From Pseudomonas sp. LD120 (GTDB taxonomy: Bacteria; Pseudomonadota; Gammaproteobacteria; Pseudomonadales; Pseudomonadaceae), in the NCBI RefSeq assembly GCF_009861525.1, contig NZ_WVHL01000005.1:248001-312000 (forward strand): a DNA stretch of 64,000 nt, read 5' to 3'. Made by a program: the position numbers and the translations under genes. Shown here one piece after another: positions 1 through 64,000 of this stretch. The notes under the pieces are model-generated. The model did not search any database, was not told the origin of the DNA, and saw only the letters and a list, made by a program, of their open reading frames with translations. Within the stretch, counting starts at the first letter, position 1. Each line of letters begins with the position of its first letter.

Positions 1-578
1 ACGCCGATCAGGCTGCCATCGCCGAACAGGTCCAGGCCCTGTTCGAAGGGCGCCATCCAGCCCGGCAGTGCACTGCTCGGGCTGGCCTCGGCCAGGCGCA
101 GGCGGGCGCTGAAGTCGTCCGGCAGCAAGCCCGGTAAATGGCCGCCGAGGGTGGCGCGCCAACGCTGGCCGCGCAGGCCTTCTAGATGCCGGTAATCGGC
201 GCCCAGAGCGATAAAGCGCGCATTGGCAAAATCCCGCAACCCGGCGATATGGTCGGCGTGGAAGTGGGAAATGATCACATGGCGGATATCCCCCGGGCCG
301 ATACCCCGTTCATGCAACTGCGCGCCCAACTGTTCCACCACGGGCAGTTGCACCGGCACCGCGCTGCGGTACAGGCGCTCGGGCAGGGCGCGGGTGGCCT
401 GGAAGAAGTGCTCGGCGTAGCCGGTGTCGTAGAGGATCCAGCCGTGCTCCGGGTGCTGGATCAGCCCGCACAGGGCCGGAAACTGCACCGGCGCCAGGCG
501 CCCGCCACGGTCGGCCATGCATTCCAGGTGCTGGCACCAGCCGGCCCGCAGTACCTTCAAGCTCACGCGGCGGCTCAT
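1..578 (-). CDS. Metallo-beta-lactamase-fold hydrolase (3' end outside window)
   Basis: About 192 N-terminal codons are visible; the C-terminus lies left of the window. Read on the minus strand, the protein starts MSRRVSLKVLRAG and carries the classic metal-binding motif HFHADH within VIISHFHADHIAGL, so it is a two-metal hydrolase of the MBL fold (lactonase, glyoxalase or esterase-like; substrate unknown). Its ATG overlaps the TGA of the upstream reductase gene (ATGA), and that gene overlaps the ketosynthase in the same way, so the three are translationally coupled and probably act in one pathway. The family is broad, so only the fold and a hydrolytic role are supported. Confidence 0.85.
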   Translation of the reverse strand, partial: MSRRVSLKVLRAGWCQHLECMADRGGRLAPVQFPALCGLIQHPEHGWILYDTGYAEHFFQATRALPERLYRSAVPVQLPVVEQLGAQLHERGIGPGDIRHVIISHFHADHIAGLRDFANARFIALGADYRHLEGLRGQRWRATLGGHLPGLLPDDFSARLRLAEASPSSALPGWMAPFEQGLDLFGDGSLIG

Positions 579-1582
579 GGCTTTTGTCTCTGTTGGGCCA
601 GCCACCATTGGGCGTGCTGGGCAATGCCCTGGTCCTGGCTGATCACCGGGCGATAGCCCAGGTCGCGCTGGATGGCGCTGATGTCCAGGGTCTGACTGAA
701 GGCCAGGACGCCGGCGCCGTAGCGGGTGATCAAGGGCTCGGCGCCGTTGCCCAGGCGCGCCTTGAGCTCCAGCAGGCGCGCCACGCCATGCACCAGGGGC
801 CAGGGCAGGCGGCGGGTGCGCAGCGGCAGGCGGAAGTGCTCGGCCATTTGTTGCAGCAGGTCCTTGAAGGCCAGCGGCGTGCCGTTGCTCAGGTTGTAGA
901 TGCACAGTGGGCGCGGCAGGGGCCGGGTCAGCGCCAGCCACACCGCGTGCACCAGGTTGTCGACGCAGGTCAGGTCCAACTGCGCCTGGCCGCCGCGCAT
1001 CAGCGGAATCGCCCCGCGTTGCATCACCCGCAGCAGGCGCGGCATCAGGGTTGCGTCCCAGGGGCCGAACACCGCCCGAGGGCGCAGGATCACGCATTCG
1101 GGCAGCTTGGCGTCTGTCAGCAGGGTTTCGGCCTGGGCCTTGCTGCGGGCGTAGTCATTCACCGGTGGCGGCAGTGGCTGGTCTTCGCGGATGCCCAGGC
1201 GGTCGCTGAAGTCGAAATACAGGCTCGGGGTGGAAATGTGCACCAAGCGCGGGATGCGGTTCTTGCCGCAGGCGTGGATCACCTCGGCGGTGGAATCGAG
1301 GTTGGCCCGGGCAAACGCCTGGGGCGAACCCCAGGGTGACGACAAGGCGGCGCAATGGACAATGGCGTCATGTTCGCGGCTGACATCGGCCAGCAGGCGC
1401 TTGGCCAACGGGGTGCCGTGCTCCAGGGGCAGCCAGCGCACCGGCGCCGGGCTGTGGGCAATCACCTCGGCCGCCGCCTCGGGGTTGCGTCCGCTGAACT
1501 GCACTTCGCAGCCTTCGGCGGCCAGCTTCCAGACCAGATGCCGACCGATAAAACCGGTTCCACCGGTGACCAGGATCTTCAT
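575..1582 (-). CDS. NAD(P)-dependent epimerase/reductase, extended SDR family (OleD/3-beta-HSD-like)
   Basis: 335 residues beginning MKILVTGGTGFIGRHL, the Rossmann nucleotide-binding motif TGGTGFIG of extended short-chain dehydrogenases. A YARSK sequence near residue 140 supplies the catalytic Tyr-x-x-x-Lys pair. The family includes sugar epimerases, 3-beta-hydroxysteroid dehydrogenases and OleD, which reduces a beta-keto acid made by the thiolase-like OleA. Because it directly follows a FabH/OleA-like ketosynthase with an ATGA overlap, reduction of a ketosynthase product is the natural inference, but the substrate is not shown. The ATG at 1582 is chosen because it overlaps the upstream stop; reading further upstream enters the ketosynthase gene in another frame. 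Confidence 0.85.
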   Translation of the reverse strand: MKILVTGGTGFIGRHLVWKLAAEGCEVQFSGRNPEAAAEVIAHSPAPVRWLPLEHGTPLAKRLLADVSREHDAIVHCAALSSPWGSPQAFARANLDSTAEVIHACGKNRIPRLVHISTPSLYFDFSDRLGIREDQPLPPPVNDYARSKAQAETLLTDAKLPECVILRPRAVFGPWDATLMPRLLRVMQRGAIPLMRGGQAQLDLTCVDNLVHAVWLALTRPLPRPLCIYNLSNGTPLAFKDLLQQMAEHFRLPLRTRRLPWPLVHGVARLLELKARLGNGAEPLITRYGAGVLAFSQTLDISAIQRDLGYRPVISQDQGIAQHAQWWLAQQRQKP

Positions 1583-2601
1583 CAGAACTCCAGGACCATG
1601 CCGCCCAGGGACAGGCCGGCGCCGGTGCCGATCAGCAACAGCCGTTGCCCGCGTTGAATGCGCCCGTCGCGCACCGCGATGTCCAGGGCGGTGGGCAGGG
1701 ACGCCGCCACCTGATTGCCGTGCCGGGCAAAGATATCGATGACCTTGTCCGGCCCCAGGCTCAGGCGCTTGGCCGCATGCTGCATGGCCTGTTGGCTGGC
1801 TTGGTGGGGGATGATCCAGTCGATCTGCGTGAGGGGCAGCGCGGCTTGCTGCAGCAAATCGTCCAGCAGTTCGGGCAGGTGCTTGGCCGCCAGGCGGAAC
1901 ACGCCTTTGCCCTGCATGGCGAAGCTGGTCAGGGGCTCGAACGGCACCTCGATGCGCCGCGGGTGAAAGCGCGAACCGCCGGCGGGGATCTGGCACAGCG
2001 CCGCGCCTTCGGCGTAGGTCTTCAGGCGCGAGGCGAGGATTTTCTGGCCGCCGTCGCCCGCCCCCAGGACCACCGCCGCCGCGCCATCGCCGAAGATCCC
2101 GCAGACCTCCACTTGCTGCCAGTCCAGGCCGCAGGAGGCGATGTCGGCGCACACCAGCAGTACGCGCCGGTACTGCCCGGCCTGGATCGGCCAGGACAGG
2201 GTGTCCAGGGCGGCGATAAAACCCAGGCAACTGGCGTTGATGTCCATGGCCGGAGTGCCCGACTGCCCCAGGCCTAGCTCCCGTTGCAGCAGCGCCGCAT
2301 TGCAGGGCATGCCCTGATCCATGGTGCCGCTGGCGCAGACGATCAGGTCCAGTTGGCCAAGCGCCAGGCCCGCCGCGTGCAGGGCCTGGCGCGCCGCTCT
2401 GGCGCCAAGGCTGGCGGCCGTGTCCGCAGGATCGGCGACGTGGCGCTGCTGCACCCCGCTGATGCGCGCCACGCTGCCGATTTCCAGGCCGAGCTGGCGG
2501 TCCAGCTCGGCACTGGTGACCACCCGCTGCGGCAGGGCGTGGCCGGTGCCGAGGATGGCCAGGGCGCGGGCCGGGCGGGGGGAGGACGCTGATGTGTGCA
2601 T
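1582..2601 (-). CDS. FabH/OleA-like 3-oxoacyl-ACP synthase III family protein
   Basis: 339 residues with the thiolase-fold condensing-enzyme triad of the FabH family: Cys125 in INASCLGF, His266 in IIPHQAS and Asn296 in ARHGNQVAASLP. The GDGAAAVVLG stretch is also typical. FabH enzymes condense acyl-CoA with malonyl-ACP; OleA homologues join two acyl-CoAs. Housekeeping fabH normally sits in a fab operon, so this copy, leading a gene set with a reductase and an MBL hydrolase, is more likely part of a specialised lipid or signal pathway. The stop codon overlaps the start of the reductase. The start at 2601 gives a normal N-terminus ahead of the AILGTGHALP strand. Confidence 0.88.
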   Translation of the reverse strand: MHTSASSPRPARALAILGTGHALPQRVVTSAELDRQLGLEIGSVARISGVQQRHVADPADTAASLGARAARQALHAAGLALGQLDLIVCASGTMDQGMPCNAALLQRELGLGQSGTPAMDINASCLGFIAALDTLSWPIQAGQYRRVLLVCADIASCGLDWQQVEVCGIFGDGAAAVVLGAGDGGQKILASRLKTYAEGAALCQIPAGGSRFHPRRIEVPFEPLTSFAMQGKGVFRLAAKHLPELLDDLLQQAALPLTQIDWIIPHQASQQAMQHAAKRLSLGPDKVIDIFARHGNQVAASLPTALDIAVRDGRIQRGQRLLLIGTGAGLSLGGMVLEF

Positions 2602-2634
2602 GCAAATTCCGTGTGTGTGGGCGTCGGGGCTTGG

Positions 2635-3282
2635 TCAGGTGGCGGACGGCGCGACCGGGCATTGGCTCAGGAAGGCTTGCAGCCCCTGCTGGTAGGCCTC
2701 GGTGGGCATCAGGTCAGTGTGTTTGGCGATGAAGCAGGCCACGCCTTGACGCTCCATATCGGCGTCCGCCACCAGGTAGAAGTCGGGAATTTCCTGCACG
2801 CTTGCGATCCGCTTCCAGGCCAGGCTGCTCTGACCTCCGCGGGTGTTGAGCAGGGTGAAGCCCTGGTCGTCGAAGTTCAGGCAATAGGTGCCTTCGACGG
2901 CCCGCAAGCGGGTTTCGATCAGGCGCTGACTCAACCCGCGCAACGGCGCTTGGGGTTTGATCGGGGTGGCGGCAATCCGGGCTTGCAGGTGCTTGATCCA
3001 GCGCCCGGAAAAGCGCCACCACAGGGGGATGAAGATCAAGGCGAACGCCACCATGGCAATGACCTTCTCCGGGGTGAAGGTCCGCTCGGGGAAGTAGATC
3101 GACAGGCAGCCGCCGATCAGGCACAGGGTGAACATCACGGGACCGATCAAGCGGCTTTGCCACCGGGCAAATGTGTTCATGGCCCGGACATGCTGCTGAT
3201 CATCCTTGAGCAATTCCTGCTTCAGCGGTTCGGCAATCCAGGCTTCGGTGTGGGCGGGGGTGATGCGGTAGTGCAATTCCAT
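2635..3282 (-). CDS. YcxB-like membrane protein
   Basis: 215 residues from MELHYRITPAHTEAWIAEP. Two hydrophobic segments lie near residues 45-90 (LIGPVMFTLCLIGGCLSIYF and VIAMVAFALIFIPLWW), followed by a soluble C-terminal half with the pattern 'FDDQGFTLLNTRG...LAWKRIASVQEIPDFYLV', as in YcxB-type proteins. The function is unknown. It is on the same strand as, and 33 bases upstream of, the ketosynthase gene, so it may head the same transcript. An in-frame extension to 3417 exists but reads through a non-conserved region; the ATG at 3282 gives the normal family start. No strong ribosome binding site is visible. Confidence 0.7.
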   Translation of the reverse strand: MELHYRITPAHTEAWIAEPLKQELLKDDQQHVRAMNTFARWQSRLIGPVMFTLCLIGGCLSIYFPERTFTPEKVIAMVAFALIFIPLWWRFSGRWIKHLQARIAATPIKPQAPLRGLSQRLIETRLRAVEGTYCLNFDDQGFTLLNTRGGQSSLAWKRIASVQEIPDFYLVADADMERQGVACFIAKHTDLMPTEAYQQGLQAFLSQCPVAPSAT

Positions 3283-3380
3283 GAGGGCTGAATCCGAGGT
3301 CCGTGTTCGGTGAGGGCGGCAGTCTACCGGCTTCTGGGGTGTGGTGAGCAACGGCGTGTGCGCTAACGCCGAGCGGCGGC

Positions 3381-4106
3381 TCAGGCTGGAAACTGCTCCA
3401 GATGCTGCTCCACCCACTGGTACAGGCGCTCGTCCAGCTGCGGCCGCTGTTGGTTGAAGTGGTCCTGGCAGCGGTTGAAGAACGGGTCCTGATTGATGCG
3501 CAGGGCCAGCTCAATGGGGCTTTCGCTGCCAGCATGGGCGGCCCGCAGTTGCTGCTGGCGCTGGTCGGCCTGTTCCAGGGTGTGCGTCAGGGCGTCCAGG
3601 TGCAGGAGCCTGAACTGAGCGATGGCCTGGGGCAGGTGAAAGTGCAGGGCACTGTCGAAACCCTCCCAGCCTTCGAAGGCCAGCCATTCGTGCAGGATCA
3701 TCAAGCAGCGCGGTGCCGGGGCCAGCCGCTCCAGCGCTTCGAAGTCCAGCCAGTACTGGCGCGGCAGCTGCTCGGCGGTTTCGATGGCCTGGGCGATCAG
3801 GTCCAGGGCCTGGCCCTTGTCCCGGTGATGCTTGCGCAGGATGCGCTGGGTCAGGGTGAAGCGCGCTGCTTCTATAGCGTGCAGGGCGCGGTTCAGATCG
3901 TAACCGGCGTTGTGCAGGTGTTCCCGGGCTTGCTCGGGGGGCAGGCCGGATTTGTCTACCAGATCCTGCAACAGCTCGGCTTTGTAGCGTTCGGCGGCTT
4001 GCTGCGGATTATCGGCGCAACGGGCGAGCAGGGCCTGGGCGTGGCGCAGGCCGATGGGGATCAACTTGCGTAGCTGTTGCAGGGCCTGGGTGTGCGTCGG
4101 GTCCAT
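3381..4106 (-). CDS. Hypothetical soluble protein
   Basis: 241 residues starting MDPTHTQALQQLRKLIPIGL. It is predicted to be all-helical, with no signal peptide or membrane segment. The first 80 residues include a UBA-like stretch (AREHLHNAGYDLNRALHAIEAA). A central region MILHEWLAFEGWEGFDSALHFHL and a C-terminal half rich in Gln, His and Glu follow. I do not recognise a function. An in-frame ATG at 4229 would add 41 residues, but these would be encoded inside the REP repeat at 4177-4313, so the ATG at 4106 is preferred. Confidence 0.65.
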   Translation of the reverse strand: MDPTHTQALQQLRKLIPIGLRHAQALLARCADNPQQAAERYKAELLQDLVDKSGLPPEQAREHLHNAGYDLNRALHAIEAARFTLTQRILRKHHRDKGQALDLIAQAIETAEQLPRQYWLDFEALERLAPAPRCLMILHEWLAFEGWEGFDSALHFHLPQAIAQFRLLHLDALTHTLEQADQRQQQLRAAHAGSESPIELALRINQDPFFNRCQDHFNQQRPQLDERLYQWVEQHLEQFPA

Positions 4107-4176
4107 CGACAGGGTGCCTTGGTCGTCATGGCCGGTGGCGGCGGGAGGCTGATTATCCACCGCGCCGGGCAAAACC

Positions 4177-4313
4177 TGTAGCCGCTGCCACAGGCTGCGA
4201 ACGTCCCGAAGGGACGCGGGGGTTCCCAAGGCAGAGGGCGGTTCGGCGGGCGATCGCCAAGCAAGGTCCTGCGGACCTTTTCGCAGCCTCGCGGGCTCGG
4301 CAGCGGCTACAGG
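4177..4313. repeat. REP pair in inverted orientation (BIME-like)
   Basis: The two copies are TGTAGCCGCTGCCACAGGC at the left and its inverted partner ending GGCAGCGGCTACAGG at the right. Each holds its own palindrome, and about 75 bases separate them. This is the commonest intergenic repeat of this chromosome; related copies occur at 8189, 14488, 29213, 43905, 50146 and 50784. Confidence 0.85.
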
Positions 4314-4318
4314 GTGCG

Positions 4319-4672
4319 TCAGGGGCCGGGGCGGGCGCCGTCGAGCAGGGCGTCCACCACGGCGCGGGCCATTTCCACGGAATGCACCATGGACCAGATC
4401 AGCCCGCGCTCGATGCCGCTGGCTCGTTCGGTGATTTCATCGGACACCTCTTCGGCGCATTTGAGCAGCAAGGAAACGTGCATCAGGGCGTCTTCGGCAT
4501 TCACCTGGGGTTGCACGGCGAACAGCGGGTGGCCCTGGGCGTCGCGCAGGCCGAAGGGGCGATGGCGGGTGCCGTGCAAGGCGGCCAGTAGGTTGGCGTT
4601 GGCGCGGTCCAGCTCTGGGTCGCGGCGTGGATGATCGGTTTGGAGAGGTGGATCGGGGACGAGCTTTTTCAT
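4319..4672 (-). CDS. DUF6124-type small Pseudomonas protein
   Basis: 117 residues from MKKLVPDPPLQTDHP. Pseudomonas genomes hold many small proteins with the same start (M-x-K-x-V-P-D-P-P) and a C-terminal helical segment such as 'NAEDALMHVSLLLKCAEEVSDEI', currently labelled DUF6124; no role is known. An AAAGGA ribosome binding site lies nine bases before the ATG at 4672. The stop codon falls six bases beyond a REP repeat. It stands alone, facing left, with a long gene-free stretch upstream. Confidence 0.75.
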   Translation of the reverse strand: MKKLVPDPPLQTDHPRRDPELDRANANLLAALHGTRHRPFGLRDAQGHPLFAVQPQVNAEDALMHVSLLLKCAEEVSDEITERASGIERGLIWSMVHSVEMARAVVDALLDGARPGP

Positions 4673-5322
4673 GAGACTGGTTCCTTTAGCGTTTGAGAAA
4701 CCGCCGGATCTCACTTCCACATGAGAGGGTGGCAGCCGTGCGCAGGTGTGGAAGACCGGGCTAAAGGAACCGGCGCACCCGAGGGTGCCCTACGCACAGC
4801 CGCCATAGATCGAGTTCACCCAAGCCGCATCGGCAAGGGTGTTCGAATGAGACGACTGCACGTCCTTTATCCCAGACTTCCACATCCGGGCCGCTGATTT
4901 GGCAGCGGCCCCGGGAGACTGCCTGATCGTTCGAAGGGGTACAAGGCGCTCAAAGGCGTGGGGGATTCTCTCGGATTTGCCCTACAAAACAAAGAGACTC
5001 TGCTTCGCTATGGCGCGGCTTCGCCTGACAAATCTCGGCTTTTCCAGGCAAAGAGTGGCACAACGGTCGATCAAAGAAGCAGAGAAATGATTTGATGTTT
5101 AATGAAATCAGGCTTTGATGCTCGGTCTGTATTTGGGCTGCATATAGTGCGTGGTGGAAGCCGGCAAGATTCAGCTTCAGGAGTCCTGAGCGGCGAAGTT
5201 GCACAGGACATTCCTGAGCAGGGCTTCGAGCACGTCGCAAATGCTAGGAGGCATCACTCAAGCGCGTTGAAACGGTTGGCTTTTTAAAACAATACGCATC
5301 CGACTTGCCTCTAGAGGAGCCA
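4673..5322. other. Gene-poor region of about 650 bases
   Basis: No convincing gene is seen. A hairpin GGGCCGCTGATTTGGCAGCGGCCCC lies at about 4890-4914 without a following T run. The motif ACTTCCACAT occurs twice (about 4714 and 4876). Short open frames on both strands here have no ribosome binding sites or family features. The right end holds a coding-like extension of the antitoxin described next. Confidence 0.5.
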
Positions 5323-5508
5323 ATGGTCGTCACGCAAAACGATGTGCCTGTTTATGTTGTCGAGTCTTACGTTGAGCGTAAGCGTCGCGACGAGGCAGTT
5401 GCGTTGGTGAAATTGCTGGCAGTCAGTTCGCGCGAGTATGCCCGAGGCAAGCATTGTTCGACTGATGAGCTGAAGGCCCGGTTGAGCGGGAGGGTTGCTC
5501 ACAAATAA
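5323..5508 (+). CDS. Phd/YefM-like antitoxin, probably N-terminally broken
   Basis: 61 residues from the ATG at 5323, which has a strong AGAGGAG ribosome binding site. The sequence '[26 protein letters not shown]' matches the middle strand and helix of Phd/YefM-type antitoxins (EP-x-x-I-T-x-N-x-x-P-x-x-V). The same frame continues upstream as [20 protein letters not shown] back to a TAG at 5245, and this looks like the missing DNA-binding N-terminus, but it has no start codon. No toxin gene follows. It is either a short orphan antitoxin or the remnant of one. Confidence 0.6.
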
Positions 5509-5541
5509 AAAAAAGGGCCTGGAGACGTATCTCCAAGCCCT
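5505..5541 (-). terminator. Rho-independent terminator of aspA
   Basis: The stem pairs GGGC and TGGAGA (5515-5525) with TCTCCA and GCCC (5530-5540), with one internal mismatch and loop CGTA. On the minus strand it is followed by a long U run, from the A-rich stretch at about 5503-5514. It lies just downstream of the aspA stop at 5609. Confidence 0.85.
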
Positions 5542-5608
5542 CAAAAGGTGAGAGGTGTCTAGTCCCTCAACCTGGTGAGCGGTGTTGCATGTTTCGGGGT
5601 CGCGGCGG

Positions 5609-7033
5609 TTAAGCTTTCAGCGGAACCAGACGCGGGGCAATCATGTTTTCCGGACGCAGGATGTCGTCGAGCATGGCGTCGTCCAGCAGGCCTTCTTCGC
5701 GCACCAGTTCCAGTACGCCACGACCACTTTCCAGGGCGATGCGGGCGATACGGGTGGCGTTTTCATAGCCGATGTACGGGTTCAGCGCGGTGACCAGGCC
5801 GATGGAGTGCTCCACCAGTTCGCGGCAACGGGTTTCGTTGGCGGTGATGCCGGTGATGCAGTGCTCGCGCAGCATGTCCATGGCGCGTTGCAGCAGGCGG
5901 ATCGAGTCGAAGATCTTGAAGGCGATCAACGGCTCCATCACGTTCAGTTGCAGCTGGCCGCCTTCGGCCGCGATGGTCAGGGCCAAGTCGTTGCCGATGA
6001 TCTGGAACGCCACTTGGTTGACCGCTTCCGGGATCACCGGGTTGACCTTGCCAGGCATGATCGAGCTACCGGGCTGACGCGCTGGCAGGTTGATTTCGTT
6101 GATGCCGGTGCGTGGGCCGCTGGACAGCAGGCGCAGGTCGTTGCAGATCTTCGACAGCTTGACCGCGGTGCGCTTGAGCATGCCGGAGAACAGCACGAAG
6201 GCGCCCATGTCGGAGGTGGCTTCGATCAGGTCGGCGGCCGGTACCAGCGGCTGGCCGCTGATGGTGGCCAGGCGTTGTACGGCCAGGGCCTGGTAGCGCG
6301 GGTCGGCGTTGATGCCGGTGCCGATGGCGGTGCCGCCCAGGTTGACTTCGGTCAGCACTTCCGGCGCCAGGGTCTTCAGGCGAGCCAGGTCTTCGCTGAG
6401 GGTGGTGGCGAAGGCCTTGAATTCCTGACCGAGGGTCATCGGCACGGCGTCTTGTAGCTGGGTACGGCCCATTTTCAGGACGTGGCTGAATTCGTCGCCC
6501 TTGGCGGCGAACGACTGGATCAGGCTGTCGAGGCTGGCCAGCAGGGCGTCGTGACCCAGCAGCAAACCCAGGCGGATCGCGGTCGGGTAGGCGTCGTTGG
6601 TGGACTGCGCCATGTTCACGTCGTTGTTCGGGTGCAGGTACTGGTATTCGCCCTTGCTGTGACCCATGGCCTCCAGCGCGATGTTGGCGATGACTTCGTT
6701 GGCATTCATGTTGGTGGAAGTGCCAGCGCCGCCTTGAATCATGTCCACCACGAACTCTTCGTGGAAGTCGCCGCGGATCAGGCGGGCACAGGCCTCGCTG
6801 ATGGCGGCGTGCTTGGCTTCGCTCAGATGACCCAGCTCGCGGTTGGCATCAGCAGCTGCCTGCTTGACCATTGCCAGGGCCACGACCAGTTTTGGGTAGT
6901 GCGAAATCGGAACGCCCGAGAGACGGAAGTTGTTCACCGCTCGCAGGGTCTGGATGCCGTAATACGCTTGAGCCGGTACTTCGAGTACGCCAAGCAGGTC
7001 TTTTTCTGTGCGGAAAGATGCAGCGGAGGACAT
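5609..7033 (-). CDS. aspA: Aspartate ammonia-lyase
   Basis: 474 residues, the usual length in pseudomonads. It makes fumarate and ammonia from L-aspartate and acts as a cytoplasmic homotetramer. The superfamily signature GSSIMPGKVNPVIPE (catalytic loop, near residue 320) is intact, as are GGAGTSTNMNANEV and the TNDAYPT substrate-binding segment; these separate it from fumarase and argininosuccinate lyase in favour of aspartase. Two ATGs are possible, 7045 and 7033; 7033 (MSSAASFRTEKDLL) matches the usual start. A divergent LysR-type gene shares the upstream region, which contains a LysR-type box, so that regulator probably controls it. A terminator follows at 5505-5541. Confidence 0.93.
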   Translation of the reverse strand: MSSAASFRTEKDLLGVLEVPAQAYYGIQTLRAVNNFRLSGVPISHYPKLVVALAMVKQAAADANRELGHLSEAKHAAISEACARLIRGDFHEEFVVDMIQGGAGTSTNMNANEVIANIALEAMGHSKGEYQYLHPNNDVNMAQSTNDAYPTAIRLGLLLGHDALLASLDSLIQSFAAKGDEFSHVLKMGRTQLQDAVPMTLGQEFKAFATTLSEDLARLKTLAPEVLTEVNLGGTAIGTGINADPRYQALAVQRLATISGQPLVPAADLIEATSDMGAFVLFSGMLKRTAVKLSKICNDLRLLSSGPRTGINEINLPARQPGSSIMPGKVNPVIPEAVNQVAFQIIGNDLALTIAAEGGQLQLNVMEPLIAFKIFDSIRLLQRAMDMLREHCITGITANETRCRELVEHSIGLVTALNPYIGYENATRIARIALESGRGVLELVREEGLLDDAMLDDILRPENMIAPRLVPLKA

Positions 7034-7130
7034 GACGGAAATCATCTCAGTAGGGACCCGGTCTGTGCCGGGAACGCTGCGAATCCTAGGCCGAAGGGAG
7101 TTTTTGGGCCAATGCTATTAAACACTGGCC

Positions 7131-7147
7131 TATGCACATTCGGCATA
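7131..7147. promoter_or_regulatory. Candidate LysR-type box between aspA and its divergent regulator
   Basis: TATGC-ACATTCG-GCATA is a perfect interrupted dyad containing T-N11-A (T at 7133, A at 7145), the LysR-family consensus. A wider pair, GCTATTA (7114-7120) and TAATAGC (7146-7152), flanks it. The sites lie about 100 bases upstream of aspA and 70 bases upstream of the LysR gene. Confidence 0.6.
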
Positions 7148-7214
7148 ATAGCGGTGTGACGCCGGAGTGCCGGTGAGCGTGTGACCTAAAATGGTGCGTG
7201 TCCGGGAGGACCTG

Positions 7215-8132
7215 ATGAATCTGGAAAGTAAATGGCTCGAGGACTTCAGCGCCCTGGCCGCCACCCGCAGCTTTTCCCAGGCTGCCGAGCGACGTTTCGT
7301 GACCCAGCCGGCGTTCAGTCGACGCATTCGCAGCCTGGAAGCAGCCCTGGGCCTGACCCTGGTCAACCGTTCGCGCACGCCGGTGGAATTGACGGCGGCG
7401 GGGCAGCTGTTTCTGGTCACCGCACGCACCGTGGTCGAACAGCTCGGCGAGGTGGTGCGTCACCTGCACCATCTGGAAGGCGGTCAGGGTGAAGTGATGC
7501 AGGTGGCGGCGGCCCACTCCCTGGCGCTGGGCTTCTTCCCGCGCTGGATCGCGCAACTGCGCAATGAAGGGCTGAACATCGCCACGCGGCTGGTGGCCAC
7601 TAACGTCGGTGACGCGGTGCACGCTCTGCGCGAAGGCGGTTGCGACCTGATGCTGGCGTTCTATGACCCGGACGCGGCCTTGCAGATGGACTCGGAAATC
7701 TTCCCCTCGCTGCACCTGGGGCACACCGAGATGCTGCCGGTGTGCGCCGCCAACCCCCAGGGCAAGCCGCTGTTCGACCTGGAGGGGGAATCCAGTGTGC
7801 CGCTGCTGGCCTACAGCGCCGGGGCCTTTCTCGGGCGTTCGGTCAATCTGCTGCTGCGCCAGCGCAACCTGCGTTTCACCACGGTTTATGAAACCGCCAT
7901 GGCCGACAGCCTCAAGAGCATGGCCCTGGAGGGGCTGGGCATTGCCTGGGTGCCGCAGTTGAGCGTGCGCGCCGAACTGGCCCGGGGTGAACTGGTGGTG
8001 TGCGGCGGCGCGCAATGGCATGTACCGCTGGAGATCCGCCTGTACCGCTGCGCTCTGGTGCGCAAGGCCAACGTGCGCCTGCTGTGGCGCAAGCTGGAAG
8101 GTGGCGCAGCGCAAAGTGCCAGCAGCACATGA
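7215..8132 (+). CDS. LysR-type transcriptional regulator
   Basis: 305 residues. The N-terminal winged helix-turn-helix is textbook LysR: LEDFSALAATRSFSQAAERRF, then TQPAFSRRIRSLEAALG, at residues 8-45. The remainder is a periplasmic-binding-protein-like effector domain. It is transcribed away from aspA, the same arrangement as around PA5429/PA5428 in P. aeruginosa (from memory), so control of aspartate catabolism is likely. The ATG at 7215 follows a GGGAGG ribosome binding site; an in-frame ATG eight codons upstream lacks one. Confidence 0.88.
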   Translation: MNLESKWLEDFSALAATRSFSQAAERRFVTQPAFSRRIRSLEAALGLTLVNRSRTPVELTAAGQLFLVTARTVVEQLGEVVRHLHHLEGGQGEVMQVAAAHSLALGFFPRWIAQLRNEGLNIATRLVATNVGDAVHALREGGCDLMLAFYDPDAALQMDSEIFPSLHLGHTEMLPVCAANPQGKPLFDLEGESSVPLLAYSAGAFLGRSVNLLLRQRNLRFTTVYETAMADSLKSMALEGLGIAWVPQLSVRAELARGELVVCGGAQWHVPLEIRLYRCALVRKANVRLLWRKLEGGAAQSASST

Positions 8133-8188
8133 CCCTGTCGTCGTTGCTGCAGATCGCGAGGGATGTGCAGCGCCGGCAACGCCTGATC

Positions 8189-8325
8189 CTGTAGCCGCTG
8201 CCGCAGGTTCGGGCCGCGTTCGGACGATCAGCACCGCAGGGGCCGCCAAACCTGGCTCTGAAGGATTGGGGATATAGCTGTGGCGCCGGCTGCGCCGTCG
8301 TTCGCAGCCTGCGGCAGCGGCTACC
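8189..8325. repeat. REP pair (BIME-like)
   Basis: CTGTAGCCGCTGCCGCAGG opens the element and TTCGCAGCCTGCGGCAGCGG followed by CTAC closes it in inverted orientation, about 85 bases apart. It fills the space between the LysR gene and the purE promoter region. Confidence 0.85.
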
Positions 8326-8434
8326 GGGAGCTGGTCAGGCCGTGAGGGGGGGCAGTCCGGGGTGACTGACTTCAGAGTCAATAAAACCGGGGTTTTGCGT
8401 CGCCAATACTTTGTTCGACAGATGGTCGGCGAAA

Positions 8435-8464
8435 GTGCGTTTAACGCACCTTTTTCGGTATACT
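8435..8464 (+). promoter_or_regulatory. Putative purE promoter with dyad operator candidate
   Basis: A perfect dyad GTGCGTT-T-AACGCAC (8435-8449) sits directly upstream of TATACT (8459-8464), a good -10 hexamer. No -35 with normal spacing is clear, so activator-dependent or repressor-controlled initiation is possible. The dyad could also form a six-pair hairpin followed by CTTTTT. Confidence 0.45.
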
Positions 8465-8507
8465 GCGCGGCCTTCGGCCGGTTCGTCCGGCCATCATTCG
8501 TACAGTC

Positions 8508-8539
8508 AAGCCACGCATTTTCGCGTGGCTTGTTGTTTT
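8508..8539 (+). terminator. Terminator hairpin in the purE leader (attenuator candidate)
   Basis: AAGCCACGC (8508-8516) pairs perfectly with GCGTGGCTT (8523-8531) around loop ATTTTC and is followed by GTTGTTTTT. It lies between the TATACT box and the purE start at 8579, not directly behind an upstream gene. It would therefore end a transcript of about 70 bases or act as a regulated attenuator. Confidence 0.6.
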
Positions 8540-8578
8540 TGACGCGCCCGCGGGCGCCCAGAGAGAAGAGGCACGACG

Positions 8579-9070
8579 ATGAGTGCACTGGTTGGCGTGA
8601 TCATGGGCTCCAAGTCCGATTGGTCCACCCTTAGCCACACCGCCGATATGCTGGAAAAGCTCGGCATCCCTTACGAGGTGAAGGTGGTGTCCGCACACCG
8701 CACCCCGGACCTGCTGTTCCAGTACGCCGAAGAGGCTGAGGCGCGTGGCATCGAGGTGATCATCGCCGGTGCCGGTGGCGCGGCGCACTTGCCGGGCATG
8801 TGCGCGGCCAAGACCCACCTGCCGGTGCTGGGCGTGCCGGTGCAGTCGTCGATGCTCTCGGGCGTGGATTCGCTGCTGTCCATCGTGCAGATGCCCGCGG
8901 GCATCCCGGTCGCCACCCTGGCCATCGGCAAGGCGGGGGCGATCAACGCAGCCCTGCTCTCGGCGAGCATCCTGGGCGCCAAGCACCCGCAGTTCCATGC
9001 GGTGCTGAAAAAATTCCGTGCTGAACAGACAGACAGCGTGCTGGACAATCCAGACCCGCGCGTCGCCTGA
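8579..9070 (+). CDS. purE: N5-carboxyaminoimidazole ribonucleotide mutase
   Basis: 163 residues, the full length of class I PurE, which converts N5-CAIR to CAIR in purine synthesis. The N-terminal [10 protein letters not shown] phosphate-binding loop and the catalytic-His segment SAHRTPD are present, as is the [12 protein letters not shown] stretch. Class I rather than class II is supported by the adjacent purK, whose product supplies N5-CAIR. The ATG at 8579 follows AGAGAAGAGG. PurK starts 11 bases after the stop, so the two genes form an operon. Confidence 0.96.
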
Positions 9071-9081
9071 GGTTGTTGACG

Positions 9082-10164
9082 ATGAAGATCGGTGTAATCG
9101 GTGGCGGCCAGTTGGGCCGCATGTTGGCCCTGGCGGGGACTCCGCTGGGAATGAACTTCGCGTTCCTCGACCCGGCGCCGGACGCCTGTGCCGCTGCCCT
9201 GGGCGAACACCTGCGGGCCGACTACGGCGACCAGGATCATCTGCGCCAACTGGCCGATGAAGTGGATTTGGTGACGTTCGAGTTCGAGAGCGTGCCGGCG
9301 GAAACCGTGGCCTTCCTCTCGCAGTTCGTGCCGGTCTACCCGAGCGCCGAAGCTTTGCGCATCGCCCGCGATCGCTGGTTCGAGAAGAGCATGTTCAAGG
9401 ATCTGGGGATTCCTACCCCCGAGTTTGCCGACATCCAGTCCCAGGCCGATCTCGACGCTGCGGTGGCACGCATCGGTCTGCCGGCGGTGCTCAAGACCCG
9501 CACCCTGGGTTACGACGGCAAGGGCCAGAAGGTCCTGCGCAGCGCCGCCGACGTCGCAGGCACCTTCGCCGAACTGGGCAGCGTGCCTTGCCTGCTGGAA
9601 GGCTTCGTGCCGTTCACCGGCGAAGTCTCGCTGATCGCCGTGCGTGCCCGTGACGGGGAAACTCGTTTCTACCCGCTGGTGCACAACACCCACGACAGCG
9701 GCATCCTGCGCCTGTCCGTGGCCAGCAGCGATCACCCGCTGCAGGCCCTGGCCGAGGACTACTCCAGCCGCGTGCTCAAACAACTGGATTACGTCGGCGT
9801 CATGGCTTTTGAATTCTTCGAAGTCGACGGTGGCCTCAAGGCCAACGAGATTGCCCCACGGGTGCACAACTCCGGGCACTGGACCACCGAAGGCGCCGAG
9901 TGCAGCCAGTTCGAAAACCACCTGCGGGCGGTGGCCGGTCTGCCCCTGGGTTCCACGGCCAAGGTCGGTGAGAGCGCCATGCTCAATTTCATCGGCGAAG
10001 TACCACCGGTGGACCAGGTCATCGCCATCGACGACTGCCACCTGCATCACTACGGCAAGGCCTTCAAGGTCGGGCGCAAAGTCGGCCACGCCAACCTGCG
10101 CTGCGCCGATCAGGCGACCCTGCAAGCACAGATCCTCAAGGTGCAAGCGCTGATCGCCGAGTAA
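9082..10164 (+). CDS. purK: N5-carboxyaminoimidazole ribonucleotide synthase
   Basis: 360 residues. An ATP-grasp enzyme that carboxylates AIR using ATP and bicarbonate and passes the product to PurE. The start MKIGVIGGGQLGRMLA is the conserved N-terminus. Later come the ATP-grasp elements KTRTLGYDGKGQ and EFFEVDGGLKANEIAPRVHNSGHWT, the latter holding the metal-binding Glu and Asn. An in-frame TTG three codons upstream is less likely than the ATG at 9082. It is co-transcribed with purE. Confidence 0.96.
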   Translation: MKIGVIGGGQLGRMLALAGTPLGMNFAFLDPAPDACAAALGEHLRADYGDQDHLRQLADEVDLVTFEFESVPAETVAFLSQFVPVYPSAEALRIARDRWFEKSMFKDLGIPTPEFADIQSQADLDAAVARIGLPAVLKTRTLGYDGKGQKVLRSAADVAGTFAELGSVPCLLEGFVPFTGEVSLIAVRARDGETRFYPLVHNTHDSGILRLSVASSDHPLQALAEDYSSRVLKQLDYVGVMAFEFFEVDGGLKANEIAPRVHNSGHWTTEGAECSQFENHLRAVAGLPLGSTAKVGESAMLNFIGEVPPVDQVIAIDDCHLHHYGKAFKVGRKVGHANLRCADQATLQAQILKVQALIAE

Positions 10165-10271
10165 CAAATCCACCGGCTGGCGGGAACCTTCGTTTCCCGC
10201 CGTTCTCTGATAGCTGGATGCCAAAGTGCTGACTTGGCTTTGGTGTGATCCCCCCTTACAGAGGCACAGCC

Positions 10272-10517
10272 ATGGGCATTATTGGAACCATTTTCATCGG
10301 CTTGATCGTTGGTCTGCTGGCGCGTTTTCTCAAACCGGGAGACGACAGCATGGGCTGGATCATGACCATCCTGCTGGGTATCGGCGGTTCGGTGGCGGCC
10401 ACTTATGGCGGTCAGGCGCTGGGTATCTACCATGCGGGCCAGGGCGCCGGTTTCATCGGTGCACTGGTGGGCGCGATCGTCCTGCTGGTGATCTACGGCT
10501 TTATCAAGAAAAGCTGA
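10272..10517 (+). CDS. GlsB/YeaQ/YmgE family small membrane protein
   Basis: 81 residues from MGIIGTIFIGLIVGLLARF. Three hydrophobic stretches with many glycines (near residues 2-18, 27-45 and 56-78) and the motif GLLARFLKPGDD are the transglycosylase-associated/GlsB family pattern. Members are linked to general stress in other bacteria, but the molecular role is unknown. The ATG at 10272 has AGAGG upstream. It is a single gene followed by a hairpin terminator. Confidence 0.85.
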   Translation: MGIIGTIFIGLIVGLLARFLKPGDDSMGWIMTILLGIGGSVAATYGGQALGIYHAGQGAGFIGALVGAIVLLVIYGFIKKS

Positions 10518-10530
10518 TTGCCTTCTGCAA

Positions 10531-10568
10531 GCTCCCTCTGCCGCTCGGGCGGAGGGGAGCTCATTTGT
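10531..10568 (+). terminator. Probable terminator after the GlsB-like gene
   Basis: GCTCCC-TCTGCC pairs with GGCGGA-GGGAGC around a short loop, with one bulged G, and is followed by TCATTTGTT. The U tract is imperfect. Confidence 0.55.
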
Positions 10569-10655
10569 TCATCTGAAACTTCAACGCAGCCGACGGTTTG
10601 GGCACTAGAATGCCCGGGTTTTTCCGTCCTTCCTTTTTGACCGAGCCACCCTCTC

Positions 10656-11192
10656 ATGCGCCGTCTTCTATTGACCTTTATTCTGCTGGGCTGCGGCCTG
10701 GCCCAGGCTGGCGAACTGCCGGAAACCGACTGGCTGGAACTGATGCCCAAGTCGGACCAGAAGGCCCTGGAGCAGATGCCGGAAATCGACCACAACTCCC
10801 CCGAAGCCAGCGGCACCTTCACCGACAAGGGTGGCCTGAAGCAGAGCAAGGGCTTGCCGGCGGTGATGTATTCCACCAAGACCGTGCCGGCGATGAACGA
10901 CAAGACCATTCGCATCGGTGGTTATCCCGTGCCCCTGGAAGCGGATGCCAAGGGGCGCAGCACGCTGTTCTTCCTGGTGCCGTACCCCGGGGCCTGCATC
11001 CACGTGCCGCCACCGCCGCCCAACCAGCTGGTGCTGGTGCGCTTTCCCAAGGGGGTGAAGCTGGACGACATCTACACACCGCTGTGGGTGACCGGCACCT
11101 TGAAGGTCGAGAAGGTCAGCAATGACCTGGCCGACGCGGCCTACGCCCTGGATGCGGCGAAGGTGCGGGTGGTGCAGGAATCGGATCTCTGA
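10656..11192 (+). CDS. DUF3299 family exported protein
   Basis: 178 residues with a clear signal peptide (MRRLLLTFILLGCGLAQA, cleavage near residue 18). The body has the DUF3299 features: VRIGGYPVPLE-like (here IRIGGYPVPLEAD), LFFLVPYPGACIHVPPPPPNQ and YTPLWVTGTLK. The single Cys in 'GACIHVPPPPPNQ' is typical. Family members are predicted periplasmic, sometimes linked to lipoprotein or metal handling, but no activity is established. It stands alone between convergent or unrelated genes. Confidence 0.8.
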   Translation: MRRLLLTFILLGCGLAQAGELPETDWLELMPKSDQKALEQMPEIDHNSPEASGTFTDKGGLKQSKGLPAVMYSTKTVPAMNDKTIRIGGYPVPLEADAKGRSTLFFLVPYPGACIHVPPPPPNQLVLVRFPKGVKLDDIYTPLWVTGTLKVEKVSNDLADAAYALDAAKVRVVQESDL

Positions 11193-11277
11193 AGCCGCAG
11201 CGCTGAATGTACCTTCCAAACGGCTCTGTTGAACTGGACCGCTGAAGGCATTTCTGAACGGTAGGAGCTAGTTGGGG

Positions 11278-12177
11278 TCAGAGCGGGGCGCCGCTGATGC
11301 TCACGCTCAGGGTATGGCGGGCGCCGGGGGCCAGGGTGACGATGTCGTCCATTACGTTGGCGGTTTCGATGCACAGCATGCGCTGCCAGCCGTCGTCGGC
11401 CATGTCGCCAAATTGCGCGGCGCGGTCGATCCAGGGGTTCCAGATCACCGCAGTCCGCGAGCCTTCGCTGCGCAGCTGAATTCGTCGTTGCCACTCGGGG
11501 TCGACGATCTCCAGTTGCGCCGGAACGTTCAGGTAGATGCGGTCGGTCTCGCCGCTAAAGTGCAGGGCACCGTTCTGTACCTGGGTGGTCCAGTCTTCCA
11601 GGGTTTCGATGTAGTTCAGTCCGTCCAGGCCTTCGACCTGCACCTGGCGCACATCGCTGACCGCGAAATAGCTGTGCAGGGCCTGGCTGATGCTCACGCT
11701 TTCAGTGCCCAGGTTGTGGCTGGTGAGGCTGATGTGCAGTTGCTCGTCGAGGCGGATGCTCAGGCTTGGTTCCACCTGATGGGGCCAGTCGGTAAAGCCG
11801 CCAGTGGGGCAGGGCAGGCGCAGGCGTATGAGCAAGCTGTCGCCGTCGCTTTCGATGCCTTGCAGTTCCCACTCGCTGGCCCGCACCAGGCCATGGGCAG
11901 GCGCTGGCTCACTGCTTTGGCGCATGGCCTGCACGCTTAGCGGGTTGCGTGCAAGGTTGCCGAACCAGGGCCAGCACACCGGCACCCCGGCGCGGATGCT
12001 CTTGCCGCTTTTGAACGCGGCCTCATCGTTGAGCCAGATCAGCGGCGGCTGCCCGGCCACCTGATAACTGAGGATGTGCGCGCCTTGTTGGGCCACCAGC
12101 AGTTCGGCTTCACCGTGGCGAATACGCCAGCAGTTCAGTTCATCCAGTTTCACTGTTTCGACGTGGGGCGTAGGCAT
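11278..12177 (-). CDS. D-hexose-6-phosphate mutarotase (YeaD-like aldose epimerase family)
   Basis: 299 residues. It interconverts alpha and beta anomers of hexose-6-phosphates. Recognisable segments are 'GKSIRAGVPVCWPWFG' (the conserved R-x-G-x-P-V-x-x-P-W-F-G loop), APAHGLVR with the catalytic His, 'ALHSYFAVSDV' with the second His, and VIWNPWID near the C-terminus. Cytoplasmic, galactose-mutarotase fold. The ATG at 12177 gives the normal N-terminus. The thioesterase gene lies 58 bases upstream on the same strand. Confidence 0.88.
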   Translation of the reverse strand: MPTPHVETVKLDELNCWRIRHGEAELLVAQQGAHILSYQVAGQPPLIWLNDEAAFKSGKSIRAGVPVCWPWFGNLARNPLSVQAMRQSSEPAPAHGLVRASEWELQGIESDGDSLLIRLRLPCPTGGFTDWPHQVEPSLSIRLDEQLHISLTSHNLGTESVSISQALHSYFAVSDVRQVQVEGLDGLNYIETLEDWTTQVQNGALHFSGETDRIYLNVPAQLEIVDPEWQRRIQLRSEGSRTAVIWNPWIDRAAQFGDMADDGWQRMLCIETANVMDDIVTLAPGARHTLSVSISGAPL

Positions 12178-12235
12178 GCTGCGGTTCTCGTTCGCAAGGC
12201 TTGGGCGGTCATGGCATGCATGACCGCCTCCAGGT

Positions 12236-12640
12236 TTAACGCGCTCGGGGCGGAACCGAGCGGGTGCGGCCGCTGCCGTCGATGGCGACGAACACGAACA
12301 CCGCTTCGGTGACCTTGCGCCATTCGCTGGACAGCGGATCGTCGCTCCACACCTCGACCATCATCTGGATCGAGCTGCGGCCGATCTCCAGGGTCTGGGT
12401 GTAGAAGGACAGCTGCGCGCCCACGGCCACCGGCACCAGGAACGCCATGCGGTCGATGGCCACCGTGGCCACCCGGCCACCGGCGACGCGGCTGGCCATG
12501 GCGGTGCCCGCCAGGTCCATCTGCGCCACCAGCCAGCCGCCGAAAATATCGCCAAAACCGTTGGTTTCACGGGGCAAGGCGGTGATTTGCAGGGCCAGGT
12601 CGCCTTGCGGGATTGGATCTTCTTGTTCGAGCTCTATCAT
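12236..12640 (-). CDS. Acyl-CoA thioesterase, YciA-like hot-dog fold
   Basis: 134 residues. The family hallmark 'NGFGDIFGGWLVAQMDLAG' (N-x-x-G-D-I-F-G-G-W-L-x-x-x-M-D) gives the hot-dog helix with the catalytic Asp. The C-terminal strand TEAVFVFVAIDGSGR is also typical. These cytoplasmic hexameric enzymes hydrolyse short- and medium-chain acyl-CoAs. The ATG at 12640 follows AGAGGCCCC. It is likely co-transcribed with the mutarotase, though no functional link is evident. Confidence 0.85.
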   Translation of the reverse strand: MIELEQEDPIPQGDLALQITALPRETNGFGDIFGGWLVAQMDLAGTAMASRVAGGRVATVAIDRMAFLVPVAVGAQLSFYTQTLEIGRSSIQMMVEVWSDDPLSSEWRKVTEAVFVFVAIDGSGRTRSVPPRAR

Positions 12641-13176
12641 GCGAGGGGCCTCTGACCCGTGACGCTTCGTGGGTACTTCAGGTGAATAGCCGTCTTCAGG
12701 AAAAACGATTCAGCCCGAACACACTGCGTTCGTCACGTTCTTTCTAAGGCGTGCTATAGGGAAACTCTGCGAAATCGGCTGCTCATGCACGGTGAGAACG
12801 ACTGCACGCTGGGCACCTCCGGCGCTACGCAGGCAATACTGCGTTAGAAACAGGCACGGATTGCTCATTTACAACACGTAGACTCCGCATTCGTACCGGT
12901 TTTTGCCTTATCTTGCTTTCGCTCGCTACGTTCTCACTGCGCATGAGGACAACGGGTTTTCGCACAGCAACCCTTGCCAGGAGCGGCTTTGCGCTCCGAG
13001 GTTTGCGAGTATATCGGTCGATAGACTCCACGACGACCCACTCAGTTCGCAAATTTGTGAGTCATTTGTGCGTCGCTGTGTACGCAATCGAACAATTTGC
13101 TATCGTGCCGAACCTGCCAGGCCCCAACCAGCGCTGTTGCGGCTTCCAGAACCGACTAATAAGAGAAGCCCTTGCC
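12641..13176. other. 536-base intergenic region upstream of the MFS gene
   Basis: I see no gene. A reading frame runs from 12913 into the MFS gene, but its translation has no membrane or family character before the normal start. The region holds small inverted repeats (for example CAAATTTG near 13050) and is less GC-rich than its flanks. It probably carries the promoters of the two divergent genes; no sigma-70 site is clear enough to call. Confidence 0.4.
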
Positions 13177-14475
13177 ATGACCACTGTGCCCGCGAGCGCC
13201 GCGCAATCTGCGCAACCTGCCCGTCCGCTGACCCGTAGTGACTACAAGACCTTGTCCCTGTCCGCCCTGGGCGGTGCGCTGGAGTTCTACGACTTCATCA
13301 TCTTTGTATTTTTCGCCACGGTGGTCGGTAAATTGTTCTTCCCGGCGGACATGCCCGAGTGGCTGCGCCTGATGCAGACCTTCGGCATCTTCGCTGCCGG
13401 TTACCTGGCCCGACCCCTGGGCGGGATTGTGATGGCGCACTTTGGCGACCTGCTGGGGCGCAAGAAGATGTTCACCTTGAGCATCTTCATGATGGCGGTG
13501 CCGACCTTGATCATGGGCTTGCTGCCCACCTATGAGCAGATCGGCCTGTGGGCGCCGATTCTGCTGTTGCTGATGCGGGTGATCCAGGGCGCGGCCATCG
13601 GTGGTGAAGTGCCCGGCGCCTGGGTCTTCGTTTCCGAACATGTGCCCCAGCGGCATATCGGCTACGCGTGCGGCACCCTGACTTCGGGGCTGACCGCCGG
13701 GATCCTCCTGGGCTCGCTGGTGGCCACCGCCATCAACAGCATCTACACCCCGGTGGAAGTGGCGGACTACGCCTGGCGTATCCCGTTCCTGCTGGGTGGG
13801 GTGTTCGGCCTGTTCTCGGTGTACCTGCGCCGCCTGCTGCACGAGACCCCGGTGTTCGCCGAGTTGCAGCTGCGCAAGGCCCTGGCCGAAGAGTTGCCGC
13901 TGCGTACCGTGCTGCGCGATCACCGAGGTGCGATCATCATTTCCATGCTGCTGACCTGGCTGCTGTCCGCCGGGATCATCGTGGTGATCCTGATGACCCC
14001 CACCGTGTTGCAGACTGTCTACAAATTCCCGGCCATCACCGCTCTTGAAGCCAACAGCCTGGCGATCGTGTTCCTGAGCCTGGGTTGCGTGATCTCTGGG
14101 GTCCTGGCGGACCGCTTCGGCGCCGGCAAGGTCTTTGTCATCGGCAGCGTCTTGCTGCTGGCCACGTCCTGGACCTTCTATCACGGCCTGCTGGATAACC
14201 CACAATGGTTGTTCCCGATGTATGCCCTGACCGGCCTGTTCGTCGGCACCATTGGCGCGGTGCCTTATGTGATGGTCAAGGCGTTCCCGGCGGCGGTGCG
14301 TTTCAGCGGTCTGTCGTTTTCCTACAACCTGGCGTACGCGATCTTCGGTGGCCTGACGCCGATGGTGGTGACCTGGCTGCTCAAAGAGAGCCCGATGGGG
14401 CCGGCTTATTATGTCGCGATTATTTGCGGCATCGGCCTGCTGGTGGGCCTGTACCTGTGGGCCAAGGGCCGCTGA
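13177..14475 (+). CDS. MFS transporter, metabolite:H+ symporter type
   Basis: 432 residues with about twelve hydrophobic segments. The motif between helices 2 and 3, 'RPLGGIVMAHFGDLLGRKKM', is the G-x-x-x-D-x-x-G-R-K/R signature of the metabolite:H+ symporter family (proline/betaine ProP, citrate, shikimate and alpha-ketoglutarate carriers). 'LGGALEFYDFIIFVFFATVV' at the start is characteristic of the same family. The substrate cannot be read from sequence. The ATG at 13177 has AAGAGA upstream. It is transcribed towards pstS but separated from it by a REP element and a hairpin. Confidence 0.88.
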   Translation: MTTVPASAAQSAQPARPLTRSDYKTLSLSALGGALEFYDFIIFVFFATVVGKLFFPADMPEWLRLMQTFGIFAAGYLARPLGGIVMAHFGDLLGRKKMFTLSIFMMAVPTLIMGLLPTYEQIGLWAPILLLLMRVIQGAAIGGEVPGAWVFVSEHVPQRHIGYACGTLTSGLTAGILLGSLVATAINSIYTPVEVADYAWRIPFLLGGVFGLFSVYLRRLLHETPVFAELQLRKALAEELPLRTVLRDHRGAIIISMLLTWLLSAGIIVVILMTPTVLQTVYKFPAITALEANSLAIVFLSLGCVISGVLADRFGAGKVFVIGSVLLLATSWTFYHGLLDNPQWLFPMYALTGLFVGTIGAVPYVMVKAFPAAVRFSGLSFSYNLAYAIFGGLTPMVVTWLLKESPMGPAYYVAIICGIGLLVGLYLWAKGR

Positions 14476-14487
14476 CCTGCGCCATCC

Positions 14488-14591
14488 TGTAGCCGCAGCC
14501 GCAGCCGCAGCCGCAGCCGCAGCCGCACCTGCTGAGCGCTGAAGGGCATCGCGACCCTGCGGGTCGATCGCAGCCTTCGGCAGCGGCTACA
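14488..14591. repeat. REP element with an expanded AGCCGC hexanucleotide
   Basis: The left REP arm (TGTAGCCGC...) is expanded to six perfect AGCCGC units at 14491-14526. After about 30 bases the inverted arm GATCGCAGCCTTCGGCAGCG-GCTACA closes the element. Replication slippage in the REP head is the simplest explanation. Confidence 0.8.
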
Positions 14592-14615
14592 AGAAGCTTT
14601 CATTCCCCCATGAAA

Positions 14616-14658
14616 GAAAGGCCAGCTCCGTTCAGGAGTGCTGGCCTTTCATCTAATT
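14616..14658 (+). terminator. Hairpin between the MFS gene and pstS
   Basis: GAAAGGCCAGC (14616-14626) pairs perfectly with GCTGGCCTTTC (14640-14650) over a 13-base loop. What follows is ATCTAATT rather than a full T run, so termination is probable but not certain. Confidence 0.6.
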
Positions 14659-14674
14659 GTCATATTCCGGACAT
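14657..14674 (+). promoter_or_regulatory. Pho box of pstS
   Basis: TTGTCAT-ATTC-CGGACAT: two 7-base half sites with a 4-base spacer. The first matches PhoB half sites well; the second has two mismatches to CTGTCAT. It lies 67 bases upstream of the pstS start. Confidence 0.7.
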
Positions 14675-14741
14675 AGAGTGTTCACACGGCCTACAGATAC
14701 TTGGCCCCGACTTAACACACCCTATCTGCTAGGAGTAAGGC

Positions 14742-15725
14742 ATGAAACTGAAGCGTTTGATGGCGGCAATGACTTTTGTCGCTGCTGGCGTTGCGACTGC
14801 CCACGCGGTTGCCGCTGTTGACCCTGCTATCCCGAGCTACACCAAGACCACTGGTGTGTCGGGCAATCTGTCCAGCGTCGGTTCCGATACTTTGGCGAAC
14901 CTGATGACTTTGTGGGCCGAGAACTACAAAAAGGAATACCCGAACGTCAACATCCAGATTCAGGCCGCTGGTTCCGCCACCGCGCCACCGGCGTTGACTG
15001 AAGGCACCTCCAACCTGGGCCCTATGAGCCGCAAGATGAAGGACACTGAGCTGGCGGCCTTCGAACAGAAGTACGGCTACAAGCCAACCGCGATCCCGGT
15101 GGCCGTGGACGCCCTGGCGGTGTTCGTGCACAAGGACAACCCGATCCAGCACCTGACCATGGAACAGGTCGATGCGATCTTCTCCTCCACCCGTCTGTGT
15201 GGCGCCAAAGCCGAGGTGAAAACCTGGGGCGATCTGGGCGTGAAGGGCGACCTGGCCAACAAGCCAGTGCAGCTGTTCGGTCGTAACTCGGTGTCCGGCA
15301 CCTACGGCTACTTCAAGGAAGAAGCCCTGTGCAAAGGTGACTACAAGCCTAACGTCAACGAACAACCCGGTTCGGCGTCGGTGGTGCAGTCCATCAGTTC
15401 TTCGCTGAACGGCATCGGTTACTCGGGCATCGGTTACAAAACCGCAAGCGTGAAGACCGTGGCCCTGGCCAAGAAAGGTGGCGGCGAGTTCATCGAAGAC
15501 AGTGAAGAGAACGCCCTGAACGGCAAGTATCCGCTGTCGCGCTTCCTCTACGTTTATGTCAACAAAGCCCCGAACAAGCCTCTGGCCCCGCTGGAAGCCG
15601 AGTTCGTGAAACTGGTCCTGTCCAAGCAGGGTCAGGAAGTGGTGGTCAAGGACGGCTACATCCCGCTGCCAGCCAAGGTGGCCGCCAAGGCCCTGGCTGA
15701 CCTGGGCCTGAAAGAAGGCGCATAA
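14742..15725 (+). CDS. pstS: Periplasmic phosphate-binding protein
   Basis: 327 residues. Signal peptide at residues 1-28 ([22 protein letters not shown]). The mature part has phosphate-binding features: GSDTL near residue 47, [11 protein letters not shown] and [16 protein letters not shown]. It captures phosphate for the PstCAB importer. A Pho box lies upstream and a strong terminator directly downstream, so it is a separate, highly expressed transcript while pstCAB-phoU has its own promoter. The ATG at 14742 follows TAGGAGTAAGGC. Confidence 0.95.
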
Positions 15726-15733
15726 GCCGCCTT

Positions 15734-15766
15734 AGAAGGTCCGGGCTCCCCGGACCTTCTCGTTTT
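15734..15766 (+). terminator. Rho-independent terminator of pstS
   Basis: A perfect 12-pair stem, AGAAGGTCCGGG (15734-15745) with CCCGGACCTTCT (15749-15760), a 3-base loop, then CGTTTT. Confidence 0.9.
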
Positions 15767-15767
15767 C

Positions 15768-15862
15768 GTAGGAGCTGGCCGGCCGGCGTTCCGCTGGCCA
15801 GCGCAAGCGCCCGCAAGGGCGACTCAGGCTCAAGGCCGGTTCGTCGGCCAGCCGGCTCCTGC
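15768..15862. repeat. Inverted repeat element of the GTAGGAGC type
   Basis: It begins GTAGGAGCTGGCCGGC and ends GCCGGCTCCTGC, with an inner CGCCCGCAAGGGCG hairpin. This is a REP-like intergenic repeat different in sequence from the GTAGCCGC family. Confidence 0.65.
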
Positions 15863-15921
15863 AACCTCATTTTCTGTCCGCTGCCGACGCTGTCACGCGG
15901 CGGATTTGCTGCGTCACTGCA

Positions 15922-15939
15922 TTGTCATCTTTCTGTCAT
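15922..15939 (+). promoter_or_regulatory. Pho box of the pstCAB-phoU operon
   Basis: TTGTCAT-CTTT-CTGTCAT is a near-perfect PhoB site. Ten bases downstream is TAGGGT (15950-15955), the expected -10 position. That puts the transcript start at about 15961-15963, at or next to the annotated pstC ATG (15962). Confidence 0.85.
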
Positions 15940-15961
15940 ACAGGATCGCTAGGGTGTGCGC

Positions 15962-18247
15962 ATGAATGATCTGGCCAACTCCCCCATGACTACGACATCT
16001 CCCCCCAAGCGCATTGACTTCAATACGCCTGAGCTGCAACGCAAGCGCCGCATCCGAGCGCTGAAAGATCACCTGACCCGCTGGTACGTCCTGGTGGGTG
16101 GGCTGGCGGTGCTGGGTGCTATCACCCTGATCTTTTTCTTTCTCGCCTACGTCGTTGCGCCGCTGTTCCAGGGCGCCGACCTGACCGCCAAGGACCCTCT
16201 GACGCCCGCTTGGATGCAGGACGCCGGCAAGCCGCTGATGTTCTCCCTCGAAGAGCAGAATCAGGTGGCCATGCGGGTATCCGACCAGGGGCAGGCGTTG
16301 TTCTTCGATATTCACAGCGGCGCCGAACTGCGCAAGGTCGACCTGCCGATCCCGGCGGGCGCCAGCGTTGTTTCCATCGGCAAGGACCAGCCTGGCAACC
16401 CGCTGGTGGTGGTGGGGCTGTCCAACGGCCAGGCCCTGGTGTTCCGTCATACCTATAAAGTCAGCTACCCGGATGGTAAGAAGACCATCTCGCCGGCCAT
16501 CGAGTACCCCTACGGCGAAGCCCCGATCACCCTGAATGAGCAGGGCGGTGCGTTGGAGCACGTCAACCTCAACGCCACGGATTCATCGCTGATCATCGCC
16601 GCTTCCACCGGTGCGCAACTGCAGGTGCTGAAGCTGACCCGCGAAGAAAACATGATGACCGGTGAAGTCACCAGCGAGCAGAGCCGCGTCGAGCTGCCGC
16701 AGATGACTGAACCGGTCAAGGCGATGTACATCGATCCACGCCAGCAATGGCTGTACGTGATCAATGGCCGGGCCCAGGCCGACGTGTTCAGCCTGCGCGA
16801 CAAGAGCCTCAACGGTCGCTACAAACTGCTGGAAGACGCCGACAGCGAAGTCACCGCCAGCACTCAGTTGGTGGGGGGGATCTCGCTGATCATCGGTACC
16901 TCCAAGGGTGGCCTGGCCCAGTGGTTCATGGCCCGTGACCCGGACGGCGAGCAGCGCCTGAAGCAGATCCGTACCTTCCAGATGGGCACCGCGCCGATCA
17001 TCGAGATCACTGCCGAAGAGCGTCGCAAGGGCTTTGTCGCCCTGGATGCAGCCGGCAAACTCGGGGTGTTCCACAGCACCGCTCACCGCACCTTGCTGGT
17101 GGACCAGGTGGTGGATGGCCCGGGTGTGTTCGGTCTGTCGCCACGGGCCAACCGGGTGATCGTCGAAGCCAACGGCAAGCTGCAACCGTTGCTGCTGGAC
17201 AACCCGCACCCGGAAGTGTCCTGGAGCGCGCTGTGGAGCAAGGTCTGGTACGAAAACTACGACGCGCCTAAATACGTCTGGCAATCCACCGCGGCCAACA
17301 CCGACTTCGAACCCAAGCTGAGCCTGGCACCGCTGACCTTTGGCACCCTGAAGGCGGCGTTCTACGCCATGCTGCTGGCGGCGCCATTGGCCGTGGCCGC
17401 GGCGATCTACACCGCCTACTTCATGGCTCCGGGCATGCGCCGCAAGGTCAAGCCGGTGATCGAGCTGATGGAGGCGATGCCGACGGTGATCCTCGGTTTC
17501 TTCGCCGGTCTGTTCCTGGCGCCCTATGTCGAAGGCCATCTACCGGGCATCTTCAGCCTGTTGATGCTGCTGCCGATCGGTATTCTGGTGGCCGGTTTCA
17601 CCTTCAGCCGCCTGCCTGAGTCGATCCGCCTGAAAGTGCCGGATGGCTGGGAAAGTGCGCTGCTGATCCCGGTGATCATCTTCGTCGGCTTCCTCTCGCT
17701 GTACATGAGCCCGTTCATGGAGAACTGGTTCTTCGGCGGTGACATGCGCATGTGGATCTCCCACGACCTGGGGATCACCTACGACCAGCGCAACGCTCTG
17801 GTGGTTGGCCTGGCCATGGGGTTCGCGGTGATCCCGAACATCTACTCGATCGCCGAAGACGCCGTGTTCAGCGTGCCCCGTGGCCTGACCCTGGGCTCGC
17901 TGGCCTTGGGCGCCACGCCGTGGCAGACCATGACGCGGGTGGTGATCCTCACCGCCAGCCCGGGGATTTTCTCGGCACTGATGATCGGCATGGGCCGCGC
18001 CGTGGGCGAGACCATGATCGTGCTGATGGCCACCGGTAACACCCCGGTCATGGAGCTGAACCTGTTCGAAGGCCTGCGCACCCTGGCGGCCAACGTCGCG
18101 GTGGAAATGCCCGAATCGGAAGTCGGCGGCAGCCACTACCGCGTGTTGTTCCTCTCGGCATTGGTGCTGCTGTTGTTCACCTTCGTCATGAACACCCTCG
18201 CCGAGCTGATCCGTCAGCGTCTGCGCAAGAAATACTCGTCGCTTTAA
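15962..18247 (+). CDS. pstC: Phosphate ABC transporter permease, long form
   Basis: 761 residues, more than twice the E. coli PstC (about 320). One membrane segment near residue 45 is followed by a periplasmic region of roughly 370 residues. The C-terminal part has five to six segments and the permease loop ('RGLTLGSLALGATPWQTMTRVV' and 'GMGRAVGETMIVLMATGNTP'). The enlarged form is normal in Pseudomonas. With PstA it forms the channel for phosphate delivered by PstS. The start is uncertain: ATG 15962 or ATG 15986 (MTTTSPPKRIDF), because the Pho box leaves little room for a leader. PstA follows after 15 bases. Confidence 0.9.
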   Translation: MNDLANSPMTTTSPPKRIDFNTPELQRKRRIRALKDHLTRWYVLVGGLAVLGAITLIFFFLAYVVAPLFQGADLTAKDPLTPAWMQDAGKPLMFSLEEQNQVAMRVSDQGQALFFDIHSGAELRKVDLPIPAGASVVSIGKDQPGNPLVVVGLSNGQALVFRHTYKVSYPDGKKTISPAIEYPYGEAPITLNEQGGALEHVNLNATDSSLIIAASTGAQLQVLKLTREENMMTGEVTSEQSRVELPQMTEPVKAMYIDPRQQWLYVINGRAQADVFSLRDKSLNGRYKLLEDADSEVTASTQLVGGISLIIGTSKGGLAQWFMARDPDGEQRLKQIRTFQMGTAPIIEITAEERRKGFVALDAAGKLGVFHSTAHRTLLVDQVVDGPGVFGLSPRANRVIVEANGKLQPLLLDNPHPEVSWSALWSKVWYENYDAPKYVWQSTAANTDFEPKLSLAPLTFGTLKAAFYAMLLAAPLAVAAAIYTAYFMAPGMRRKVKPVIELMEAMPTVILGFFAGLFLAPYVEGHLPGIFSLLMLLPIGILVAGFTFSRLPESIRLKVPDGWESALLIPVIIFVGFLSLYMSPFMENWFFGGDMRMWISHDLGITYDQRNALVVGLAMGFAVIPNIYSIAEDAVFSVPRGLTLGSLALGATPWQTMTRVVILTASPGIFSALMIGMGRAVGETMIVLMATGNTPVMELNLFEGLRTLAANVAVEMPESEVGGSHYRVLFLSALVLLLFTFVMNTLAELIRQRLRKKYSSL

Positions 18248-18262
18248 GAAAGGTAGAAGTCT

Positions 18263-19933
18263 GTGAAACAGAACTCCCTAAAAGACTGGTTCAAGAGCGG
18301 CGCCCCCGGCGTCTGGATCAGCGGTGGCGCGGTGTCCATCGCGGTCATCATGACCATCGGCCTGCTGGCGGTGATCGCCGTGCGTGGCCTCGGTCACTTC
18401 TGGCCGGCGGACCTGGTGCACGCCAATTACGATGTCCCGGGTCAGGCCAACCACCTGGTTGTCGGTGAAGTGGTGCAAAAGGAAGAGGTGCCCCGTGCAC
18501 GGTTGAAGAGTGCCGGCCTGCCGGTGCCTGACCAGGGGCCGGAGTTCATGACTCGGGAGCTGATCAAGGTCGGCAACCGTGACCTGAACGGCAACGACTT
18601 CACCTGGATCGTCGGCGAGTGGCTGACCAACCAGAGCTACCCCAAGGAGCTGATGGCCATCGAGCGCCGTGAGTGGGGCAACTTCTACGGTTATCTGGTC
18701 AACGTCAAAGAAAACGGCAAGGTAATCGCCGAAGGCGAAGCCGCCTGGCCTGAGCTGCAAGCGCGGATCGAGCGAGTGAACAAGCTGGCTGCCCAGCTCA
18801 AGTCCCTGGAAAAGTCCGACATCGGTGCAATCAACGCCGGCCTTGAGCGCATCCGCCTGCACGGTCGCAAGCTGGAGCTGGAGGGCAAGTTGAGCCCCGC
18901 CGCCCAAGCCGACATGGACGCCGAGCGCGCCGAGCTCAATGCCCGCTACCAGGACATCGAAGCCCGTCTGAGCGATTTGCACGCGCAGTTCAATCGCGAC
19001 AGCCTGACCGCTCGCGATGCCAACGGTAAAGAGCTCGAAATCGGCCTGGGCAAGGTGGTCCACGCCTATCAGCCGAACGCCATGGGCACTTTTGCCAAGA
19101 TCGGCTTCTACTTCAACAAGGTCTGGGAGTTCCTCAGCGACGACCCCCGTGAAGCCAACACTGAAGGCGGGATCTTCCCGGCGATCTTCGGCACCGTGAT
19201 GATGACCCTGATCATGGCCATGATCGTCACCCCGTTCGGCGTGCTAGCGGCGGTCTACCTGCGTGAATACGCCAAGCAGAATGCCCTGACCCGGGTGATC
19301 CGCATCGCCGTGAACAACCTGGCGGGGGTTCCGGCCATCGTCTACGGCGTGTTCGGCCTGGGCTTCTTCGTCTATGTACTGGGCGGCTCCCTGGACCGAC
19401 TGTTCTTCCCCGAAGCCCTGCCGGCACCGACCTTCGGTACCCCGGGCCTGCTCTGGGCCTCGCTGACCCTGGCGCTGCTGGCGGTGCCAGTGGTGATCGT
19501 GGCCACCGAAGAAGGCCTGGCGCGGATCCCCCGGACCGTGCGCGAAGGCTCCCTGGCCCTCGGCGCGACCAAGGCCGAAACCCTGTGGAAGATCGTTCTG
19601 CCCATGGCCAGCCCGGCGATGATGACTGGCATGATCCTCGCCGTGGCCCGTGCCGCCGGTGAAGTGGCGCCGCTGATGCTGGTGGGTGTGGTGAAACTGG
19701 CGCCGTCGCTGCCGGTGGACGGCAACTACCCGTACCTGCACCTGGATCAGAAGATCATGCACCTGGGCTTCCACATCTATGACGTCGGCTTCCAGAGTCC
19801 CAACGTCGAGGCGGCGCGGCCGCTGGTGTACGCCACTGCGCTGCTGCTGGTGCTGGTGATTGCCACGCTCAACCTGTCGGCGGTGTGGATTCGCAACCAC
19901 CTGCGCGAGAAGTACAAGGCGCTGGATAGCTAA
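18263..19933 (+). CDS. pstA: Phosphate ABC transporter permease, long form
   Basis: 556 residues against about 300 in E. coli. It starts at a GTG with AAGGTAG upstream. An N-terminal membrane segment (residues 15-40) is followed by an inserted region of about 220 residues whose second half (near 170-245) is charged and heptad-like, probably a periplasmic coiled coil. The permease core follows with 'EEGLARIPRTVREGSLALGATK' and GMILAVARAAGEVAPLML. It pairs with PstC. PstB is 180 bases downstream, the gap being filled by repeats. Confidence 0.9.
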   Translation: MKQNSLKDWFKSGAPGVWISGGAVSIAVIMTIGLLAVIAVRGLGHFWPADLVHANYDVPGQANHLVVGEVVQKEEVPRARLKSAGLPVPDQGPEFMTRELIKVGNRDLNGNDFTWIVGEWLTNQSYPKELMAIERREWGNFYGYLVNVKENGKVIAEGEAAWPELQARIERVNKLAAQLKSLEKSDIGAINAGLERIRLHGRKLELEGKLSPAAQADMDAERAELNARYQDIEARLSDLHAQFNRDSLTARDANGKELEIGLGKVVHAYQPNAMGTFAKIGFYFNKVWEFLSDDPREANTEGGIFPAIFGTVMMTLIMAMIVTPFGVLAAVYLREYAKQNALTRVIRIAVNNLAGVPAIVYGVFGLGFFVYVLGGSLDRLFFPEALPAPTFGTPGLLWASLTLALLAVPVVIVATEEGLARIPRTVREGSLALGATKAETLWKIVLPMASPAMMTGMILAVARAAGEVAPLMLVGVVKLAPSLPVDGNYPYLHLDQKIMHLGFHIYDVGFQSPNVEAARPLVYATALLLVLVIATLNLSAVWIRNHLREKYKALDS

Positions 19934-19940
19934 GAAGAAC

Positions 19941-20103
19941 AGTGGCAGGCGGCAAGCCTCTAGCGGCAAGCCGCCTGCGTGTAACTTGAAGCTCGTAGCG
20001 TGCAACTTGCCGCTACGAGCGTAGCGAGCCCAAAGCTGCAAGCCGCGACAAGCCGCTTGCGCACAACTTGAAGCTTGTAGCTTGCAACTTGCGGCTACGA
20101 ACG
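19941..20103. repeat. Intergenic repeat cluster between pstA and pstB
   Basis: Several overlapping copies of a short unit containing AACTTGAAGCTTGTAGCTTG / GCAACTTGCGGCTACGA, some inverted. The family is unlike the GTAGCCGC REPs. Relatives occur at 20953-21045 (pstB/phoU) and 27886-27963 (phoR/phoB). Confidence 0.7.
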
Positions 20104-20113
20104 GAGTGAGACC

Positions 20114-20947
<834 letters not shown>

Positions 20948-20952
20948 AGAGG

Positions 20953-21045
20953 CAACTGCAGCCGCAGGCTTCAAGCGGCAAGACAGCGGCGGTATCCGGA
21001 TCAATATTTAACTGCTTGAAGCTTGCGGCTTGAAGCTTGCAACTT
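20953..21045. repeat. Intergenic repeat between pstB and phoU
   Basis: It contains GCAGGCTTCAAGCGGCAAG and CTTGAAGCTTGCGGCTTGAA, members of the same family as 19941-20103, able to fold into imperfect hairpins. Confidence 0.65.
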
Positions 21046-21061
21046 TCGCGGAGCGAACACG

Positions 21062-21823
21062 ATGATTTCGAAGGAAGGCCTTACTCACCACATCTCCCAG
21101 CAGTTCAATGCCGAGCTCGAAGAGGTGCGCAGCCACCTGCTGGCCATGGGCGGGTTGGTGGAGAAGCAAGTCAATGACGCGGTTACCGCGCTGATCGAGG
21201 CCGACTCCGGCCTGGCCCAGCAGGTGCGTGAGATCGACGACCAGATCAACCAGATGGAACGCAACATCGACGAGGAGTGCCTGCGCATTCTGGCCCGTCG
21301 CCAGCCGGCGGCGTCGGACCTGCGGTTGATCATCAGCATCTCCAAGTCGGTGATCGACCTGGAGCGCATTGGTGACGAATCCACCAAGATCGCTCGTCGG
21401 GCGATCCAGTTGTGCGAAGAGGGCGAGGCACCGCGTGGCTACGTGGAAGTGCGTCACATTGGCGACCAGGTACGCAACATGGTTCGCGATGCGCTGGACG
21501 CTTTTGCCCGCTTCGATGCCGACCTGGCACTTTCCGTGGCCCAGTACGACAAGACCATCGACCGCGAGTACAAGACCGCGCTGCGTGAGCTGGCCACCTA
21601 CATGATGGAAGACCCGCGCTCTATCTCGCGGGTTCTGAGCATTATCTGGGTGCTGCGCTCGCTGGAACGGATCGGCGATCACGCGCGCAACATTTCCGAA
21701 CTGGTGATTTATCTGGTGCGTGGCACCGATGTGCGCCATCTCGGACTCAAGCGCATGAAGGAAGAAGTTGAAGGTACCAGTAGCGAATCCGCTAATGTTC
21801 CGGGTCAGGCTGACGATAAATAA
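21062..21823 (+). CDS. phoU: Phosphate signalling regulator
   Basis: 253 residues forming two PhoU repeats. Each has the helix with the metal-binding pattern E-R-I-G-D: 'DLERIGDESTKIARRA' (near residue 100) and SLERIGDHARNISEL (near residue 200). PhoU restrains PhoR kinase activity when phosphate is plentiful by linking it to PstB. It is the last gene of the pst operon. The ATG at 21062 follows GCGGAGCG; a longer frame upstream runs through the repeat and is rejected. Confidence 0.95.
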   Translation: MISKEGLTHHISQQFNAELEEVRSHLLAMGGLVEKQVNDAVTALIEADSGLAQQVREIDDQINQMERNIDEECLRILARRQPAASDLRLIISISKSVIDLERIGDESTKIARRAIQLCEEGEAPRGYVEVRHIGDQVRNMVRDALDAFARFDADLALSVAQYDKTIDREYKTALRELATYMMEDPRSISRVLSIIWVLRSLERIGDHARNISELVIYLVRGTDVRHLGLKRMKEEVEGTSSESANVPGQADDK

Positions 21824-21840
21824 GAGTGCCCGAGAAGAGC

Positions 21841-21867
21841 GCCCGGCCGCTTGGCCGGGCGTTTTTG
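21841..21867 (+). terminator. Terminator of the pstCAB-phoU operon
   Basis: GCCCGGCC (21841-21848) pairs with GGCCGGGC (21853-21860) over loop GCTT, followed by GTTTTTGTTT. Confidence 0.92.
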
Positions 21868-21989
21868 TTTGTGGCCCTCTAATTCGAAAAGCAGCACCCG
21901 CGAACGAAAAGTCCCGGCGTGACTGAAGAGTTTTGGCAAAGTGCCATCAGCCAGCGTTATGCTTGCCGGGATTTTTAAAGGGGTGGTCG

Positions 21990-22940
21990 ATGAGTAAGGT
22001 AAGTGTGTTGGTGGTGGATGACGCTTCGTTCATTCGTGACTTGGTGAAGAAGTGCCTGCGCAACTACTTCCCTGGTATCAAGATCGAAGACGCGGTCAAC
22101 GGCAAGAAGGCTCAGGCGATGCTCGCCCGCGAAACCTTCGACCTGGTCCTGTGTGATTGGGAAATGCCAGAAATGTCCGGGCTTGAATTGCTCACCTGGT
22201 GCCGTGGCCAAGAGGCGATGAAAACCATGCCGTTCGTCATGGTCACCAGCCGCGGCGACAAGGAAAACGTGGTGCAGGCGATCCAGGCCGGGGTTTCCGG
22301 TTATGTCAGCAAGCCCTTCACCAACGAACAGCTGCTGACCAAGGTCAAGCAGGCCCTGAACAAGGTCGGCAAGCTCGACACCTTGATGAACAGTGCGCCG
22401 ACCAAGATGAACTCAGCGTTCGGCAACGACTCCCTGAGCGCCCTGACCGGCGGCAAGCCGGCGGTGGTGGGGGCTTCGGCGCCGGTCAACCCGTTTGCCA
22501 GGCCCACGGCTCCAGCGTCCGCGCCGAGTGCCGCAGCGCCGGCTCGTGGCTTGATCAACAGCCCACCGGTCAAGGCGCCGGCACCTGCTGCCGCCTCCAG
22601 CGCTGGTCGTGGCCAGGGGCAACTGCGCTTGTCCAGCGGCAACCAGCCGTGCGTGATCAAAGCCCTGAGCATCAAGGAAGCGCTGTTGGTGGTTAAGCGC
22701 ACCGACAGCTTGCCTCAGGTGCTGGAAAGCGCAGTGCTGGATCTGGAGCAGGGCGATAACGCCGAAGTGGCACGGCTCAACGGCTACCTGCATGCGGTGG
22801 TGGCGGTGGAGCCCAAGCCTGATAGTGACTGGCTGCAACTGACCTTCCGCTTTGTCGACCAGGACGCTCAGAAGCTCGACTACATCTCCCGCCTGATCGC
22901 CCGCGGCACCGCTCAGAAGCACTTCGTTCCCGGCGCCTGA
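21990..22940 (+). CDS. Response regulator with C-terminal variable domain
   Basis: 316 residues. Residues 1-125 form a CheY-like receiver: acidic pair VDDASFIRD, phospho-acceptor Asp56 in LCDWEMPEMSG, and the Lys of VSKPF. A Pro/Ala-rich linker (about 160-220) leads to a C-terminal domain near 220-316 that I cannot firmly assign; it could be a PilZ-like fold, but the canonical R-x-x-x-R motif is not obvious. No DNA-binding domain is seen. The ATG at 21990 follows AAAGGGGTGG. It has the same position next to phoU as PA5364 in P. aeruginosa (from memory). Confidence 0.8.
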   Translation: MSKVSVLVVDDASFIRDLVKKCLRNYFPGIKIEDAVNGKKAQAMLARETFDLVLCDWEMPEMSGLELLTWCRGQEAMKTMPFVMVTSRGDKENVVQAIQAGVSGYVSKPFTNEQLLTKVKQALNKVGKLDTLMNSAPTKMNSAFGNDSLSALTGGKPAVVGASAPVNPFARPTAPASAPSAAAPARGLINSPPVKAPAPAAASSAGRGQGQLRLSSGNQPCVIKALSIKEALLVVKRTDSLPQVLESAVLDLEQGDNAEVARLNGYLHAVVAVEPKPDSDWLQLTFRFVDQDAQKLDYISRLIARGTAQKHFVPGA

Positions 22941-22953
22941 TCTTCATCCGCCG

Positions 22954-23035
22954 CGTAGCTGCTGGCTGGCCAGCGAAGGCGCCCGATAGGGCGCCGCAAG
23001 GTGTACGTTGCTGTTTGCCGGCAAGCCAGTGCCGA
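22954..23035. repeat. REP-like inverted repeat downstream of the response regulator
   Basis: It opens GCGTAGCTGCTGGCTGGCCAG and contains a perfect GGCGCCC-GATA-GGGCGCC hairpin (22978-22995). Probably a diverged member of the GTAGGAGC repeat type. The rest of the 433-base gap up to 23373 holds the toxin-antitoxin control region. Confidence 0.5.
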
Positions 23036-23235
23036 CGCTGATGCGGGCCGCCGCGGACATCTGCTGAAAACACTTTCCACACCGGTTGTTTGCCTGCCGC
23101 CCAGGTAGGCTGTTGCGCTATCCATCGAATCCGCCAACGGCACGCCACATCGGCCGTAACCCGCAGGGCACAGGGCCTAGGCCGCTCCTCCCGAGACGTT
23201 GCTCCGTACGTCTGATTAATGGTCTTGCGCTTGAT

Positions 23236-23255
23236 TTATATCTGTTTGGATATAA
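23236..23255 (+). promoter_or_regulatory. Candidate operator of the HigBA-type pair
   Basis: TTATATC-N6-GATATAA is a perfect dyad in an AT-rich island, about 120 bases before the toxin start. Autoregulation by the XRE-type antitoxin is the expected mechanism for this class. Confidence 0.5.
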
Positions 23256-23373
23256 GTTGCATGGAGCGCTCTACCTGATTCACCCCTTGCGGCCATGCCT
23301 TGAAACAACCCGGTGCGGCCAGCCTCGGCCGTCTTGATTAGCCTTGCTCCTGGTCAGTCACAGGAGAAGTTCG

Positions 23374-23709
23374 ATGCCCAGGCACAAGGATGTGGTGTTT
23401 GTCGGGAGCGCGCTGCGGGATCTCAGGGTGTTTCCTGAAGATGCTCGTCGGGCCGCCGGTTTCCAGTTGGATCTGCTGCAGCAGGGTGAACAGCCCTACG
23501 ACTGCAGGTCGGTGAACACCATCGGTCCGGGCGTTTTCGAGATCAGGGTCCATGAGGATTCAGGGGCGTTTCGGGTGTTCTATGTGGTCAGGCGGCCCGC
23601 AGCCATTTATGTGCTGTACGCGGTGCGCAAGACCACCCGCAAGACCGAAGCGCGGGATATCGAACTGGCTCGCGCCAGATTTCAGGACACGGGGTTACGC
23701 CATGACTGA
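23374..23709 (+). CDS. HigB/Gp49-type toxin of a toxin-antitoxin pair
   Basis: 111 residues, RelE-superfamily phage-derived Gp49-like type. The fold signature is visible: VFVGSALRDLRVFPEDARRAAG (helical hairpin), IGPGVFEIRVHEDSGAFRVFYVV (central strands with the conserved R/E) and IYVLYAVRKTTRKTEARDIELA. Members are ribosome-dependent mRNA nucleases in characterised cases. The toxin comes first and overlaps the antitoxin by eight bases, the usual HigBA order. The ATG at 23374 follows AGGAGAAG. Confidence 0.85.
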   Translation: MPRHKDVVFVGSALRDLRVFPEDARRAAGFQLDLLQQGEQPYDCRSVNTIGPGVFEIRVHEDSGAFRVFYVVRRPAAIYVLYAVRKTTRKTEARDIELARARFQDTGLRHD

Positions 23710-24016
23710 TTCACCGCTTACTCAACGCTTTGCCAGTGTCTGGGACGCCCTTGAGGCCACTCCCCAGGACGCCGCCAACATGCGCCTGCGGGCCAAGCTG
23801 ATGCTGGAGCTGGGCAAGACCGTACACGCCTGGGGGGTATCGCAGAAGGAGGCCGCCAGGCGCCTCAATATCTCCCAGCCGCGGCTCAACGACGTGCTCA
23901 GCGGCAAGATCAACAAGTTTTCCCTCGATGCCTTGGTCAACCTGTCCGAGGCTGCTCATCTGGGGGTGGATCTCCACTTCGATGCCCGTGGTATCGACCC
24001 CTTGGCCCCAGTCTGA
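23702..24016 (+). CDS. HigA-type XRE antitoxin
   Basis: 104 residues. A helix-turn-helix of the XRE family is clear at residues 45-85: 'WGVSQKEAARRLNISQPRLNDVLSGKINKFSLDALVNL' in two parts (SQKEAARRLNISQPRLNDVL, then SGKINKFSLDALV). It is the size and type paired with Gp49-like toxins. It overlaps the toxin stop (ATG at 23702, toxin TGA 23707-23709), so the two are translationally coupled. It presumably neutralises the toxin and represses the operon. Confidence 0.85.
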   Translation: MTDSPLTQRFASVWDALEATPQDAANMRLRAKLMLELGKTVHAWGVSQKEAARRLNISQPRLNDVLSGKINKFSLDALVNLSEAAHLGVDLHFDARGIDPLAPV

Positions 24017-24077
24017 TTCACACAAGTTGCATGTCTGGCTGCTAGCGTGATGTCTCACCCTGCCAAGAAGCTGCCCC

Positions 24078-24977
24078 ATGTTTGTGCGCCTGCTGCTGTT
24101 GTTGTGTGGATGGTCTTTTTTCGCAACGTCGCTGGCGGCGATGACTGTTTACAAGTCCATCGACGCCAATGGCGTGGTGTCCTACAGCGACCGGCCGGCG
24201 CCGGGGGCCCAGGCGTTCGTGTTTCGCGAGCGCATGGTCGAGCACCTGGAGCGTCAGGTGCGCCTGGATATCCACCAGCACCAGGGGGTGGAGGCGGTGT
24301 ATGTGCGCAACGATCTCTATGCTCCGGTGGAGATCGAGTTGGCTTTTACCGGCGTGCACAACGTCAGCGGGGCGCCCGCTCGGCCGATCCGTCAGGTGCT
24401 GCCGGCCCGCAGCAGGCAGCGCTTGGCGCTGCTCAGGGCCATTCGGGTCGACCAACCCTTGAGCTATGTCCCCAGGTTCCGTTACTCCCTGGGGGACCCG
24501 GCGGGGGCCGTTCACACCTATCGTTACCGGTGGCCGTGGCGCGGCGGGTCGTTTCGCCTGAGCCAGGGCGCCAATGGCCGATACAGCCATTTCGGTGCCA
24601 AGAATCGCTACGCCATGGACATCGCCATGCCGGTGGGCACGCCGATCATCGCGGCGCGTGGCGGAGTGGTGGTGAAGACCGAGAATGCCCAGGACGGGCG
24701 CGGTAGTAACCCGGCGGGCAACTTTGTCCGGGTGCTGCACAACGACGGCACCATGGGGGTGTACCTGCACCTCAAGCAAGGTTCGGTGAGTGTGCGCGAA
24801 GGTCAGCGGGTGGTGCCGGGCAGCCCGCTGGGGTTGTCGGGCAATACCGGCAACAGCAGCGGGCCGCACCTGCATTTTGTGGTGCAGCGCAACACCGGGC
24901 TGGGGTTGGTGTCGATTCCCTATCAGTTCGATCGGCCGCTGGGGCCATTGCCCAATTTCGCCCTCGGCAAACCCTAG
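24078..24977 (+). CDS. Exported M23-family peptidase with DUF4124-like N-terminus
   Basis: 299 residues. A signal peptide (residues 1-21) precedes MTVYKSIDANGVVSYSDRPAPGA, a DUF4124-like segment. The C-terminal LytM/M23 domain has the metal and catalytic motifs: SHFGAKNRYAMDIAMPVGTP, VYLHLKQGS and GPHLHFVV (H-x-H). It is expected to cleave peptidoglycan peptides or regulate enzymes that do so. No lipobox Cys is present, so it is soluble periplasmic. It sits between the toxin-antitoxin pair and a convergent membrane-protein gene, as PA5363 does in P. aeruginosa (from memory). Confidence 0.88.
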   Translation: MFVRLLLLLCGWSFFATSLAAMTVYKSIDANGVVSYSDRPAPGAQAFVFRERMVEHLERQVRLDIHQHQGVEAVYVRNDLYAPVEIELAFTGVHNVSGAPARPIRQVLPARSRQRLALLRAIRVDQPLSYVPRFRYSLGDPAGAVHTYRYRWPWRGGSFRLSQGANGRYSHFGAKNRYAMDIAMPVGTPIIAARGGVVVKTENAQDGRGSNPAGNFVRVLHNDGTMGVYLHLKQGSVSVREGQRVVPGSPLGLSGNTGNSSGPHLHFVVQRNTGLGLVSIPYQFDRPLGPLPNFALGKP

Positions 24978-24998
24978 CAACTCCCAGGGCCGAGGCTG

Positions 24999-25038
24999 CT
25001 TGCGGTAGCCTTGCGTTGCAAGGGGCGGCTACCGCAAG
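24999..25038. terminator. Nested hairpin between convergent genes
   Basis: A perfect 12-base inverted repeat CTTGCGGTAGCC (24999-25010) / GGCTACCGCAAG (25027-25038), with an inner CCTTGC-GTT-GCAAGG. It lies between the peptidase (+) and the CorC/HlyC gene (-). No T run is present, so it may be a REP-like element with a shared termination role. Confidence 0.5.
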
Positions 25039-25073
25039 GTTGGTCGCTCGAGGTGGCGGTGCTGGGGCCGCGG

Positions 25074-26414
25074 TCAGTCGAGCATTAGCACCTTGGCCAG
25101 GATGATCTTCGGCCCTTTCATCTTCTTGATGATGATGCGCAGGCCTTCGACTTCCAGCACTTCTTCCTCTTCCGGCACCCGTTTCAGGGTTTCGTACACC
25201 AGGCCGGCGAGGGTTTCGGCTTCGATATGGTCCAGGTCGATGCCCAGCAGGCGTTCCACCTTGAACAGCGGGGTGTCACCACGCACCAGCAGTTTGCCCG
25301 GCTGGTAGGCGAGGATACCGCGCTCGGTCTTGCGGTGTTCGTCCTGGATATCGCCCACCAGCACTTCCAGCACGTCTTCCATGGTCAGGTAACCGATGAC
25401 CTTGCCGTCGGCTTCTTCCACCAGGGCGAAGTGCGAGCCGCCCTTGCGGAACTGCTCCAGCAATTGCGACAGCGGCATGTGCCGAGACACACGCTCCAGC
25501 GGGCGGGTCAGCTCGGCCAGGTTGAACGATTCTGGAATGTGGTCCAGGGCCGCCAGTTCCAGCAGCAGGTCCTTGATGTGCAGCAGGCCGACAAACTCGT
25601 TGCGCTCGCTGTCGTAGACCGGGTAGCGGCTGAACTTGTGGCGGCGGAACAGGGCGAGGATTTCCTTGAGCGGCGCGTTGAATTCGACGCTCACCAGGTC
25701 TTCCCGGGAGTTGGCCCAGTCCACCACTTCCAGTTCGCCCATTTCAACGGCCGAGGCCAATACACGCATGCCCTGGTCGCTGGGGTCCTGGCCACGGCTG
25801 GAATGCAAGATCAGCTTGAGCTCTTCGCGGCTGTAGTGATGTTCGTGGTGCGGGCCGGGCTCGCCTTGGCCGGCAATGCGCAAGATGGTGTTGGCGCTGG
25901 CGTTGAGCAGGTAGATGGCCGGGTACATCAGCCAATAGAACAGGTACAGCGGCACCGCCGTCCACAGCGACAGCAGCTCGGGTTTGCGGATTGCCCAGGA
26001 CTTGGGCGCCAGCTCGCCGACCACGATGTGCAGGTAGGAAATGATGAAGAACGCGGTGAAGAACGACACGCCACGGATCACCTCCGGGGAGCTCACGCCC
26101 AGGGCGCCCAGCAGCGGCTCCAGCAGGTGGGCGAAGGCCGGTTCACCGACCCAGCCCAGGCCCAGGGAGGCCAGGGTGATGCCCAATTGGCAGGCCGAGA
26201 GGTAGGCGTCCAGTTGACTGTGTACGGTGCGCAGGATCTGTCCACGCCAGCCGTTCTTGTGGGCGATGGACTCGACCCGGGTCGAGCGTAGTTTGACCAT
26301 GGCGAACTCGGCAGCAACGAAAAAGCCGTTGAGCAGGACCAGGATCAAAGCAAAAAGAATCATGCCGAAATCGGCGAACAAAGACGCGAGGGTAAAACCA
26401 GGGGAAGGGTCCAT
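25074..26414 (-). CDS. CorC/HlyC-type membrane protein (CNNM plus CBS domains)
   Basis: 446 residues. Three to four membrane segments make a DUF21/CNNM domain (residues 10-200, with LNGFFVAAEFAMVKLRSTRV and 'SACQLGITLASLGLGWVGEP'). Two CBS domains follow ('FRRHKFSRYPVYDSERNEFVG' in the first, ALVEEADGKVIGYLTMEDVLE in the second) and a C-terminal CorC_HlyC domain. Relatives take part in Mg2+/Co2+ export or resistance; the 'hemolysin' label in databases is historical. The ATG at 26414 gives the usual N-terminus. It is transcribed divergently from nothing nearby and lies 117 bases beyond the phoR stop. Confidence 0.88.
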   Translation of the reverse strand: MDPSPGFTLASLFADFGMILFALILVLLNGFFVAAEFAMVKLRSTRVESIAHKNGWRGQILRTVHSQLDAYLSACQLGITLASLGLGWVGEPAFAHLLEPLLGALGVSSPEVIRGVSFFTAFFIISYLHIVVGELAPKSWAIRKPELLSLWTAVPLYLFYWLMYPAIYLLNASANTILRIAGQGEPGPHHEHHYSREELKLILHSSRGQDPSDQGMRVLASAVEMGELEVVDWANSREDLVSVEFNAPLKEILALFRRHKFSRYPVYDSERNEFVGLLHIKDLLLELAALDHIPESFNLAELTRPLERVSRHMPLSQLLEQFRKGGSHFALVEEADGKVIGYLTMEDVLEVLVGDIQDEHRKTERGILAYQPGKLLVRGDTPLFKVERLLGIDLDHIEAETLAGLVYETLKRVPEEEEVLEVEGLRIIIKKMKGPKIILAKVLMLD

Positions 26415-26531
26415 GATGGAGTTTTGCGGGTTCCGTGTATTCGAAAAAGAGGGAAATGCTGCGCCCGCGTAGCAGGCACAGGCTACGCAATGTAGCGGCT
26501 GACAGGGCGATTGCCTAGGGGCAGGCCGCGC

Positions 26532-27860
26532 TCAGCGCTGTTCGGTCAGGCAGTCCGCGCTGAATTTTTTGACCTGAGCCGGGGCGAAATGGCAGGTAAA
26601 GGTGCTGCCGTGGCCCAGCACGCTGCTGATTTCCAGGCGCGCTCGGTGGCGCAGCAGCACGTGCTTGACGATGGCCAGGCCCAGGCCGGTGCCGCCGGTG
26701 TTGGAGTTGCGGCTGGAGTCCACCCGGTAGAAACGCTCGGTGAGGCGCGGCAGGTGTTTGTTATCGATGCCGATCCCGGAGTCCTGCACGCTCAGGTGCG
26801 CGCCCTGTTCATCGCCCCACCAGCGAATGCGGATATTGCCTTCGGCCGGGGTGTACTTCACCGCGTTGAACACCAGGTTGGAGAAGGCGCTACGCAGTTC
26901 CGCCTCGCTGCCCTTGAGCTGCACCGAGGCGTCGGCTTCCAGGGTGATGTGCTGGTTACGCTCCCCGGACAGCGCTTGGGCATCGCTCTTGATCGATTGC
27001 AGCAGCCCATCGATGGGCACCGGATGGTTGTCCGACGGGTAGTCGGTGGCTTCCAGCTTGGCCAGCAGCAACAGGTCGTTGAGCAGGGTCTGCATGCGCC
27101 CGCCTTGCTGTTGCATCTGCTGCAGGGCGCGGCTCCAGCGCGGGTTCACTTCCTCGACGTTGTCCAGCAGGGTTTCAAGATAGCCGCAGATCACCGTCAG
27201 TGGGGTGCGCAACTCGTGGGACACGTTGGCGATGAAGTCCTTGCGCATCTGTTCCAGCTGGTGGATGCGGGTGACATCGCGCACCAGCATCAGGTGTTCG
27301 TTGTTGCCGTAGCGGGTGATGTACAGCTGGATACGCACCCGGTCGTTGGCCGGGGAGGGGATCTCCAGCGGTTCGGCGTAGTTGTCTTGTTCGAAGTATT
27401 CCTTGAAGCGCGGGTGGCGCACCAGGTTGGTCACCGGTTGGCCGCTGTCTTGGGGGGTCTTGAGGCCCAGCAGGGTTTCCGCGGCGCGGTTCCACCACTC
27501 CAGGTTGCCGTCGCTGTCGAGCATGATCACCGCGTCTTTCAGGGCCGCGGTGGACTCCTGGACTCGGTCGATCACCGCTTGCAGGCGCCCGCGCACCCGC
27601 TGGTCGCGGCGTTGCAGGTGATAGATGCTGTCGAACACTTCGCCCCACAGGCCATAGCCATCGGGCGGTGCTTCGTCGGGTTGATGCAGGCGCAGCCATT
27701 CGTGCAGGCGCAGCAGCTGCTTGAGGGTCCAGGCCAGATAGAGGCCCAGGCCGGCGGCCAGGCTCCAGCCGTAGTAGCCGCTGATCAGGCCCACCAGCAG
27801 GCAGCCGGTGATCAACAGCAACAGGTGGCGAATCAGGGTGCCATGCCAGTTCTGGTTCAC
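26532..27860 (-). CDS. phoR: Phosphate regulon sensor histidine kinase
   Basis: 442 residues. An N-terminal hydrophobic region (residues 10-48) anchors it, without a sizeable periplasmic domain, as in PhoR. A PAS domain (about 95-200) precedes the HisKA box DFIANVSHELRTPLTVICGY with phospho-acceptor His215. The ATPase domain has SNLVFNAVKYTP (N box), DSGIGIDNKHLPRLTERFYR and TGGTGLGLAIVKHVL. It phosphorylates PhoB under phosphate starvation. PhoB lies 107 bases upstream on the same strand, separated by a repeat. Confidence 0.95.
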   Translation of the reverse strand: MNQNWHGTLIRHLLLLITGCLLVGLISGYYGWSLAAGLGLYLAWTLKQLLRLHEWLRLHQPDEAPPDGYGLWGEVFDSIYHLQRRDQRVRGRLQAVIDRVQESTAALKDAVIMLDSDGNLEWWNRAAETLLGLKTPQDSGQPVTNLVRHPRFKEYFEQDNYAEPLEIPSPANDRVRIQLYITRYGNNEHLMLVRDVTRIHQLEQMRKDFIANVSHELRTPLTVICGYLETLLDNVEEVNPRWSRALQQMQQQGGRMQTLLNDLLLLAKLEATDYPSDNHPVPIDGLLQSIKSDAQALSGERNQHITLEADASVQLKGSEAELRSAFSNLVFNAVKYTPAEGNIRIRWWGDEQGAHLSVQDSGIGIDNKHLPRLTERFYRVDSSRNSNTGGTGLGLAIVKHVLLRHRARLEISSVLGHGSTFTCHFAPAQVKKFSADCLTEQR

Positions 27861-27885
27861 TTAAAACACATCCATGGGAGGAGGG

Positions 27886-27963
27886 CAGCTCCAAGCTGCA
27901 AGTATCCAGCTACAAGTCTGCGGCGGTTTGTCCTTGTCGCTTGCCGCTCGAAGCTTATCGCTG
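27886..27963. repeat. Intergenic repeat between phoB and phoR
   Basis: It contains AGCTCCAAGCTGCAAGTATC and CTTGCCGCTCGAAGCTTATC, related to the units at the pstA/pstB and pstB/phoU junctions. Confidence 0.6.
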
Positions 27964-27967
27964 CTTT

Positions 27968-28657
27968 CTAGGCCTTGGTGGAAAAACGATAGCCGGTGCC
28001 GCGCACGGTTTGTACCAGATTCTCGTAAGCGTCACCCAGGGCTTTGCGCAGTCGGCGGATGTGCACGTCCACGGTGCGTTCCTCGACGTACACGTTGCCG
28101 CCCCAGACCTGATCCAGCAGTTGGCCGCGAGTGTAGGCGCGTTCCTGGTGGGTCATGAAGAACTGCAACAGGCGGTATTCGGTGGGGCCCATTTCCGCCG
28201 GCTTGCCGTCGATGGTTACCCGGTGGCTGATGGGGTCCAGCAGCAGGCCGCCGACTTCGATCGGTGCTTCGCCGTCGGTGGGGCCGGCACGGCGCAGCAC
28301 GGCCTTGAGGCGGGCCACCAGTTCGCGCGGTGAAAACGGCTTGGTGATGTAGTCGTCGGCGCCGACTTCCAGGCCCTGGATCTTGTTGTCCTCTTCGCCC
28401 TTGGCGGTGAGCATGATGATCGGGATATCCCCGGTCAGTTCGTCGCGCTTGAGGCGTCGCGCCAACTCGATGCCTGAGGTGCCGGGCAGCATCCAGTCCA
28501 GCAGGATCAGGTCCGGTTTGCGGTCGACGATGATGGCATGGGCCTGCTGAGAGTTCTCTGCCTCCATGCAGTCATAGCCGGCCATTTCCAACGCAACGGC
28601 GATCATTTCGCGAATCGGCGCTTCGTCGTCAACGATCAGAATGCTTCTGCCAACCAT
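27968..28657 (-). CDS. phoB: Phosphate regulon response regulator
   Basis: 229 residues, OmpR/PhoB family. The receiver has [14 protein letters not shown], Asp54 in [11 protein letters not shown] and the switch Lys in [14 protein letters not shown]. The C-terminal winged helix ends in [20 protein letters not shown] and [10 protein letters not shown], the DNA recognition helix and wing. It activates Pho-box promoters, including those seen here upstream of pstS, pstC and itself. The ATG at 28657 follows AAGGGG; an in-frame ATG six codons upstream is less likely. Confidence 0.96.
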
Positions 28658-28709
28658 GCTGGAACCCCTTGTCATTTAACTGTCTTGCGCCGCATTAGAT
28701 AACGGAATT

Positions 28710-28727
28710 ATTGCAGTCGTGTGACAG
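28710..28727 (-). promoter_or_regulatory. Pho box of phoB
   Basis: Read on the minus strand: CTGTCAC-ACGA-CTGCAAT, two half sites with a 4-base spacer, followed about eight bases later by TATCTAAT, a fair -10. It lies about 52 bases upstream of phoB and indicates autoregulation. Confidence 0.7.
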
Positions 28728-28808
28728 TATTTCAGCTCTCGGAGCGGGGTGCAGCTTCGTCGACTACGCTTTGGGTCCGATTCCTGACAACCACAAAAGA
28801 AGGTTTCC

Positions 28809-29192
28809 ATGACTCTGTTCAAGCAATCAATGAAAGTCCTGCTGGTGGGCGCTGTGCTGGTCCTGCCGACATTCGCCTTGGCCGCCGACCCGGCGATGAG
28901 CAAGGACGGCGTGCTGGTGAATCACCAGGGCATGACCCTCTACACCTTTGCCAAGGACGCTGACGGCAAGTCCATGTGCAACGACAAATGCGCCGCCAAC
29001 TGGCCGCCGCTGATGGCCGAGGGCAGCGATAAGGCGATGGGCAAGTGGATGGTGATCAAGCGTGATGACGGCACGATGCAATGGGCCTACGACGGCAAGC
29101 CGCTGTACACCTTCGTGATGGACAAGAAAGCCGGTGACATGACCGGCGAGGGCAAGATGGATGGCGCCTGGAAGGTGGCCAAGCCCGACTGA
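28809..29192 (+). CDS. Small exported protein of the COG4315 type (PF03640 repeat)
   Basis: 127 residues with a signal peptide cleaved near residue 26 (after LPTFALA). The mature part has two copies of the family repeat: GVLVNHQGMTLYTFAKDADGKSMCND and WAYDGKPLYTFVMDKKAGDM. C and C in 'SMCNDKCAANWPPL' are conserved. These periplasmic proteins are common in proteobacteria; no function is established. AGAAGG precedes the ATG at 28809. It is divergent from phoB, with a 151-base shared upstream region holding the Pho box. Confidence 0.85.
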   Translation: MTLFKQSMKVLLVGAVLVLPTFALAADPAMSKDGVLVNHQGMTLYTFAKDADGKSMCNDKCAANWPPLMAEGSDKAMGKWMVIKRDDGTMQWAYDGKPLYTFVMDKKAGDMTGEGKMDGAWKVAKPD

Positions 29193-29212
29193 CCTCCCGC
29201 CGCCCTTCGGGC

Positions 29213-29394
29213 CGTTCGCAGCCTGCGGCAGCGGCTATACCGATCTTTGTAGCCGCTGCTGAGCCATGGCGAAGCTGCGAAAAGGCCCAGACCTTCTCCC
29301 GGCCACACCTCCGGCGATCTCAAGTCCCGACCTCCGGCGATTTTAAGTCCTTGCGCCCCTTCGGGCCGTTCGCAGCCTGCGGCAGCGGCTACAA
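29213..29394. repeat. Cluster of three REP copies with a tandem duplication
   Basis: GTTCGCAGCCTGCGGCAGCG occurs at the left and right ends, and an inverted TGTAGCCGCTGCTGAG lies between. Between them CCTCCGGCGAT-(C/T)-T-(C/T)-AAGTCC is duplicated in tandem (about 29308-29350). Confidence 0.8.
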
Positions 29395-29411
29395 CGAGCG
29401 TAGGTCTGGCC

Positions 29412-30302
29412 TTAACGCAGCGCGTAATCGAGCACCACCCCCACAAAGATCGCCATGCCCGCCCAGTGGTTGTGCAGGAAAGCTTTGAAACACTTCAGGC
29501 GGTCACGATCGCGGGTGTACCAGAACTCCCAGGCGAAACACACCGCCGCCACTGCCAACCCGAGGTGGAACCAGCCCCCAAGGTTGAACCGTGCCCCGGC
29601 CAACAGGAGGCAGCCCAGGGACAGGCCCTGCAAGGTGAGAATGATCACCCGGTCGGCATCGCCGAACAGGATCGCCGTGGACTTGACCCCGATCTTCAGG
29701 TCGTCGTCGCGGTCGGTCATGGCGTAGTAGGTGTCGTAGCCCACGGTCCACAGCAGGTTGGCGATGTACAGCAGCCATGCCGTGGCCGGCAGTTCACCGT
29801 CTTGCGCGGTGAAGGTCATCAGAATGCCCCAGGAATAGGCCGCCCCCAGGACCACCTGGGGGTAATAGGTGTAGCGCTTCATGAAGGGGTAGCAAGCAGC
29901 CAGAGCCAGGGCGCCGAACGACAGCCAGACCGTGGTGGCGTTGGTGCACAGCACCAGCAGGAAGGCCACCCCCATGAGGCTTGCGAACAGCGCCAGGGCT
30001 TCCTTGGCACTGACTTTGCCGGTGGCCAGGGGCCGTTGCTCGGTGCGTTTGACCTGACCGTCGACCTTGCGATCGGCAAAGTCGTTGATGGCGCAGCCAC
30101 CGGCTCGGGTCAGAATCACACCGAAGGTGAAAATCAGCACATGGCCGATCGATGGCTGGCCTTCGGCGGCGATCCATAGGGCCACTAGGGTCGGCCACAA
30201 CAGCAGGTAGATGCCGATGGGCTTGTCCATGCGGGTCAGTTGCAGGAAGTCCCAGGCCCGCGGGTGCAGACGGTTCAGGGATTTGAGCAGACTCAGGTAC
30301 AT
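29412..30302 (-). CDS. ubiA: 4-hydroxybenzoate polyprenyltransferase
   Basis: 296 residues, integral membrane with about eight or nine helices. It attaches the polyprenyl tail to 4-hydroxybenzoate in ubiquinone synthesis. Both Asp-rich metal/diphosphate motifs are present: [16 protein letters not shown] (N-D-x-x-D) and [11 protein letters not shown]. The N-terminus [18 protein letters not shown] is typical. The start at 30302 overlaps the ubiC stop (ATGA), so the two are coupled; a longer frame into ubiC is rejected. Confidence 0.95.
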
Positions 30303-30853
30303 CAGCAGGCCTCGGGTTCGGCGTGGATGGCGGCCCACAGGCCGGGCAGGAAAACTTCGGCCACCAGCAGGCTCAGCGGACCGCGATCAAAGCGTGAACG
30401 ACGGCCCCAGAGTCCGCTGCCGGCGACCGCCGTGGGCAACCATTCATCAGGATAGCGGCAGACTTCGATCGGCCGCCGGCTGAAGGCCTCATCGCAAAAC
30501 AGCAGTTCGCCAAGGGAGCGGCTGCCCAATTCGTCGATATTCAAGCCGCCTTCCTGCAAGGCGCTGCGAGCGGCGACGCTGCGGGCGAAGACCCAGGCCT
30601 GGCCGTGGCCCCGCAGGTACACCTCGCGGACCCAGCCCTGGCTGTGTTCCGGCAGTTCCAGCGCGGCGCATTCGTCGCTGCGCAGGGTTTGCCACTCCTC
30701 CACCAGCGGGGTGACGCTGAAGGCGTTGTGGGAGAGACGGGTCAGACGCCGGGTCAGCGATCCTTCATCGAACAACCAGTGCGCAACCGGCGCGTCGGGG
30801 AAGGGGGACAGACGGCTTTGCGCCAGCCAGGTCGGGGTCGGCGCGGGGGGCAT
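30302..30853 (-). CDS. ubiC: Chorismate pyruvate-lyase
   Basis: 183 residues. UbiC releases pyruvate from chorismate to give 4-hydroxybenzoate, the substrate of UbiA directly downstream. Recognisable parts are '[19 protein letters not shown]' near residue 35, where the Arg binds the substrate, and [19 protein letters not shown]. The C-terminal segment [21 protein letters not shown] is also typical. The ATG at 30853 is preferred over an in-frame GTG four codons upstream (30865). The stop overlaps the ubiA start. Confidence 0.92.
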
Positions 30854-30970
30854 TGAGTGCGGCACAGTGGGTCAGTGTTGGCAGCAAATGAGGCGGCGAG
30901 CTTAGCATGACGACCGGCGATTTTGATTGACCCAGGACGTCCGGCGGCACGAACCTGCTTGCATCTGCCG

Positions 30971-31014
30971 GTAGTGATCAGTAAAAAACCCCAGTGCCGA
31001 ACGCTGATCAGCGT
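30971..31014 (+). promoter_or_regulatory. Paired TGATCA palindromes upstream of rubredoxin
   Basis: GTAGTGATCAGTAA and the perfect palindrome ACGCTGATCAGCGT (31001-31014) have TGATCA cores exactly 30 bases apart, about three helical turns. They lie in the divergent ubiC/rubredoxin region. The regulator is unknown. Confidence 0.35.
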
Positions 31015-31067
31015 GGCCTTTAGAGTCGATTCATCGACCGAGCCTGAATCCCTGAGGAAATGCACCA

Positions 31068-31235
31068 ATGAAAAAGTGGCAATGTGTGGTCTGCGGCCTG
31101 ATTTATAACGAAGCGGAAGGCTGGCCGGACGACGGTATTTTGCCGGGTACCCGTTGGGAAGATGTGCCCGAAGACTGGCTATGCCCGGACTGCGGCGTGG
31201 GCAAGATGGATTTCGAAATGATCGAGATTGCTTGA
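31068..31235 (+). CDS. rubA: Rubredoxin
   Basis: 55 residues: [19 protein letters not shown] followed by [19 protein letters not shown]. The four iron ligands are Cys6, Cys9, Cys39 and Cys42 in two C-x-x-C knuckles, the complete rubredoxin site. It is a small cytoplasmic electron carrier reduced by the flavoprotein encoded 42 bases downstream, serving alkane hydroxylase or oxidative-stress reductases in characterised pseudomonads. GAGGA precedes the ATG at 31068. P. aeruginosa carries two tandem rubredoxins here (from memory); this window shows one. Confidence 0.95.
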
Positions 31236-31277
31236 TCGACTGTTGTGGCAAGTACAACCAATAACAAGGAGCAGGCA

Positions 31278-32426
31278 ATGAGCGCACCGGTAGTGATCGT
31301 GGGAACGGGCCTGGCGGGTTACAACCTGGCCCGGGAATTTCGCAAGCTCGACGGCGCAACGCCGCTGTTGCTGATCACCGCCGATGACGGTCGTTCCTAC
31401 TCCAAGCCGATGCTGTCCACCGGCTTTGCCAAGAACAAAGACGCCGACGGCCTGAGCATGGCCGAGCCCGGCGCCATGGCCGAACAGCTCAAGGCCGAGG
31501 TCCGCACCCACACCCGCATCAGCGGCATCGACCCGGGCCACAAGCGCCTGTGGATCGGTGAGGAGGCGGTGGCCTATCGCGACCTGATCCTGGCCTGGGG
31601 CGCGGAAACCGTGCGTGTACCGGTGCAGGGCGACGCATCCGGGTTGATCTTCCCTATCAACGACCTGGAAGATTACGCGCGCTTTCGCGCGGCCGCGGCG
31701 GGCAAGCGTCGCGTGCTGTTGCTGGGCGCGGGCCTGATCGGCTGCGAATTCGCCAATGACCTGATCCTCGGTGGCTATGAGGTGGACCTGGTGGCGCCGT
31801 GTGAGCAGGTGATGCCGACCCTGTTGCACCCGGCCGCGGCGGCGGCGGTTCAGGCCGGGTTGGAAAGCCTCGGCGCGCGTTTCCACCTGGGGCCGGTGCT
31901 CAACCGCCTGCAGCACAGTGCCGATGGCCTGGAAGCGCATTTGTCCGATGGTCAGGTGATCGCTTGTGATCTGGTGGTCTCGGCCATTGGCCTGCGGCCA
32001 CGCGTCGACCTGGCCTCTGCTGCTGGGTTGTCGGTCAATCGCGGCGTGGTGGTGGACCGCGAGCTGAAAACGTCCCACGCCAACATCTACGCCCTGGGCG
32101 ACTGCGCCGAAGTCGACGGCCTCAACCTGCTGTACGTGATGCCGCTGATGAGCTGCGCCCGGGCCCTGGCGCAGACCCTGGCCGGTAAGCCGACGGCAGT
32201 CAGATATGGGCCAATGCCAATCACCGTGAAGACCCCGGTCTGTCCCTTGGTGGTGTCGCCGCCGCCACGCGGAGCCGAAGGTGTCTGGACCGCCGAAGGG
32301 CAGGGTGCCGATATCAAGGTGCTGTGCCGCGATGCCAGCGGCCGGTTGCTGGGGTACGCCCTGACCGGAGCGGCGGTCATGGAAAAACTGGCACTGAACA
32401 AGGAGCTCCCACCCTTGCTGGCTTAA
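31278..32426 (+). CDS. Rubredoxin-NAD(+) reductase
   Basis: 382 residues of the FAD/NAD-dependent pyridine nucleotide-disulfide oxidoreductase fold. The FAD site is [17 protein letters not shown] at the N-terminus; the NAD site is [18 protein letters not shown] near residue 155; the second FAD motif is [15 protein letters not shown] near residue 275. It passes electrons from NADH to rubredoxin. AAGGAGCAGGCA precedes the ATG at 31278. It forms an operon with the rubredoxin gene. The symbol rubB or alkT would fit. Confidence 0.92.
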
Positions 32427-32615
32427 ATACCGGTCGTTCTGTCGGAATAACCGGGTTTTTGTCCCTACAAAGGTCGTGGCAAGACTGGCGCCACTCTCAA
32501 GCGCGTGCCATCCTCACACCCGTCTGCCGCAGCGTAGAGCCTGCGGCGCCTTGGGCGCTGTTCCCGTGAACAGCACGGACATAACAACAAAAAACCGTCA
32601 ATGAGGCTTCACACT

Positions 32616-32891
32616 ATGCGTAAACCAGAACTCGCCGCAGCCATTGCTGAAAAAGCGGACCTGACCAAAGAGCAGGCCAGTCGCGTGCTCAACGCCATTC
32701 TTGAAGAAATCACCGGGGCTCTGCACCGTAAAGACAGCGTCACCCTGGTTGGTTTTGGTACTTTCCTTCAACGTCACCGTGGCGCCCGCACCGGCAAGAA
32801 CCCGCAAACCGGCGAGCCGGTAAAGATCAAGGCCAGCAATACCGTGGCATTCAAACCGGGCAAGTCGCTGAAAGACAGCGTCAACCCATAA
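32616..32891 (+). CDS. HU-family DNA-binding protein
   Basis: 91 residues. The HU/IHF fold is clear: MRKPELAAAIAEKADLTKEQ, TLVGFGTFLQRHRGARTGKNP (the strand and DNA-binding arm) and a C-terminal KASNTVAFKPGKSLKDSV. It binds and bends DNA as a dimer. The ATG at 32616, with TGAGG nine bases upstream, gives the normal start; an earlier ATG at 32601 adds five odd residues. A strong terminator follows. It is the HU copy found next to rubredoxin reductase in pseudomonads. Confidence 0.93.
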   Translation: MRKPELAAAIAEKADLTKEQASRVLNAILEEITGALHRKDSVTLVGFGTFLQRHRGARTGKNPQTGEPVKIKASNTVAFKPGKSLKDSVNP

Positions 32892-32930
32892 GCATTGAGC
32901 GGGCTCCCACAGCGGGAGCGCGCAGAGGAA

Positions 32931-32967
32931 AATAGGCACGCCGAGCGCATCGGGTGCCTATTTTTTT
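32931..32967 (+). terminator. Rho-independent terminator of the HU gene
   Basis: AATAGGCAC (32931-32939) pairs with GTGCCTATT (32954-32962), followed by a run of T. The A run before the stem makes it potentially bidirectional. Confidence 0.9.
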
Positions 32968-33054
32968 GCCCGCCGCTGGTCGGCGGGGCCCCTTGCGCAG
33001 CTGTAGTGGCGTGGCTAGGATGCGCGATTATTCCCTCGCGACCCAAGGCCAAGG

Positions 33055-33579
33055 ATGACCCGCACCCCTGACAGAACCCCAGCATTGGCAGCCGCCCTTC
33101 GCCGCCTGGGGCGCTCCGGCGCAGCCGCCATGGTGCTGGGCTCGATCCTCGCTCTGAACCTGCCATCGGCCTGGGCCGCCGGCGATTCGCGCCTCGACCA
33201 GATCGGCTATCGCGAAGCCCTCAACTGGTTCCACAGCCAGCAATACGACAGCACCGGCGTCTGGCTTTGCGGCTATTCCCTGGCCCGCGAGGACTACAGC
33301 GTGGCGCCCAAGGCTCCGCGGCTGCTGGTGGAAGTGGACGAGCGCTATCTGTACCTCAAGAGCGGCGGGCAACTGCTGGAACTGACCGGTGGCGCCCAGG
33401 GCCCTGAGCGCAGCGAGTACCAGAATGCCGGTGCCCACATCCACGTGACCCTGAACATCCTCAAGCGCAACAATTTCAGCGAATATCAGGAGTCCCACGA
33501 CCGCCAGGTGCTGGCGAAGATCGAGATGAACGACCGGGTCGAAACCCTCACCCTCAAAGGGCAATCATGCGGTACTTGA
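33055..33579 (+). CDS. Exported protein of unknown function
   Basis: 174 residues. A long, Arg-rich N-region precedes a hydrophobic core and signal cleavage near AWA-AGD (residue 42). The mature part is 'DSRLDQIGYREALNWFHSQQYDSTGVWLC...' with two Cys (in WLCGY and QSCGT), so a disulfide is possible. I do not recognise the family. It overlaps the next gene by 13 bases, and the two look like a small operon upstream of a T6SS effector cassette. AAGGCCAAGG precedes the ATG at 33055. Confidence 0.7.
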   Translation: MTRTPDRTPALAAALRRLGRSGAAAMVLGSILALNLPSAWAAGDSRLDQIGYREALNWFHSQQYDSTGVWLCGYSLAREDYSVAPKAPRLLVEVDERYLYLKSGGQLLELTGGAQGPERSEYQNAGAHIHVTLNILKRNNFSEYQESHDRQVLAKIEMNDRVETLTLKGQSCGT

Positions 33580-33938
33580 ACCGGGTGGGCCTGAGCCTGC
33601 TGCTCAGCGCTTGCAGCCTGCCGGCCCTGGCCGATGATGCCAACCCGGGCCAGGGCTGCTACAGCTACCTCACCGCAATGGTCAGGAGCAGTGATTTTCC
33701 CTACCGCGACTTCACCACCCCGGAGCGCCTCAAGCTGCTGATCGACCGCGATGACGGCGACCAGTTGAGCCTGCAGCTGTTTTACCAAACCACCGGTAGC
33801 GGGATCATCGGCTGGGTTCGCTACGACGTGCCGCAGCAGGCCCTGTGGAATGTCAGCATCGACCCTGAGGAGCCTCAGGCCCTCCAGTTCGACCGGCGTC
33901 TTGCCCAGGCCTATGCGTCCTGCCTCAAGGCGCGCTGA
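33567..33938 (+). CDS. Small exported protein of unknown function
   Basis: 123 residues with a signal peptide (MRYLNRVGLSLLLSACSLPALA). The cleavage site is near residue 22; LLSACS could be read as a lipobox, but LPALA-DD suggests ordinary cleavage. The mature part has two Cys (GCYSY near the N-terminus, SCLKAR at the C-terminus). No family is recognised. It overlaps the preceding exported-protein gene by 13 bases, so the products may act together in the periplasm. AAAGGG precedes the start. Confidence 0.7.
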   Translation: MRYLNRVGLSLLLSACSLPALADDANPGQGCYSYLTAMVRSSDFPYRDFTTPERLKLLIDRDDGDQLSLQLFYQTTGSGIIGWVRYDVPQQALWNVSIDPEEPQALQFDRRLAQAYASCLKAR

Positions 33939-34067
33939 GCCCGATTCCGATGCCCCAGCGGGGCGAAAACGATTGTTCAGAGTTGCCGACGGGTTCCTTG
34001 ATTGTTGCCGGTCATTGCTTGAAAATCCTTCGCCGTCCGACCCTCCTCAGCATGGAACGCAAACCTC

Positions 34068-34502
34068 TTGTCCTCTTACCGCATTCAAGAAGCCGACCTC
34101 GACATCCCCGACGCCTGGCAGGACCAGAGCATCAACATTTTCAAGCTGCCGGCCGTGGGCGGCGCCCAGGAAGCCAGCTTCGTCATCAGCCGCGACCCGA
34201 GCCAGGGCGACGCCTCATTCGCCGATTACGTGGCCCGGCAACTGAGCGGTGCCGAGCAGCAACTGCCGGGCTTCACCCTGATCAAACGCTGGGACTTCGA
34301 CATGCACGGCCACGCCTCGGTCCTGCTGGACTACAGCTGGAAACGCGAAGGTCGCGAGCTGATGCTGCGCCAGGTGTTCATCGAGCGTAAGCCGGCGGTG
34401 CTGATCACCACCCTGACCACCACGGTCAATGATCTGGTGCACCACGAACCCGCCTGGAAACAGGCCATGCAAAGCCTCAAGCCCCAGCCATCGGTGGTCT
34501 GA
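34068..34502 (+). CDS. Eag-type T6SS effector chaperone (DUF1795/DcrB family)
   Basis: 144 residues. 'MSSYRIQEADLDIPDAWQDQ' followed by SINIFKLPAV is the family start (Y-x-x-x-E-x-x-L-x-I-P-x-x-W-x-D-x-S-x-N-I-F). It continues with 'ASFVISRDPSQGDASFADYV' and FIERKPAVLITTL. Eag proteins bind the N-terminal membrane helices of prePAAR effectors and keep them soluble until loading on VgrG. Its partner should be the effector starting 23 bases downstream. The only start that fits the family is TTG at 34068 with a poor ribosome binding site. It is a diverged relative of the Eag gene at 41468-41893. Confidence 0.82.
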   Translation: MSSYRIQEADLDIPDAWQDQSINIFKLPAVGGAQEASFVISRDPSQGDASFADYVARQLSGAEQQLPGFTLIKRWDFDMHGHASVLLDYSWKREGRELMLRQVFIERKPAVLITTLTTTVNDLVHHEPAWKQAMQSLKPQPSVV

Positions 34503-34525
34503 TCCTCCAGGCCGAGTAACGAACC

Positions 34526-35737
34526 ATGGATATGTTGGCAGCAGCGCGCCTGGGGGATGAGATCGCCCACGGTTTTGGCGTGGCGGCGATGGTGGCGGGG
34601 GCCGTTGTCGGTGCCCTGATTGGTGCTGCGGTGGTGGCGGCGACCGTGGCCACCGGTGGGGTGGCGATCGCCATCATCGCCGGTTCGGTCGCGGCCGGTG
34701 GCCTGTCGATGTTCCAGATCGCCAAGGGCCTGAGCACGATCTTCAACCTGCCCGAACCCAGCACGGGGGTGCTGGTGGAGGGCAGCTTCAACGTCTACAT
34801 CAACCTGCGCAATGCCATGCGCGCGGGGCAGGACCACTCATCCTCATGCAGCGGCCTGCCCATGAACCACCCGATCTGGCCGTTCCCGGTACTGATCGCC
34901 GAGGGCAGCGCCAAGGTCACCATCAATGGCAAGCCCGCGGCGCGCCTGCAAAGCAAGATGGTCTGCGGCGCCCACATCAAGACCGGCAGCGAAAACACCT
35001 TCATTGGCGGGCCCACGGTGCAGGTGGCCTTTGTCCTGGATATCGAAGGCTGGATGCACACCGGGCTGGAAGCGCTGGGGCTGCTGGCGGCCGGGGCCGC
35101 CTTGGTGCTGGCGGCCTGTGCCGGAGCGGCGGCGTTTTTCGGCGCCCTGGCGGTCGGTGGCGCGATGTATGGCGGGATGTCGCTGCTGGGGGACCTGGGC
35201 GACCGTTTGGGCCCGGGTTATCGCGATCTGCTTCAGGGCGTGGCCGGAATGGCCTTGCTGGGCATGGGCCCCAAGCTGGCGCGCACGCCGATGAGCGCGA
35301 CACAACGCACGCTGATGGCGCAGCGCCGCCAGGCGCAGATGCTCAAGGACAATCGGGGTTACAACGTCAGCCCGGTGGCGTGGGACAAATACCCGACCAT
35401 CGGCCGCAATGGCACTTATGTTTCCGACAAGAAGGGTGTCGCGGATATCATCGGCGACTTTTCCGGGCGCTCGAAAGTCACCATCAGCACCGAGAAAGCG
35501 GCGAAGCTCGAACGGGCTTTCGGTCTGGAAGAAGGCTCGTTGAAAGACGGCTTCAAGATTCGTCAGGTCGATAATGTCATCGAGCGTATGCCCAGAAGCC
35601 CGATGGAGGGCAACCAGTACTTCCTCGGCCCGGGTAAGCACCTGCCGGGAGGAGCACCGGAAATGGTGGTCGAGTCGATCCCGACCAAAGACATGGACGG
35701 GGTCAAAACCTTAACTGAGGTGTTTGTAAGTGACTGA
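34526..35737 (+). CDS. T6SS prePAAR/PAAR effector with unrecognised C-terminal toxin domain
   Basis: 403 residues. The prePAAR motif AARLGDEIAH (A-A-R-x-x-D-x-x-x-H) is at residues 6-15, a first membrane region at about 17-65, and a PAAR domain at about 78-172 (HPIWPFPVLIAEGSAKVTING, VCGAHIKTGSENTFIGGP). A second membrane region is at about 182-248. Two membrane regions flanking PAAR is the Tse6-like (class II) plan. Residues 275-403 form a separate domain with TIGRNGTYVSDKKGV, GSLKDGFKIRQVD and 'RSPMEGNQYFLGPGKHLPGG'; I do not recognise it. It is flanked by a chaperone and an overlapping small acidic gene, so it is an antibacterial effector by context. Confidence 0.85.
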   Translation: MDMLAAARLGDEIAHGFGVAAMVAGAVVGALIGAAVVAATVATGGVAIAIIAGSVAAGGLSMFQIAKGLSTIFNLPEPSTGVLVEGSFNVYINLRNAMRAGQDHSSSCSGLPMNHPIWPFPVLIAEGSAKVTINGKPAARLQSKMVCGAHIKTGSENTFIGGPTVQVAFVLDIEGWMHTGLEALGLLAAGAALVLAACAGAAAFFGALAVGGAMYGGMSLLGDLGDRLGPGYRDLLQGVAGMALLGMGPKLARTPMSATQRTLMAQRRQAQMLKDNRGYNVSPVAWDKYPTIGRNGTYVSDKKGVADIIGDFSGRSKVTISTEKAAKLERAFGLEEGSLKDGFKIRQVDNVIERMPRSPMEGNQYFLGPGKHLPGGAPEMVVESIPTKDMDGVKTLTEVFVSD

Positions 35738-36062
35738 GCAAGAATTGCAGGCCTATGTGGAAAAGGCGGATGCCGACACAGTACGTGTTCGGGTCATGGA
35801 CGCCTCGCTGGACGCGGCCCTGGTGGCCCTGGGGTTTGGCGCAACGATCGAACCGGGGGTGTATGCCCTGGACGTAGCGGACGACGGGCGCAAGGCGCAG
35901 CTCTTCGATGCCTTGCGCACGCTCGGCGTGGCCTTCGCCGATGGCAAGGAATGGTGCCCGGCCGAGGTTTTTGAATACCTGCGCGACATGAACCTGCTCA
36001 GCGGCACCTTCACCCGGGTTTCCTGGCGCGAACCCGGACGTTATCACCTGGTCGAGGTCTGA
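35730..36062 (+). CDS. Presumed immunity protein for the PAAR effector
   Basis: 110 residues, GTG start at 35730, overlapping the effector's last codons by eight bases. The protein is acidic and small with no signal peptide, so it is cytoplasmic; that points to a cytoplasmic toxin target. The sequence is 'MTEQELQAYVEKADADTVRV' onwards, with a Cys-Pro in EWCPAEVFEYL. No family is recognised. The assignment rests on position and size alone: effector-immunity pairs are normally adjacent and coupled like this. Confidence 0.7.
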   Translation: MTEQELQAYVEKADADTVRVRVMDASLDAALVALGFGATIEPGVYALDVADDGRKAQLFDALRTLGVAFADGKEWCPAEVFEYLRDMNLLSGTFTRVSWREPGRYHLVEV

Positions 36063-36116
36063 TCGTCCGCCTCGAAGGACCACCCTTGGCCAGTGGCCGT
36101 CTTACACGGGACCGAG

Positions 36117-36380
36117 ATGAAATTCATCGATCTGTTGGTCAACCGCGAGGAGATGTTCTCCATGGGCATCGAAGCACTCAGCGGCCAGTACTACGTCTCC
36201 TTCCCGGTCAGCCTCGGCATGGTCGATTACGAGGAGTACTACGCCATCGATCGCGCGACCTTCGAACTGTTCGAACAGGACCTGCCCGCCGCGCTGGCAT
36301 TGGTCACCCGCGCCAGAAGGCGCGAGCTGGATCGGTCGCTGATCATCCAGCCGGGCAGTCATCGCGGCACGGCGATCTGA
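36117..36380 (+). CDS. Small conserved-looking protein, possible second immunity protein
   Basis: 87 residues starting MKFIDLLVNREEMFSMGIEA and containing VDYEEYYAIDRATFELFEQD. It is charged and cytoplasmic. The ATG at 36117 with GGGACC upstream is chosen; an in-frame GTG at 36093 is less likely. It lies 54 bases after the presumed immunity gene on the same strand and ends 17 bases from the convergent rhsI stop. It could belong to the effector cassette as a second immunity or orphan immunity gene, or be unrelated. Confidence 0.6.
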   Translation: MKFIDLLVNREEMFSMGIEALSGQYYVSFPVSLGMVDYEEYYAIDRATFELFEQDLPAALALVTRARRRELDRSLIIQPGSHRGTAI

Positions 36381-36397
36381 TCGGATGCCCCAGGCGC

Positions 36398-37012
36398 TCA
36401 GGCATTGTTCCGATAGGGCACGAAACGCCGTTCGGCGCTGTACAGCCCCAGTCCCTTGTCACCCTTGAAGCCGGTGTCGATCAAGCGGTCGGCCAGGGTT
36501 GCGCTGATCAACAAGTCCCCGGACTCCGGCTCCCGGGCGATCTGGCCCATGCCCGGGGCGCTTTCGAGAAACCAGGTCTTGTTGAAGTAGAGCAGGGTAC
36601 CGTCATCGTCGCGCTGTGCTTCGGAGCGCGCGTGGTCGATGGCCTTGACGGCCTGGATGGCGTTGACGATGTAGTACGGCTGGCTGACCTCCTGGTGGTC
36701 GGCCACCAGGCGCAAGGGCTGGATCAGCTCGACATCGGCCGGCGCCTGCTGGCGGAGAAAGTCCGCCAGGCGCGCCGACACCAGAGGAATGCCCCCCAGC
36801 AGCCACAGGCAATCATGCTCCAGCAGCTTCTTGGCCTTGCACTGGAAAAACACCGGCGGCGTGTCCATTGCCTTTGGATACGGTTGCCCGGCGAGCAGGG
36901 CCAGGTAGTCGAAACTGGAGCCCGGGGTTTGATAGGCACCGGTCTCGACGTCGTAGGAGCCGATCAACTTCGGGTTGTATTGGATCGGAGGTTTCCAGCT
37001 CAAGATCATCAT
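36398..37012 (-). CDS. rhsI: RhsI-type immunity protein (DUF1629/Imm11-like)
   Basis: 204 residues from MMILSWKPPIQYNPKLIGSY. The middle has DTPPVFFQCKAKKLLEHDCLWLLGGIPLVS and the C-terminal half 'YYIVNAIQAVKAIDHARSEA' then 'LLISATLADRLIDTGFKGDKG', which I read as the DUF1629/Imm11 immunity pattern. It is soluble and has no signal peptide. It lies six bases downstream of the Rhs effector and is co-directional, the standard position for an immunity gene. The nuclease tail of the effector acts in the cytoplasm, which fits a cytoplasmic inhibitor. Confidence 0.75.
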   Translation of the reverse strand: MMILSWKPPIQYNPKLIGSYDVETGAYQTPGSSFDYLALLAGQPYPKAMDTPPVFFQCKAKKLLEHDCLWLLGGIPLVSARLADFLRQQAPADVELIQPLRLVADHQEVSQPYYIVNAIQAVKAIDHARSEAQRDDDGTLLYFNKTWFLESAPGMGQIAREPESGDLLISATLADRLIDTGFKGDKGLGLYSAERRFVPYRNNA

Positions 37013-37018
37013 CTGTTC

Positions 37019-40000
37019 CTAATCGTAATAGGCTCCCGGCCGGGCGTTCTTGTTCAGTTGCCGCTGGCCTGAGCGCAGCAACTGGCGCTCGTCGGAGACA
37101 ATTTTGTCCAGGGCCTTGCGGTATTGGGCCTGGTTCCAGTTATTGCGTTTGCCGACCTGTTCCACCTGGGTCATCTTCGCCGCCAGGTTGTCGCTGACCC
37201 GGCCGGCGTGGCGGCCTTCGTGGATCGAACGGCGCGGATCCTTCATTGCGGTCTTCTTGTTGGGCAGGAAGATTTTATTCCTTCGGCTTTGCAGATCGTA
37301 CCCGGCCAGCTTGAGCAACGGATGATTCTTGGTGGCCGGGTGCTTGTCGCTGAGGATGTGGTGGTCCTGATAGCCCTGTTTCTTCAGGCTCTTGATCCGG
37401 CGGTTGATCGATGAGGCACAGCTCCAGCCCAGGGGGTCGATCCAGCCGAACGGGTTGGGGGCGTAGAGGTAGAGGTTCAGGCCCCCGGCCAGGCTGATCG
37501 GGTCCGGCGTGGTGAAGCGTCCCACATCCGGGTCATAGAAGCGGAAGGTGTTGTAGTGCAGGCCGGTTTCCCGATCCAGGTACTGCCCCTGGAACCGCAG
37601 GTTCTGTTCTTCGATGTAATAGGGTTCACGCACCTCTTCCAGGGTGTTGCCCCATACCTGATAGCGCGCCTGCCAGACGCAGTGGCCATCGGCCTCGGTC
37701 AATTGCTCCGGCAGTCCGCTCAAGTCGTTGTGGTAGTAGCGCACCTTCTGTTGGTCGCCCAGGCCATCGACCCGGGCCAGGGGCTCGTCGCTGTCCGGGG
37801 CATAGAGGTACAGGCTGTCCTGGCGGCTGTTGTGCTCCTGCAGCAGTTGCATGCCATCCCAGGTGAAGCGGGTTTCGTCCAGGGGCTGGCCCTGGCTGTC
37901 GCAGAGGCTCTTGGAGATCCGCCGGCCGAACGGGTCGTAGCGCATGCGTACCAGGGTGTCGCCCGCGGCGCTCTGGTTGCGCACCTCGATCAGGCGATGT
38001 TCGGCGTCATAGCTGAAATGCTGCACGCCGCGGCGGGCACTGTGTTTTTCGATCAGCCGGCCGAAGCCGTCGTAGCGGTAGCGTTTGTCCTGAAAGCTCA
38101 GCAGTTGGTTGTGCCGGACCTGCCCGCCCGCCACCTGGGGCCCGTCCAGCAGGTTGGCCGCGGCGTCGTAGCTGAAGGTTTCGTTGTGCCCCGCCAGGCG
38201 TCCCTGGCTGGCGATGATGCGACCGCTGGCGTCGTAGTGCAGCAGTTGCTGGTCCTGCCCCTGAGGCTGGCGGGTCATGCGCCCGATCAGGTTGTCGCCG
38301 GGGTCGAAGTCGAAGTGCTTCTGCCGCTCCAGCGCCGGGTTGCCCGGCATTGCTGTCGAGCGCCGCAGACGGGCGCGCAGGCGCCCACCGCGGTCGTATT
38401 CGCTGTGGCAGCTGAGCTGGCCCTGGGTGCGCAGCACTTCGCGGTGCAGCCGGTCGCGTTCGAAGTCGCTGATGAGCTGGCCGTCGAGGTTGATCTGGTG
38501 CAGGTGGCCACTGCCGTAATACAGGCGGTTGAGCCAGCGCCCATCCGGCAGGCGGGTGCGGGTCGGGTTGCCCAGTTCGTCGTACTGGTACTGCAGGCTG
38601 GCGTCGGGGGTCTGCTCCGAAAGCAGCTGGCCGAGGGCGTCGTAGGTGAAGCTCAGGTCCTGCTGCTGGCCGGCGTGGTCGGTGAAGTGCACCGCCGTCA
38701 GTTGATCCAGTGGGTCGTAGTCGTACCGGATGTGCCCGTCGTCGGTGGTCTTGCCGATCAGGCGGCCCACGGCGTCGCGCTGCAACTGGTGGACGATGGG
38801 CGCTACGGCCGGCGCTCCCGGGGCCGGGGGGGCGGGAACGTACTCCAGGCGGGTGACCTGGTCCAGGCCGTCGTAGGCAAAGCGTCGGGCGCTGCCGTCG
38901 AGGTCCTGCTGTTGCACCAGGCGATCACCGGCGTCCCAGGTGAAACGGTAGCTTTCGCCGTTTTCATTGGTCAGCGCCAGCAGGCGGCCAAAGGCGTCGT
39001 AGCTGAACTGCACCTGCCGGCCATGGGGATCGGTGCGCAAGCGCACCTGGCCCCGGCGATCGTATTGATAGCCGGTGCTGTGGCCCGCCGGGTCGATGTA
39101 GCCGGTCAGCAGGCCGCTGGCGTCGCGCTGGTAGTGTTCGCTGCGGCCATCGGGCAGGTGGCTCCGCAGTAAGCGCCCTTGGGCGTTGTAGTGAAAGGTC
39201 TGACGCTCGCCCAGGGCGTTGGTAATGGTCTGCAGGTAGCCCTGGCGGTCATAGCTGAAACGGGTGGGGTAGCCCGAGCAGTCGACCTGCTGCACCAGCT
39301 GACCCTGGGCGTTCCATTCCAGGGTCTGGCGCTTGCCGCTGGCGTCGATGACTTCCCGCACCAGGCCGCGGGCGTCATAGCGGTAGCGGGTGCTGTGGCC
39401 CAGCGGATCGGTTTCGCGGATGCAGTTGCCGTGGGCATCGTACTGGTAGGTCCAGCTATTGCCCGCGGCGTCGATCTGCGCCAGTGGCAGCGACCAGTGC
39501 TCCAGCCACAGGGTCGACTCGCAGCGTCCCAGGGGGTCGACGCTGCGGCACAGGTTGCCGGTGTCGTCGTACTGGAACTGGTACTGGCCGCCCTGGGGGT
39601 CGACAGCGCCCAGCAGCTGGCGCTCTTCGTTCCACTGGAACTGCCAGGTCTGCCCGAGGTTGTCGGTGTATTCGGTGATCTGTCGTTGGCTGTTCCAACG
39701 GCGCAGGCTCTGGCGCTGCAAGTTGTCGGTGATGCGGGTGACGCCCGCCTGCAGGTCGTAGTCGTAGCGGTATTCGTCGCCTTCGTCGGTGTAATGGCGA
39801 ACCACCCGCCATTCGCGCTCGTCGATCCAGGCCCATTCATAGAAGCAGCGCAGCCCGGTGGGGAGCCAGTGCTCGACCATGCGCCGGGCACTGTCGTAGG
39901 CAAAGTGGCGTTGCAATTGCTGGCTGGCGTCGCGCACTTCGGCCAGGTCGCCCTGGCTGTCATAGGCGTAGCTGGCCAGCACTTCACGCTGCTGGTCGGG

Positions 40001-41458
40001 GTACAGGCGCTCGATCTGCGCCACTCGGCCGGGCCATTGCGGGCTGTAGATCAGTTCGACCTGGACCTGATCGAAGGTATCGCGCAGGCGGCCGAGGCGC
40101 CCGCTGCTGTCGTAGTCCAGGTGAATGCGGTTGTCGTTGCGGTCCCCCAGCTGGCTCAGGCGCAGATGGGCCGGCCGATCCGGACTGGGCTCGAACAGCC
40201 GGTACAGGCCGTCCTCGCTCTCGATCAGCAGCCGGCCGTCGTGATTGCGCCGCACGCTCAAGCCTTCGCCGTCGCTGAACACCGCGCCACCGAGGGGAAT
40301 CGAGCCCATGTCGATGCGCCGCCCCTGTTCATCGGTGTAGATCAGGCGTTCACCGCCCTCGGGGTGGGCGTCGAGCGCCACGAAGCTCTCGTAGAGCACG
40401 CTCCAGCCGGCGCCGAACAGCCCGTCCCGGCGTTCGTCGAGGCTGTTGTAGACCCGCTGCCAATCGATGGGCAACACCCCGGGCAAGGCGAAATCCAGGT
40501 CCTCGTCGTACCCCAGCACCTTGGCCCCGGTTGCTGCATGCACCGGATTCGGCGAGCCGGCGATAGCCTGGGTCAGCGCATTGGTCGCCTGGCTGACGAC
40601 AAACGAATTGACCCCGGCCATCAGCATGCACGGCAGGTTGCTGAGGAACTTGCCCTTGCCGCCTTTGAGCATCATCAGCACGGTCACCGCCAGGCCCACT
40701 CCCGGAGTCTTGCCGCTGCGGATCTCGCGCACCACCACCGAACCGCCGCCGATGGTCACGTCGGGGGAGATCGGCCCGGCGGACACCACCTTGGCGTCGC
40801 AGGTGCTGCGGTCGCCGCTGCGCACCGCCGGCTGGCCGTCGATGCTGACCTTCTCCGAGCCTTCGGCCAGGTACTGCACGGGCATCGGCGGGTGCTTGGT
40901 GCAGGTCACCAGGTCCAGTTCCTTGGTCTGCGAGCCGGGCGCCGGGGAGGCCACGGTGGGCCGCCACATCTGCGAGAAGAATTCCTTGGCCATGTCGAGA
41001 AAGCCCGGGCCTTCCTCCGGGGTGGCCGAAGGGGTGTCGGTGGCTTCGCCTTCCTCGGCGCCGTCGCCGTTGATCTGCGACGGCGGGGCGATACCGGCCG
41101 CGCGGGCCGCCGGTTTGTTGTTGGTCAGGACCTTTTTCGAACCGCTGGCGATGGTGGCCTGGATCGAGGGCGGGAACAGGGCATTGGCGATGCCCTCGCA
41201 TAAATTGCTCAGGCCCTTGTCGGCGCCGGTCTTGCTCATGACCACGCCGACCACCACGCCCACCACCAGCCCCAGCACGCAGGCGCCGAGGCCGCCGGTG
41301 GCCACGGTGATGCCCGCCGCCGCGGCCACCGCCATGGTCGCCAGGGCGCCGATGGCGACGTTGGCCGCTACCTCCAGCACGCCGCCGAGGATGTCGGCCA
41401 TCATCGAGGTGTGTTCCAGCCCGTCGCCCAGTCGGGCGGCCCACAGCGCGTCAGACAT
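37019..41458 (-). CDS. rhsA: T6SS Rhs effector: prePAAR, PAAR, Rhs shell, HNH/AHH-like nuclease tail
   Basis: 1479 residues. The prePAAR motif AARLGDGLEH is at 7-16, one membrane region at about 24-75, and a PAAR domain follows (SEKVSIDGQPAVRSGDRSTC, PISPDVTIGGGSVVVREI). Residues about 330-1330 are Rhs/YD repeats (repeated G-R-x-x-x-x-x-Y-D). The core ends in PDPISLAGGLNLYLYAPNPF and WIDPLGW, the usual self-cleavage region. The variable tail (1346-1479) has YQDHHILSDKH (His1366-1367), NKIFLPNKK and HEGRHAGRVSDNLAAKM, the layout of HNH/AHH-type nucleases. An Eag chaperone gene precedes it and rhsI follows. P. protegens Pf-5 has a similar vgrG-eag-rhsA-rhsI set (from memory). Confidence 0.92.
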   Translation of the reverse strand: MSDALWAARLGDGLEHTSMMADILGGVLEVAANVAIGALATMAVAAAAGITVATGGLGACVLGLVVGVVVGVVMSKTGADKGLSNLCEGIANALFPPSIQATIASGSKKVLTNNKPAARAAGIAPPSQINGDGAEEGEATDTPSATPEEGPGFLDMAKEFFSQMWRPTVASPAPGSQTKELDLVTCTKHPPMPVQYLAEGSEKVSIDGQPAVRSGDRSTCDAKVVSAGPISPDVTIGGGSVVVREIRSGKTPGVGLAVTVLMMLKGGKGKFLSNLPCMLMAGVNSFVVSQATNALTQAIAGSPNPVHAATGAKVLGYDEDLDFALPGVLPIDWQRVYNSLDERRDGLFGAGWSVLYESFVALDAHPEGGERLIYTDEQGRRIDMGSIPLGGAVFSDGEGLSVRRNHDGRLLIESEDGLYRLFEPSPDRPAHLRLSQLGDRNDNRIHLDYDSSGRLGRLRDTFDQVQVELIYSPQWPGRVAQIERLYPDQQREVLASYAYDSQGDLAEVRDASQQLQRHFAYDSARRMVEHWLPTGLRCFYEWAWIDEREWRVVRHYTDEGDEYRYDYDLQAGVTRITDNLQRQSLRRWNSQRQITEYTDNLGQTWQFQWNEERQLLGAVDPQGGQYQFQYDDTGNLCRSVDPLGRCESTLWLEHWSLPLAQIDAAGNSWTYQYDAHGNCIRETDPLGHSTRYRYDARGLVREVIDASGKRQTLEWNAQGQLVQQVDCSGYPTRFSYDRQGYLQTITNALGERQTFHYNAQGRLLRSHLPDGRSEHYQRDASGLLTGYIDPAGHSTGYQYDRRGQVRLRTDPHGRQVQFSYDAFGRLLALTNENGESYRFTWDAGDRLVQQQDLDGSARRFAYDGLDQVTRLEYVPAPPAPGAPAVAPIVHQLQRDAVGRLIGKTTDDGHIRYDYDPLDQLTAVHFTDHAGQQQDLSFTYDALGQLLSEQTPDASLQYQYDELGNPTRTRLPDGRWLNRLYYGSGHLHQINLDGQLISDFERDRLHREVLRTQGQLSCHSEYDRGGRLRARLRRSTAMPGNPALERQKHFDFDPGDNLIGRMTRQPQGQDQQLLHYDASGRIIASQGRLAGHNETFSYDAAANLLDGPQVAGGQVRHNQLLSFQDKRYRYDGFGRLIEKHSARRGVQHFSYDAEHRLIEVRNQSAAGDTLVRMRYDPFGRRISKSLCDSQGQPLDETRFTWDGMQLLQEHNSRQDSLYLYAPDSDEPLARVDGLGDQQKVRYYHNDLSGLPEQLTEADGHCVWQARYQVWGNTLEEVREPYYIEEQNLRFQGQYLDRETGLHYNTFRFYDPDVGRFTTPDPISLAGGLNLYLYAPNPFGWIDPLGWSCASSINRRIKSLKKQGYQDHHILSDKHPATKNHPLLKLAGYDLQSRRNKIFLPNKKTAMKDPRRSIHEGRHAGRVSDNLAAKMTQVEQVGKRNNWNQAQYRKALDKIVSDERQLLRSGQRQLNKNARPGAYYD

Positions 41459-41467
41459 GGGCCCGCC

Positions 41468-41893
41468 TCAGCCCAGCACCAGGGTGTTCTTGATCTGCGC
41501 CCAATGGGCGGCTTCGGCGTCGCCGAGCTTCTGTGCCTTGACGTAGCTCATGGCGAGCATCTGCCGGGTGCCGGGCAGCACCAGGGCCAGCTGGTACTGG
41601 AACACCTGCTCGCTGCCCTTGCTGAACTGGCTGCGCAGCTCCAGGCCCGGAATGTCCTGGGCCGGGCCCAGCAGCACTGGCTGCGGACCCTTGACCCGCA
41701 GTTCCTGCACTTGCTGTTCCAGCCGCTGCAGCTGGCTGGCCAGGCTGCTCTCCAGGGTTTCGCCGTCGCCCAGCAGGCTGCGGCTGACGATCAGCGAAGT
41801 CCCCAGGGCCGGGAACTTGAGGATGTTGATCGAGGCGTCCTGCAATTCGCTGGCAGGGGGCTGGAACTGCAATTCATTGAGGCGATAGGTCAT
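41468..41893 (-). CDS. eagR: Eag-type T6SS effector chaperone for the Rhs effector (DUF1795)
   Basis: 141 residues: MTYRLNELQFQPPASELQDA and then SINILKFPALGTSLIVSRSLL, the Eag start pattern with S-x-N-I-L/F. A polar middle (DGETLESSLASQLQRLEQQV) and a C-terminal strand YQLALVLPGTRQMLAMSYVKA follow. It should bind the N-terminal helix region of the Rhs effector encoded nine bases downstream and hold it for loading onto VgrG, whose gene ends 18 bases upstream. The gene order vgrG-eag-rhs is diagnostic. Confidence 0.88.
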   Translation of the reverse strand: MTYRLNELQFQPPASELQDASINILKFPALGTSLIVSRSLLGDGETLESSLASQLQRLEQQVQELRVKGPQPVLLGPAQDIPGLELRSQFSKGSEQVFQYQLALVLPGTRQMLAMSYVKAQKLGDAEAAHWAQIKNTLVLG

Positions 41894-41911
41894 GGCATGG
41901 GCATCCGTTCA

Positions 41912-43849
41912 TTAGCCTTTGGGGGCGGAAAAGGGGGCTTTGGCCTTGGCGCTGATGGCACCCTGCACGCCCTGGCCCTCGGTGGTGGTGCCCGGGCCGC
42001 CGCCGTTGTTCAGGTGCAGCACGCCACCGGTATTGATCTCGGCATCGGCCGAGGCATGCACGCTGATGTTGACTCCGCACAGGTTGATCTGGCCGCTGGC
42101 ATTGAGCTCCAGGATGCTGGCCCCGCACACCAGGCGCAGGCGTTCGCCGACCTCGATCACGTAGCTCTGGCCGATGCTGTCGAGCTTCTTCTCGCCCACC
42201 GTCAGCTCATCCACGTGCTGGACGATGCGCGTGCGCTTGTTGCCGATGGTCACGTACTCGTCGTGGCCGATGCTCTTGACCCGGTCATTGCCCACCGAGT
42301 GGCTTTCATTGACCTCGACCACAATGTCCTGGTTGCGCTCGGCGTGGATGTACAGCTGCTCGGCGCCCTTTTTGTCTTCCATGCGGATTTCGTTGAAGTT
42401 GGCCGGGCTGCCGCCCTTGCTGGAGCGGCTCTTCATGCCGCTCTGGGTGGCGTTGGCCGGCAGGTCGTAGGGCACGGTCTGCTCGGCGTTGTACACCCGG
42501 CCGGTGATGATCGGGCGGTCGGGGTCGCCTTCGAGGAAGCTGACGATCACCTCCTGGCCGATACGCGGGATCTGCATCGAACCCCAGTTCTTCCCGGCCC
42601 AGGCCTGGGACACACGAATCCAGCACGAGCTGTTTTCGTTGGACTGGTCGTGGCGGTCCCAATGGAAGTGCACCTTGACCCGACCGTATTGGTCGGTCCA
42701 GATCTCTTCGCCGGCCGGGCCCACCACCCGTGCGGTCTGCGGGCCCTGGACCATCGGCTTGTGGGTGGTGGCCAGGGGCCGGAAGCTCTGCTGGGCGTCG
42801 ATGCAGGTCAGGTGGCTTTCAAACTGTGCCGAGCCGCCGCCACCGCCGGTTTCCAGGCTTTCCTGGACCACGTAGTAACGGATGCCGACGATCAGGTATT
42901 CGCGGTTCTGGTCCAGGCGGCTGAAGCCGCTGAGGCTGAACAGGTTGCCCACCCCCAGGCCCCGCGCGTTGCCGCTGAGCTCGATGCGTTCGTGCAGGCT
43001 TTGCAGGGCCTCGATGCGGGTTTGCGCATAGTGCTCGCCGTCGTTGCTCTGCACGTAGGTGCCCGGGTAGTCGTACAGCGGGTAGTCACCGGCGCTGTGG
43101 GGCCGGGGCATGGCCGAGCGCACGTCGATGCGCGCGCTGGGGCGCTGAAAGTCGTAGTCGTTGAGTTCCAGCGAGCCGGGTTGGACCTCCTGGGCCAGGT
43201 GCCAGTCGAAGATATGGTCGCGCTCGCGCTGCTGTTCATCCCGCGGGTAGTAGGGCACCGAGGCATAGCCGGGCACGCTGCTGTGGGCGCCGTAGGCGTC
43301 GGCCAGCACCAGCACGTGGCGGTCCTTCTCATGGCGGAAGAAGTAGTAGATGCCTTCCTGTTCCATCAGCCGGCTGACGAAATCGAAGCTGGTTTCGCGG
43401 TACTGCACGCAGTACTCCCACTCCCGGTAGGGGCGGCTGAGGGCATCTTCGAAATCGGAGAAGCCCAGGTCGCGGAACACCTGCTTGATGATCTGCGGGA
43501 TGCTCAGGTGCTGGAAAATCCGGCAATCGGAGGTGCGGCTGAGCAGCCACAACCAAGGTCGCAGGGTCACTTGATAGCTGGCGAACTGGCCACTGTCGAC
43601 GTTCTGGCTGCAGCGCGCAACGATGCCGTGGAAGTGCCGCTGGCCGCCGCCGTCCAGTTGCACGCTGAGGCCCATGGGTTTGCCCAGCAACTGGTTGAGG
43701 TCGATGTTGGCGTCGCTGGAGACCAGTTGCAGCTGATAGTCGAACAGCCGCCCCAACTCCTCGCCGCCGCCCATGTTCTTGAGCAGCAGGACGTCCGGTC
43801 CCAGGGGGCAGTTGACCTGTGCCAATCGTGTGGATTGCTGAAATAGCAT
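41912..43849 (-). CDS. vgrG1: T6SS spike protein VgrG
   Basis: 645 residues from MLFQQSTRLAQVNCPLG. The gp27-like part (about 1-370) has 'FHGIVARCSQNVDSGQFASY' and REWEYCVQYRETSFDFVSRLMEQEGIYYFF. The gp5-like OB and helix part follows with DQYGRVKVHFHWDRH and ENSSCWIRVSQAWAG. The tip is built from V-G repeats to about residue 600, and the Gly-rich C-terminus has no added effector domain. The tip carries PAAR effectors, here the Rhs protein. The ATG at 43849 is the family start; the frame extends 27 codons upstream without homologous features. Confidence 0.95.
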   Translation of the reverse strand: MLFQQSTRLAQVNCPLGPDVLLLKNMGGGEELGRLFDYQLQLVSSDANIDLNQLLGKPMGLSVQLDGGGQRHFHGIVARCSQNVDSGQFASYQVTLRPWLWLLSRTSDCRIFQHLSIPQIIKQVFRDLGFSDFEDALSRPYREWEYCVQYRETSFDFVSRLMEQEGIYYFFRHEKDRHVLVLADAYGAHSSVPGYASVPYYPRDEQQRERDHIFDWHLAQEVQPGSLELNDYDFQRPSARIDVRSAMPRPHSAGDYPLYDYPGTYVQSNDGEHYAQTRIEALQSLHERIELSGNARGLGVGNLFSLSGFSRLDQNREYLIVGIRYYVVQESLETGGGGGSAQFESHLTCIDAQQSFRPLATTHKPMVQGPQTARVVGPAGEEIWTDQYGRVKVHFHWDRHDQSNENSSCWIRVSQAWAGKNWGSMQIPRIGQEVIVSFLEGDPDRPIITGRVYNAEQTVPYDLPANATQSGMKSRSSKGGSPANFNEIRMEDKKGAEQLYIHAERNQDIVVEVNESHSVGNDRVKSIGHDEYVTIGNKRTRIVQHVDELTVGEKKLDSIGQSYVIEVGERLRLVCGASILELNASGQINLCGVNISVHASADAEINTGGVLHLNNGGGPGTTTEGQGVQGAISAKAKAPFSAPKG

Positions 43850-43904
43850 CGTCAGTCTCGTTGAATGCGTGGTGTGCCTGAACACTGCGCCCGATGCGCT
43901 CCCG

Positions 43905-44013
43905 GTAGCCGCTGTCGACGGCTGCGACAAGGCCCGAAGGGCCTTCTCTGGCCCTCAAGAGCGCGACCGCTGCGTCGGAGTGCCGCTTTGGCAGCCTGCG
44001 GCAGCGGCTACAG
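43905..44013. repeat. REP pair between clpV and vgrG
   Basis: GGTAGCCGCTGTCGACGGCTG at the left and GGCAGCCTGCGGCAGCGGCT-ACAGG at the right, in inverted orientation. It interrupts the otherwise compact T6SS block and may separate vgrG expression from the structural genes. Confidence 0.8.
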
Positions 44014-44024
44014 GGAACCCGGGG

Positions 44025-46700
44025 TCAGGCCGGCTCGCTGAAGTCGTAGTGCAGTTCGTTGTCCCGCTGGCGGATGCGCACCCCGGCCAGGGCGCGGCCT
44101 TCGAGCAGGCGGGTGAGGAACTCGCGGCTCATGTCCGGCAACAGGCTGTTGGTGAGGATGGCGTCGATCATCCGACCGCCGCTTTCGGTCTCGGTGCAAC
44201 GCGAGACGATCAGGTCGATGACCTCGTCGTCGAAGTCGAAATCCACCTTGTGGGTGCTTTCCACGCGCTTCTTGATCCGTCCCAGTTGCAGGCGGGTGAT
44301 CGCCTTGAGCATGTCGTCGCTGAGCGGGTAGTAGGGGATGGTCACCAGGCGCCCCAGCAGTGCCGGCGGGAAGATCTCCAGCAATGGCTGGCGCAGGGCC
44401 TTGGCGATTTCCTCGGGCTCGGGCACCGCCTGCGGGTTCTTGCAGACATTGGCGATCAGCTCGGTGCCGGCGTTGGTGGTGAGCAGGATCAGGGTGTTCT
44501 TGAAGTCGATCATGCGGCCTTCACCGTCTTCCATGACGCCCTTGTCGAACACCTGGAAGAAGATCTCGTGCACGTCCGGGTGGGCTTTTTCCACTTCGTC
44601 CAGCAGCACCACGCTGTAGGGCTTGCGCCGCACCGCTTCGGTGAGCACGCCGCCTTCGCCGTAGCCGACATAGCCCGGCGGGGCCCCCTTGAGGGTGGAC
44701 ACGGTGTGGGCTTCCTGGAACTCGCTCATGTTGATGGTGATGACGTTCTGCTCGCCGCCGTACATGGCTTCGGCCAGGGCCAGGGCGGTTTCGGTCTTGC
44801 CCACCCCGGAGGTGCCCGCCAGCATGAATACGCCAATCGGCTTGTTGGGGTTGTCGAGGCCAGCGCGGGAGGTCTGGATGCGCTTGGCGATCATTTGCAG
44901 GGCGTGGTCCTGGCCGATGATGCGCTTTTTCAGGTGCTGGTCGAGGTTGAGCACGGTTTCCAGTTCGTTGCGGGCCATGCGCCCCACCGGAATCCCGGTC
45001 CAGTCGGCGACCACCGAGGCCACCGCCTGGTAATCCACGGTCGGCAGGATCAACGGGGTCTCGCCCTGCAGGGCGCTCAGGCGCTGTTGCAGGTCCACCA
45101 GCTTCTCGCGCAGGCCGTGGCTGTCGTCGCCAACGTCGCTGTCCACCAGGCCGACGTTCTCCCGCAGTTGGGCGCGGGTCGCCAGCAGCTCATCCACCAG
45201 GGTCTTCTCTTGCGCCCAGCGGCTTTCCAGCGCGGCCAGGCGCTCGCGCTCGGCGGCCAGGAGGTTCTCGCTGTTGACCTGACGGTTGCCGATGGCCACG
45301 CCGATCGCCTGTTCCCGGGCGATGATCTGCAGCTCGGTTTCCAGGGCCTCGATGCGCCGGCGGCTGTCGTCCACTTCGGCCGGCACCGCGTGCAGGCTGA
45401 TGGCGACGCGGGCACACGCGGTGTCCAGCAGACTCACGGATTTGTCCGGCAACTGGCGCGCCGGAATGTAGCGGTGCGAGAGCTTGACCGAGGCTTCCAG
45501 GGCTTCGTCGAGGATTTGCACCTGATGGTGCTGTTCCATGGTCGAGGCCACGCCGCGCATCATCAGCAGCGCCTTGTCTTCCGAAGGCTCGGCCACTTGC
45601 ACCACCTGGAAGCGCCGGGTCAGGGCCGGGTCTTTCTCGATGTGCTTCTTGTACTCGGCCCAGGTGGTGGCGGCCACGGTACGCAGGGTGCCGCGGGCCA
45701 GGGCCGGTTTCAGCAGGTTGGCCGCGTCGCCGGTGCCGGCGGCGCCACCGGCGCCCACCAGGGTGTGGGCTTCGTCGATGAACAGGATGATCGGTTTGGG
45801 CGAGGCCTGGACGTCTTCGATGACCTGGCGCAGGCGCTGTTCGAACTCGCCTTTCATGCTGGCGCCGGCCTGCAGCAGGCCGACGTCGAGGCTGCGCAGC
45901 TCGACATCCTTGAGCGCCGGCGGCACGTCGCCGGCGACGATGCGCAGGGCGAAGCCTTCCACCACAGCGGTCTTGCCGACCCCGGCCTCGCCGGTGAGGA
46001 TCGGGTTGTTCTGCCGGCGGCGCATGAGGATGTCCACCAGCTGGCGGATCTCTTCGTCACGGCCGACGATCGGGTCGAGCTTACCGCTGCGGGCCTGCTC
46101 GGTGAGGTCGAAGGTGAAGCGCTGCAAGGCTTCCTGCTTGCCCAGGGCGCTGGGGGCCATGGCGCCGCTGGCTTCGCCGGGCACCGCGCCGACATTGAAG
46201 CCGTCGCTGGCGCTCAGGGCGTTTTCCGGCGAGTCGCCGATGTATTCGTCAAAGCGCTCGCACAGGGTTTCGACCTTGATCTTGTCGAACTCCCGGGACA
46301 GCCCCAGCAGCGCGTGGCGCAGGCTCGGGGTCTTGAGGATGCCGATCACCAGATAGCCGGTGCGCACCTGGCTTTCACCGAACATCAGGCTGCCGTAGAC
46401 CCAGCCGCGCTCCACCGCTTCCTCGACGTGGGACGACAGGTCGGTGATCGAGGTCGAGCCCCGGGGCAGGCGGTCCAGGGCTTCGGTCAGGTCCTTGGCC
46501 AGGCGCGCCGGCTCCAGGTTGAACTGGCGGATGATGCGGTGCAGGTCCGAGTCCGTAAGTTGCAGCAACTGGTGCAGCCAGTGGGCCAGTTCCACATAGG
46601 GATTGCCCCGCAGTTTGCAGAAGACCGTGGCGGCTTCGATGGCTTTGTAGGCAACGCTGTTGAGTTTGCCGAACAGCGCCGCGCGACTGATTTCACCCAT
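44025..46700 (-). CDS. clpV: T6SS AAA+ ATPase ClpV/TssH
   Basis: 891 residues. The N-terminal Clp-N domain (1-160) is followed by AAA module 1 with Walker A GEAGVGKTAVVEG (residues 237-249) and Walker B ILFIDEAHTLVGAGG. A ClpB/ClpV-like middle coiled region follows. AAA module 2 has Walker A GTSGVGKTETALALAEAMYG and Walker B YSVVLLDEVEKAHPDV. It disassembles contracted TssB/TssC sheaths for reuse. The start MGEISRAALFGKLNS at 46700 has AAGGAG upstream and overlaps the tssG stop by eight bases. The recognised ATP sites are intact. Confidence 0.95.
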   Translation of the reverse strand: MGEISRAALFGKLNSVAYKAIEAATVFCKLRGNPYVELAHWLHQLLQLTDSDLHRIIRQFNLEPARLAKDLTEALDRLPRGSTSITDLSSHVEEAVERGWVYGSLMFGESQVRTGYLVIGILKTPSLRHALLGLSREFDKIKVETLCERFDEYIGDSPENALSASDGFNVGAVPGEASGAMAPSALGKQEALQRFTFDLTEQARSGKLDPIVGRDEEIRQLVDILMRRRQNNPILTGEAGVGKTAVVEGFALRIVAGDVPPALKDVELRSLDVGLLQAGASMKGEFEQRLRQVIEDVQASPKPIILFIDEAHTLVGAGGAAGTGDAANLLKPALARGTLRTVAATTWAEYKKHIEKDPALTRRFQVVQVAEPSEDKALLMMRGVASTMEQHHQVQILDEALEASVKLSHRYIPARQLPDKSVSLLDTACARVAISLHAVPAEVDDSRRRIEALETELQIIAREQAIGVAIGNRQVNSENLLAAERERLAALESRWAQEKTLVDELLATRAQLRENVGLVDSDVGDDSHGLREKLVDLQQRLSALQGETPLILPTVDYQAVASVVADWTGIPVGRMARNELETVLNLDQHLKKRIIGQDHALQMIAKRIQTSRAGLDNPNKPIGVFMLAGTSGVGKTETALALAEAMYGGEQNVITINMSEFQEAHTVSTLKGAPPGYVGYGEGGVLTEAVRRKPYSVVLLDEVEKAHPDVHEIFFQVFDKGVMEDGEGRMIDFKNTLILLTTNAGTELIANVCKNPQAVPEPEEIAKALRQPLLEIFPPALLGRLVTIPYYPLSDDMLKAITRLQLGRIKKRVESTHKVDFDFDDEVIDLIVSRCTETESGGRMIDAILTNSLLPDMSREFLTRLLEGRALAGVRIRQRDNELHYDFSEPA

Positions 46701-47745
46701 GCTCTGTGCTCCTTGGTGTATGTGAGGTCGTGGCCTGATCGGCGTAGTGCCGGGCCAGTATGAGATCCTTGGCATCACTGCCGGGTTGACCGAGCCAGGT
46801 GTTGAAACCCAGGCGCTGGCGGCCGTTGAGTTGCAGCTTGGGCACTTCGTCCTTGAGCAGAACCAGGTTCAGGTCCCAGTCCAGTTCATGCCCCAGGTAT
46901 TCGGCGACCCAGGCCACCAGTTCCTTGAACGGCTGGCCGTCGGGCAGCATCCCCAGGTAGTCGTCGAGCTTCAGCGGACCCAGGCGGATGCGGAATTTGT
47001 GCTGGCGGTCCCAGACGTGGCTACCCAGGCACAAATCCACGCCCAGTTGGCGGGCCTGGACCCCGAGCCGGCTGCGCTCGGGCAGTTCCAGCCACTGGCC
47101 GACGTATTCCTCGATCGCCACCGGCAGGCCGAAGTACTCGCCGATGATCGCCCGCAGGCCGTCGGGGTAGCGGGTCTGGGCCGCCAGGTGGCCGCTGTAG
47201 TGCAGCTTGGCGGTGTCGGCAAGCAGCCCCTGGTTGAGCAGGCTGGGCATGCCCCGGCCGCTCAGGGCGGCGAGGCGCGCGGACCAGTAGTCGTCGTCTG
47301 GGCGGTCGTGGCTCACCGTCGGCCGGGCTTCGGCCCAGGCGCGGTAGAACAGGCTCAGCAGGCGATGGTGGAACACATCGAGAAAGCGCTTGCTGGTGCT
47401 GTCGGCGTTGTTGCGCTGGCGTTCGCGCACGTACTCGGTGAGGTGCAGCGGCAGGGGGCCGTTGGGGCCGCCCAGGCCGAAGAAGAACTGCTCCAGGCGC
47501 GCGGCACCGCCTTCGCTGCCGGGGCTCACCGAAGCCAGGGTCGAGGGAGCGAAGGTGCAGTCAGCCTGCTGGCCCAGGCGCAGGGGATCGTCCGCCAGGC
47601 GCAGGGAGTGACCGAAGCGCGGCAGTTGCGGCGACAGGCATTCGATCCGCCGCAAGGCCTGGAAGAAGTCGTACTCCCAGGGCTCGGCGTGCATCGCCGT
47701 CAGCGTATTCAAAGAGTCGGACGACGTCCGGGCTTGGCTTTCCAT
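46693..47745 (-). CDS. tssG: T6SS baseplate protein TssG
   Basis: 350 residues. TssG features: EPWEYDFFQALRRIECLSP at the N-terminus, then 'FGHSLRLADDPLRLGQQ' and FFGLGGPNGPLPLHLTEYVRER, the family signature. The C-terminal half has GSHVWDRQHKFRIRLGPLKL and FLPDGQPFKELV-like 'LPDGQPFKELVAWVAEYLG'. It forms the baseplate wedge with TssE, TssF and TssK. Its 5' end overlaps tssF by 37 bases and its 3' end overlaps clpV by eight. Confidence 0.93.
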   Translation of the reverse strand: MESQARTSSDSLNTLTAMHAEPWEYDFFQALRRIECLSPQLPRFGHSLRLADDPLRLGQQADCTFAPSTLASVSPGSEGGAARLEQFFFGLGGPNGPLPLHLTEYVRERQRNNADSTSKRFLDVFHHRLLSLFYRAWAEARPTVSHDRPDDDYWSARLAALSGRGMPSLLNQGLLADTAKLHYSGHLAAQTRYPDGLRAIIGEYFGLPVAIEEYVGQWLELPERSRLGVQARQLGVDLCLGSHVWDRQHKFRIRLGPLKLDDYLGMLPDGQPFKELVAWVAEYLGHELDWDLNLVLLKDEVPKLQLNGRQRLGFNTWLGQPGSDAKDLILARHYADQATTSHTPRSTEHG

Positions 47746-49568
47746 CGCATGATCTCGCCGCGTTCGGTGGTACGGATCACCGTCTCGGTAAAACTGTTGA
47801 TCGACACGTAACGTGCCAGGAAGCGCTCGAAGACCGCGCCGAGCAGGAACACCCCGGTGCCGCGAAACGCGTTTTCATCGAATTCCAGGGTGATCTCCAG
47901 GCCGCGGCCAAAGACGATCGGCCCGGGCATCGGCAGGCGCCGGGTCACCGCCTGGCTGCTGACCTCGCGCAGGCCCTCGATCTGCAATTGCAGGGCCGCG
48001 TCGTTGCTGTCGCCGTACAGCCGCAACAGCTCGCGCAGGGCCGCCGCGCCCTGGCCCTGTTCGGCGAGCGACAGGTAGTTCAGCGACAGTTGGCTGATCA
48101 GCCGCCAGGCCTTGCCGTCGTGGGCATGGCTGGGGCGTGGCCGGCTCGGTCCCGCCAGGCAGCGGATGGCCTGCACCGGGGCGCTGTCGGCCAGGGTGAA
48201 GTCGGTCTTGCCGTTGCCCACGTTCATGAACAGCGGCAGGTCGCGGTTGGTGCACAGGGCGCTGACCCCGAGCTGGCGCAAGTCGTGGCGATAGGGCGCT
48301 TGCTGGCCGTCCACCAGGCTGACGAACGATTCGCTGCCGATGTAGGTCGAGCGCGGGCCGTTGCGGCGCTGGTCGCTGGACAGCACCCGCGGCTCGCGGC
48401 GGATCATGTAATAGGCCTGGTCACGGCCGTAGCGGGACGGGTCGCGCACCGCGTAGAACGGCAGGAACGGCTGCTCCGGACCGGTGCCGTGGCCGCTGAG
48501 GGCGGTCAGCGAATGCACTTCGAAATCCATCGGCCGGGTGCGGTCGGCGATCACATGGTGCTCATTGACCCGGTCGGACAGGTGGATACGGTCCAGGCGC
48601 TTGGGAAACAGGTTGATCGCCGGGGTGCAGAACGGCACGAACTGGCTGGCGCCAACGCTGCCCTCCAGGCTCTGCTCGAAGCGCTCGAAGAGTACGATCA
48701 GCTCCAGTTCCTGGCCGGCGCAGCGTTGTACGGCACGGCTCAGTTGGGCGAATTCGACGAACAGGAAGCGGTTGGGCAGGGCGAAATATTCCTGCAGCAG
48801 GCGATAGCCCTGGAACGCCTGGGGCACCACTGGCAGCGCCGCATCGCAATCATCGAAGCCTCGGGAGCGCAGGGCGTCCTGGGGCAGGCGCTCGACCCAG
48901 TCGCTGCCCGGGGCCCGGGCGAACACCGCGCAGGCGTTGCCCAGCAACTGTTCGTAGAGACGGAACGGCAGCTCGTTGTTGCCGTTCAGGTACAGCGGCA
49001 ATGTATCCAGGCCCAGGCTGTTGAACGGCAGTTCGGCGCCGGTGCGCAGGGTCAGGCGTAGCCCGGCCTTGGCCTTGGGTTCGCTGGCGGCCAGGCGTCC
49101 GAGCACCGTCGATGGGTTGCCGAAGTACTCGGCCTGGCTGACTTGCAGCGGCCACAGCGTCACCGGGTGCGCGGTGCGGTATTCGCAGCAGGTCTGGGTG
49201 TCGCGGCCCAGGGCGGAGCGCAAGCGGGTGTCGCGCTCCAGGGTAAAGCCGCTGCTCAGGGAGCCTTCGTCGGGATCGGCCTGCAACTGCACCACGGTCA
49301 TCGACGGGGTCGGCGCCAGGTAGTGCGGGTAGGCGATCTCCAGCAGGTTGTGGGTGAAGGTCGGGTACTCGGCATCGAGTTTGAGCTGCACCCGGGCCGT
49401 CAGATAGGCGAAGCCTTCCAGCAGGCGCTCGACATAGGGGTCGGCGCAATCCATGCCCGACAAGGTCAGGCGGCTGGCAATCTTGGGAAATTCCTTGGCG
49501 AACTCGGCGGCGCTTTCGCGCACGTGGTGCAGTTCCTGGTTGTACAGCTCCAGCAGGCGCGGGTTCAT
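47709..49568 (-). CDS. tssF: T6SS baseplate protein TssF
   Basis: 619 residues from [20 protein letters not shown]. Conserved N-terminal family motif '[20 protein letters not shown]' followed by [22 protein letters not shown] is intact. '[20 protein letters not shown]' and '[20 protein letters not shown]' later in the sequence are also typical. It forms the baseplate wedge with TssG and TssE. The start at 49568 overlaps the tssE stop (ATGA). The upstream in-frame ATG at 49667 lies within tssE and is rejected. Confidence 0.94.
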
Positions 49569-50113
49569 GGGCGCCTCCGGGAATCGGCGTGGACCACCCG
49601 TACATGGCCCGACTCCAGGTCCATGTCGGTTTGCAGCAGCAGGCGCAGGGGCATCGGCTGGGCCCACAGGTCGCCTTCGATCTCGAAGCTCAAGGCGTTG
49701 TGGTTCATTTCGCCGGGCGCGGTGCGCGCACGGACCCGCAACGTGCTGCGCAGAATCCGCGGTTCATAGGTCGCGATGGCCTGGTGAATCAGGCTTTCCA
49801 GGGCCGGGATGTCGATGCTTGAGGCACTGTACCCAGCCAGGGCTGGCAGCCCGTAGTTGACCACCGAGGTGCCGGCGGGGGTGTGCAGGGTGGCATCGGC
49901 GTCGAGTAAAGAGGTGGTGTTGAGCAGCCACGCCAGGTCGCGCAGTACCGAGGCCTTGAGTTGGCTCAGGGACAGCACGCGTTTGTCCGGGCTTTCTTTC
50001 AGGTTGCCGGGTTCATCGTCGGACAGACGATCCAGCAGGGAAGGTTGCAAGCGATCGCGGGCGGCGATGTCGGTTACCAAAGGGTTCGCTCCAGGATCGG
50101 ATTGCGCAGGCAT
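49565..50113 (-). CDS. tssE: T6SS baseplate protein TssE (gp25-like)
   Basis: 182 residues from [35 protein letters not shown] and [23 protein letters not shown] match the gp25-like N-terminal region, and '[20 protein letters not shown]' is the family core. It nucleates sheath polymerisation on the baseplate. In P. aeruginosa HSI-I a tagJ gene separates hcp and tssE; here only a REP-containing gap of 138 bases does. The start at 50113 is preferred over an in-frame ATG ten codons upstream, which lies inside that repeat. Confidence 0.92.
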
Positions 50114-50145
50114 GACGTCACGAAAAGGGGCACAGGTGCACAAAC

Positions 50146-50195
50146 CTGTAGCCGCTGCCGCAGGCTGCGAACGAGGACAACGTCCTCGCGACCCG
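50146..50195. repeat. Single REP copy between hcp and tssE
   Basis: CCTGTAGCCGCTGCCGCAGG followed by CTGCGAACGAGGACAACGTCCTCG, the second part being a hairpin. It occupies the place where tagJ would be expected. Confidence 0.8.
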
Positions 50196-50251
50196 GACCA
50201 CCCATGCGGCGTGGCCCGGATCTTTCGCCGCCGCGGCGCGACCGCAGCGGA

Positions 50252-50740
50252 TCAGCGCTTGGTGTTCGAGCGGATGTTCCAGCCGTACTTGATCGGGCCG
50301 CCGTCCTTGGTGCCGTCGGCTTTCTGCGGCTGGTACTCGACCATCACCTGAGCAAAGTTCAGGGTGATGTTTTCGGTCAGACGGTCATCGCTGCCCGAAC
50401 CGCCGGTGCTCAGCGAGGTGATCAGCACTTCTTCCAGGTCGATGATCATGTACTCGACCTGGCTTTCGCCGCCGGCCTTGCGCACGGTCAGGCGCACCTT
50501 GTCGATGTGCTTGCCGCTGGAGCAATGCATCATCAGGTTCGGCGAGGCCTTGTCGACGTACTTGGTCAGCGACAGGTCCTGGATGTTCACCTTGCCCGCG
50601 CCGCCGCCACCGCCAACGTGCATGTTGCCGGACTGGGACATGCCCCAGCTCCAGTTCAACACGTCGATCTCGTCTTTGTGGGCTTTGTCCATGGACTCGC
50701 CCTTGATGTCACCGATCTTGATGAAAATATCAACAGCCAT
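50252..50740 (-). CDS. hcp1: T6SS tube protein Hcp (TssD)
   Basis: 162 residues, exactly the length of P. aeruginosa Hcp1 and very similar throughout from memory: MAVDIFIKIGDIKGESMDKA, LNWSWGMSQSGNMHVGGGGG and TENITLNFAQVMVEYQPQKA. It forms hexameric rings that stack into the inner tube and is secreted; it also carries small effectors in its lumen. The ATG at 50740 follows AGGGAGAAAAC. The tssC stop is 132 bases upstream, with a REP repeat between. Confidence 0.97.
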   Translation of the reverse strand: MAVDIFIKIGDIKGESMDKAHKDEIDVLNWSWGMSQSGNMHVGGGGGAGKVNIQDLSLTKYVDKASPNLMMHCSSGKHIDKVRLTVRKAGGESQVEYMIIDLEEVLITSLSTGGSGSDDRLTENITLNFAQVMVEYQPQKADGTKDGGPIKYGWNIRSNTKR

Positions 50741-50783
50741 GTTTTCTCCCTGTGTGGCCCTTGCCACGATGTTGGTTCTGCTT

Positions 50784-50853
50784 CTGTAGTCGCCACTGCT
50801 GGCTGCGGTAGCGCCCGCCTCGCGGTCGGTCGCAGCCTGCGGCAGTGGCTACA
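50784..50853. repeat. REP pair between tssC and hcp
   Basis: CTGTAGTCGCCACTGCTGGC at the left and GTCGCAGCCTGCGGCAGTGG-CTACAGG at the right form one long inverted repeat with several mismatches. Hairpins of this sort can block 3' exonucleases and raise expression of the neighbouring gene; hcp is the abundant product. Confidence 0.7.
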
Positions 50854-50872
50854 GGTTTGAGTCGGTTATGGA

Positions 50873-52366
50873 TCAGACGCCCTTGGCGGACGGCAGTTTG
50901 GAGACCAGGCGCAGCGACACGGTCAGCCCTTCGAGCTGGTAGTGCGGGCGCAGGAAGAACTTCGAGTTGTAATAACCCGGGTTGCCTTCGACTTCCTCGA
51001 CCACCACTTCCGCCGCCGCCAGCGGGTGCTGGGCCTTGGTGGTTTCGGTGGAGTGCGCCGGGTCACCGTCGACGTAGTTGAGGATCCAGTCCTGCAGCCA
51101 GCGCTGCATTTCGTCCTTCTCTTTGAACGAGCCGATCTTGTCGCGCACGATGCACTTCAGGTAATGGGCGAAGCGGCAGGTGGCGAACAGGTACGGCAGG
51201 CGCGCCGCCAGGTTGGCGTTGGCGGTGGCGTCCGGGTCGTCGTATTCGGCGGGCTTTTGCAGCGACTGGGCGCCAATGAAGGCAGCGAAGTCGGTGTTCT
51301 TCTTGTGCAGCAGCGGCATGAAACCGTTCTTCGCCAGTTCCGCTTCACGGCGGTCGGAGATGGCGATCTCGGTTGGGCACTTCATGTCCACACCGCCGTC
51401 ATCGGTGGGGAAGGTATGCGCTGGCAGGTTTTCCACCTCGCCACCGGATTCCACGCCGCGGATCCGCGAGCACCAGCCGAAATGCTTGAACGAGCGGTTG
51501 ATGTTCACCGCCATGGCGTAGGCGGCGTTGGCCCAGGTGTATTTGGAGCTGTCGGCGCCGTCGGTGTTCTCTTCGAAGGCGAAGGCTTCCACCGGGTCGG
51601 TCTTGGCGCCATACGGCAGGCGCGCCAGGAAGCGCGGCATGGTCAGGCCGATGTAGCGCGAGTCTTCCGATTCACGCAGCGAGCGCCAGCCGGCGTATTC
51701 CGGGGTGGTGAAGATCTTGGTCAGGTCGCGCGGGTTGGACAGTTCCTGCCACGAACCCATGCCCATCACGGTCGGCGATGCCGCGGCAATGAACGGCGAG
51801 TGCATGGCGGCGCAGACTTTCGACAGCTCGCCCAAGAGCTCGACATCCGGTGGCGACTGGTCGAAGTAGTAGTCGCCCACCAGGCAGCCGTAAGGCTCGC
51901 CGCCGAACTGGCCGTATTCCTCTTCGTACATCTTCTTGAAGATCGGGCTCTGGTCCCAGGCCGTGCCCTTGAATTTCTTCAGGGTCTTGTGCAGTTCCGG
52001 CTTGGAGATGTTGAGCACGCGGATCTTCAGCTGCTCGTCGGTCTCAGTGTTGTTGACCAGGTAGTGCAGGCCGCGCCAGGCGCTTTCCAGTTTCTGGAAT
52101 TCCGGGTGATGGATCACCTGGTTGACCTGGGCGGTGAGCTTGGCGTCGATGGCGGCGATGATCGATTCGATCGACTTGATGGCGTCGTTGGACACCAGGT
52201 CAGTCTGCGCCAGGGCTTGTTCGGCCAGGGTCCGCACGGCGGTTTCCACGGCTTCGCGGGCACGCTCGGTCTTGGGTTTGAATTCCTGCAGCAGCAGCGA
52301 AGCGAATTCGCTGGCCTGCTCGGTGGCGGCAGGTTGCGCCTGATTGTCACGCATCAATTCGGTCAT
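50873..52366 (-). CDS. tssC: T6SS sheath protein TssC (VipB-like)
   Basis: 497 residues from MTELMRDNQAQPAATEQASE. The family blocks are complete: HHPEFQKLESAWRGLHYLVN, GCLVGDYYFDQSPPDVELL, ESGGEVENLPAHTFPTDDGG and GSFKEKDEMQRWLQDWI. With TssB it forms the contractile sheath. The start at 52366 is chosen because the 18 residues before it in the same frame have no family features. It starts 16 bases after the tssB stop. Confidence 0.96.
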   Translation of the reverse strand: MTELMRDNQAQPAATEQASEFASLLLQEFKPKTERAREAVETAVRTLAEQALAQTDLVSNDAIKSIESIIAAIDAKLTAQVNQVIHHPEFQKLESAWRGLHYLVNNTETDEQLKIRVLNISKPELHKTLKKFKGTAWDQSPIFKKMYEEEYGQFGGEPYGCLVGDYYFDQSPPDVELLGELSKVCAAMHSPFIAAASPTVMGMGSWQELSNPRDLTKIFTTPEYAGWRSLRESEDSRYIGLTMPRFLARLPYGAKTDPVEAFAFEENTDGADSSKYTWANAAYAMAVNINRSFKHFGWCSRIRGVESGGEVENLPAHTFPTDDGGVDMKCPTEIAISDRREAELAKNGFMPLLHKKNTDFAAFIGAQSLQKPAEYDDPDATANANLAARLPYLFATCRFAHYLKCIVRDKIGSFKEKDEMQRWLQDWILNYVDGDPAHSTETTKAQHPLAAAEVVVEEVEGNPGYYNSKFFLRPHYQLEGLTVSLRLVSKLPSAKGV

Positions 52367-52382
52367 GATCGTTGGTCCTGAT

Positions 52383-52898
52383 TTACGCGTTCGGCTCGGA
52401 GTCAGCAGGCTTTGGCGCACTGGCCAGGGCCTGGAGCAACGCCGGATCCTTGATGGCTTTCATGATGATTTCTTCGGCGCCGGTCTTGCCGTCCATGTAG
52501 GTCAGCAGGTTGGCCAACTGAGTGCGAGCCTCCAGCAACTGGTTCAGCGAGTCGACCTTGCGCGCCACCGCGGCAGGGCTGAAGTCGTCCATGCTTTCGA
52601 AGGTGATGTCCAGGCTCAGGTTGCCTTCGCCGGTCAGCTCGTTGGGTACGTGGAACGCCACGCGTGGCTGCATGGCCTTGAGGCGCGAGTCGAAGTTGTC
52701 GACGTCGATTTCCAGGAACTTGCGCTCGGCCACGGCGGGCAGGGGCTCGACGGGCTTGCCCGCCAGATCGGCCATTACACCCATGACGAAGGGCAACTGA
52801 ACCTTTTTCTCGGCGCCGTAGAGTTCGACGTCGTACTCGATCTGCACCCGGGGCGCGCGGTTGCGCGCGATGAACTTTTGAGAACTTTGCTTCGCCAC
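52383..52898 (-). CDS. tssB: T6SS sheath protein TssB (VipA-like)
   Basis: 171 residues: MAKQSSQKFIARNRAPRVQI, VQLPFVMGVMADLAGKPVEPLP (family core), KFLEIDVDNFDSRLKAMQPR and 'DITFESMDDFSPAAVARKV'. It forms heterodimers with TssC that polymerise into the sheath. The ATG at 52898 is normal. TssC follows after 16 bases, so the two are made in balance. Confidence 0.96.
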   Translation of the reverse strand: MAKQSSQKFIARNRAPRVQIEYDVELYGAEKKVQLPFVMGVMADLAGKPVEPLPAVAERKFLEIDVDNFDSRLKAMQPRVAFHVPNELTGEGNLSLDITFESMDDFSPAAVARKVDSLNQLLEARTQLANLLTYMDGKTGAEEIIMKAIKDPALLQALASAPKPADSEPNA

Positions 52899-52979
52899 GT
52901 TGTGCTCCTGGTCGCTGTTGCGACGGTGTTGGCGTCGGTCGGTGATAGCCGCTGACGGTGCTGTTCGGCCACTTGGGGG

Positions 52980-53996
52980 TTATTCGGATTCGGGGCCGCG
53001 CAGGTTTTCAAATTGCGACAGGCCATCGGGGATCAGATTGCGCACGATGGTCGCGAAATCGGCGTTGACCAGGTGCTTGGCTCGGTTAAGCAGCACCGGT
53101 AGCGGGCTCGAAGGCTCGTAGCGGCTGTAATAGGCCAGCAGTCGGTCAAGGCTGCGCAGGACATCGTCACGGCTGTTGATCTCGCCGGACACGCGTGCCA
53201 CGGCCGCCGCCGGCAGGTCGGCGACCTCGGCGGTGAAGGTGTCGTTGTCCTGTTCGGCGTGGCTGTTGGGTGTTTGCGGTGCATGTTGGCCAAGCACCTG
53301 CAAGGCCAGGCGCAGTGGCTGCTTGAGCGCACTAAGGTCGACACCGCTGGCGGAACCGACCTGGTCGCTGACCTGCTTTTCGATGGATTCAGCCGCCGAG
53401 CGTGCTTGGCTCAAGGCGTTGCGAATCTGCTCCAGATGGTCTGGATCGCTGTCTTGCATGGCGCCGGCCAGGTGGTCGGCGCCCAGGCTCTCGCCGGAAA
53501 AATGCTGCAGGCCCGCCGCGTTCAGCGCCGCGCGCAGGCTCACCGGGCCGAAGGTCCGGGAACGGGTCAGCATGGCTTCGCGCAGCAAACCGATGGTGGT
53601 GTCCGAGGCAAGGCCCGCCAGGGCGTTGATGCGCACCGTGGGATCGTTGTCGTCGTCGGCATCCAGGCGCGGATGCAGCTCTGCCCAGTAGTCGCGCAGC
53701 AGGCTGTTGATCAGGTCGAGGCTGGTGGCAAATCCCGGCAGGCCTTCGAGGGCCAGGGTGCTTTGCACAAGAAAATGGGTGATGCGCAGGTCTTTGCTGC
53801 GCGCCAGCAAATCCAGGCTCTGTTGCTGGATGCTGCGCCAGTCTGGGGGCTCGGCTGGCAGGATCGAGTCGCCCATGCTGCGCTCGGGCTGGCCCTGTGC
53901 GGCCCGCTCCAAGTGCAAGAAATCCGCGTCATATTCCAAGTCTTCGCCACAAGGCGAAGTTGCTGAAATGGCGGCGAGCAACATCGGTACATCCAC
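52980..53996 (-). CDS. tssA: T6SS component TssA, short (TssA1-like) type
   Basis: 338 residues. The N-terminal ImpA region is clear: 'LLAAISATSPCGEDLEYDAD', 'LARSKDLRITHFLVQSTLAL', EGLPGFATSLDLINSLLRDYW. The C-terminus 'SRDDVLRSLDRLLAYYSRYE' followed by PSSPLPVLLNRAKHLVNADF is the TssA1 C-terminal pattern with the conserved E-P-S-S-P. TssA coordinates baseplate assembly and tube and sheath growth. It opens the minus-strand half of the cluster and diverges from fha1 across an AT-rich gap. No strong ribosome binding site is visible. Confidence 0.92.
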   Translation of the reverse strand: MDVPMLLAAISATSPCGEDLEYDADFLHLERAAQGQPERSMGDSILPAEPPDWRSIQQQSLDLLARSKDLRITHFLVQSTLALEGLPGFATSLDLINSLLRDYWAELHPRLDADDDNDPTVRINALAGLASDTTIGLLREAMLTRSRTFGPVSLRAALNAAGLQHFSGESLGADHLAGAMQDSDPDHLEQIRNALSQARSAAESIEKQVSDQVGSASGVDLSALKQPLRLALQVLGQHAPQTPNSHAEQDNDTFTAEVADLPAAAVARVSGEINSRDDVLRSLDRLLAYYSRYEPSSPLPVLLNRAKHLVNADFATIVRNLIPDGLSQFENLRGPESE

Positions 53997-54388
53997 CTGG
54001 TTCGATCTCCCTATCAGCCTGCAGGACAGTCAGGCAATTAATGCACTAGTTGTTTGTGAACTCGCGCACATTTCTTGGTTAACATGGACTAGTTGATACT
54101 AGTGGGCCATCATCCGTGTTCAAGAAGTTGTGCATTTTTGGTGTAGTAGTTGTGCCTTGTCAAGGTAAGCTATTCGCCCCGCATGACAGTGTAATGTCGT
54201 CTTATTAGTTCGTTGACCGCCGAGTCAGATAGCGGCGGCGTGAAGGGCTTTTGTCATCTGTGTGGTTTAAGTTGGTCGATCATGCTGTGAACGGCGTTGC
54301 TCAAGGGATTTTTTTGCGAACTTTTTGTTTTTTTACGGAACTTTTTTCCTGACGCCGGTTCGCAGGCGAAGTACAGCAAGGAGGCGAG
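53997..54388. promoter_or_regulatory. Divergent control region of the T6SS cluster
   Basis: This AT-rich 392-base gap must hold promoters for both T6SS blocks. ACTAGT palindromes occur three times (54045, 54088, 54098). GAACTTTTT occurs twice exactly 20 bases apart (54318 and 54338), followed by ACGCCGGTTCGCA. GAACTT resembles the -35 of AlgU-type sigma factors, but a matching -10 is weak. The fha1 ribosome binding site is AAGGAGG. No sigma-54 GG-N10-GC site was seen. Confidence 0.5.
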
Positions 54389-55879
54389 ATGTCGCTGTGT
54401 TTGACTATCACTAGTTATCACAAGATCACCCCTGGTCAATGCCCTGAGAAACTAATGGATCAGGGGATGATGGCAATTGGCCGTAGTTCCGATAATGACT
54501 GGGTACTTCCTGATCCTGAGCGCTTAGTTTCCGCGCGACATTGCGTCATCCAATACAAAGATGGCCGTTATTACTTGACTGACAGCAGTACTAATGGTGT
54601 GGAGTTAGTCCGTGCCGGTATTCGCATGCGCCGGGGCAACAGCGAGCCGCTGGAAGATGGCGAGGTTATTCGCATTGGCGATTATGAGATCAGCGCGCGG
54701 ATCGATTTCAGCCTGAACCGTGCAGGTGCTGAACCCTTTTCCGGGGACAGCTCCAACAGTTTCGAGGCGTTGATGGGGCGCCAGTTGGCGCCGCCGACGC
54801 CGATCGAACCGATTTCCGTGGCGCCGGTGGCGCATTTCCAGGGCGCTTCGGCCCAGGACACCTTTCCCGACCTGTTCGACTTTCTCACCCCGAGCGCGAC
54901 CCCGCCGGCCACGCAGCCGGACCACGTGCCGGCCGAGCAGCACGATTTTCGCCCGCCGACCCCGACTGCGGTGCCGCAGCCCGTGGTGGCGCCGCAGCCA
55001 GCGGCGCCCCAGGGTGGCGCGCTGATTCCGGAAGACTGGGACCTGTTCGCCGAGACGCCACGCAGCCCTGCGCCAGGGTTCGATGTGCTGCCAGCGGTCG
55101 CACCGCCCGTGGTGGCCCCAGCCCCGGCCCCGCTTGCCGACCCGACGCCATTCAGCGCAGAGCCTGCACAGCCACAGCCACAGCCACAGCCACAGCCACA
55201 GCCACAGCCTCAGGCCCTGGCGCCCGTGGCCCCGGTGGTTGCCGAGGCCCCGCTGGCGCCGGTCGCGGAGCCCACGCCGGCGGTGCCTCAGCCCGACCTG
55301 CTGCAAGCCTTCCTGCGGGGCGCCGGGCTCGATCAGTTGCGCATCGATCCGCAACAGGCCCAGGCACAGATGGAAAGCCTGGGCCGCAGCTACCGCTTGA
55401 TGGTCGAGGGCCTGATCGATGTGTTGCGTGCCCGCAGCAGCCTCAAGGGCGAGTTCCGCATGCAGCAGACCATGATCCGCCCGGTGGAAAACAACCCGCT
55501 GAAGTTCGCCCCCAATGTCGAGGAGGCCCTGCTCCTGCTGCTGCGCCACAGCAACCAGGCGTTCATGGCCCCGGACCAGGCAGTGCAGGACAGCTTCGAC
55601 GACCTGCGGGCTCACCAGTTGGCGGTCATGGCCGGGGTCGAAGCTGCCATCAAACATTTGCTGGGGCGTTTCGAGCCCAGCGAACTGGAAGCCCGCATGG
55701 CCAAGCCCGGAGGCCTGAGCAACCTGTTCAGTGGCTCCCGTCAGGCGCAGCACTGGCAGCAGTTCACCGCGCTCTACAGCCAGATTTCCCGCGAGGCCCA
55801 AGACGATTTCCAGGACCTGTTCGGTCGTGAATTCAGTCGCGCCTACGAAGAACACACCCAGCGCCTGCGCCGCTCCTGA
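54389..55879 (+). CDS. fha1: FHA-domain T6SS regulator Fha1/TagH
   Basis: 496 residues. The FHA domain is at 20-100: MMAIGRSSDNDWVLPDP, ARHCVIQYKDGRYYLTDSST-NG and ISARID; the phosphothreonine-binding Arg, Ser and Asn are present. A long Pro/Ala/Gln linker (about 130-310) includes seven Gln-Pro dipeptides from a hexanucleotide repeat. The C-terminal part (about 310-496) is the TagH-type domain (SYRLMVEGLIDVLRARSSLK, FDDLRAHQLAVMAGVEAAIK). It is the target of threonine phosphorylation by PpkA, reversed by PppA, in the P. aeruginosa HSI-I pathway. AAGGAGG precedes the start. Confidence 0.93.
   Translation: MSLCLTITSYHKITPGQCPEKLMDQGMMAIGRSSDNDWVLPDPERLVSARHCVIQYKDGRYYLTDSSTNGVELVRAGIRMRRGNSEPLEDGEVIRIGDYEISARIDFSLNRAGAEPFSGDSSNSFEALMGRQLAPPTPIEPISVAPVAHFQGASAQDTFPDLFDFLTPSATPPATQPDHVPAEQHDFRPPTPTAVPQPVVAPQPAAPQGGALIPEDWDLFAETPRSPAPGFDVLPAVAPPVVAPAPAPLADPTPFSAEPAQPQPQPQPQPQPQPQALAPVAPVVAEAPLAPVAEPTPAVPQPDLLQAFLRGAGLDQLRIDPQQAQAQMESLGRSYRLMVEGLIDVLRARSSLKGEFRMQQTMIRPVENNPLKFAPNVEEALLLLLRHSNQAFMAPDQAVQDSFDDLRAHQLAVMAGVEAAIKHLLGRFEPSELEARMAKPGGLSNLFSGSRQAQHWQQFTALYSQISREAQDDFQDLFGREFSRAYEEHTQRLRRS
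55169..55210 (+). repeat. In-frame CAGCCA hexanucleotide repeat in fha1
   Basis: Six perfect CAGCCA units plus one CAGCCT encode seven Gln-Pro pairs. Because the unit is six bases, slippage would change the linker length without shifting the frame. Confidence 0.95.
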
Positions 55880-55944
55880 GCGCGCCTGGAACACCCCCGA
55901 ACACACGGATACACGGACAGCTGATACGTCATTGAGGACGCAGG

Positions 55945-56448
55945 ATGATTCAACGATTGCTGACATTGGTTGCCATGCTGGTTCTGGCGGCCTGTGCCAA
56001 GGACGCACCCCCGGCCGAGCCGCTCAAGCAAGGCGCCGGCGCCACCACGGTGGCCCTGCATTTTCAGGCAGTGCCCGGGCTTAATCCTGGCCCTGACGGC
56101 CAAAGCACGCCGGTACGGGTACGGATCTTCGAGCTGAAGAACCCGGCCACGTTCATGCGCAGCGATTACTTCGCCCTGGCCGAGCGGGCCCCGGCGACCT
56201 TGGGTCCCGACCTGATCGACCAGGATGAAGTGCTGGTCCAGCCCGGTGACCAGTTCACCCTCAAGCGCACCCTCGACCCGGCCACCCGCCAGGTCGGCCT
56301 GTTGGTGGGCTATCGCGAAGTGGACCGGGCCCTGTGGCGGCTCAGCGTCAACACCGCGCAGCGCCTGAATAACGTCTATCAGATCGTCCTTGAAGCCCGC
56401 GCGGTCAGCGCTGAGCTTGAGGCGTCCCCATCCAGCCCTGCCCAATAG
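55945..56448 (+). CDS. tssJ: T6SS outer-membrane lipoprotein TssJ
   Basis: 167 residues. A lipoprotein signal peptide, MIQRLLTLVAMLVLAACAKD, ends in the lipobox L-A-A-C with Cys17 as the lipid-attached residue. The mature transthyretin-like domain has 'TPVRVRIFELKNPATFMRSD' and LIDQDEVLVQPGDQFTLKRTLDP, the TssJ pattern. It anchors the TssM periplasmic domain to the outer membrane. GAGGACGCAGG precedes the ATG at 55945. Confidence 0.93.
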   Translation: MIQRLLTLVAMLVLAACAKDAPPAEPLKQGAGATTVALHFQAVPGLNPGPDGQSTPVRVRIFELKNPATFMRSDYFALAERAPATLGPDLIDQDEVLVQPGDQFTLKRTLDPATRQVGLLVGYREVDRALWRLSVNTAQRLNNVYQIVLEARAVSAELEASPSSPAQ

Positions 56449-56463
56449 GCAATCGGAGCAAGC

Positions 56464-57798
56464 ATGTCCTGGAACAATCGCGTGGTCTGGTCGGAAGGCA
56501 TGTTCATTGGAACCCAGCACTTCCAGCAGCATGACCGTTACCTGGAAAACCTTATCGACGCCCGCAGCCGGCCGCTGTCGGTGGGCGCCTGGGGGTTTTC
56601 CGAGCTGCGCATCGATCAGGGTCTGCTGGCCCAGGGCAAGCTGGCCATCGTCAGCGCCCGTGGCCTGCTGCCCGACGGCACACCGTTCAATATTCCCCAT
56701 GACGATCTGGCGCCCAGCCCGCTGAGCATCGACGACAACCTGCGGGACGGTCTGGTGTACCTGGCGCTGCCGCTCAAGCGCGCCGGAGCCCGTGACACCG
56801 TGGACGAAGGCGAAGAGTTGGGCGGCGCCCGTTACCTGAGCCAGGTGCGCGAGGTGCGCGACGACAACGCGCCGTTTGAAAACCGTGCGCCGGTGGCCGT
56901 GGGCTCCCGGGCCTTGCGCCTGCTCACCGCCCAGGACGGGCTGAGCGACTACGCCGCTGTCGGCGTGGTGCGGATCAAGGAAAAGCGCGCCGACCGCGCC
57001 CTGGTGCTGGATGACAGCTACATCCCGCCGCTGCTGGATGTGGCGGCGTCCAAGACCTTGAGCGCTTTTCGCAGCGAGTTGCTGGGCCTGCTGCACCAGC
57101 GCGGCGAAGCCCTGGCCGGGCGGGTGGTGGCGTCGGGGGCTGGCGGTGCATCGGAGATCGCCGACTTCATGCTGCTGCAGTTGGTCAACCGTGCCCAACC
57201 GCTGATCGGTCACCTGAACCAGATCAGCCCACTGCACCCTGAGCGTTTGTACAGCGAGCTGGTGAGCCTGGCCGGTGAATTCTCGACCTTTTCCACCAGT
57301 GCCCGGCGTCCGGCCGAGTACCCGCAGTACCAGCACGATGAACTGGCCCTGAGCTTTGCCCCGGTGATGCAGGCCCTGCGCGAGGCGCTGTCGATGCTGA
57401 TCGACAGCAAGGCGACGCCGATCCCCATCGTCGAAAAAGCCTACGGCGTGCACGTGGCGATGTTGGCCGATCGCACCTTGCTGGATAACGCCAGCTTTAT
57501 CCTGGTGGTGCGCGCCGATGTGCCGGGGGAGACCCTGCGCGGGCGCTTTGCCCAGCAGAGCAAGGTGGGGTCGGTGGAGCACATCCGCGACCTGGTCAAC
57601 CTGCAACTGCCGGGCATCGGCCTACTGCCGTTGCCGGTGGCGCCACGGCAACTGCCGTACCACGCCGGTTCCACGTATTACGAGCTCGACCGTGGCAGCG
57701 AACACTGGAAACAACTGGTGCATTCCGGCGGCTTCGCCTTCCACGTCGCGGGGGATTTCCCGGGCTTGAACCTGGCCTTCTGGGCCATTCGAGGATAA
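56464..57798 (+). CDS. tssK: T6SS baseplate protein TssK
   Basis: 444 residues. It starts MSWNNRVVWSEGMFIGTQHF followed by QQHDRYLE, the invariant TssK N-terminus. The middle has ARYLSQVREVRDDNAPF and 'SEIADFMLLQLVNRAQPLIG', and the C-terminal shoulder domain has GVHVAMLADRTLLDNASFIL. TssK trimers connect the baseplate to the TssL/TssM membrane complex. TssL starts six bases after the stop. Confidence 0.95.
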   Translation: MSWNNRVVWSEGMFIGTQHFQQHDRYLENLIDARSRPLSVGAWGFSELRIDQGLLAQGKLAIVSARGLLPDGTPFNIPHDDLAPSPLSIDDNLRDGLVYLALPLKRAGARDTVDEGEELGGARYLSQVREVRDDNAPFENRAPVAVGSRALRLLTAQDGLSDYAAVGVVRIKEKRADRALVLDDSYIPPLLDVAASKTLSAFRSELLGLLHQRGEALAGRVVASGAGGASEIADFMLLQLVNRAQPLIGHLNQISPLHPERLYSELVSLAGEFSTFSTSARRPAEYPQYQHDELALSFAPVMQALREALSMLIDSKATPIPIVEKAYGVHVAMLADRTLLDNASFILVVRADVPGETLRGRFAQQSKVGSVEHIRDLVNLQLPGIGLLPLPVAPRQLPYHAGSTYYELDRGSEHWKQLVHSGGFAFHVAGDFPGLNLAFWAIRG

Positions 57799-57804
57799 GT
57801 CGCG

Positions 57805-59127
57805 ATGCATCCGTTCGACGATTCGCCAGGGCAGCCGTCCCCGGCCAATGACCGCACCCAATTCATGCCGCGCCCCGGTGGCCGTGCGCCCGAGCCCGGG
57901 CGGGCGGCCTCGCCCGCCCCGTCGTTGGCGATGCCGGCCGCGCCGCTGGCGACCGGTCAGGCCCGTGGCCTGAACCCGCTGGAAAGCGCTGCCGGCCCGC
58001 TGCTGGCTTTGCTTACCCGGCTGCGCAGCACCTTGGCGCATCCGGCGCCGGCCAGCTTGCGGGCGCAACTGCTGGCCTACCTGCGCCAGTTCGAGGAGCG
58101 TGCGGAAGCCGCCGGCGTGCCGCGCAACGACGTGCTCCTGGCGCGCTATGCGCTATGCACCGCCCTGGATGAAGCGGTGCTCAGTACCCCCTGGGGCAGC
58201 ACCAGTGATTGGGGCAAACAGAGCCTGTTGATCACCGTGCACAACGAAGCCTGGGGCGGCGAGAAGGTCTTCCAGTTGCTGGAGCACTGCCTGCAAAGCC
58301 CTCGCGAGCGCCTGTACCTGCTGGAGCTGTTGTACCTGTGCATGTGCCTGGGTTTTGAAGGTCGCTATCGGGTGATGATTGACGGGCGCAGTCAGCTTGA
58401 AGTGTTGCGTGAGCGCACCGCGGCCACCATTCGCAGCGCCCGTGGCGAGCACGAGCGCGAGCTGTCGCCGCATTGGCGCGGGGTCAGCGTGGCCCGTGAT
58501 CGTCTGGCCCAGTTCATGCCGCCCTGGGTCGGTATCGCCATTGGCGTGGCGCTGCTGCTGGCGCTGTTGTTCGGCCTGCGCCTGAAGCTGGCGGCGGACG
58601 CGGAACCTGTGTTCAAGAACATTCATGCCCTGGGCGAAATCCCGGTGCAGACCCTGGACCGTCCGGTGATCCAGCCCAAACTGGTGGAGCGTCCGCGTCT
58701 GGCGGGCTTCCTCGCCGAGGACATCAAGGCCGGGCGAGTGGCGGTGGAAGACGCCGTTGACCGTTCGGTGGTGACCATCCGTGGCGACGAGTTGTTCGCC
58801 TCGGCCAGCGCCAGTATTCGCGATGACTTCCAGCCGTTGATGCTGCGCATCGCCGATGCCATCCGCAAGGTCAAGGGCCAGGTGCGGGTCACCGGCCACA
58901 GTGACAATCGGCCAATCGCCACCTTGCGCTTCCCGTCCAACTGGAAGCTGTCCCAGGCCCGCGCCGAATCGGTGCTGCAGATTCTCGCGGCGAAGACCGG
59001 CCAAGCCGAGCGCTTCAGCGCCGAAGGTCGCAGCGACACCGAACCCTTGGCCAGCAACGCCACCGCCGAAGGGCGAGCGCGTAATCGTCGGGTAGAAATC
59101 AGCGTGTTGGCGGAGGGGGTCGAGTGA
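57805..59127 (+). CDS. tssL: T6SS membrane protein TssL with C-terminal OmpA-like domain
   Basis: 440 residues. A Pro/Ala-rich cytoplasmic N-terminus (1-50) precedes the DotU domain (about 55-240, with LARYALCTALDEAVLSTPWG). One membrane helix is at about 245-268. The periplasmic OmpA-like peptidoglycan-binding domain (about 330-437) has RVTGHSDNRPI, SQARAESVLQIL and ARNRRVEISV. It anchors the membrane complex to the cell wall. Its stop overlaps the GTG start of tssM. Confidence 0.94.
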   Translation: MHPFDDSPGQPSPANDRTQFMPRPGGRAPEPGRAASPAPSLAMPAAPLATGQARGLNPLESAAGPLLALLTRLRSTLAHPAPASLRAQLLAYLRQFEERAEAAGVPRNDVLLARYALCTALDEAVLSTPWGSTSDWGKQSLLITVHNEAWGGEKVFQLLEHCLQSPRERLYLLELLYLCMCLGFEGRYRVMIDGRSQLEVLRERTAATIRSARGEHERELSPHWRGVSVARDRLAQFMPPWVGIAIGVALLLALLFGLRLKLAADAEPVFKNIHALGEIPVQTLDRPVIQPKLVERPRLAGFLAEDIKAGRVAVEDAVDRSVVTIRGDELFASASASIRDDFQPLMLRIADAIRKVKGQVRVTGHSDNRPIATLRFPSNWKLSQARAESVLQILAAKTGQAERFSAEGRSDTEPLASNATAEGRARNRRVEISVLAEGVE

Positions 59128-62100
59128 AGGCGTTTTTCGGTTTTGTGGTTCGCTGGGTGATCCCGCTGCTGGGGCTGCTCGCCCTGAGCCTGATCATCTG
59201 GTTCATTGGCCCGCTGTGGGAGTTGCTGGTGCCGGAAGGCCGGCGCTGGGCGCTGATCATCTGCATCTTCGCGGTGTGGATCGGCTATCGGGTGTTTCGC
59301 CTCATTCAGGCCCGTCGGCATGCGGCCAAGGTGTTACAAAGCCTGGCCGCCGATACCCCGCCCGATCCGGACAGCGTGGCCACCGCCGAGGAGCTGGCGG
59401 CCCTGCGTCAGCGCATGGACGAGGCACTGGCGTTGCTGAAGAAGGCCAAGCTCGGCGGTGACGAGCGACGCAATCTCTATGAGCTGCCGTGGTACGTGAT
59501 CATCGGCCCGCCGGGGTCCGGCAAGACCACGGCGCTGGTCAATTCCGGCCTGCATTTTCCCCTGGCCGCGCAACTGGGCGCCGGTGCCGTGCGCGGCGTG
59601 GGCGGCACCCGCAACTGCGACTGGTGGTTCACCGACCAGGCTGTGCTGCTGGACACCGCTGGGCGCTACACCACCCAGGACAGCCACGCCACGGTGGACA
59701 AGGCGGCCTGGTTGGGATTTCTCGACCTGCTGAAAACCCAGCGTTCGCGGCGGCCGATCGATGGCGCCTTCGTCGCCATCAGCCTCTCCGACCTGCTGCT
59801 CAGCAGCGAAGCCGAGCGGGCGGCGCATGCTGCGGCGATCCGTCTGCGGATCCAGGAGCTGTACACCCAGTTGGGCGTGCGTTTCCCGATCTACCTGATG
59901 CTCACCAAGCTCGATCTGGTGCCAGGTTTCATGGAGTTCTTCGACGGCTTGAGCCAGGAAGAGCGCTCCCAGGTCTGGGGCATGACCTTCGCCCTGGACG
60001 ACGGCAACAGCGGCGACAGCCCGCTGCTCCAACTGCCGGCCGAGCTGGCGGCCCTGGAGCAGCGCCTCAACGAGCGGCTGGTGGAGCGTCTGCAGCAGGA
60101 GCGTGACCCGGCGCGGCGCGACCTGATCTACGGTTTCCCGCAGCAGTTCGCGGCGCTCAAGGAGTCTTTGCAGGGCTTTCTCGATGGGGTGTTCAAGCCC
60201 AATGCCTTCGAGGAGCGGGTATTGCTGCGAGGGGTGTATTTCACCAGCGGCACCCAGGAAGGCAGTCCCATCGACCGCTTGATCGGCGCCATGGCCCAGA
60301 GCATGAACCTGGACCGTCAGCACCTGGCGCGCCAGACCGGCACCGGCCGCAGCTACTTCATCGAGAAGCTGTTCAGCGCCGTGGCGTTTGCCGAGCGCGG
60401 GCTGGTGGGGGTCAACCCCAAGGTCGAGCGGCGGCGTAAATGGATCGCCCGCGGCGCCCTGGCGGCCACCGTGGCCCTGGTGCTGGTGGTCAGTACCTTG
60501 TGGATCGTCAGCTACCGGGCCAACCAGGCCTATATCGCCCAGGTCGACCAGCGGGTCGGCCCGGTGCGTCAGGACGTGCAGAGCCTCAGCCCGGCCCAGC
60601 GCGATGTGCTGGCAGTGCTGCCGCTGCTCAACGCCACGCGCAACCTGGCCGGCAATGCTCCGGGTTGGGCCGAGGGCCTGGGCCTGTATCAGGGCGACAT
60701 GCTCGAAGCCGAGTCCGCCAGCGTCTATCGCAAGCTGCTGGTGGCGGTGTTCGCCCCGCGCCTGATGACCCGCATCGAGGAGCAGCTGCACAGCGGCGGC
60801 AGCTCGGATTTTCTCTACGAGGGCCTCAAGGCCTACCTGATGCTGGCGGACAGCGAGCACTACGATCCGGACTTCATCAAGGCCTGGATCACCCTGGACT
60901 GGGACCGCACCCTGGCCCGCGACCTGCCGCCCGAGCAGCGCCAGGCCCTGACCGGCCACCTGCAGGCACTGTTCGAAAAACATCCTCCCAATGCGCGGCT
61001 GGACCAGCGCCTGATCGACGACCTGCGCCGCCAACTGCAACAGCTGCCGGTGGCCCAGCGTGTATATGACCGGGTCAAGCGGGCCAAGCTGCCGGACGGT
61101 GTGCCGGACTTCCGCCTCAGCGAAGCCGGTGGCCGTGATGCGGCGCTGGTGTTCACCCGCAAGAGCGGCAAGCCGTTGAGCGAACCCCTGAGCGGGCTGT
61201 TCACCGCCAAGGGCTACCGCGAAGGCTTCCTCCTGGCCAGCGTCAATCAGGCCAGCACCCTGGCCGAAGAGCAGTGGGTGCTGGGGCGCGATCAGGCCGA
61301 CCAGCAGAACCTCGCCAGCCTCGCGGCTGATGTGCGTCGGCTGTACTTCCAGGACTACCTGCGCCAGTGGGAGGCGTTGTTGGCGGACGTCGACTTTGTC
61401 CCCATCACCAGCGTGGCCCAGGCCGCCGATGTGCTGCGGATCCTCTCCGGGCCCAGCTCGCCGCTGAAGAAACTGCTGGTGGCGGTGGCCAAGGAAACCG
61501 ACCTGCAGCAGGAAGAACGCCTGTTGGCGGCCCAGGGCCAGAAGGTCGAGGGTGGGGTGGATCAGCTCAAGCAGCGCCTGGGCTCCTTGCTCGGTCAGGA
61601 ACAGGCGGCCAACCCGGCCGCGACCGCCAGTCATGAAGACCCGGTCAGCGCGCATTTCGCCGAGCTCAACAGTCTGGTGAGCCAAGGTGAAGGCGAGCCG
61701 GCGGCCATCGACGGCTTGCTGGCGGACATGAACGCTTTGTACGTGCAGGTCAGCGCCATGGTCGGCGCCAGTGGCGATGCGCTTTTGGGCGAGGCCAAGA
61801 ACCAGGCCAGCGCCGCGGCGGCGCGGGTCAGCTTGAGCGCCGCGCGCCAGCCGCCGGTGGTCCAGGGCTTGGTCAAATCGGTGGTGAACGCCACCACCAA
61901 CACCATGATGGGCGGGGTGCGCAATCAGCTGAACGCGGCCTGGGTCAGCGAAGTGGTCAACGTTTATCGCCAGTCCCTGAGTGGGCGCTATCCGATGTCG
62001 CGTAGCAGCTCGCGGGATGCGACCCTGGATGACTTCGGCCAGTTCTTCGGGGTGGGCGGGGTGATGGACAACTACTTCCGCAAGTACCTGCAGCCCTACG

Positions 62101-62627
62101 TCAACACCTCGACTCCGACCTGGAGCTGGCAGCCGGGAGCCGCGCAGAAGCTGGGGATTTCCTCCGGGGTGCTGCACACCTTCCAGCGTGCATCGAACAT
62201 CCGTGACGCCTTCTTCCGCTCCGGTGGCACCCAACCTATGGTGCGCTTCGAGCTTAAGCCGGTGGCCATGGACGCCAGCATCAGCCAGTTTCTCCTCGAT
62301 CTGGACGGCCAGCAACTGAGCTACGACCACGGCCCAAGCCGGCCGGTGGCCATGCAATGGCCGAATCCGGGGAGCATCGGCGTGGTCCGCCTGTCGATCA
62401 TGCCGCCCTCGGCCACCGGGCGCTCCGGGGTCACCCTGGACGGTCCCTGGGCCTGGTTCCGCCTGCTGGAGCAGTCGGACCTGACTGCCGGCAACTCGCC
62501 GGACCGTTTCAACCTGCGGCTGCGGGTGGACAGTGCGAGCATCTCTTACGAACTGCGTGCCAACAGCGCCTTCAACCCGTTCAATCGCCGGGTGCTCAGC
62601 GGCTTCAGCCTGCCGGAGCGGCTATGA
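59124..62627 (+). CDS. tssM: T6SS membrane protein TssM (IcmF)
   Basis: 1167 residues, GTG start overlapping the tssL stop (GTGA). Two membrane helices are near 8-35 and 41-62. A cytoplasmic NTPase-like domain carries Walker A GPPGSGKTT (128-136) and LLDTAGRYTTQD. A third membrane helix is near 435-458, followed by a long periplasmic region with the IcmF-related and C-terminal beta domains ending SGFSLPERL. With TssL and TssJ it makes the envelope-spanning channel. The Walker A motif is intact, unlike some TssM proteins. Confidence 0.95.
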   Translation: MKAFFGFVVRWVIPLLGLLALSLIIWFIGPLWELLVPEGRRWALIICIFAVWIGYRVFRLIQARRHAAKVLQSLAADTPPDPDSVATAEELAALRQRMDEALALLKKAKLGGDERRNLYELPWYVIIGPPGSGKTTALVNSGLHFPLAAQLGAGAVRGVGGTRNCDWWFTDQAVLLDTAGRYTTQDSHATVDKAAWLGFLDLLKTQRSRRPIDGAFVAISLSDLLLSSEAERAAHAAAIRLRIQELYTQLGVRFPIYLMLTKLDLVPGFMEFFDGLSQEERSQVWGMTFALDDGNSGDSPLLQLPAELAALEQRLNERLVERLQQERDPARRDLIYGFPQQFAALKESLQGFLDGVFKPNAFEERVLLRGVYFTSGTQEGSPIDRLIGAMAQSMNLDRQHLARQTGTGRSYFIEKLFSAVAFAERGLVGVNPKVERRRKWIARGALAATVALVLVVSTLWIVSYRANQAYIAQVDQRVGPVRQDVQSLSPAQRDVLAVLPLLNATRNLAGNAPGWAEGLGLYQGDMLEAESASVYRKLLVAVFAPRLMTRIEEQLHSGGSSDFLYEGLKAYLMLADSEHYDPDFIKAWITLDWDRTLARDLPPEQRQALTGHLQALFEKHPPNARLDQRLIDDLRRQLQQLPVAQRVYDRVKRAKLPDGVPDFRLSEAGGRDAALVFTRKSGKPLSEPLSGLFTAKGYREGFLLASVNQASTLAEEQWVLGRDQADQQNLASLAADVRRLYFQDYLRQWEALLADVDFVPITSVAQAADVLRILSGPSSPLKKLLVAVAKETDLQQEERLLAAQGQKVEGGVDQLKQRLGSLLGQEQAANPAATASHEDPVSAHFAELNSLVSQGEGEPAAIDGLLADMNALYVQVSAMVGASGDALLGEAKNQASAAAARVSLSAARQPPVVQGLVKSVVNATTNTMMGGVRNQLNAAWVSEVVNVYRQSLSGRYPMSRSSSRDATLDDFGQFFGVGGVMDNYFRKYLQPYVNTSTPTWSWQPGAAQKLGISSGVLHTFQRASNIRDAFFRSGGTQPMVRFELKPVAMDASISQFLLDLDGQQLSYDHGPSRPVAMQWPNPGSIGVVRLSIMPPSATGRSGVTLDGPWAWFRLLEQSDLTAGNSPDRFNLRLRVDSASISYELRANSAFNPFNRRVLSGFSLPERL

Positions 62628-63277
62628 CGGCGTTTGGCCTGTACGGCAAGTTGGCCAGTCGCGGTGATTTTGTCAGCCGTGGGCTGCCGCAGAGTTTTAT
62701 CAGCCCCTGGGACGGCTGGTTGGCCGCCGGTTTGTTGGCCAGCCAGAACGCCTTGGGCGAGCAGTGGCTGAACGCCTATCTGGTCAGCCCGTTGTGGCGT
62801 TTCGCCCTGGCGCCCGGGGTCTGCGGACCCGACGCGGCGGTGGGTGTGGTGATGCCGAGTATCGATCGGGTCGGGCGTTATTTCCCCCTGACCGTGGCGG
62901 CGTTGCTGGAACCCGACGCTGATCTGGCGTCCCTGGTGAGCGGCCCGGAACAGTGGTTTGAACAGGTGGAAGCGCTGTTGTTGGCGACCCTGGATGAAGG
63001 CGCCTGTTTCGAAGCCCTGGAAGCGGGCTTGCAGGCCTTGGGCGCGCCCATTGCGGCGCCTCGCCTTGAAGACAGCCGGTTTGCCGGATTGCAGCGCTTT
63101 TATGTCAGTGATCCTCAGGCCCGGGGGGCGGTACTCGCGGCCCAGGGCTGTGAAGGTTCCAGTGCTTGGTGGGGACGAGGTTCGGCTGCCATCAGCCCGA
63201 TGCTGCTGCGGTGTCAGGGCCTGCCAGCGGCCAGCGATTTTGCGCAATTTTTGCTCGGACAAGAGGGTGCCGTTTAA
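62624..63277 (+). CDS. tagF: T6SS negative regulator TagF
   Basis: 217 residues: MTAFGLYGKLASRGDFVSRG, LPQSFISPWDGWLAAGLLAS and 'VGVVMPSIDRVGRYFPLTVA' are the ImpM/TagF signature. In P. aeruginosa TagF blocks HSI-I firing independently of threonine phosphorylation by binding Fha1 (established there). The ATG at 62624 overlaps the tssM stop. It is a separate protein here, not fused to PppA as in some species; pppA begins on the very next base after the stop. Confidence 0.93.
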   Translation: MTAFGLYGKLASRGDFVSRGLPQSFISPWDGWLAAGLLASQNALGEQWLNAYLVSPLWRFALAPGVCGPDAAVGVVMPSIDRVGRYFPLTVAALLEPDADLASLVSGPEQWFEQVEALLLATLDEGACFEALEAGLQALGAPIAAPRLEDSRFAGLQRFYVSDPQARGAVLAAQGCEGSSAWWGRGSAAISPMLLRCQGLPAASDFAQFLLGQEGAV

Positions 63278-64000
63278 ATGGGTTCAGCGCCGCAACTGTC
63301 CTACCAGTCCGCCAGCTACAGCCATGTCGGCATGGTGCGGAAAATCAATGAAGATGCCTGGCTCGAAGCCCCGGAGACCGGCCTGTGGCTGGTGGCCGAT
63401 GGCATGGGCGGGCACGCCGCCGGCGATTACGTCAGCAGCCTGATCGTCGACAGCCTGCGGGCGGTGCCGGCGGCCGAGAGCCTGGAGCAGTACGTCGCCG
63501 CGCTGCGCAATGGCCTGGCGGCGGTGAATGCCGCGGTGCGCGAGGAAACCGCCAATCGCGGCGTGATCATGATGGGCAGCACCGTGGTCCTGCTGGTGGT
63601 GCGCGGGGCGCAGGCGGTGTGCCTGTGGGCCGGCGACAGCCGCCTGTACCGGTTGCGCGACGAGCAATTGGAGAGCATTTCCCGGGATCACAGCTACGTC
63701 CAGGACCTGCAGGACAGTGGCTTGCTCAGCGAGGCCGAAGCGCGGGTGCATCCACGGGCCAACATCGTCACTCGGGCCGTTGGCGTCGAAGCGCACTTGG
63801 AGCTGTCCCAGGTCGATCTGCAGGTGCGGGAGGGCGACACCTTCCTGCTGTGCAGCGACGGCCTGAACAAGACCGCCGAAGACTTTGAGCTGCGCGACGT
63901 GCTCAGTCACAGCGAGCCCAACGACGTGGTGCGCAGCTTGATTCACCTGGGCTTGACCCGGGGTGCGCCCGACAACATCACCGCCATCGTGATCAAGGCC
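63278..64000 (+). CDS. pppA: T6SS serine/threonine phosphatase PppA (3' end cut by the window)
   Basis: 241 codons are visible and the frame is open at the window edge; the family is about 240-250 residues, so nearly all is present. PP2C-type metal motifs are intact: VRKINEDAW, LVADGMGGHAAGD, LWAGDSRLYRLR, LLCSDGLNK and RGAPDNITAIVI. It removes phosphate from Fha1, opposing the kinase PpkA, which would be expected just beyond the window. The ATG directly follows the tagF stop codon. Confidence 0.93.
   Translation, partial: MGSAPQLSYQSASYSHVGMVRKINEDAWLEAPETGLWLVADGMGGHAAGDYVSSLIVDSLRAVPAAESLEQYVAALRNGLAAVNAAVREETANRGVIMMGSTVVLLVVRGAQAVCLWAGDSRLYRLRDEQLESISRDHSYVQDLQDSGLLSEAEARVHPRANIVTRAVGVEAHLELSQVDLQVREGDTFLLCSDGLNKTAEDFELRDVLSHSEPNDVVRSLIHLGLTRGAPDNITAIVIKA

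Follow-up and report, generated by a model that had tools for sequence, protein, structure and literature searches.

The left edge of the window, a stretch of 64,000 nucleotides from Pseudomonas sp. LD120, raises the question of what a ketosynthase, a reductase and a hydrolase encoded one after the other might make, and whether they belong to a known pathway. The three genes are intact, consecutive and all on the minus strand, with the ketosynthase gene at the front of the operon. The preliminary description suspected that more genes lie left of the window, and four more were indeed found there on the same strand and in the same operon, giving seven in all. Positions outside the window are given on the locus record L004, from which window positions are obtained by subtracting 14000.

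2635..3282, minus strand: YcxB-like protein, 215 aa, barely above the Pfam cut-off and of uncertain membership in the operon
1582..2601, minus strand: KAS III-type ketosynthase (KAS), 339 aa, opening the core; Pfam PF08541/PF08545
575..1582, minus strand: extended SDR (OleD / 3-beta-HSD-like) reductase, 335 aa
578 leftwards past position 1 (L004 14578..13724), minus strand: MBL-fold hydrolase (MBL), 284 aa, with 277 bases outside the window
L004 13734..12376, left of the window, minus strand: TIGR02304 F390-synthetase-related adenylating ligase, 452 aa
L004 12388..11234, left of the window, minus strand: ATP-grasp ligase, 384 aa
L004 11237..10098, left of the window, minus strand: tandem GNAT protein, 379 aa
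L004 10101..9085, left of the window, minus strand: Rieske oxygenase, 338 aa; PF00355 and VanA_C

Within the window, the KAS and SDR genes share one base at a TGATG junction and the SDR and MBL genes meet at an ATGA junction. Outside it, overlaps of 11 and 13 bases join MBL to the ligase and the ligase to ATP-grasp, followed by an ATGA junction between ATP-grasp and GNAT and a GTGA junction between GNAT and Rieske. The coupling initially described therefore stands, but not its form of three ATGA overlaps, as the window holds two junctions and one of them is TGATG. In 21 contig loci (L030 and L042 omitted, start codons picked by script), the 4-base SDR–MBL overlap recurs in 21/21 and the 1-base KAS–SDR overlap in 18/21. 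Downstream of the operon, the gene next after Rieske encodes a sodium:alanine symporter. The YcxB-like gene precedes the KAS gene by 33 bases, and an upstream copy was found in 10 of the 27 loci searched. A promoter scan of the operon returned a single promoter-like site (0.5 expected), located before the downstream symporter gene, and a terminator scan returned three terminator-like sites against 5.7 expected; neither result speaks for or against the operon. Among the seven operon genes, Pfam and NCBIfam revealed no carrier protein or elongation gene, and Pfam no PKS or NRPS.

KAS, SDR, MBL and the ligase form a four-gene core, whose catalytic residues are strikingly conserved. The full Cys-His-Asn triad attributed to the ketosynthase at the outset is present as C125, H266 and N296 and is invariant in 34/34 homologues, many of which are related and hence not independent. 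The SDR keeps S117, Y144 and K148 in 34/34 homologues, and the MBL hydrolase, correctly placed after the reductase, carries the usual metal-ligand set (H105, H107, D109, H110, H198, D220 and H272), complete in 34/34 homologues as well. The ligase residues G112, S114, G116, G119, E263, D317, R341 and K435 are kept in 35/35. We presume the functions of the individual catalytic residues in KAS, MBL, SDR, the ligase and Rieske; given their conservation, no core enzyme looks degenerate. The gene families of the operon support the proposed condensation, reduction and hydrolysis of acyl chains. As for family membership, the ligase scores 386.1 bits against the TIGR02304 cut-off of 251.9 and belongs there by score; the name of this model gives no function, and an open-access PMC search returned no papers bearing its name or accession. 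In NCBIfam, the SDR matches OleD (NF042422) best, at 161.2 bits, far under the cut-off of 580, so “OleD-like” is valid at the superfamily level and fails for OleD itself. The MBL sequence is closest to lactonases, with the AHL lactonase AttM as its best NCBIfam match, yet a score of 71.3 against a cut-off of 390 bits rules out a quorum-quenching lactonase. The metal set is common to the operon MBL and the AHL lactonases AttM and AiiA, from which the operon protein differs by this low score and by its place in a biosynthetic-looking operon.

The ketosynthase scores just under the cut-off of the PRK07204-type model NF005541 (387 versus 402 bits), passes the general KAS 3 subfamily model PRK09352 (262.7 versus 249) and stays under the cut-off of the housekeeping FabH model TIGR00747 (246.8 versus 292). 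The genome's three further KAS III-like matches share no more than 31% identity with it. According to the extract of PMC4578411, OleA and PpyS require a Glu that extends into the neighbouring active site. At the position of this OleA residue (E117), which reaches into the other monomer, all core KAS sequences carry M, I or L instead (34/34), whereas the KAS-like protein of an ole locus, in which OleD scores over its cut-off, has Glu in the same column; the label “OleA-like” is therefore lost at its diagnostic residue. The same extract reports V94 in place of the OleA Glu in MxnB and CorB, the chain-fusing ketosynthases of myxopyronin and corallopyronin, and places both inside the FabH clade. 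The core KAS is likewise hydrophobic at this site and shares the KAS III fold and the C-H-N triad with MxnB and CorB; the window's KAS also contains their NASCL and GGSR stretches. Its nearest PDB match is MxnB, at a moderate 219 bits, with CorB third. In the KAS tree, core KAS sequences group with MxnB/CorB apart from three FabH proteins (94/95, below the starred level), and inside this group MxnB/CorB, the Bacillota/Fusobacterium rows and the remaining core KAS form a three-way polytomy. MxnB joins two beta-ketoacyl chains via two tunnels (extract of PMC5724707; on chain fusion in general, see the extract of PMC12304814). Because of the hydrophobic residue at the Glu site, the shared stretches, the tree grouping and this two-chain precedent, chain fusion by the core KAS is the favoured but tentative reading. 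Since the protein passes PRK09352, plain decarboxylative elongation with malonyl-ACP is possible. A phage origin was considered and rejected: KAS-like matches occur in 13 phage records, the 8 listed are 27–33% identical, and they look like host FabH.

How widely is this core conserved? It was found in Alpha-, Beta- and Gammaproteobacteria, Bacillota and Fusobacterium, in genera including Paracoccus, Ketogulonicigenium, Rhizobium, Shinella, Novosphingobium, Paraburkholderia, Burkholderia, Roseateles, Paenibacillus, Pontibacillus and Fusobacterium, as well as in E. coli. Within Pseudomonas, the core occurs in P. protegens, P. chlororaphis, P. cichorii and others, and close relatives of the operon come from P. 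protegens and other species of the genus. A search of genome contigs with the ligase yielded 67 pattern matches that resolved into 23 loci, in all of which KAS, SDR, MBL, ligase and ATP-grasp were matched, with GNAT and Rieske in 22/23; L042 lacks both GNAT and Rieske, and in L030 KAS is split in two pieces and Rieske is truncated by the contig end. Gene order is conserved across the Pseudomonas-type loci. Distribution is patchy: counting the ligase and not KAS itself, TIGR02304 exceeds its cut-off in 14/199 Pseudomonas genomes and in 7/398 genomes of a phylum sample, although loci L088–L090 have the core with a ligase below that cut-off. Among plasmid records, 57 have a ligase match, and 15 of the 16 examined contain all four core genes, dispersed over some 10 kb in L075; L074 has ligase and ATP-grasp only. 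The genera named above from Paracoccus to Fusobacterium are represented among these records. In the 2.1 Mb Fusobacterium record, the KAS gene comes last, and the MBL and ligase genes are 359 bases apart. Among complete E. coli genomes, 672/5426, about one in eight, possess the core at a query coverage of at least 80%. In strain LF82 it sits between narI and the tRNA-Tyr genes preceding purU, and the narI–purU placement was seen in both E. coli records examined; the listed core-bearing strains (8 of 672) we take to be of phylogroup B2. For several high-G+C loci, gene positions come from tblastn and profile searches.

Distances between the core proteins co-vary across 31 loci (Mantel r 0.88–0.93 for 6/6 pairs, with 0/999 permutations as high), correlations to which the common descent of the hosts contributes too. 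In the KAS tree, the L081 copy from Pseudomonas sits with that of E. coli, so that transfer between lineages is visible; horizontal movement of the core is the best reading. The preliminary description had named a known primary pathway or a lack of conservation as outcomes that would speak against it. Neither occurred: the genes recur as a set, and they were not traced to any primary pathway. A description of the gene cluster was not found in open-access PMC, and one may exist elsewhere. Collectively, the operon is real, conserved, apparently uncharacterised and biosynthetic, and most likely serves to make a tailored long-chain lipid.

The genes around the core change with lineage. A profile scan of 30 loci found ATP-grasp in 17, Rieske in 12 and GNAT in 10; the profiles were derived from members of these same loci, which are found by construction. 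The scan found none of the three in the six E. coli-type loci (L073 and L091, both E. coli, and L081–L084). In the four of these scanned with Pfam (L073, L081, L082 and L084), the core is followed by genes for a fatty-acid hydroxylase and for one or two desaturases, and PAP2_3 is beside the core in 3/3 loci checked (L073, L081 and L082). The only NCBIfam match of the E. coli hydroxylase at E ≤ 1e-5 is OlsE, at 66.6 bits against a cut-off of 475. In Fusobacterium, a GT21 glycosyltransferase and another SDR are encoded upstream, Novosphingobium has both halves of an acyl-[ACP]-phospholipid acyltransferase system beside the core, and one Rhizobium locus contains DUF3419 plus GNAT. We assume DUF3419 to be a BtaA-like lipid enzyme, and PAP2_3, DUF3419 and GT21 presumably act on lipid head groups; the Rhizobium DUF3419 protein had no match in NCBIfam or PDB. 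In Paracoccus and Ketogulonicigenium, a sulfotransferase gene is transcribed divergently from the core and may be unrelated to it. Loci L008 and L080 contain the four core genes with none of the accessory genes recognised. To judge by its neighbours in some relatives, the core more likely serves a long-chain lipid than a small signal.

In the Pseudomonas-type loci, the accessory proteins are ATP-grasp, GNAT and Rieske. The preliminary description proposed to look left of the window for an acyl-CoA ligase, OleB/OleC or an acyltransferase; an adenylating ligase and an acyltransferase-fold protein were found, but nothing of OleB or OleC type. ATP-grasp scores over the PRK06849 cut-off (447.3 versus 406 bits), and its model (pLDDT 81.5) is nearest to 2pn1 (23.7), GAR synthetase (23.4) and PurK (22.6), with PylC lower (21.2); Foldseek matches include the L-amino acid ligases RizA and 3vot. 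GNAT matched no Pfam or NCBIfam family. Its model (pLDDT 84), computed on a 96% identical orthologue from locus L022, predicts a tandem GNAT fold with Sbb17 (Z 17.4, 3.5 Å, 258 residues), FemX (Z 16.5, 4.2 Å, 282 residues) and MprF (Z 15.8, 3.5 Å, 254 residues) among its matches. The predicted fold is thus common to these aminoacyl-tRNA-dependent transferases (Z 14–17 over about 245–285 residues), yet at 8–15% identity the likeness is one of fold alone. As the best match, Sbb17, was solved with a small molecule, the fold indicates no lipid acceptor, and the modelled fold likenesses of GNAT and ATP-grasp show no substrate. In Rieske, D152, H155 and H160 are found in 20/20 rows and the cluster Cys and His in 19/20, the single exception being a broken gene.

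The gene set, the intact catalytic residues, the conservation, the fold or family of each part and the missing OleA residue are observed, whereas the reaction order, the long-chain product, its two chains and its head groups are what we infer. KAS would condense acyl thioesters, probably by fusing two chains as in MxnB, or by extension with malonyl-ACP; the SDR would then reduce the beta-keto group, and the MBL enzyme would hydrolyse the thioester (or a lactone). The TIGR02304 ligase would adenylate a carboxylate, either to feed KAS or to pass the product onward. In Pseudomonas, ATP-grasp and the FemX/MprF-fold transferase may finish the product with an amino acid or similar head group, and the Rieske oxygenase may hydroxylate it. 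The reading to which we give about an even chance is that the core produces a long-chain beta-hydroxy lipid, perhaps with two chains, and that exchangeable, lineage-specific modules complete it. Points against it include the lack of a carrier-protein or elongation gene among the seven, the loci L008 and L080 with no accessory gene recognised, and the altered order and wider MBL–ligase spacing in Fusobacterium.

Four other explanations deserve consideration. In an OleABCD-like route to an olefin or beta-lactone (background in the extract of PMC7064751), KAS would act as OleA and the SDR as OleD, with the ligase standing in for OleC and MBL for OleB. The four reaction types are parallel, the operon reductase belongs to the same SDR superfamily as OleD, and OleD is its best NCBIfam match. 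However, the OleA Glu is absent from every core KAS, the SDR score falls far short of the OleD cut-off, and the hydrolase and ligase come from families other than those of OleB and OleC, making such a route very improbable. The missing Glu and the family scores rule out OleABCD membership itself; the olefin analogy fails in its details and survives as a likeness of reaction types only. Hardly credible at all is the idea that KAS is an alternative FabH serving primary fatty-acid synthesis and that the other genes hitch-hike. KAS does pass PRK09352 and resembles its three genomic counterparts only distantly, yet the companion ligase is over cut-off in so few Pseudomonas genomes, the gene set is kept as a unit across phyla, and KAS is separate from the three FabH proteins in the tree; distribution and tree together rule out FabH replacement or a housekeeping role.

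Chain fusion by KAS and reduction by the SDR could instead yield a small molecule for secretion, a signal or an antibiotic of pyrone, butenolide, tetronate or acyl lactone type, with MBL as lactonase or thioesterase and ATP-grasp and GNAT adding amino acids. In line with this, the pyrone-forming MxnB is the nearest PDB match of KAS and groups with it, together with CorB; MBL is closest to lactonases, PylC and L-amino-acid ligases are among the fold matches of ATP-grasp, and the distribution is patchy. Yet KAS, unlike MxnB and CorB, precedes an SDR, an MBL and a ligase, with no PKS/NRPS in the operon, and for a pyrone these three enzymes would presumably be superfluous. Moreover, genes of membrane-lipid type (desaturase, fatty-acid hydroxylase and PAP2) lie directly downstream in E. 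coli-type clusters, and by family 0/7 Pseudomonas operon genes encode a transporter or regulator (GNAT being without family). We therefore regard a small signal as possible but rather unlikely. Less credible still is an aminolipid resembling sphingolipids or ornithine lipids, in which ligase and GNAT would couple an amino acid to a beta-hydroxy fatty acid and no chains would be fused. The aminoacyl-transferase fold of GNAT, the amino-acid-ligase-like fold of ATP-grasp, the OlsE match of the E. coli hydroxylase and GT21 in Fusobacterium are compatible with it, but 0/7 operon proteins belong to an OlsB- or serine-palmitoyltransferase-type family, and GNAT and ATP-grasp are absent from 6/6 E. coli-type loci.

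Returning to the tailored long-chain lipid, a bolder form of it, which we consider unlikely, is that in Gram-negative bacteria, Bacillota and Fusobacteria the core makes two-chain beta-hydroxy lipids of a new, mycolate-like class and that each lineage adds its own head group: an aminoacyl group in Pseudomonas, a phospho-linked one in E. coli, a glycosyl group in Fusobacterium, a betaine-like one in Rhizobium and perhaps a sulfate in Paracoccus and Ketogulonicigenium. In that case an undescribed lipid would be encoded by about one in eight complete E. coli genomes. If the operon makes a tailored lipid as proposed, well-studied bacteria, including E. coli and several Pseudomonas species, harbour an entire lipid pathway that has gone unnoticed, and it could supply the first function for TIGR02304. 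As the tailoring genes are swapped around one core, the chemistry could then be worked out by comparing a few strains. The head-group swapping of the mycolate-like form can be compared to the capping of diacylglycerol and ceramide.

The operon's immediate surroundings in the LD120 window include one further gene, situated 33 bases upstream of the ketosynthase (KAS) gene, and its counterpart was found upstream in 10 of the 27 loci searched:

window 2635-3282, gene for a YcxB-like protein

Elsewhere in the same genome, a second OleD-like short-chain reductase gene is located on another contig (G000:C3:237986-238957, locus L104), and its product is closer to OleD (242 bits) than the reductase of the core operon.

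Several copies in other genomes may be broken or reduced. On the Paraburkholderia plasmid, the Rieske oxygenase gene is split over two reading frames (L006:14343-15465) and is probably broken. In the cochineal symbiont Candidatus Dactylopiibacterium carminicum, the cluster is devoid of the GNAT and Rieske genes and retains only a partial ATP-grasp match (L042:6197-11888); it may be undergoing erosion. In Pseudomonas protegens 14B2, the GNAT gene is deeply overrun by the ATP-grasp frame (L021:10347-12653), an arrangement that none of the 20 further contig loci with measured junctions shows; it is a frameshift or an assembly error.

The Pseudomonas megaplasmids pMPPla107, pBASL58 and the FeN3W plasmid (L074, L075 and L080, respectively) carry portions of the operon's gene set, its members being dispersed between hypothetical genes in L075, and the ligase and ATP-grasp genes alone being detected in L074. 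The 386 kb "plasmid" unnamed1 of E. coli KE48 (L073) spans narX to adhE, cluster included, and the E. coli LF82 chromosome, compared with it, likewise holds the cluster within the stretch from narG to rssB. The KE48 record is perhaps a piece of chromosome, either excised or misassembled.
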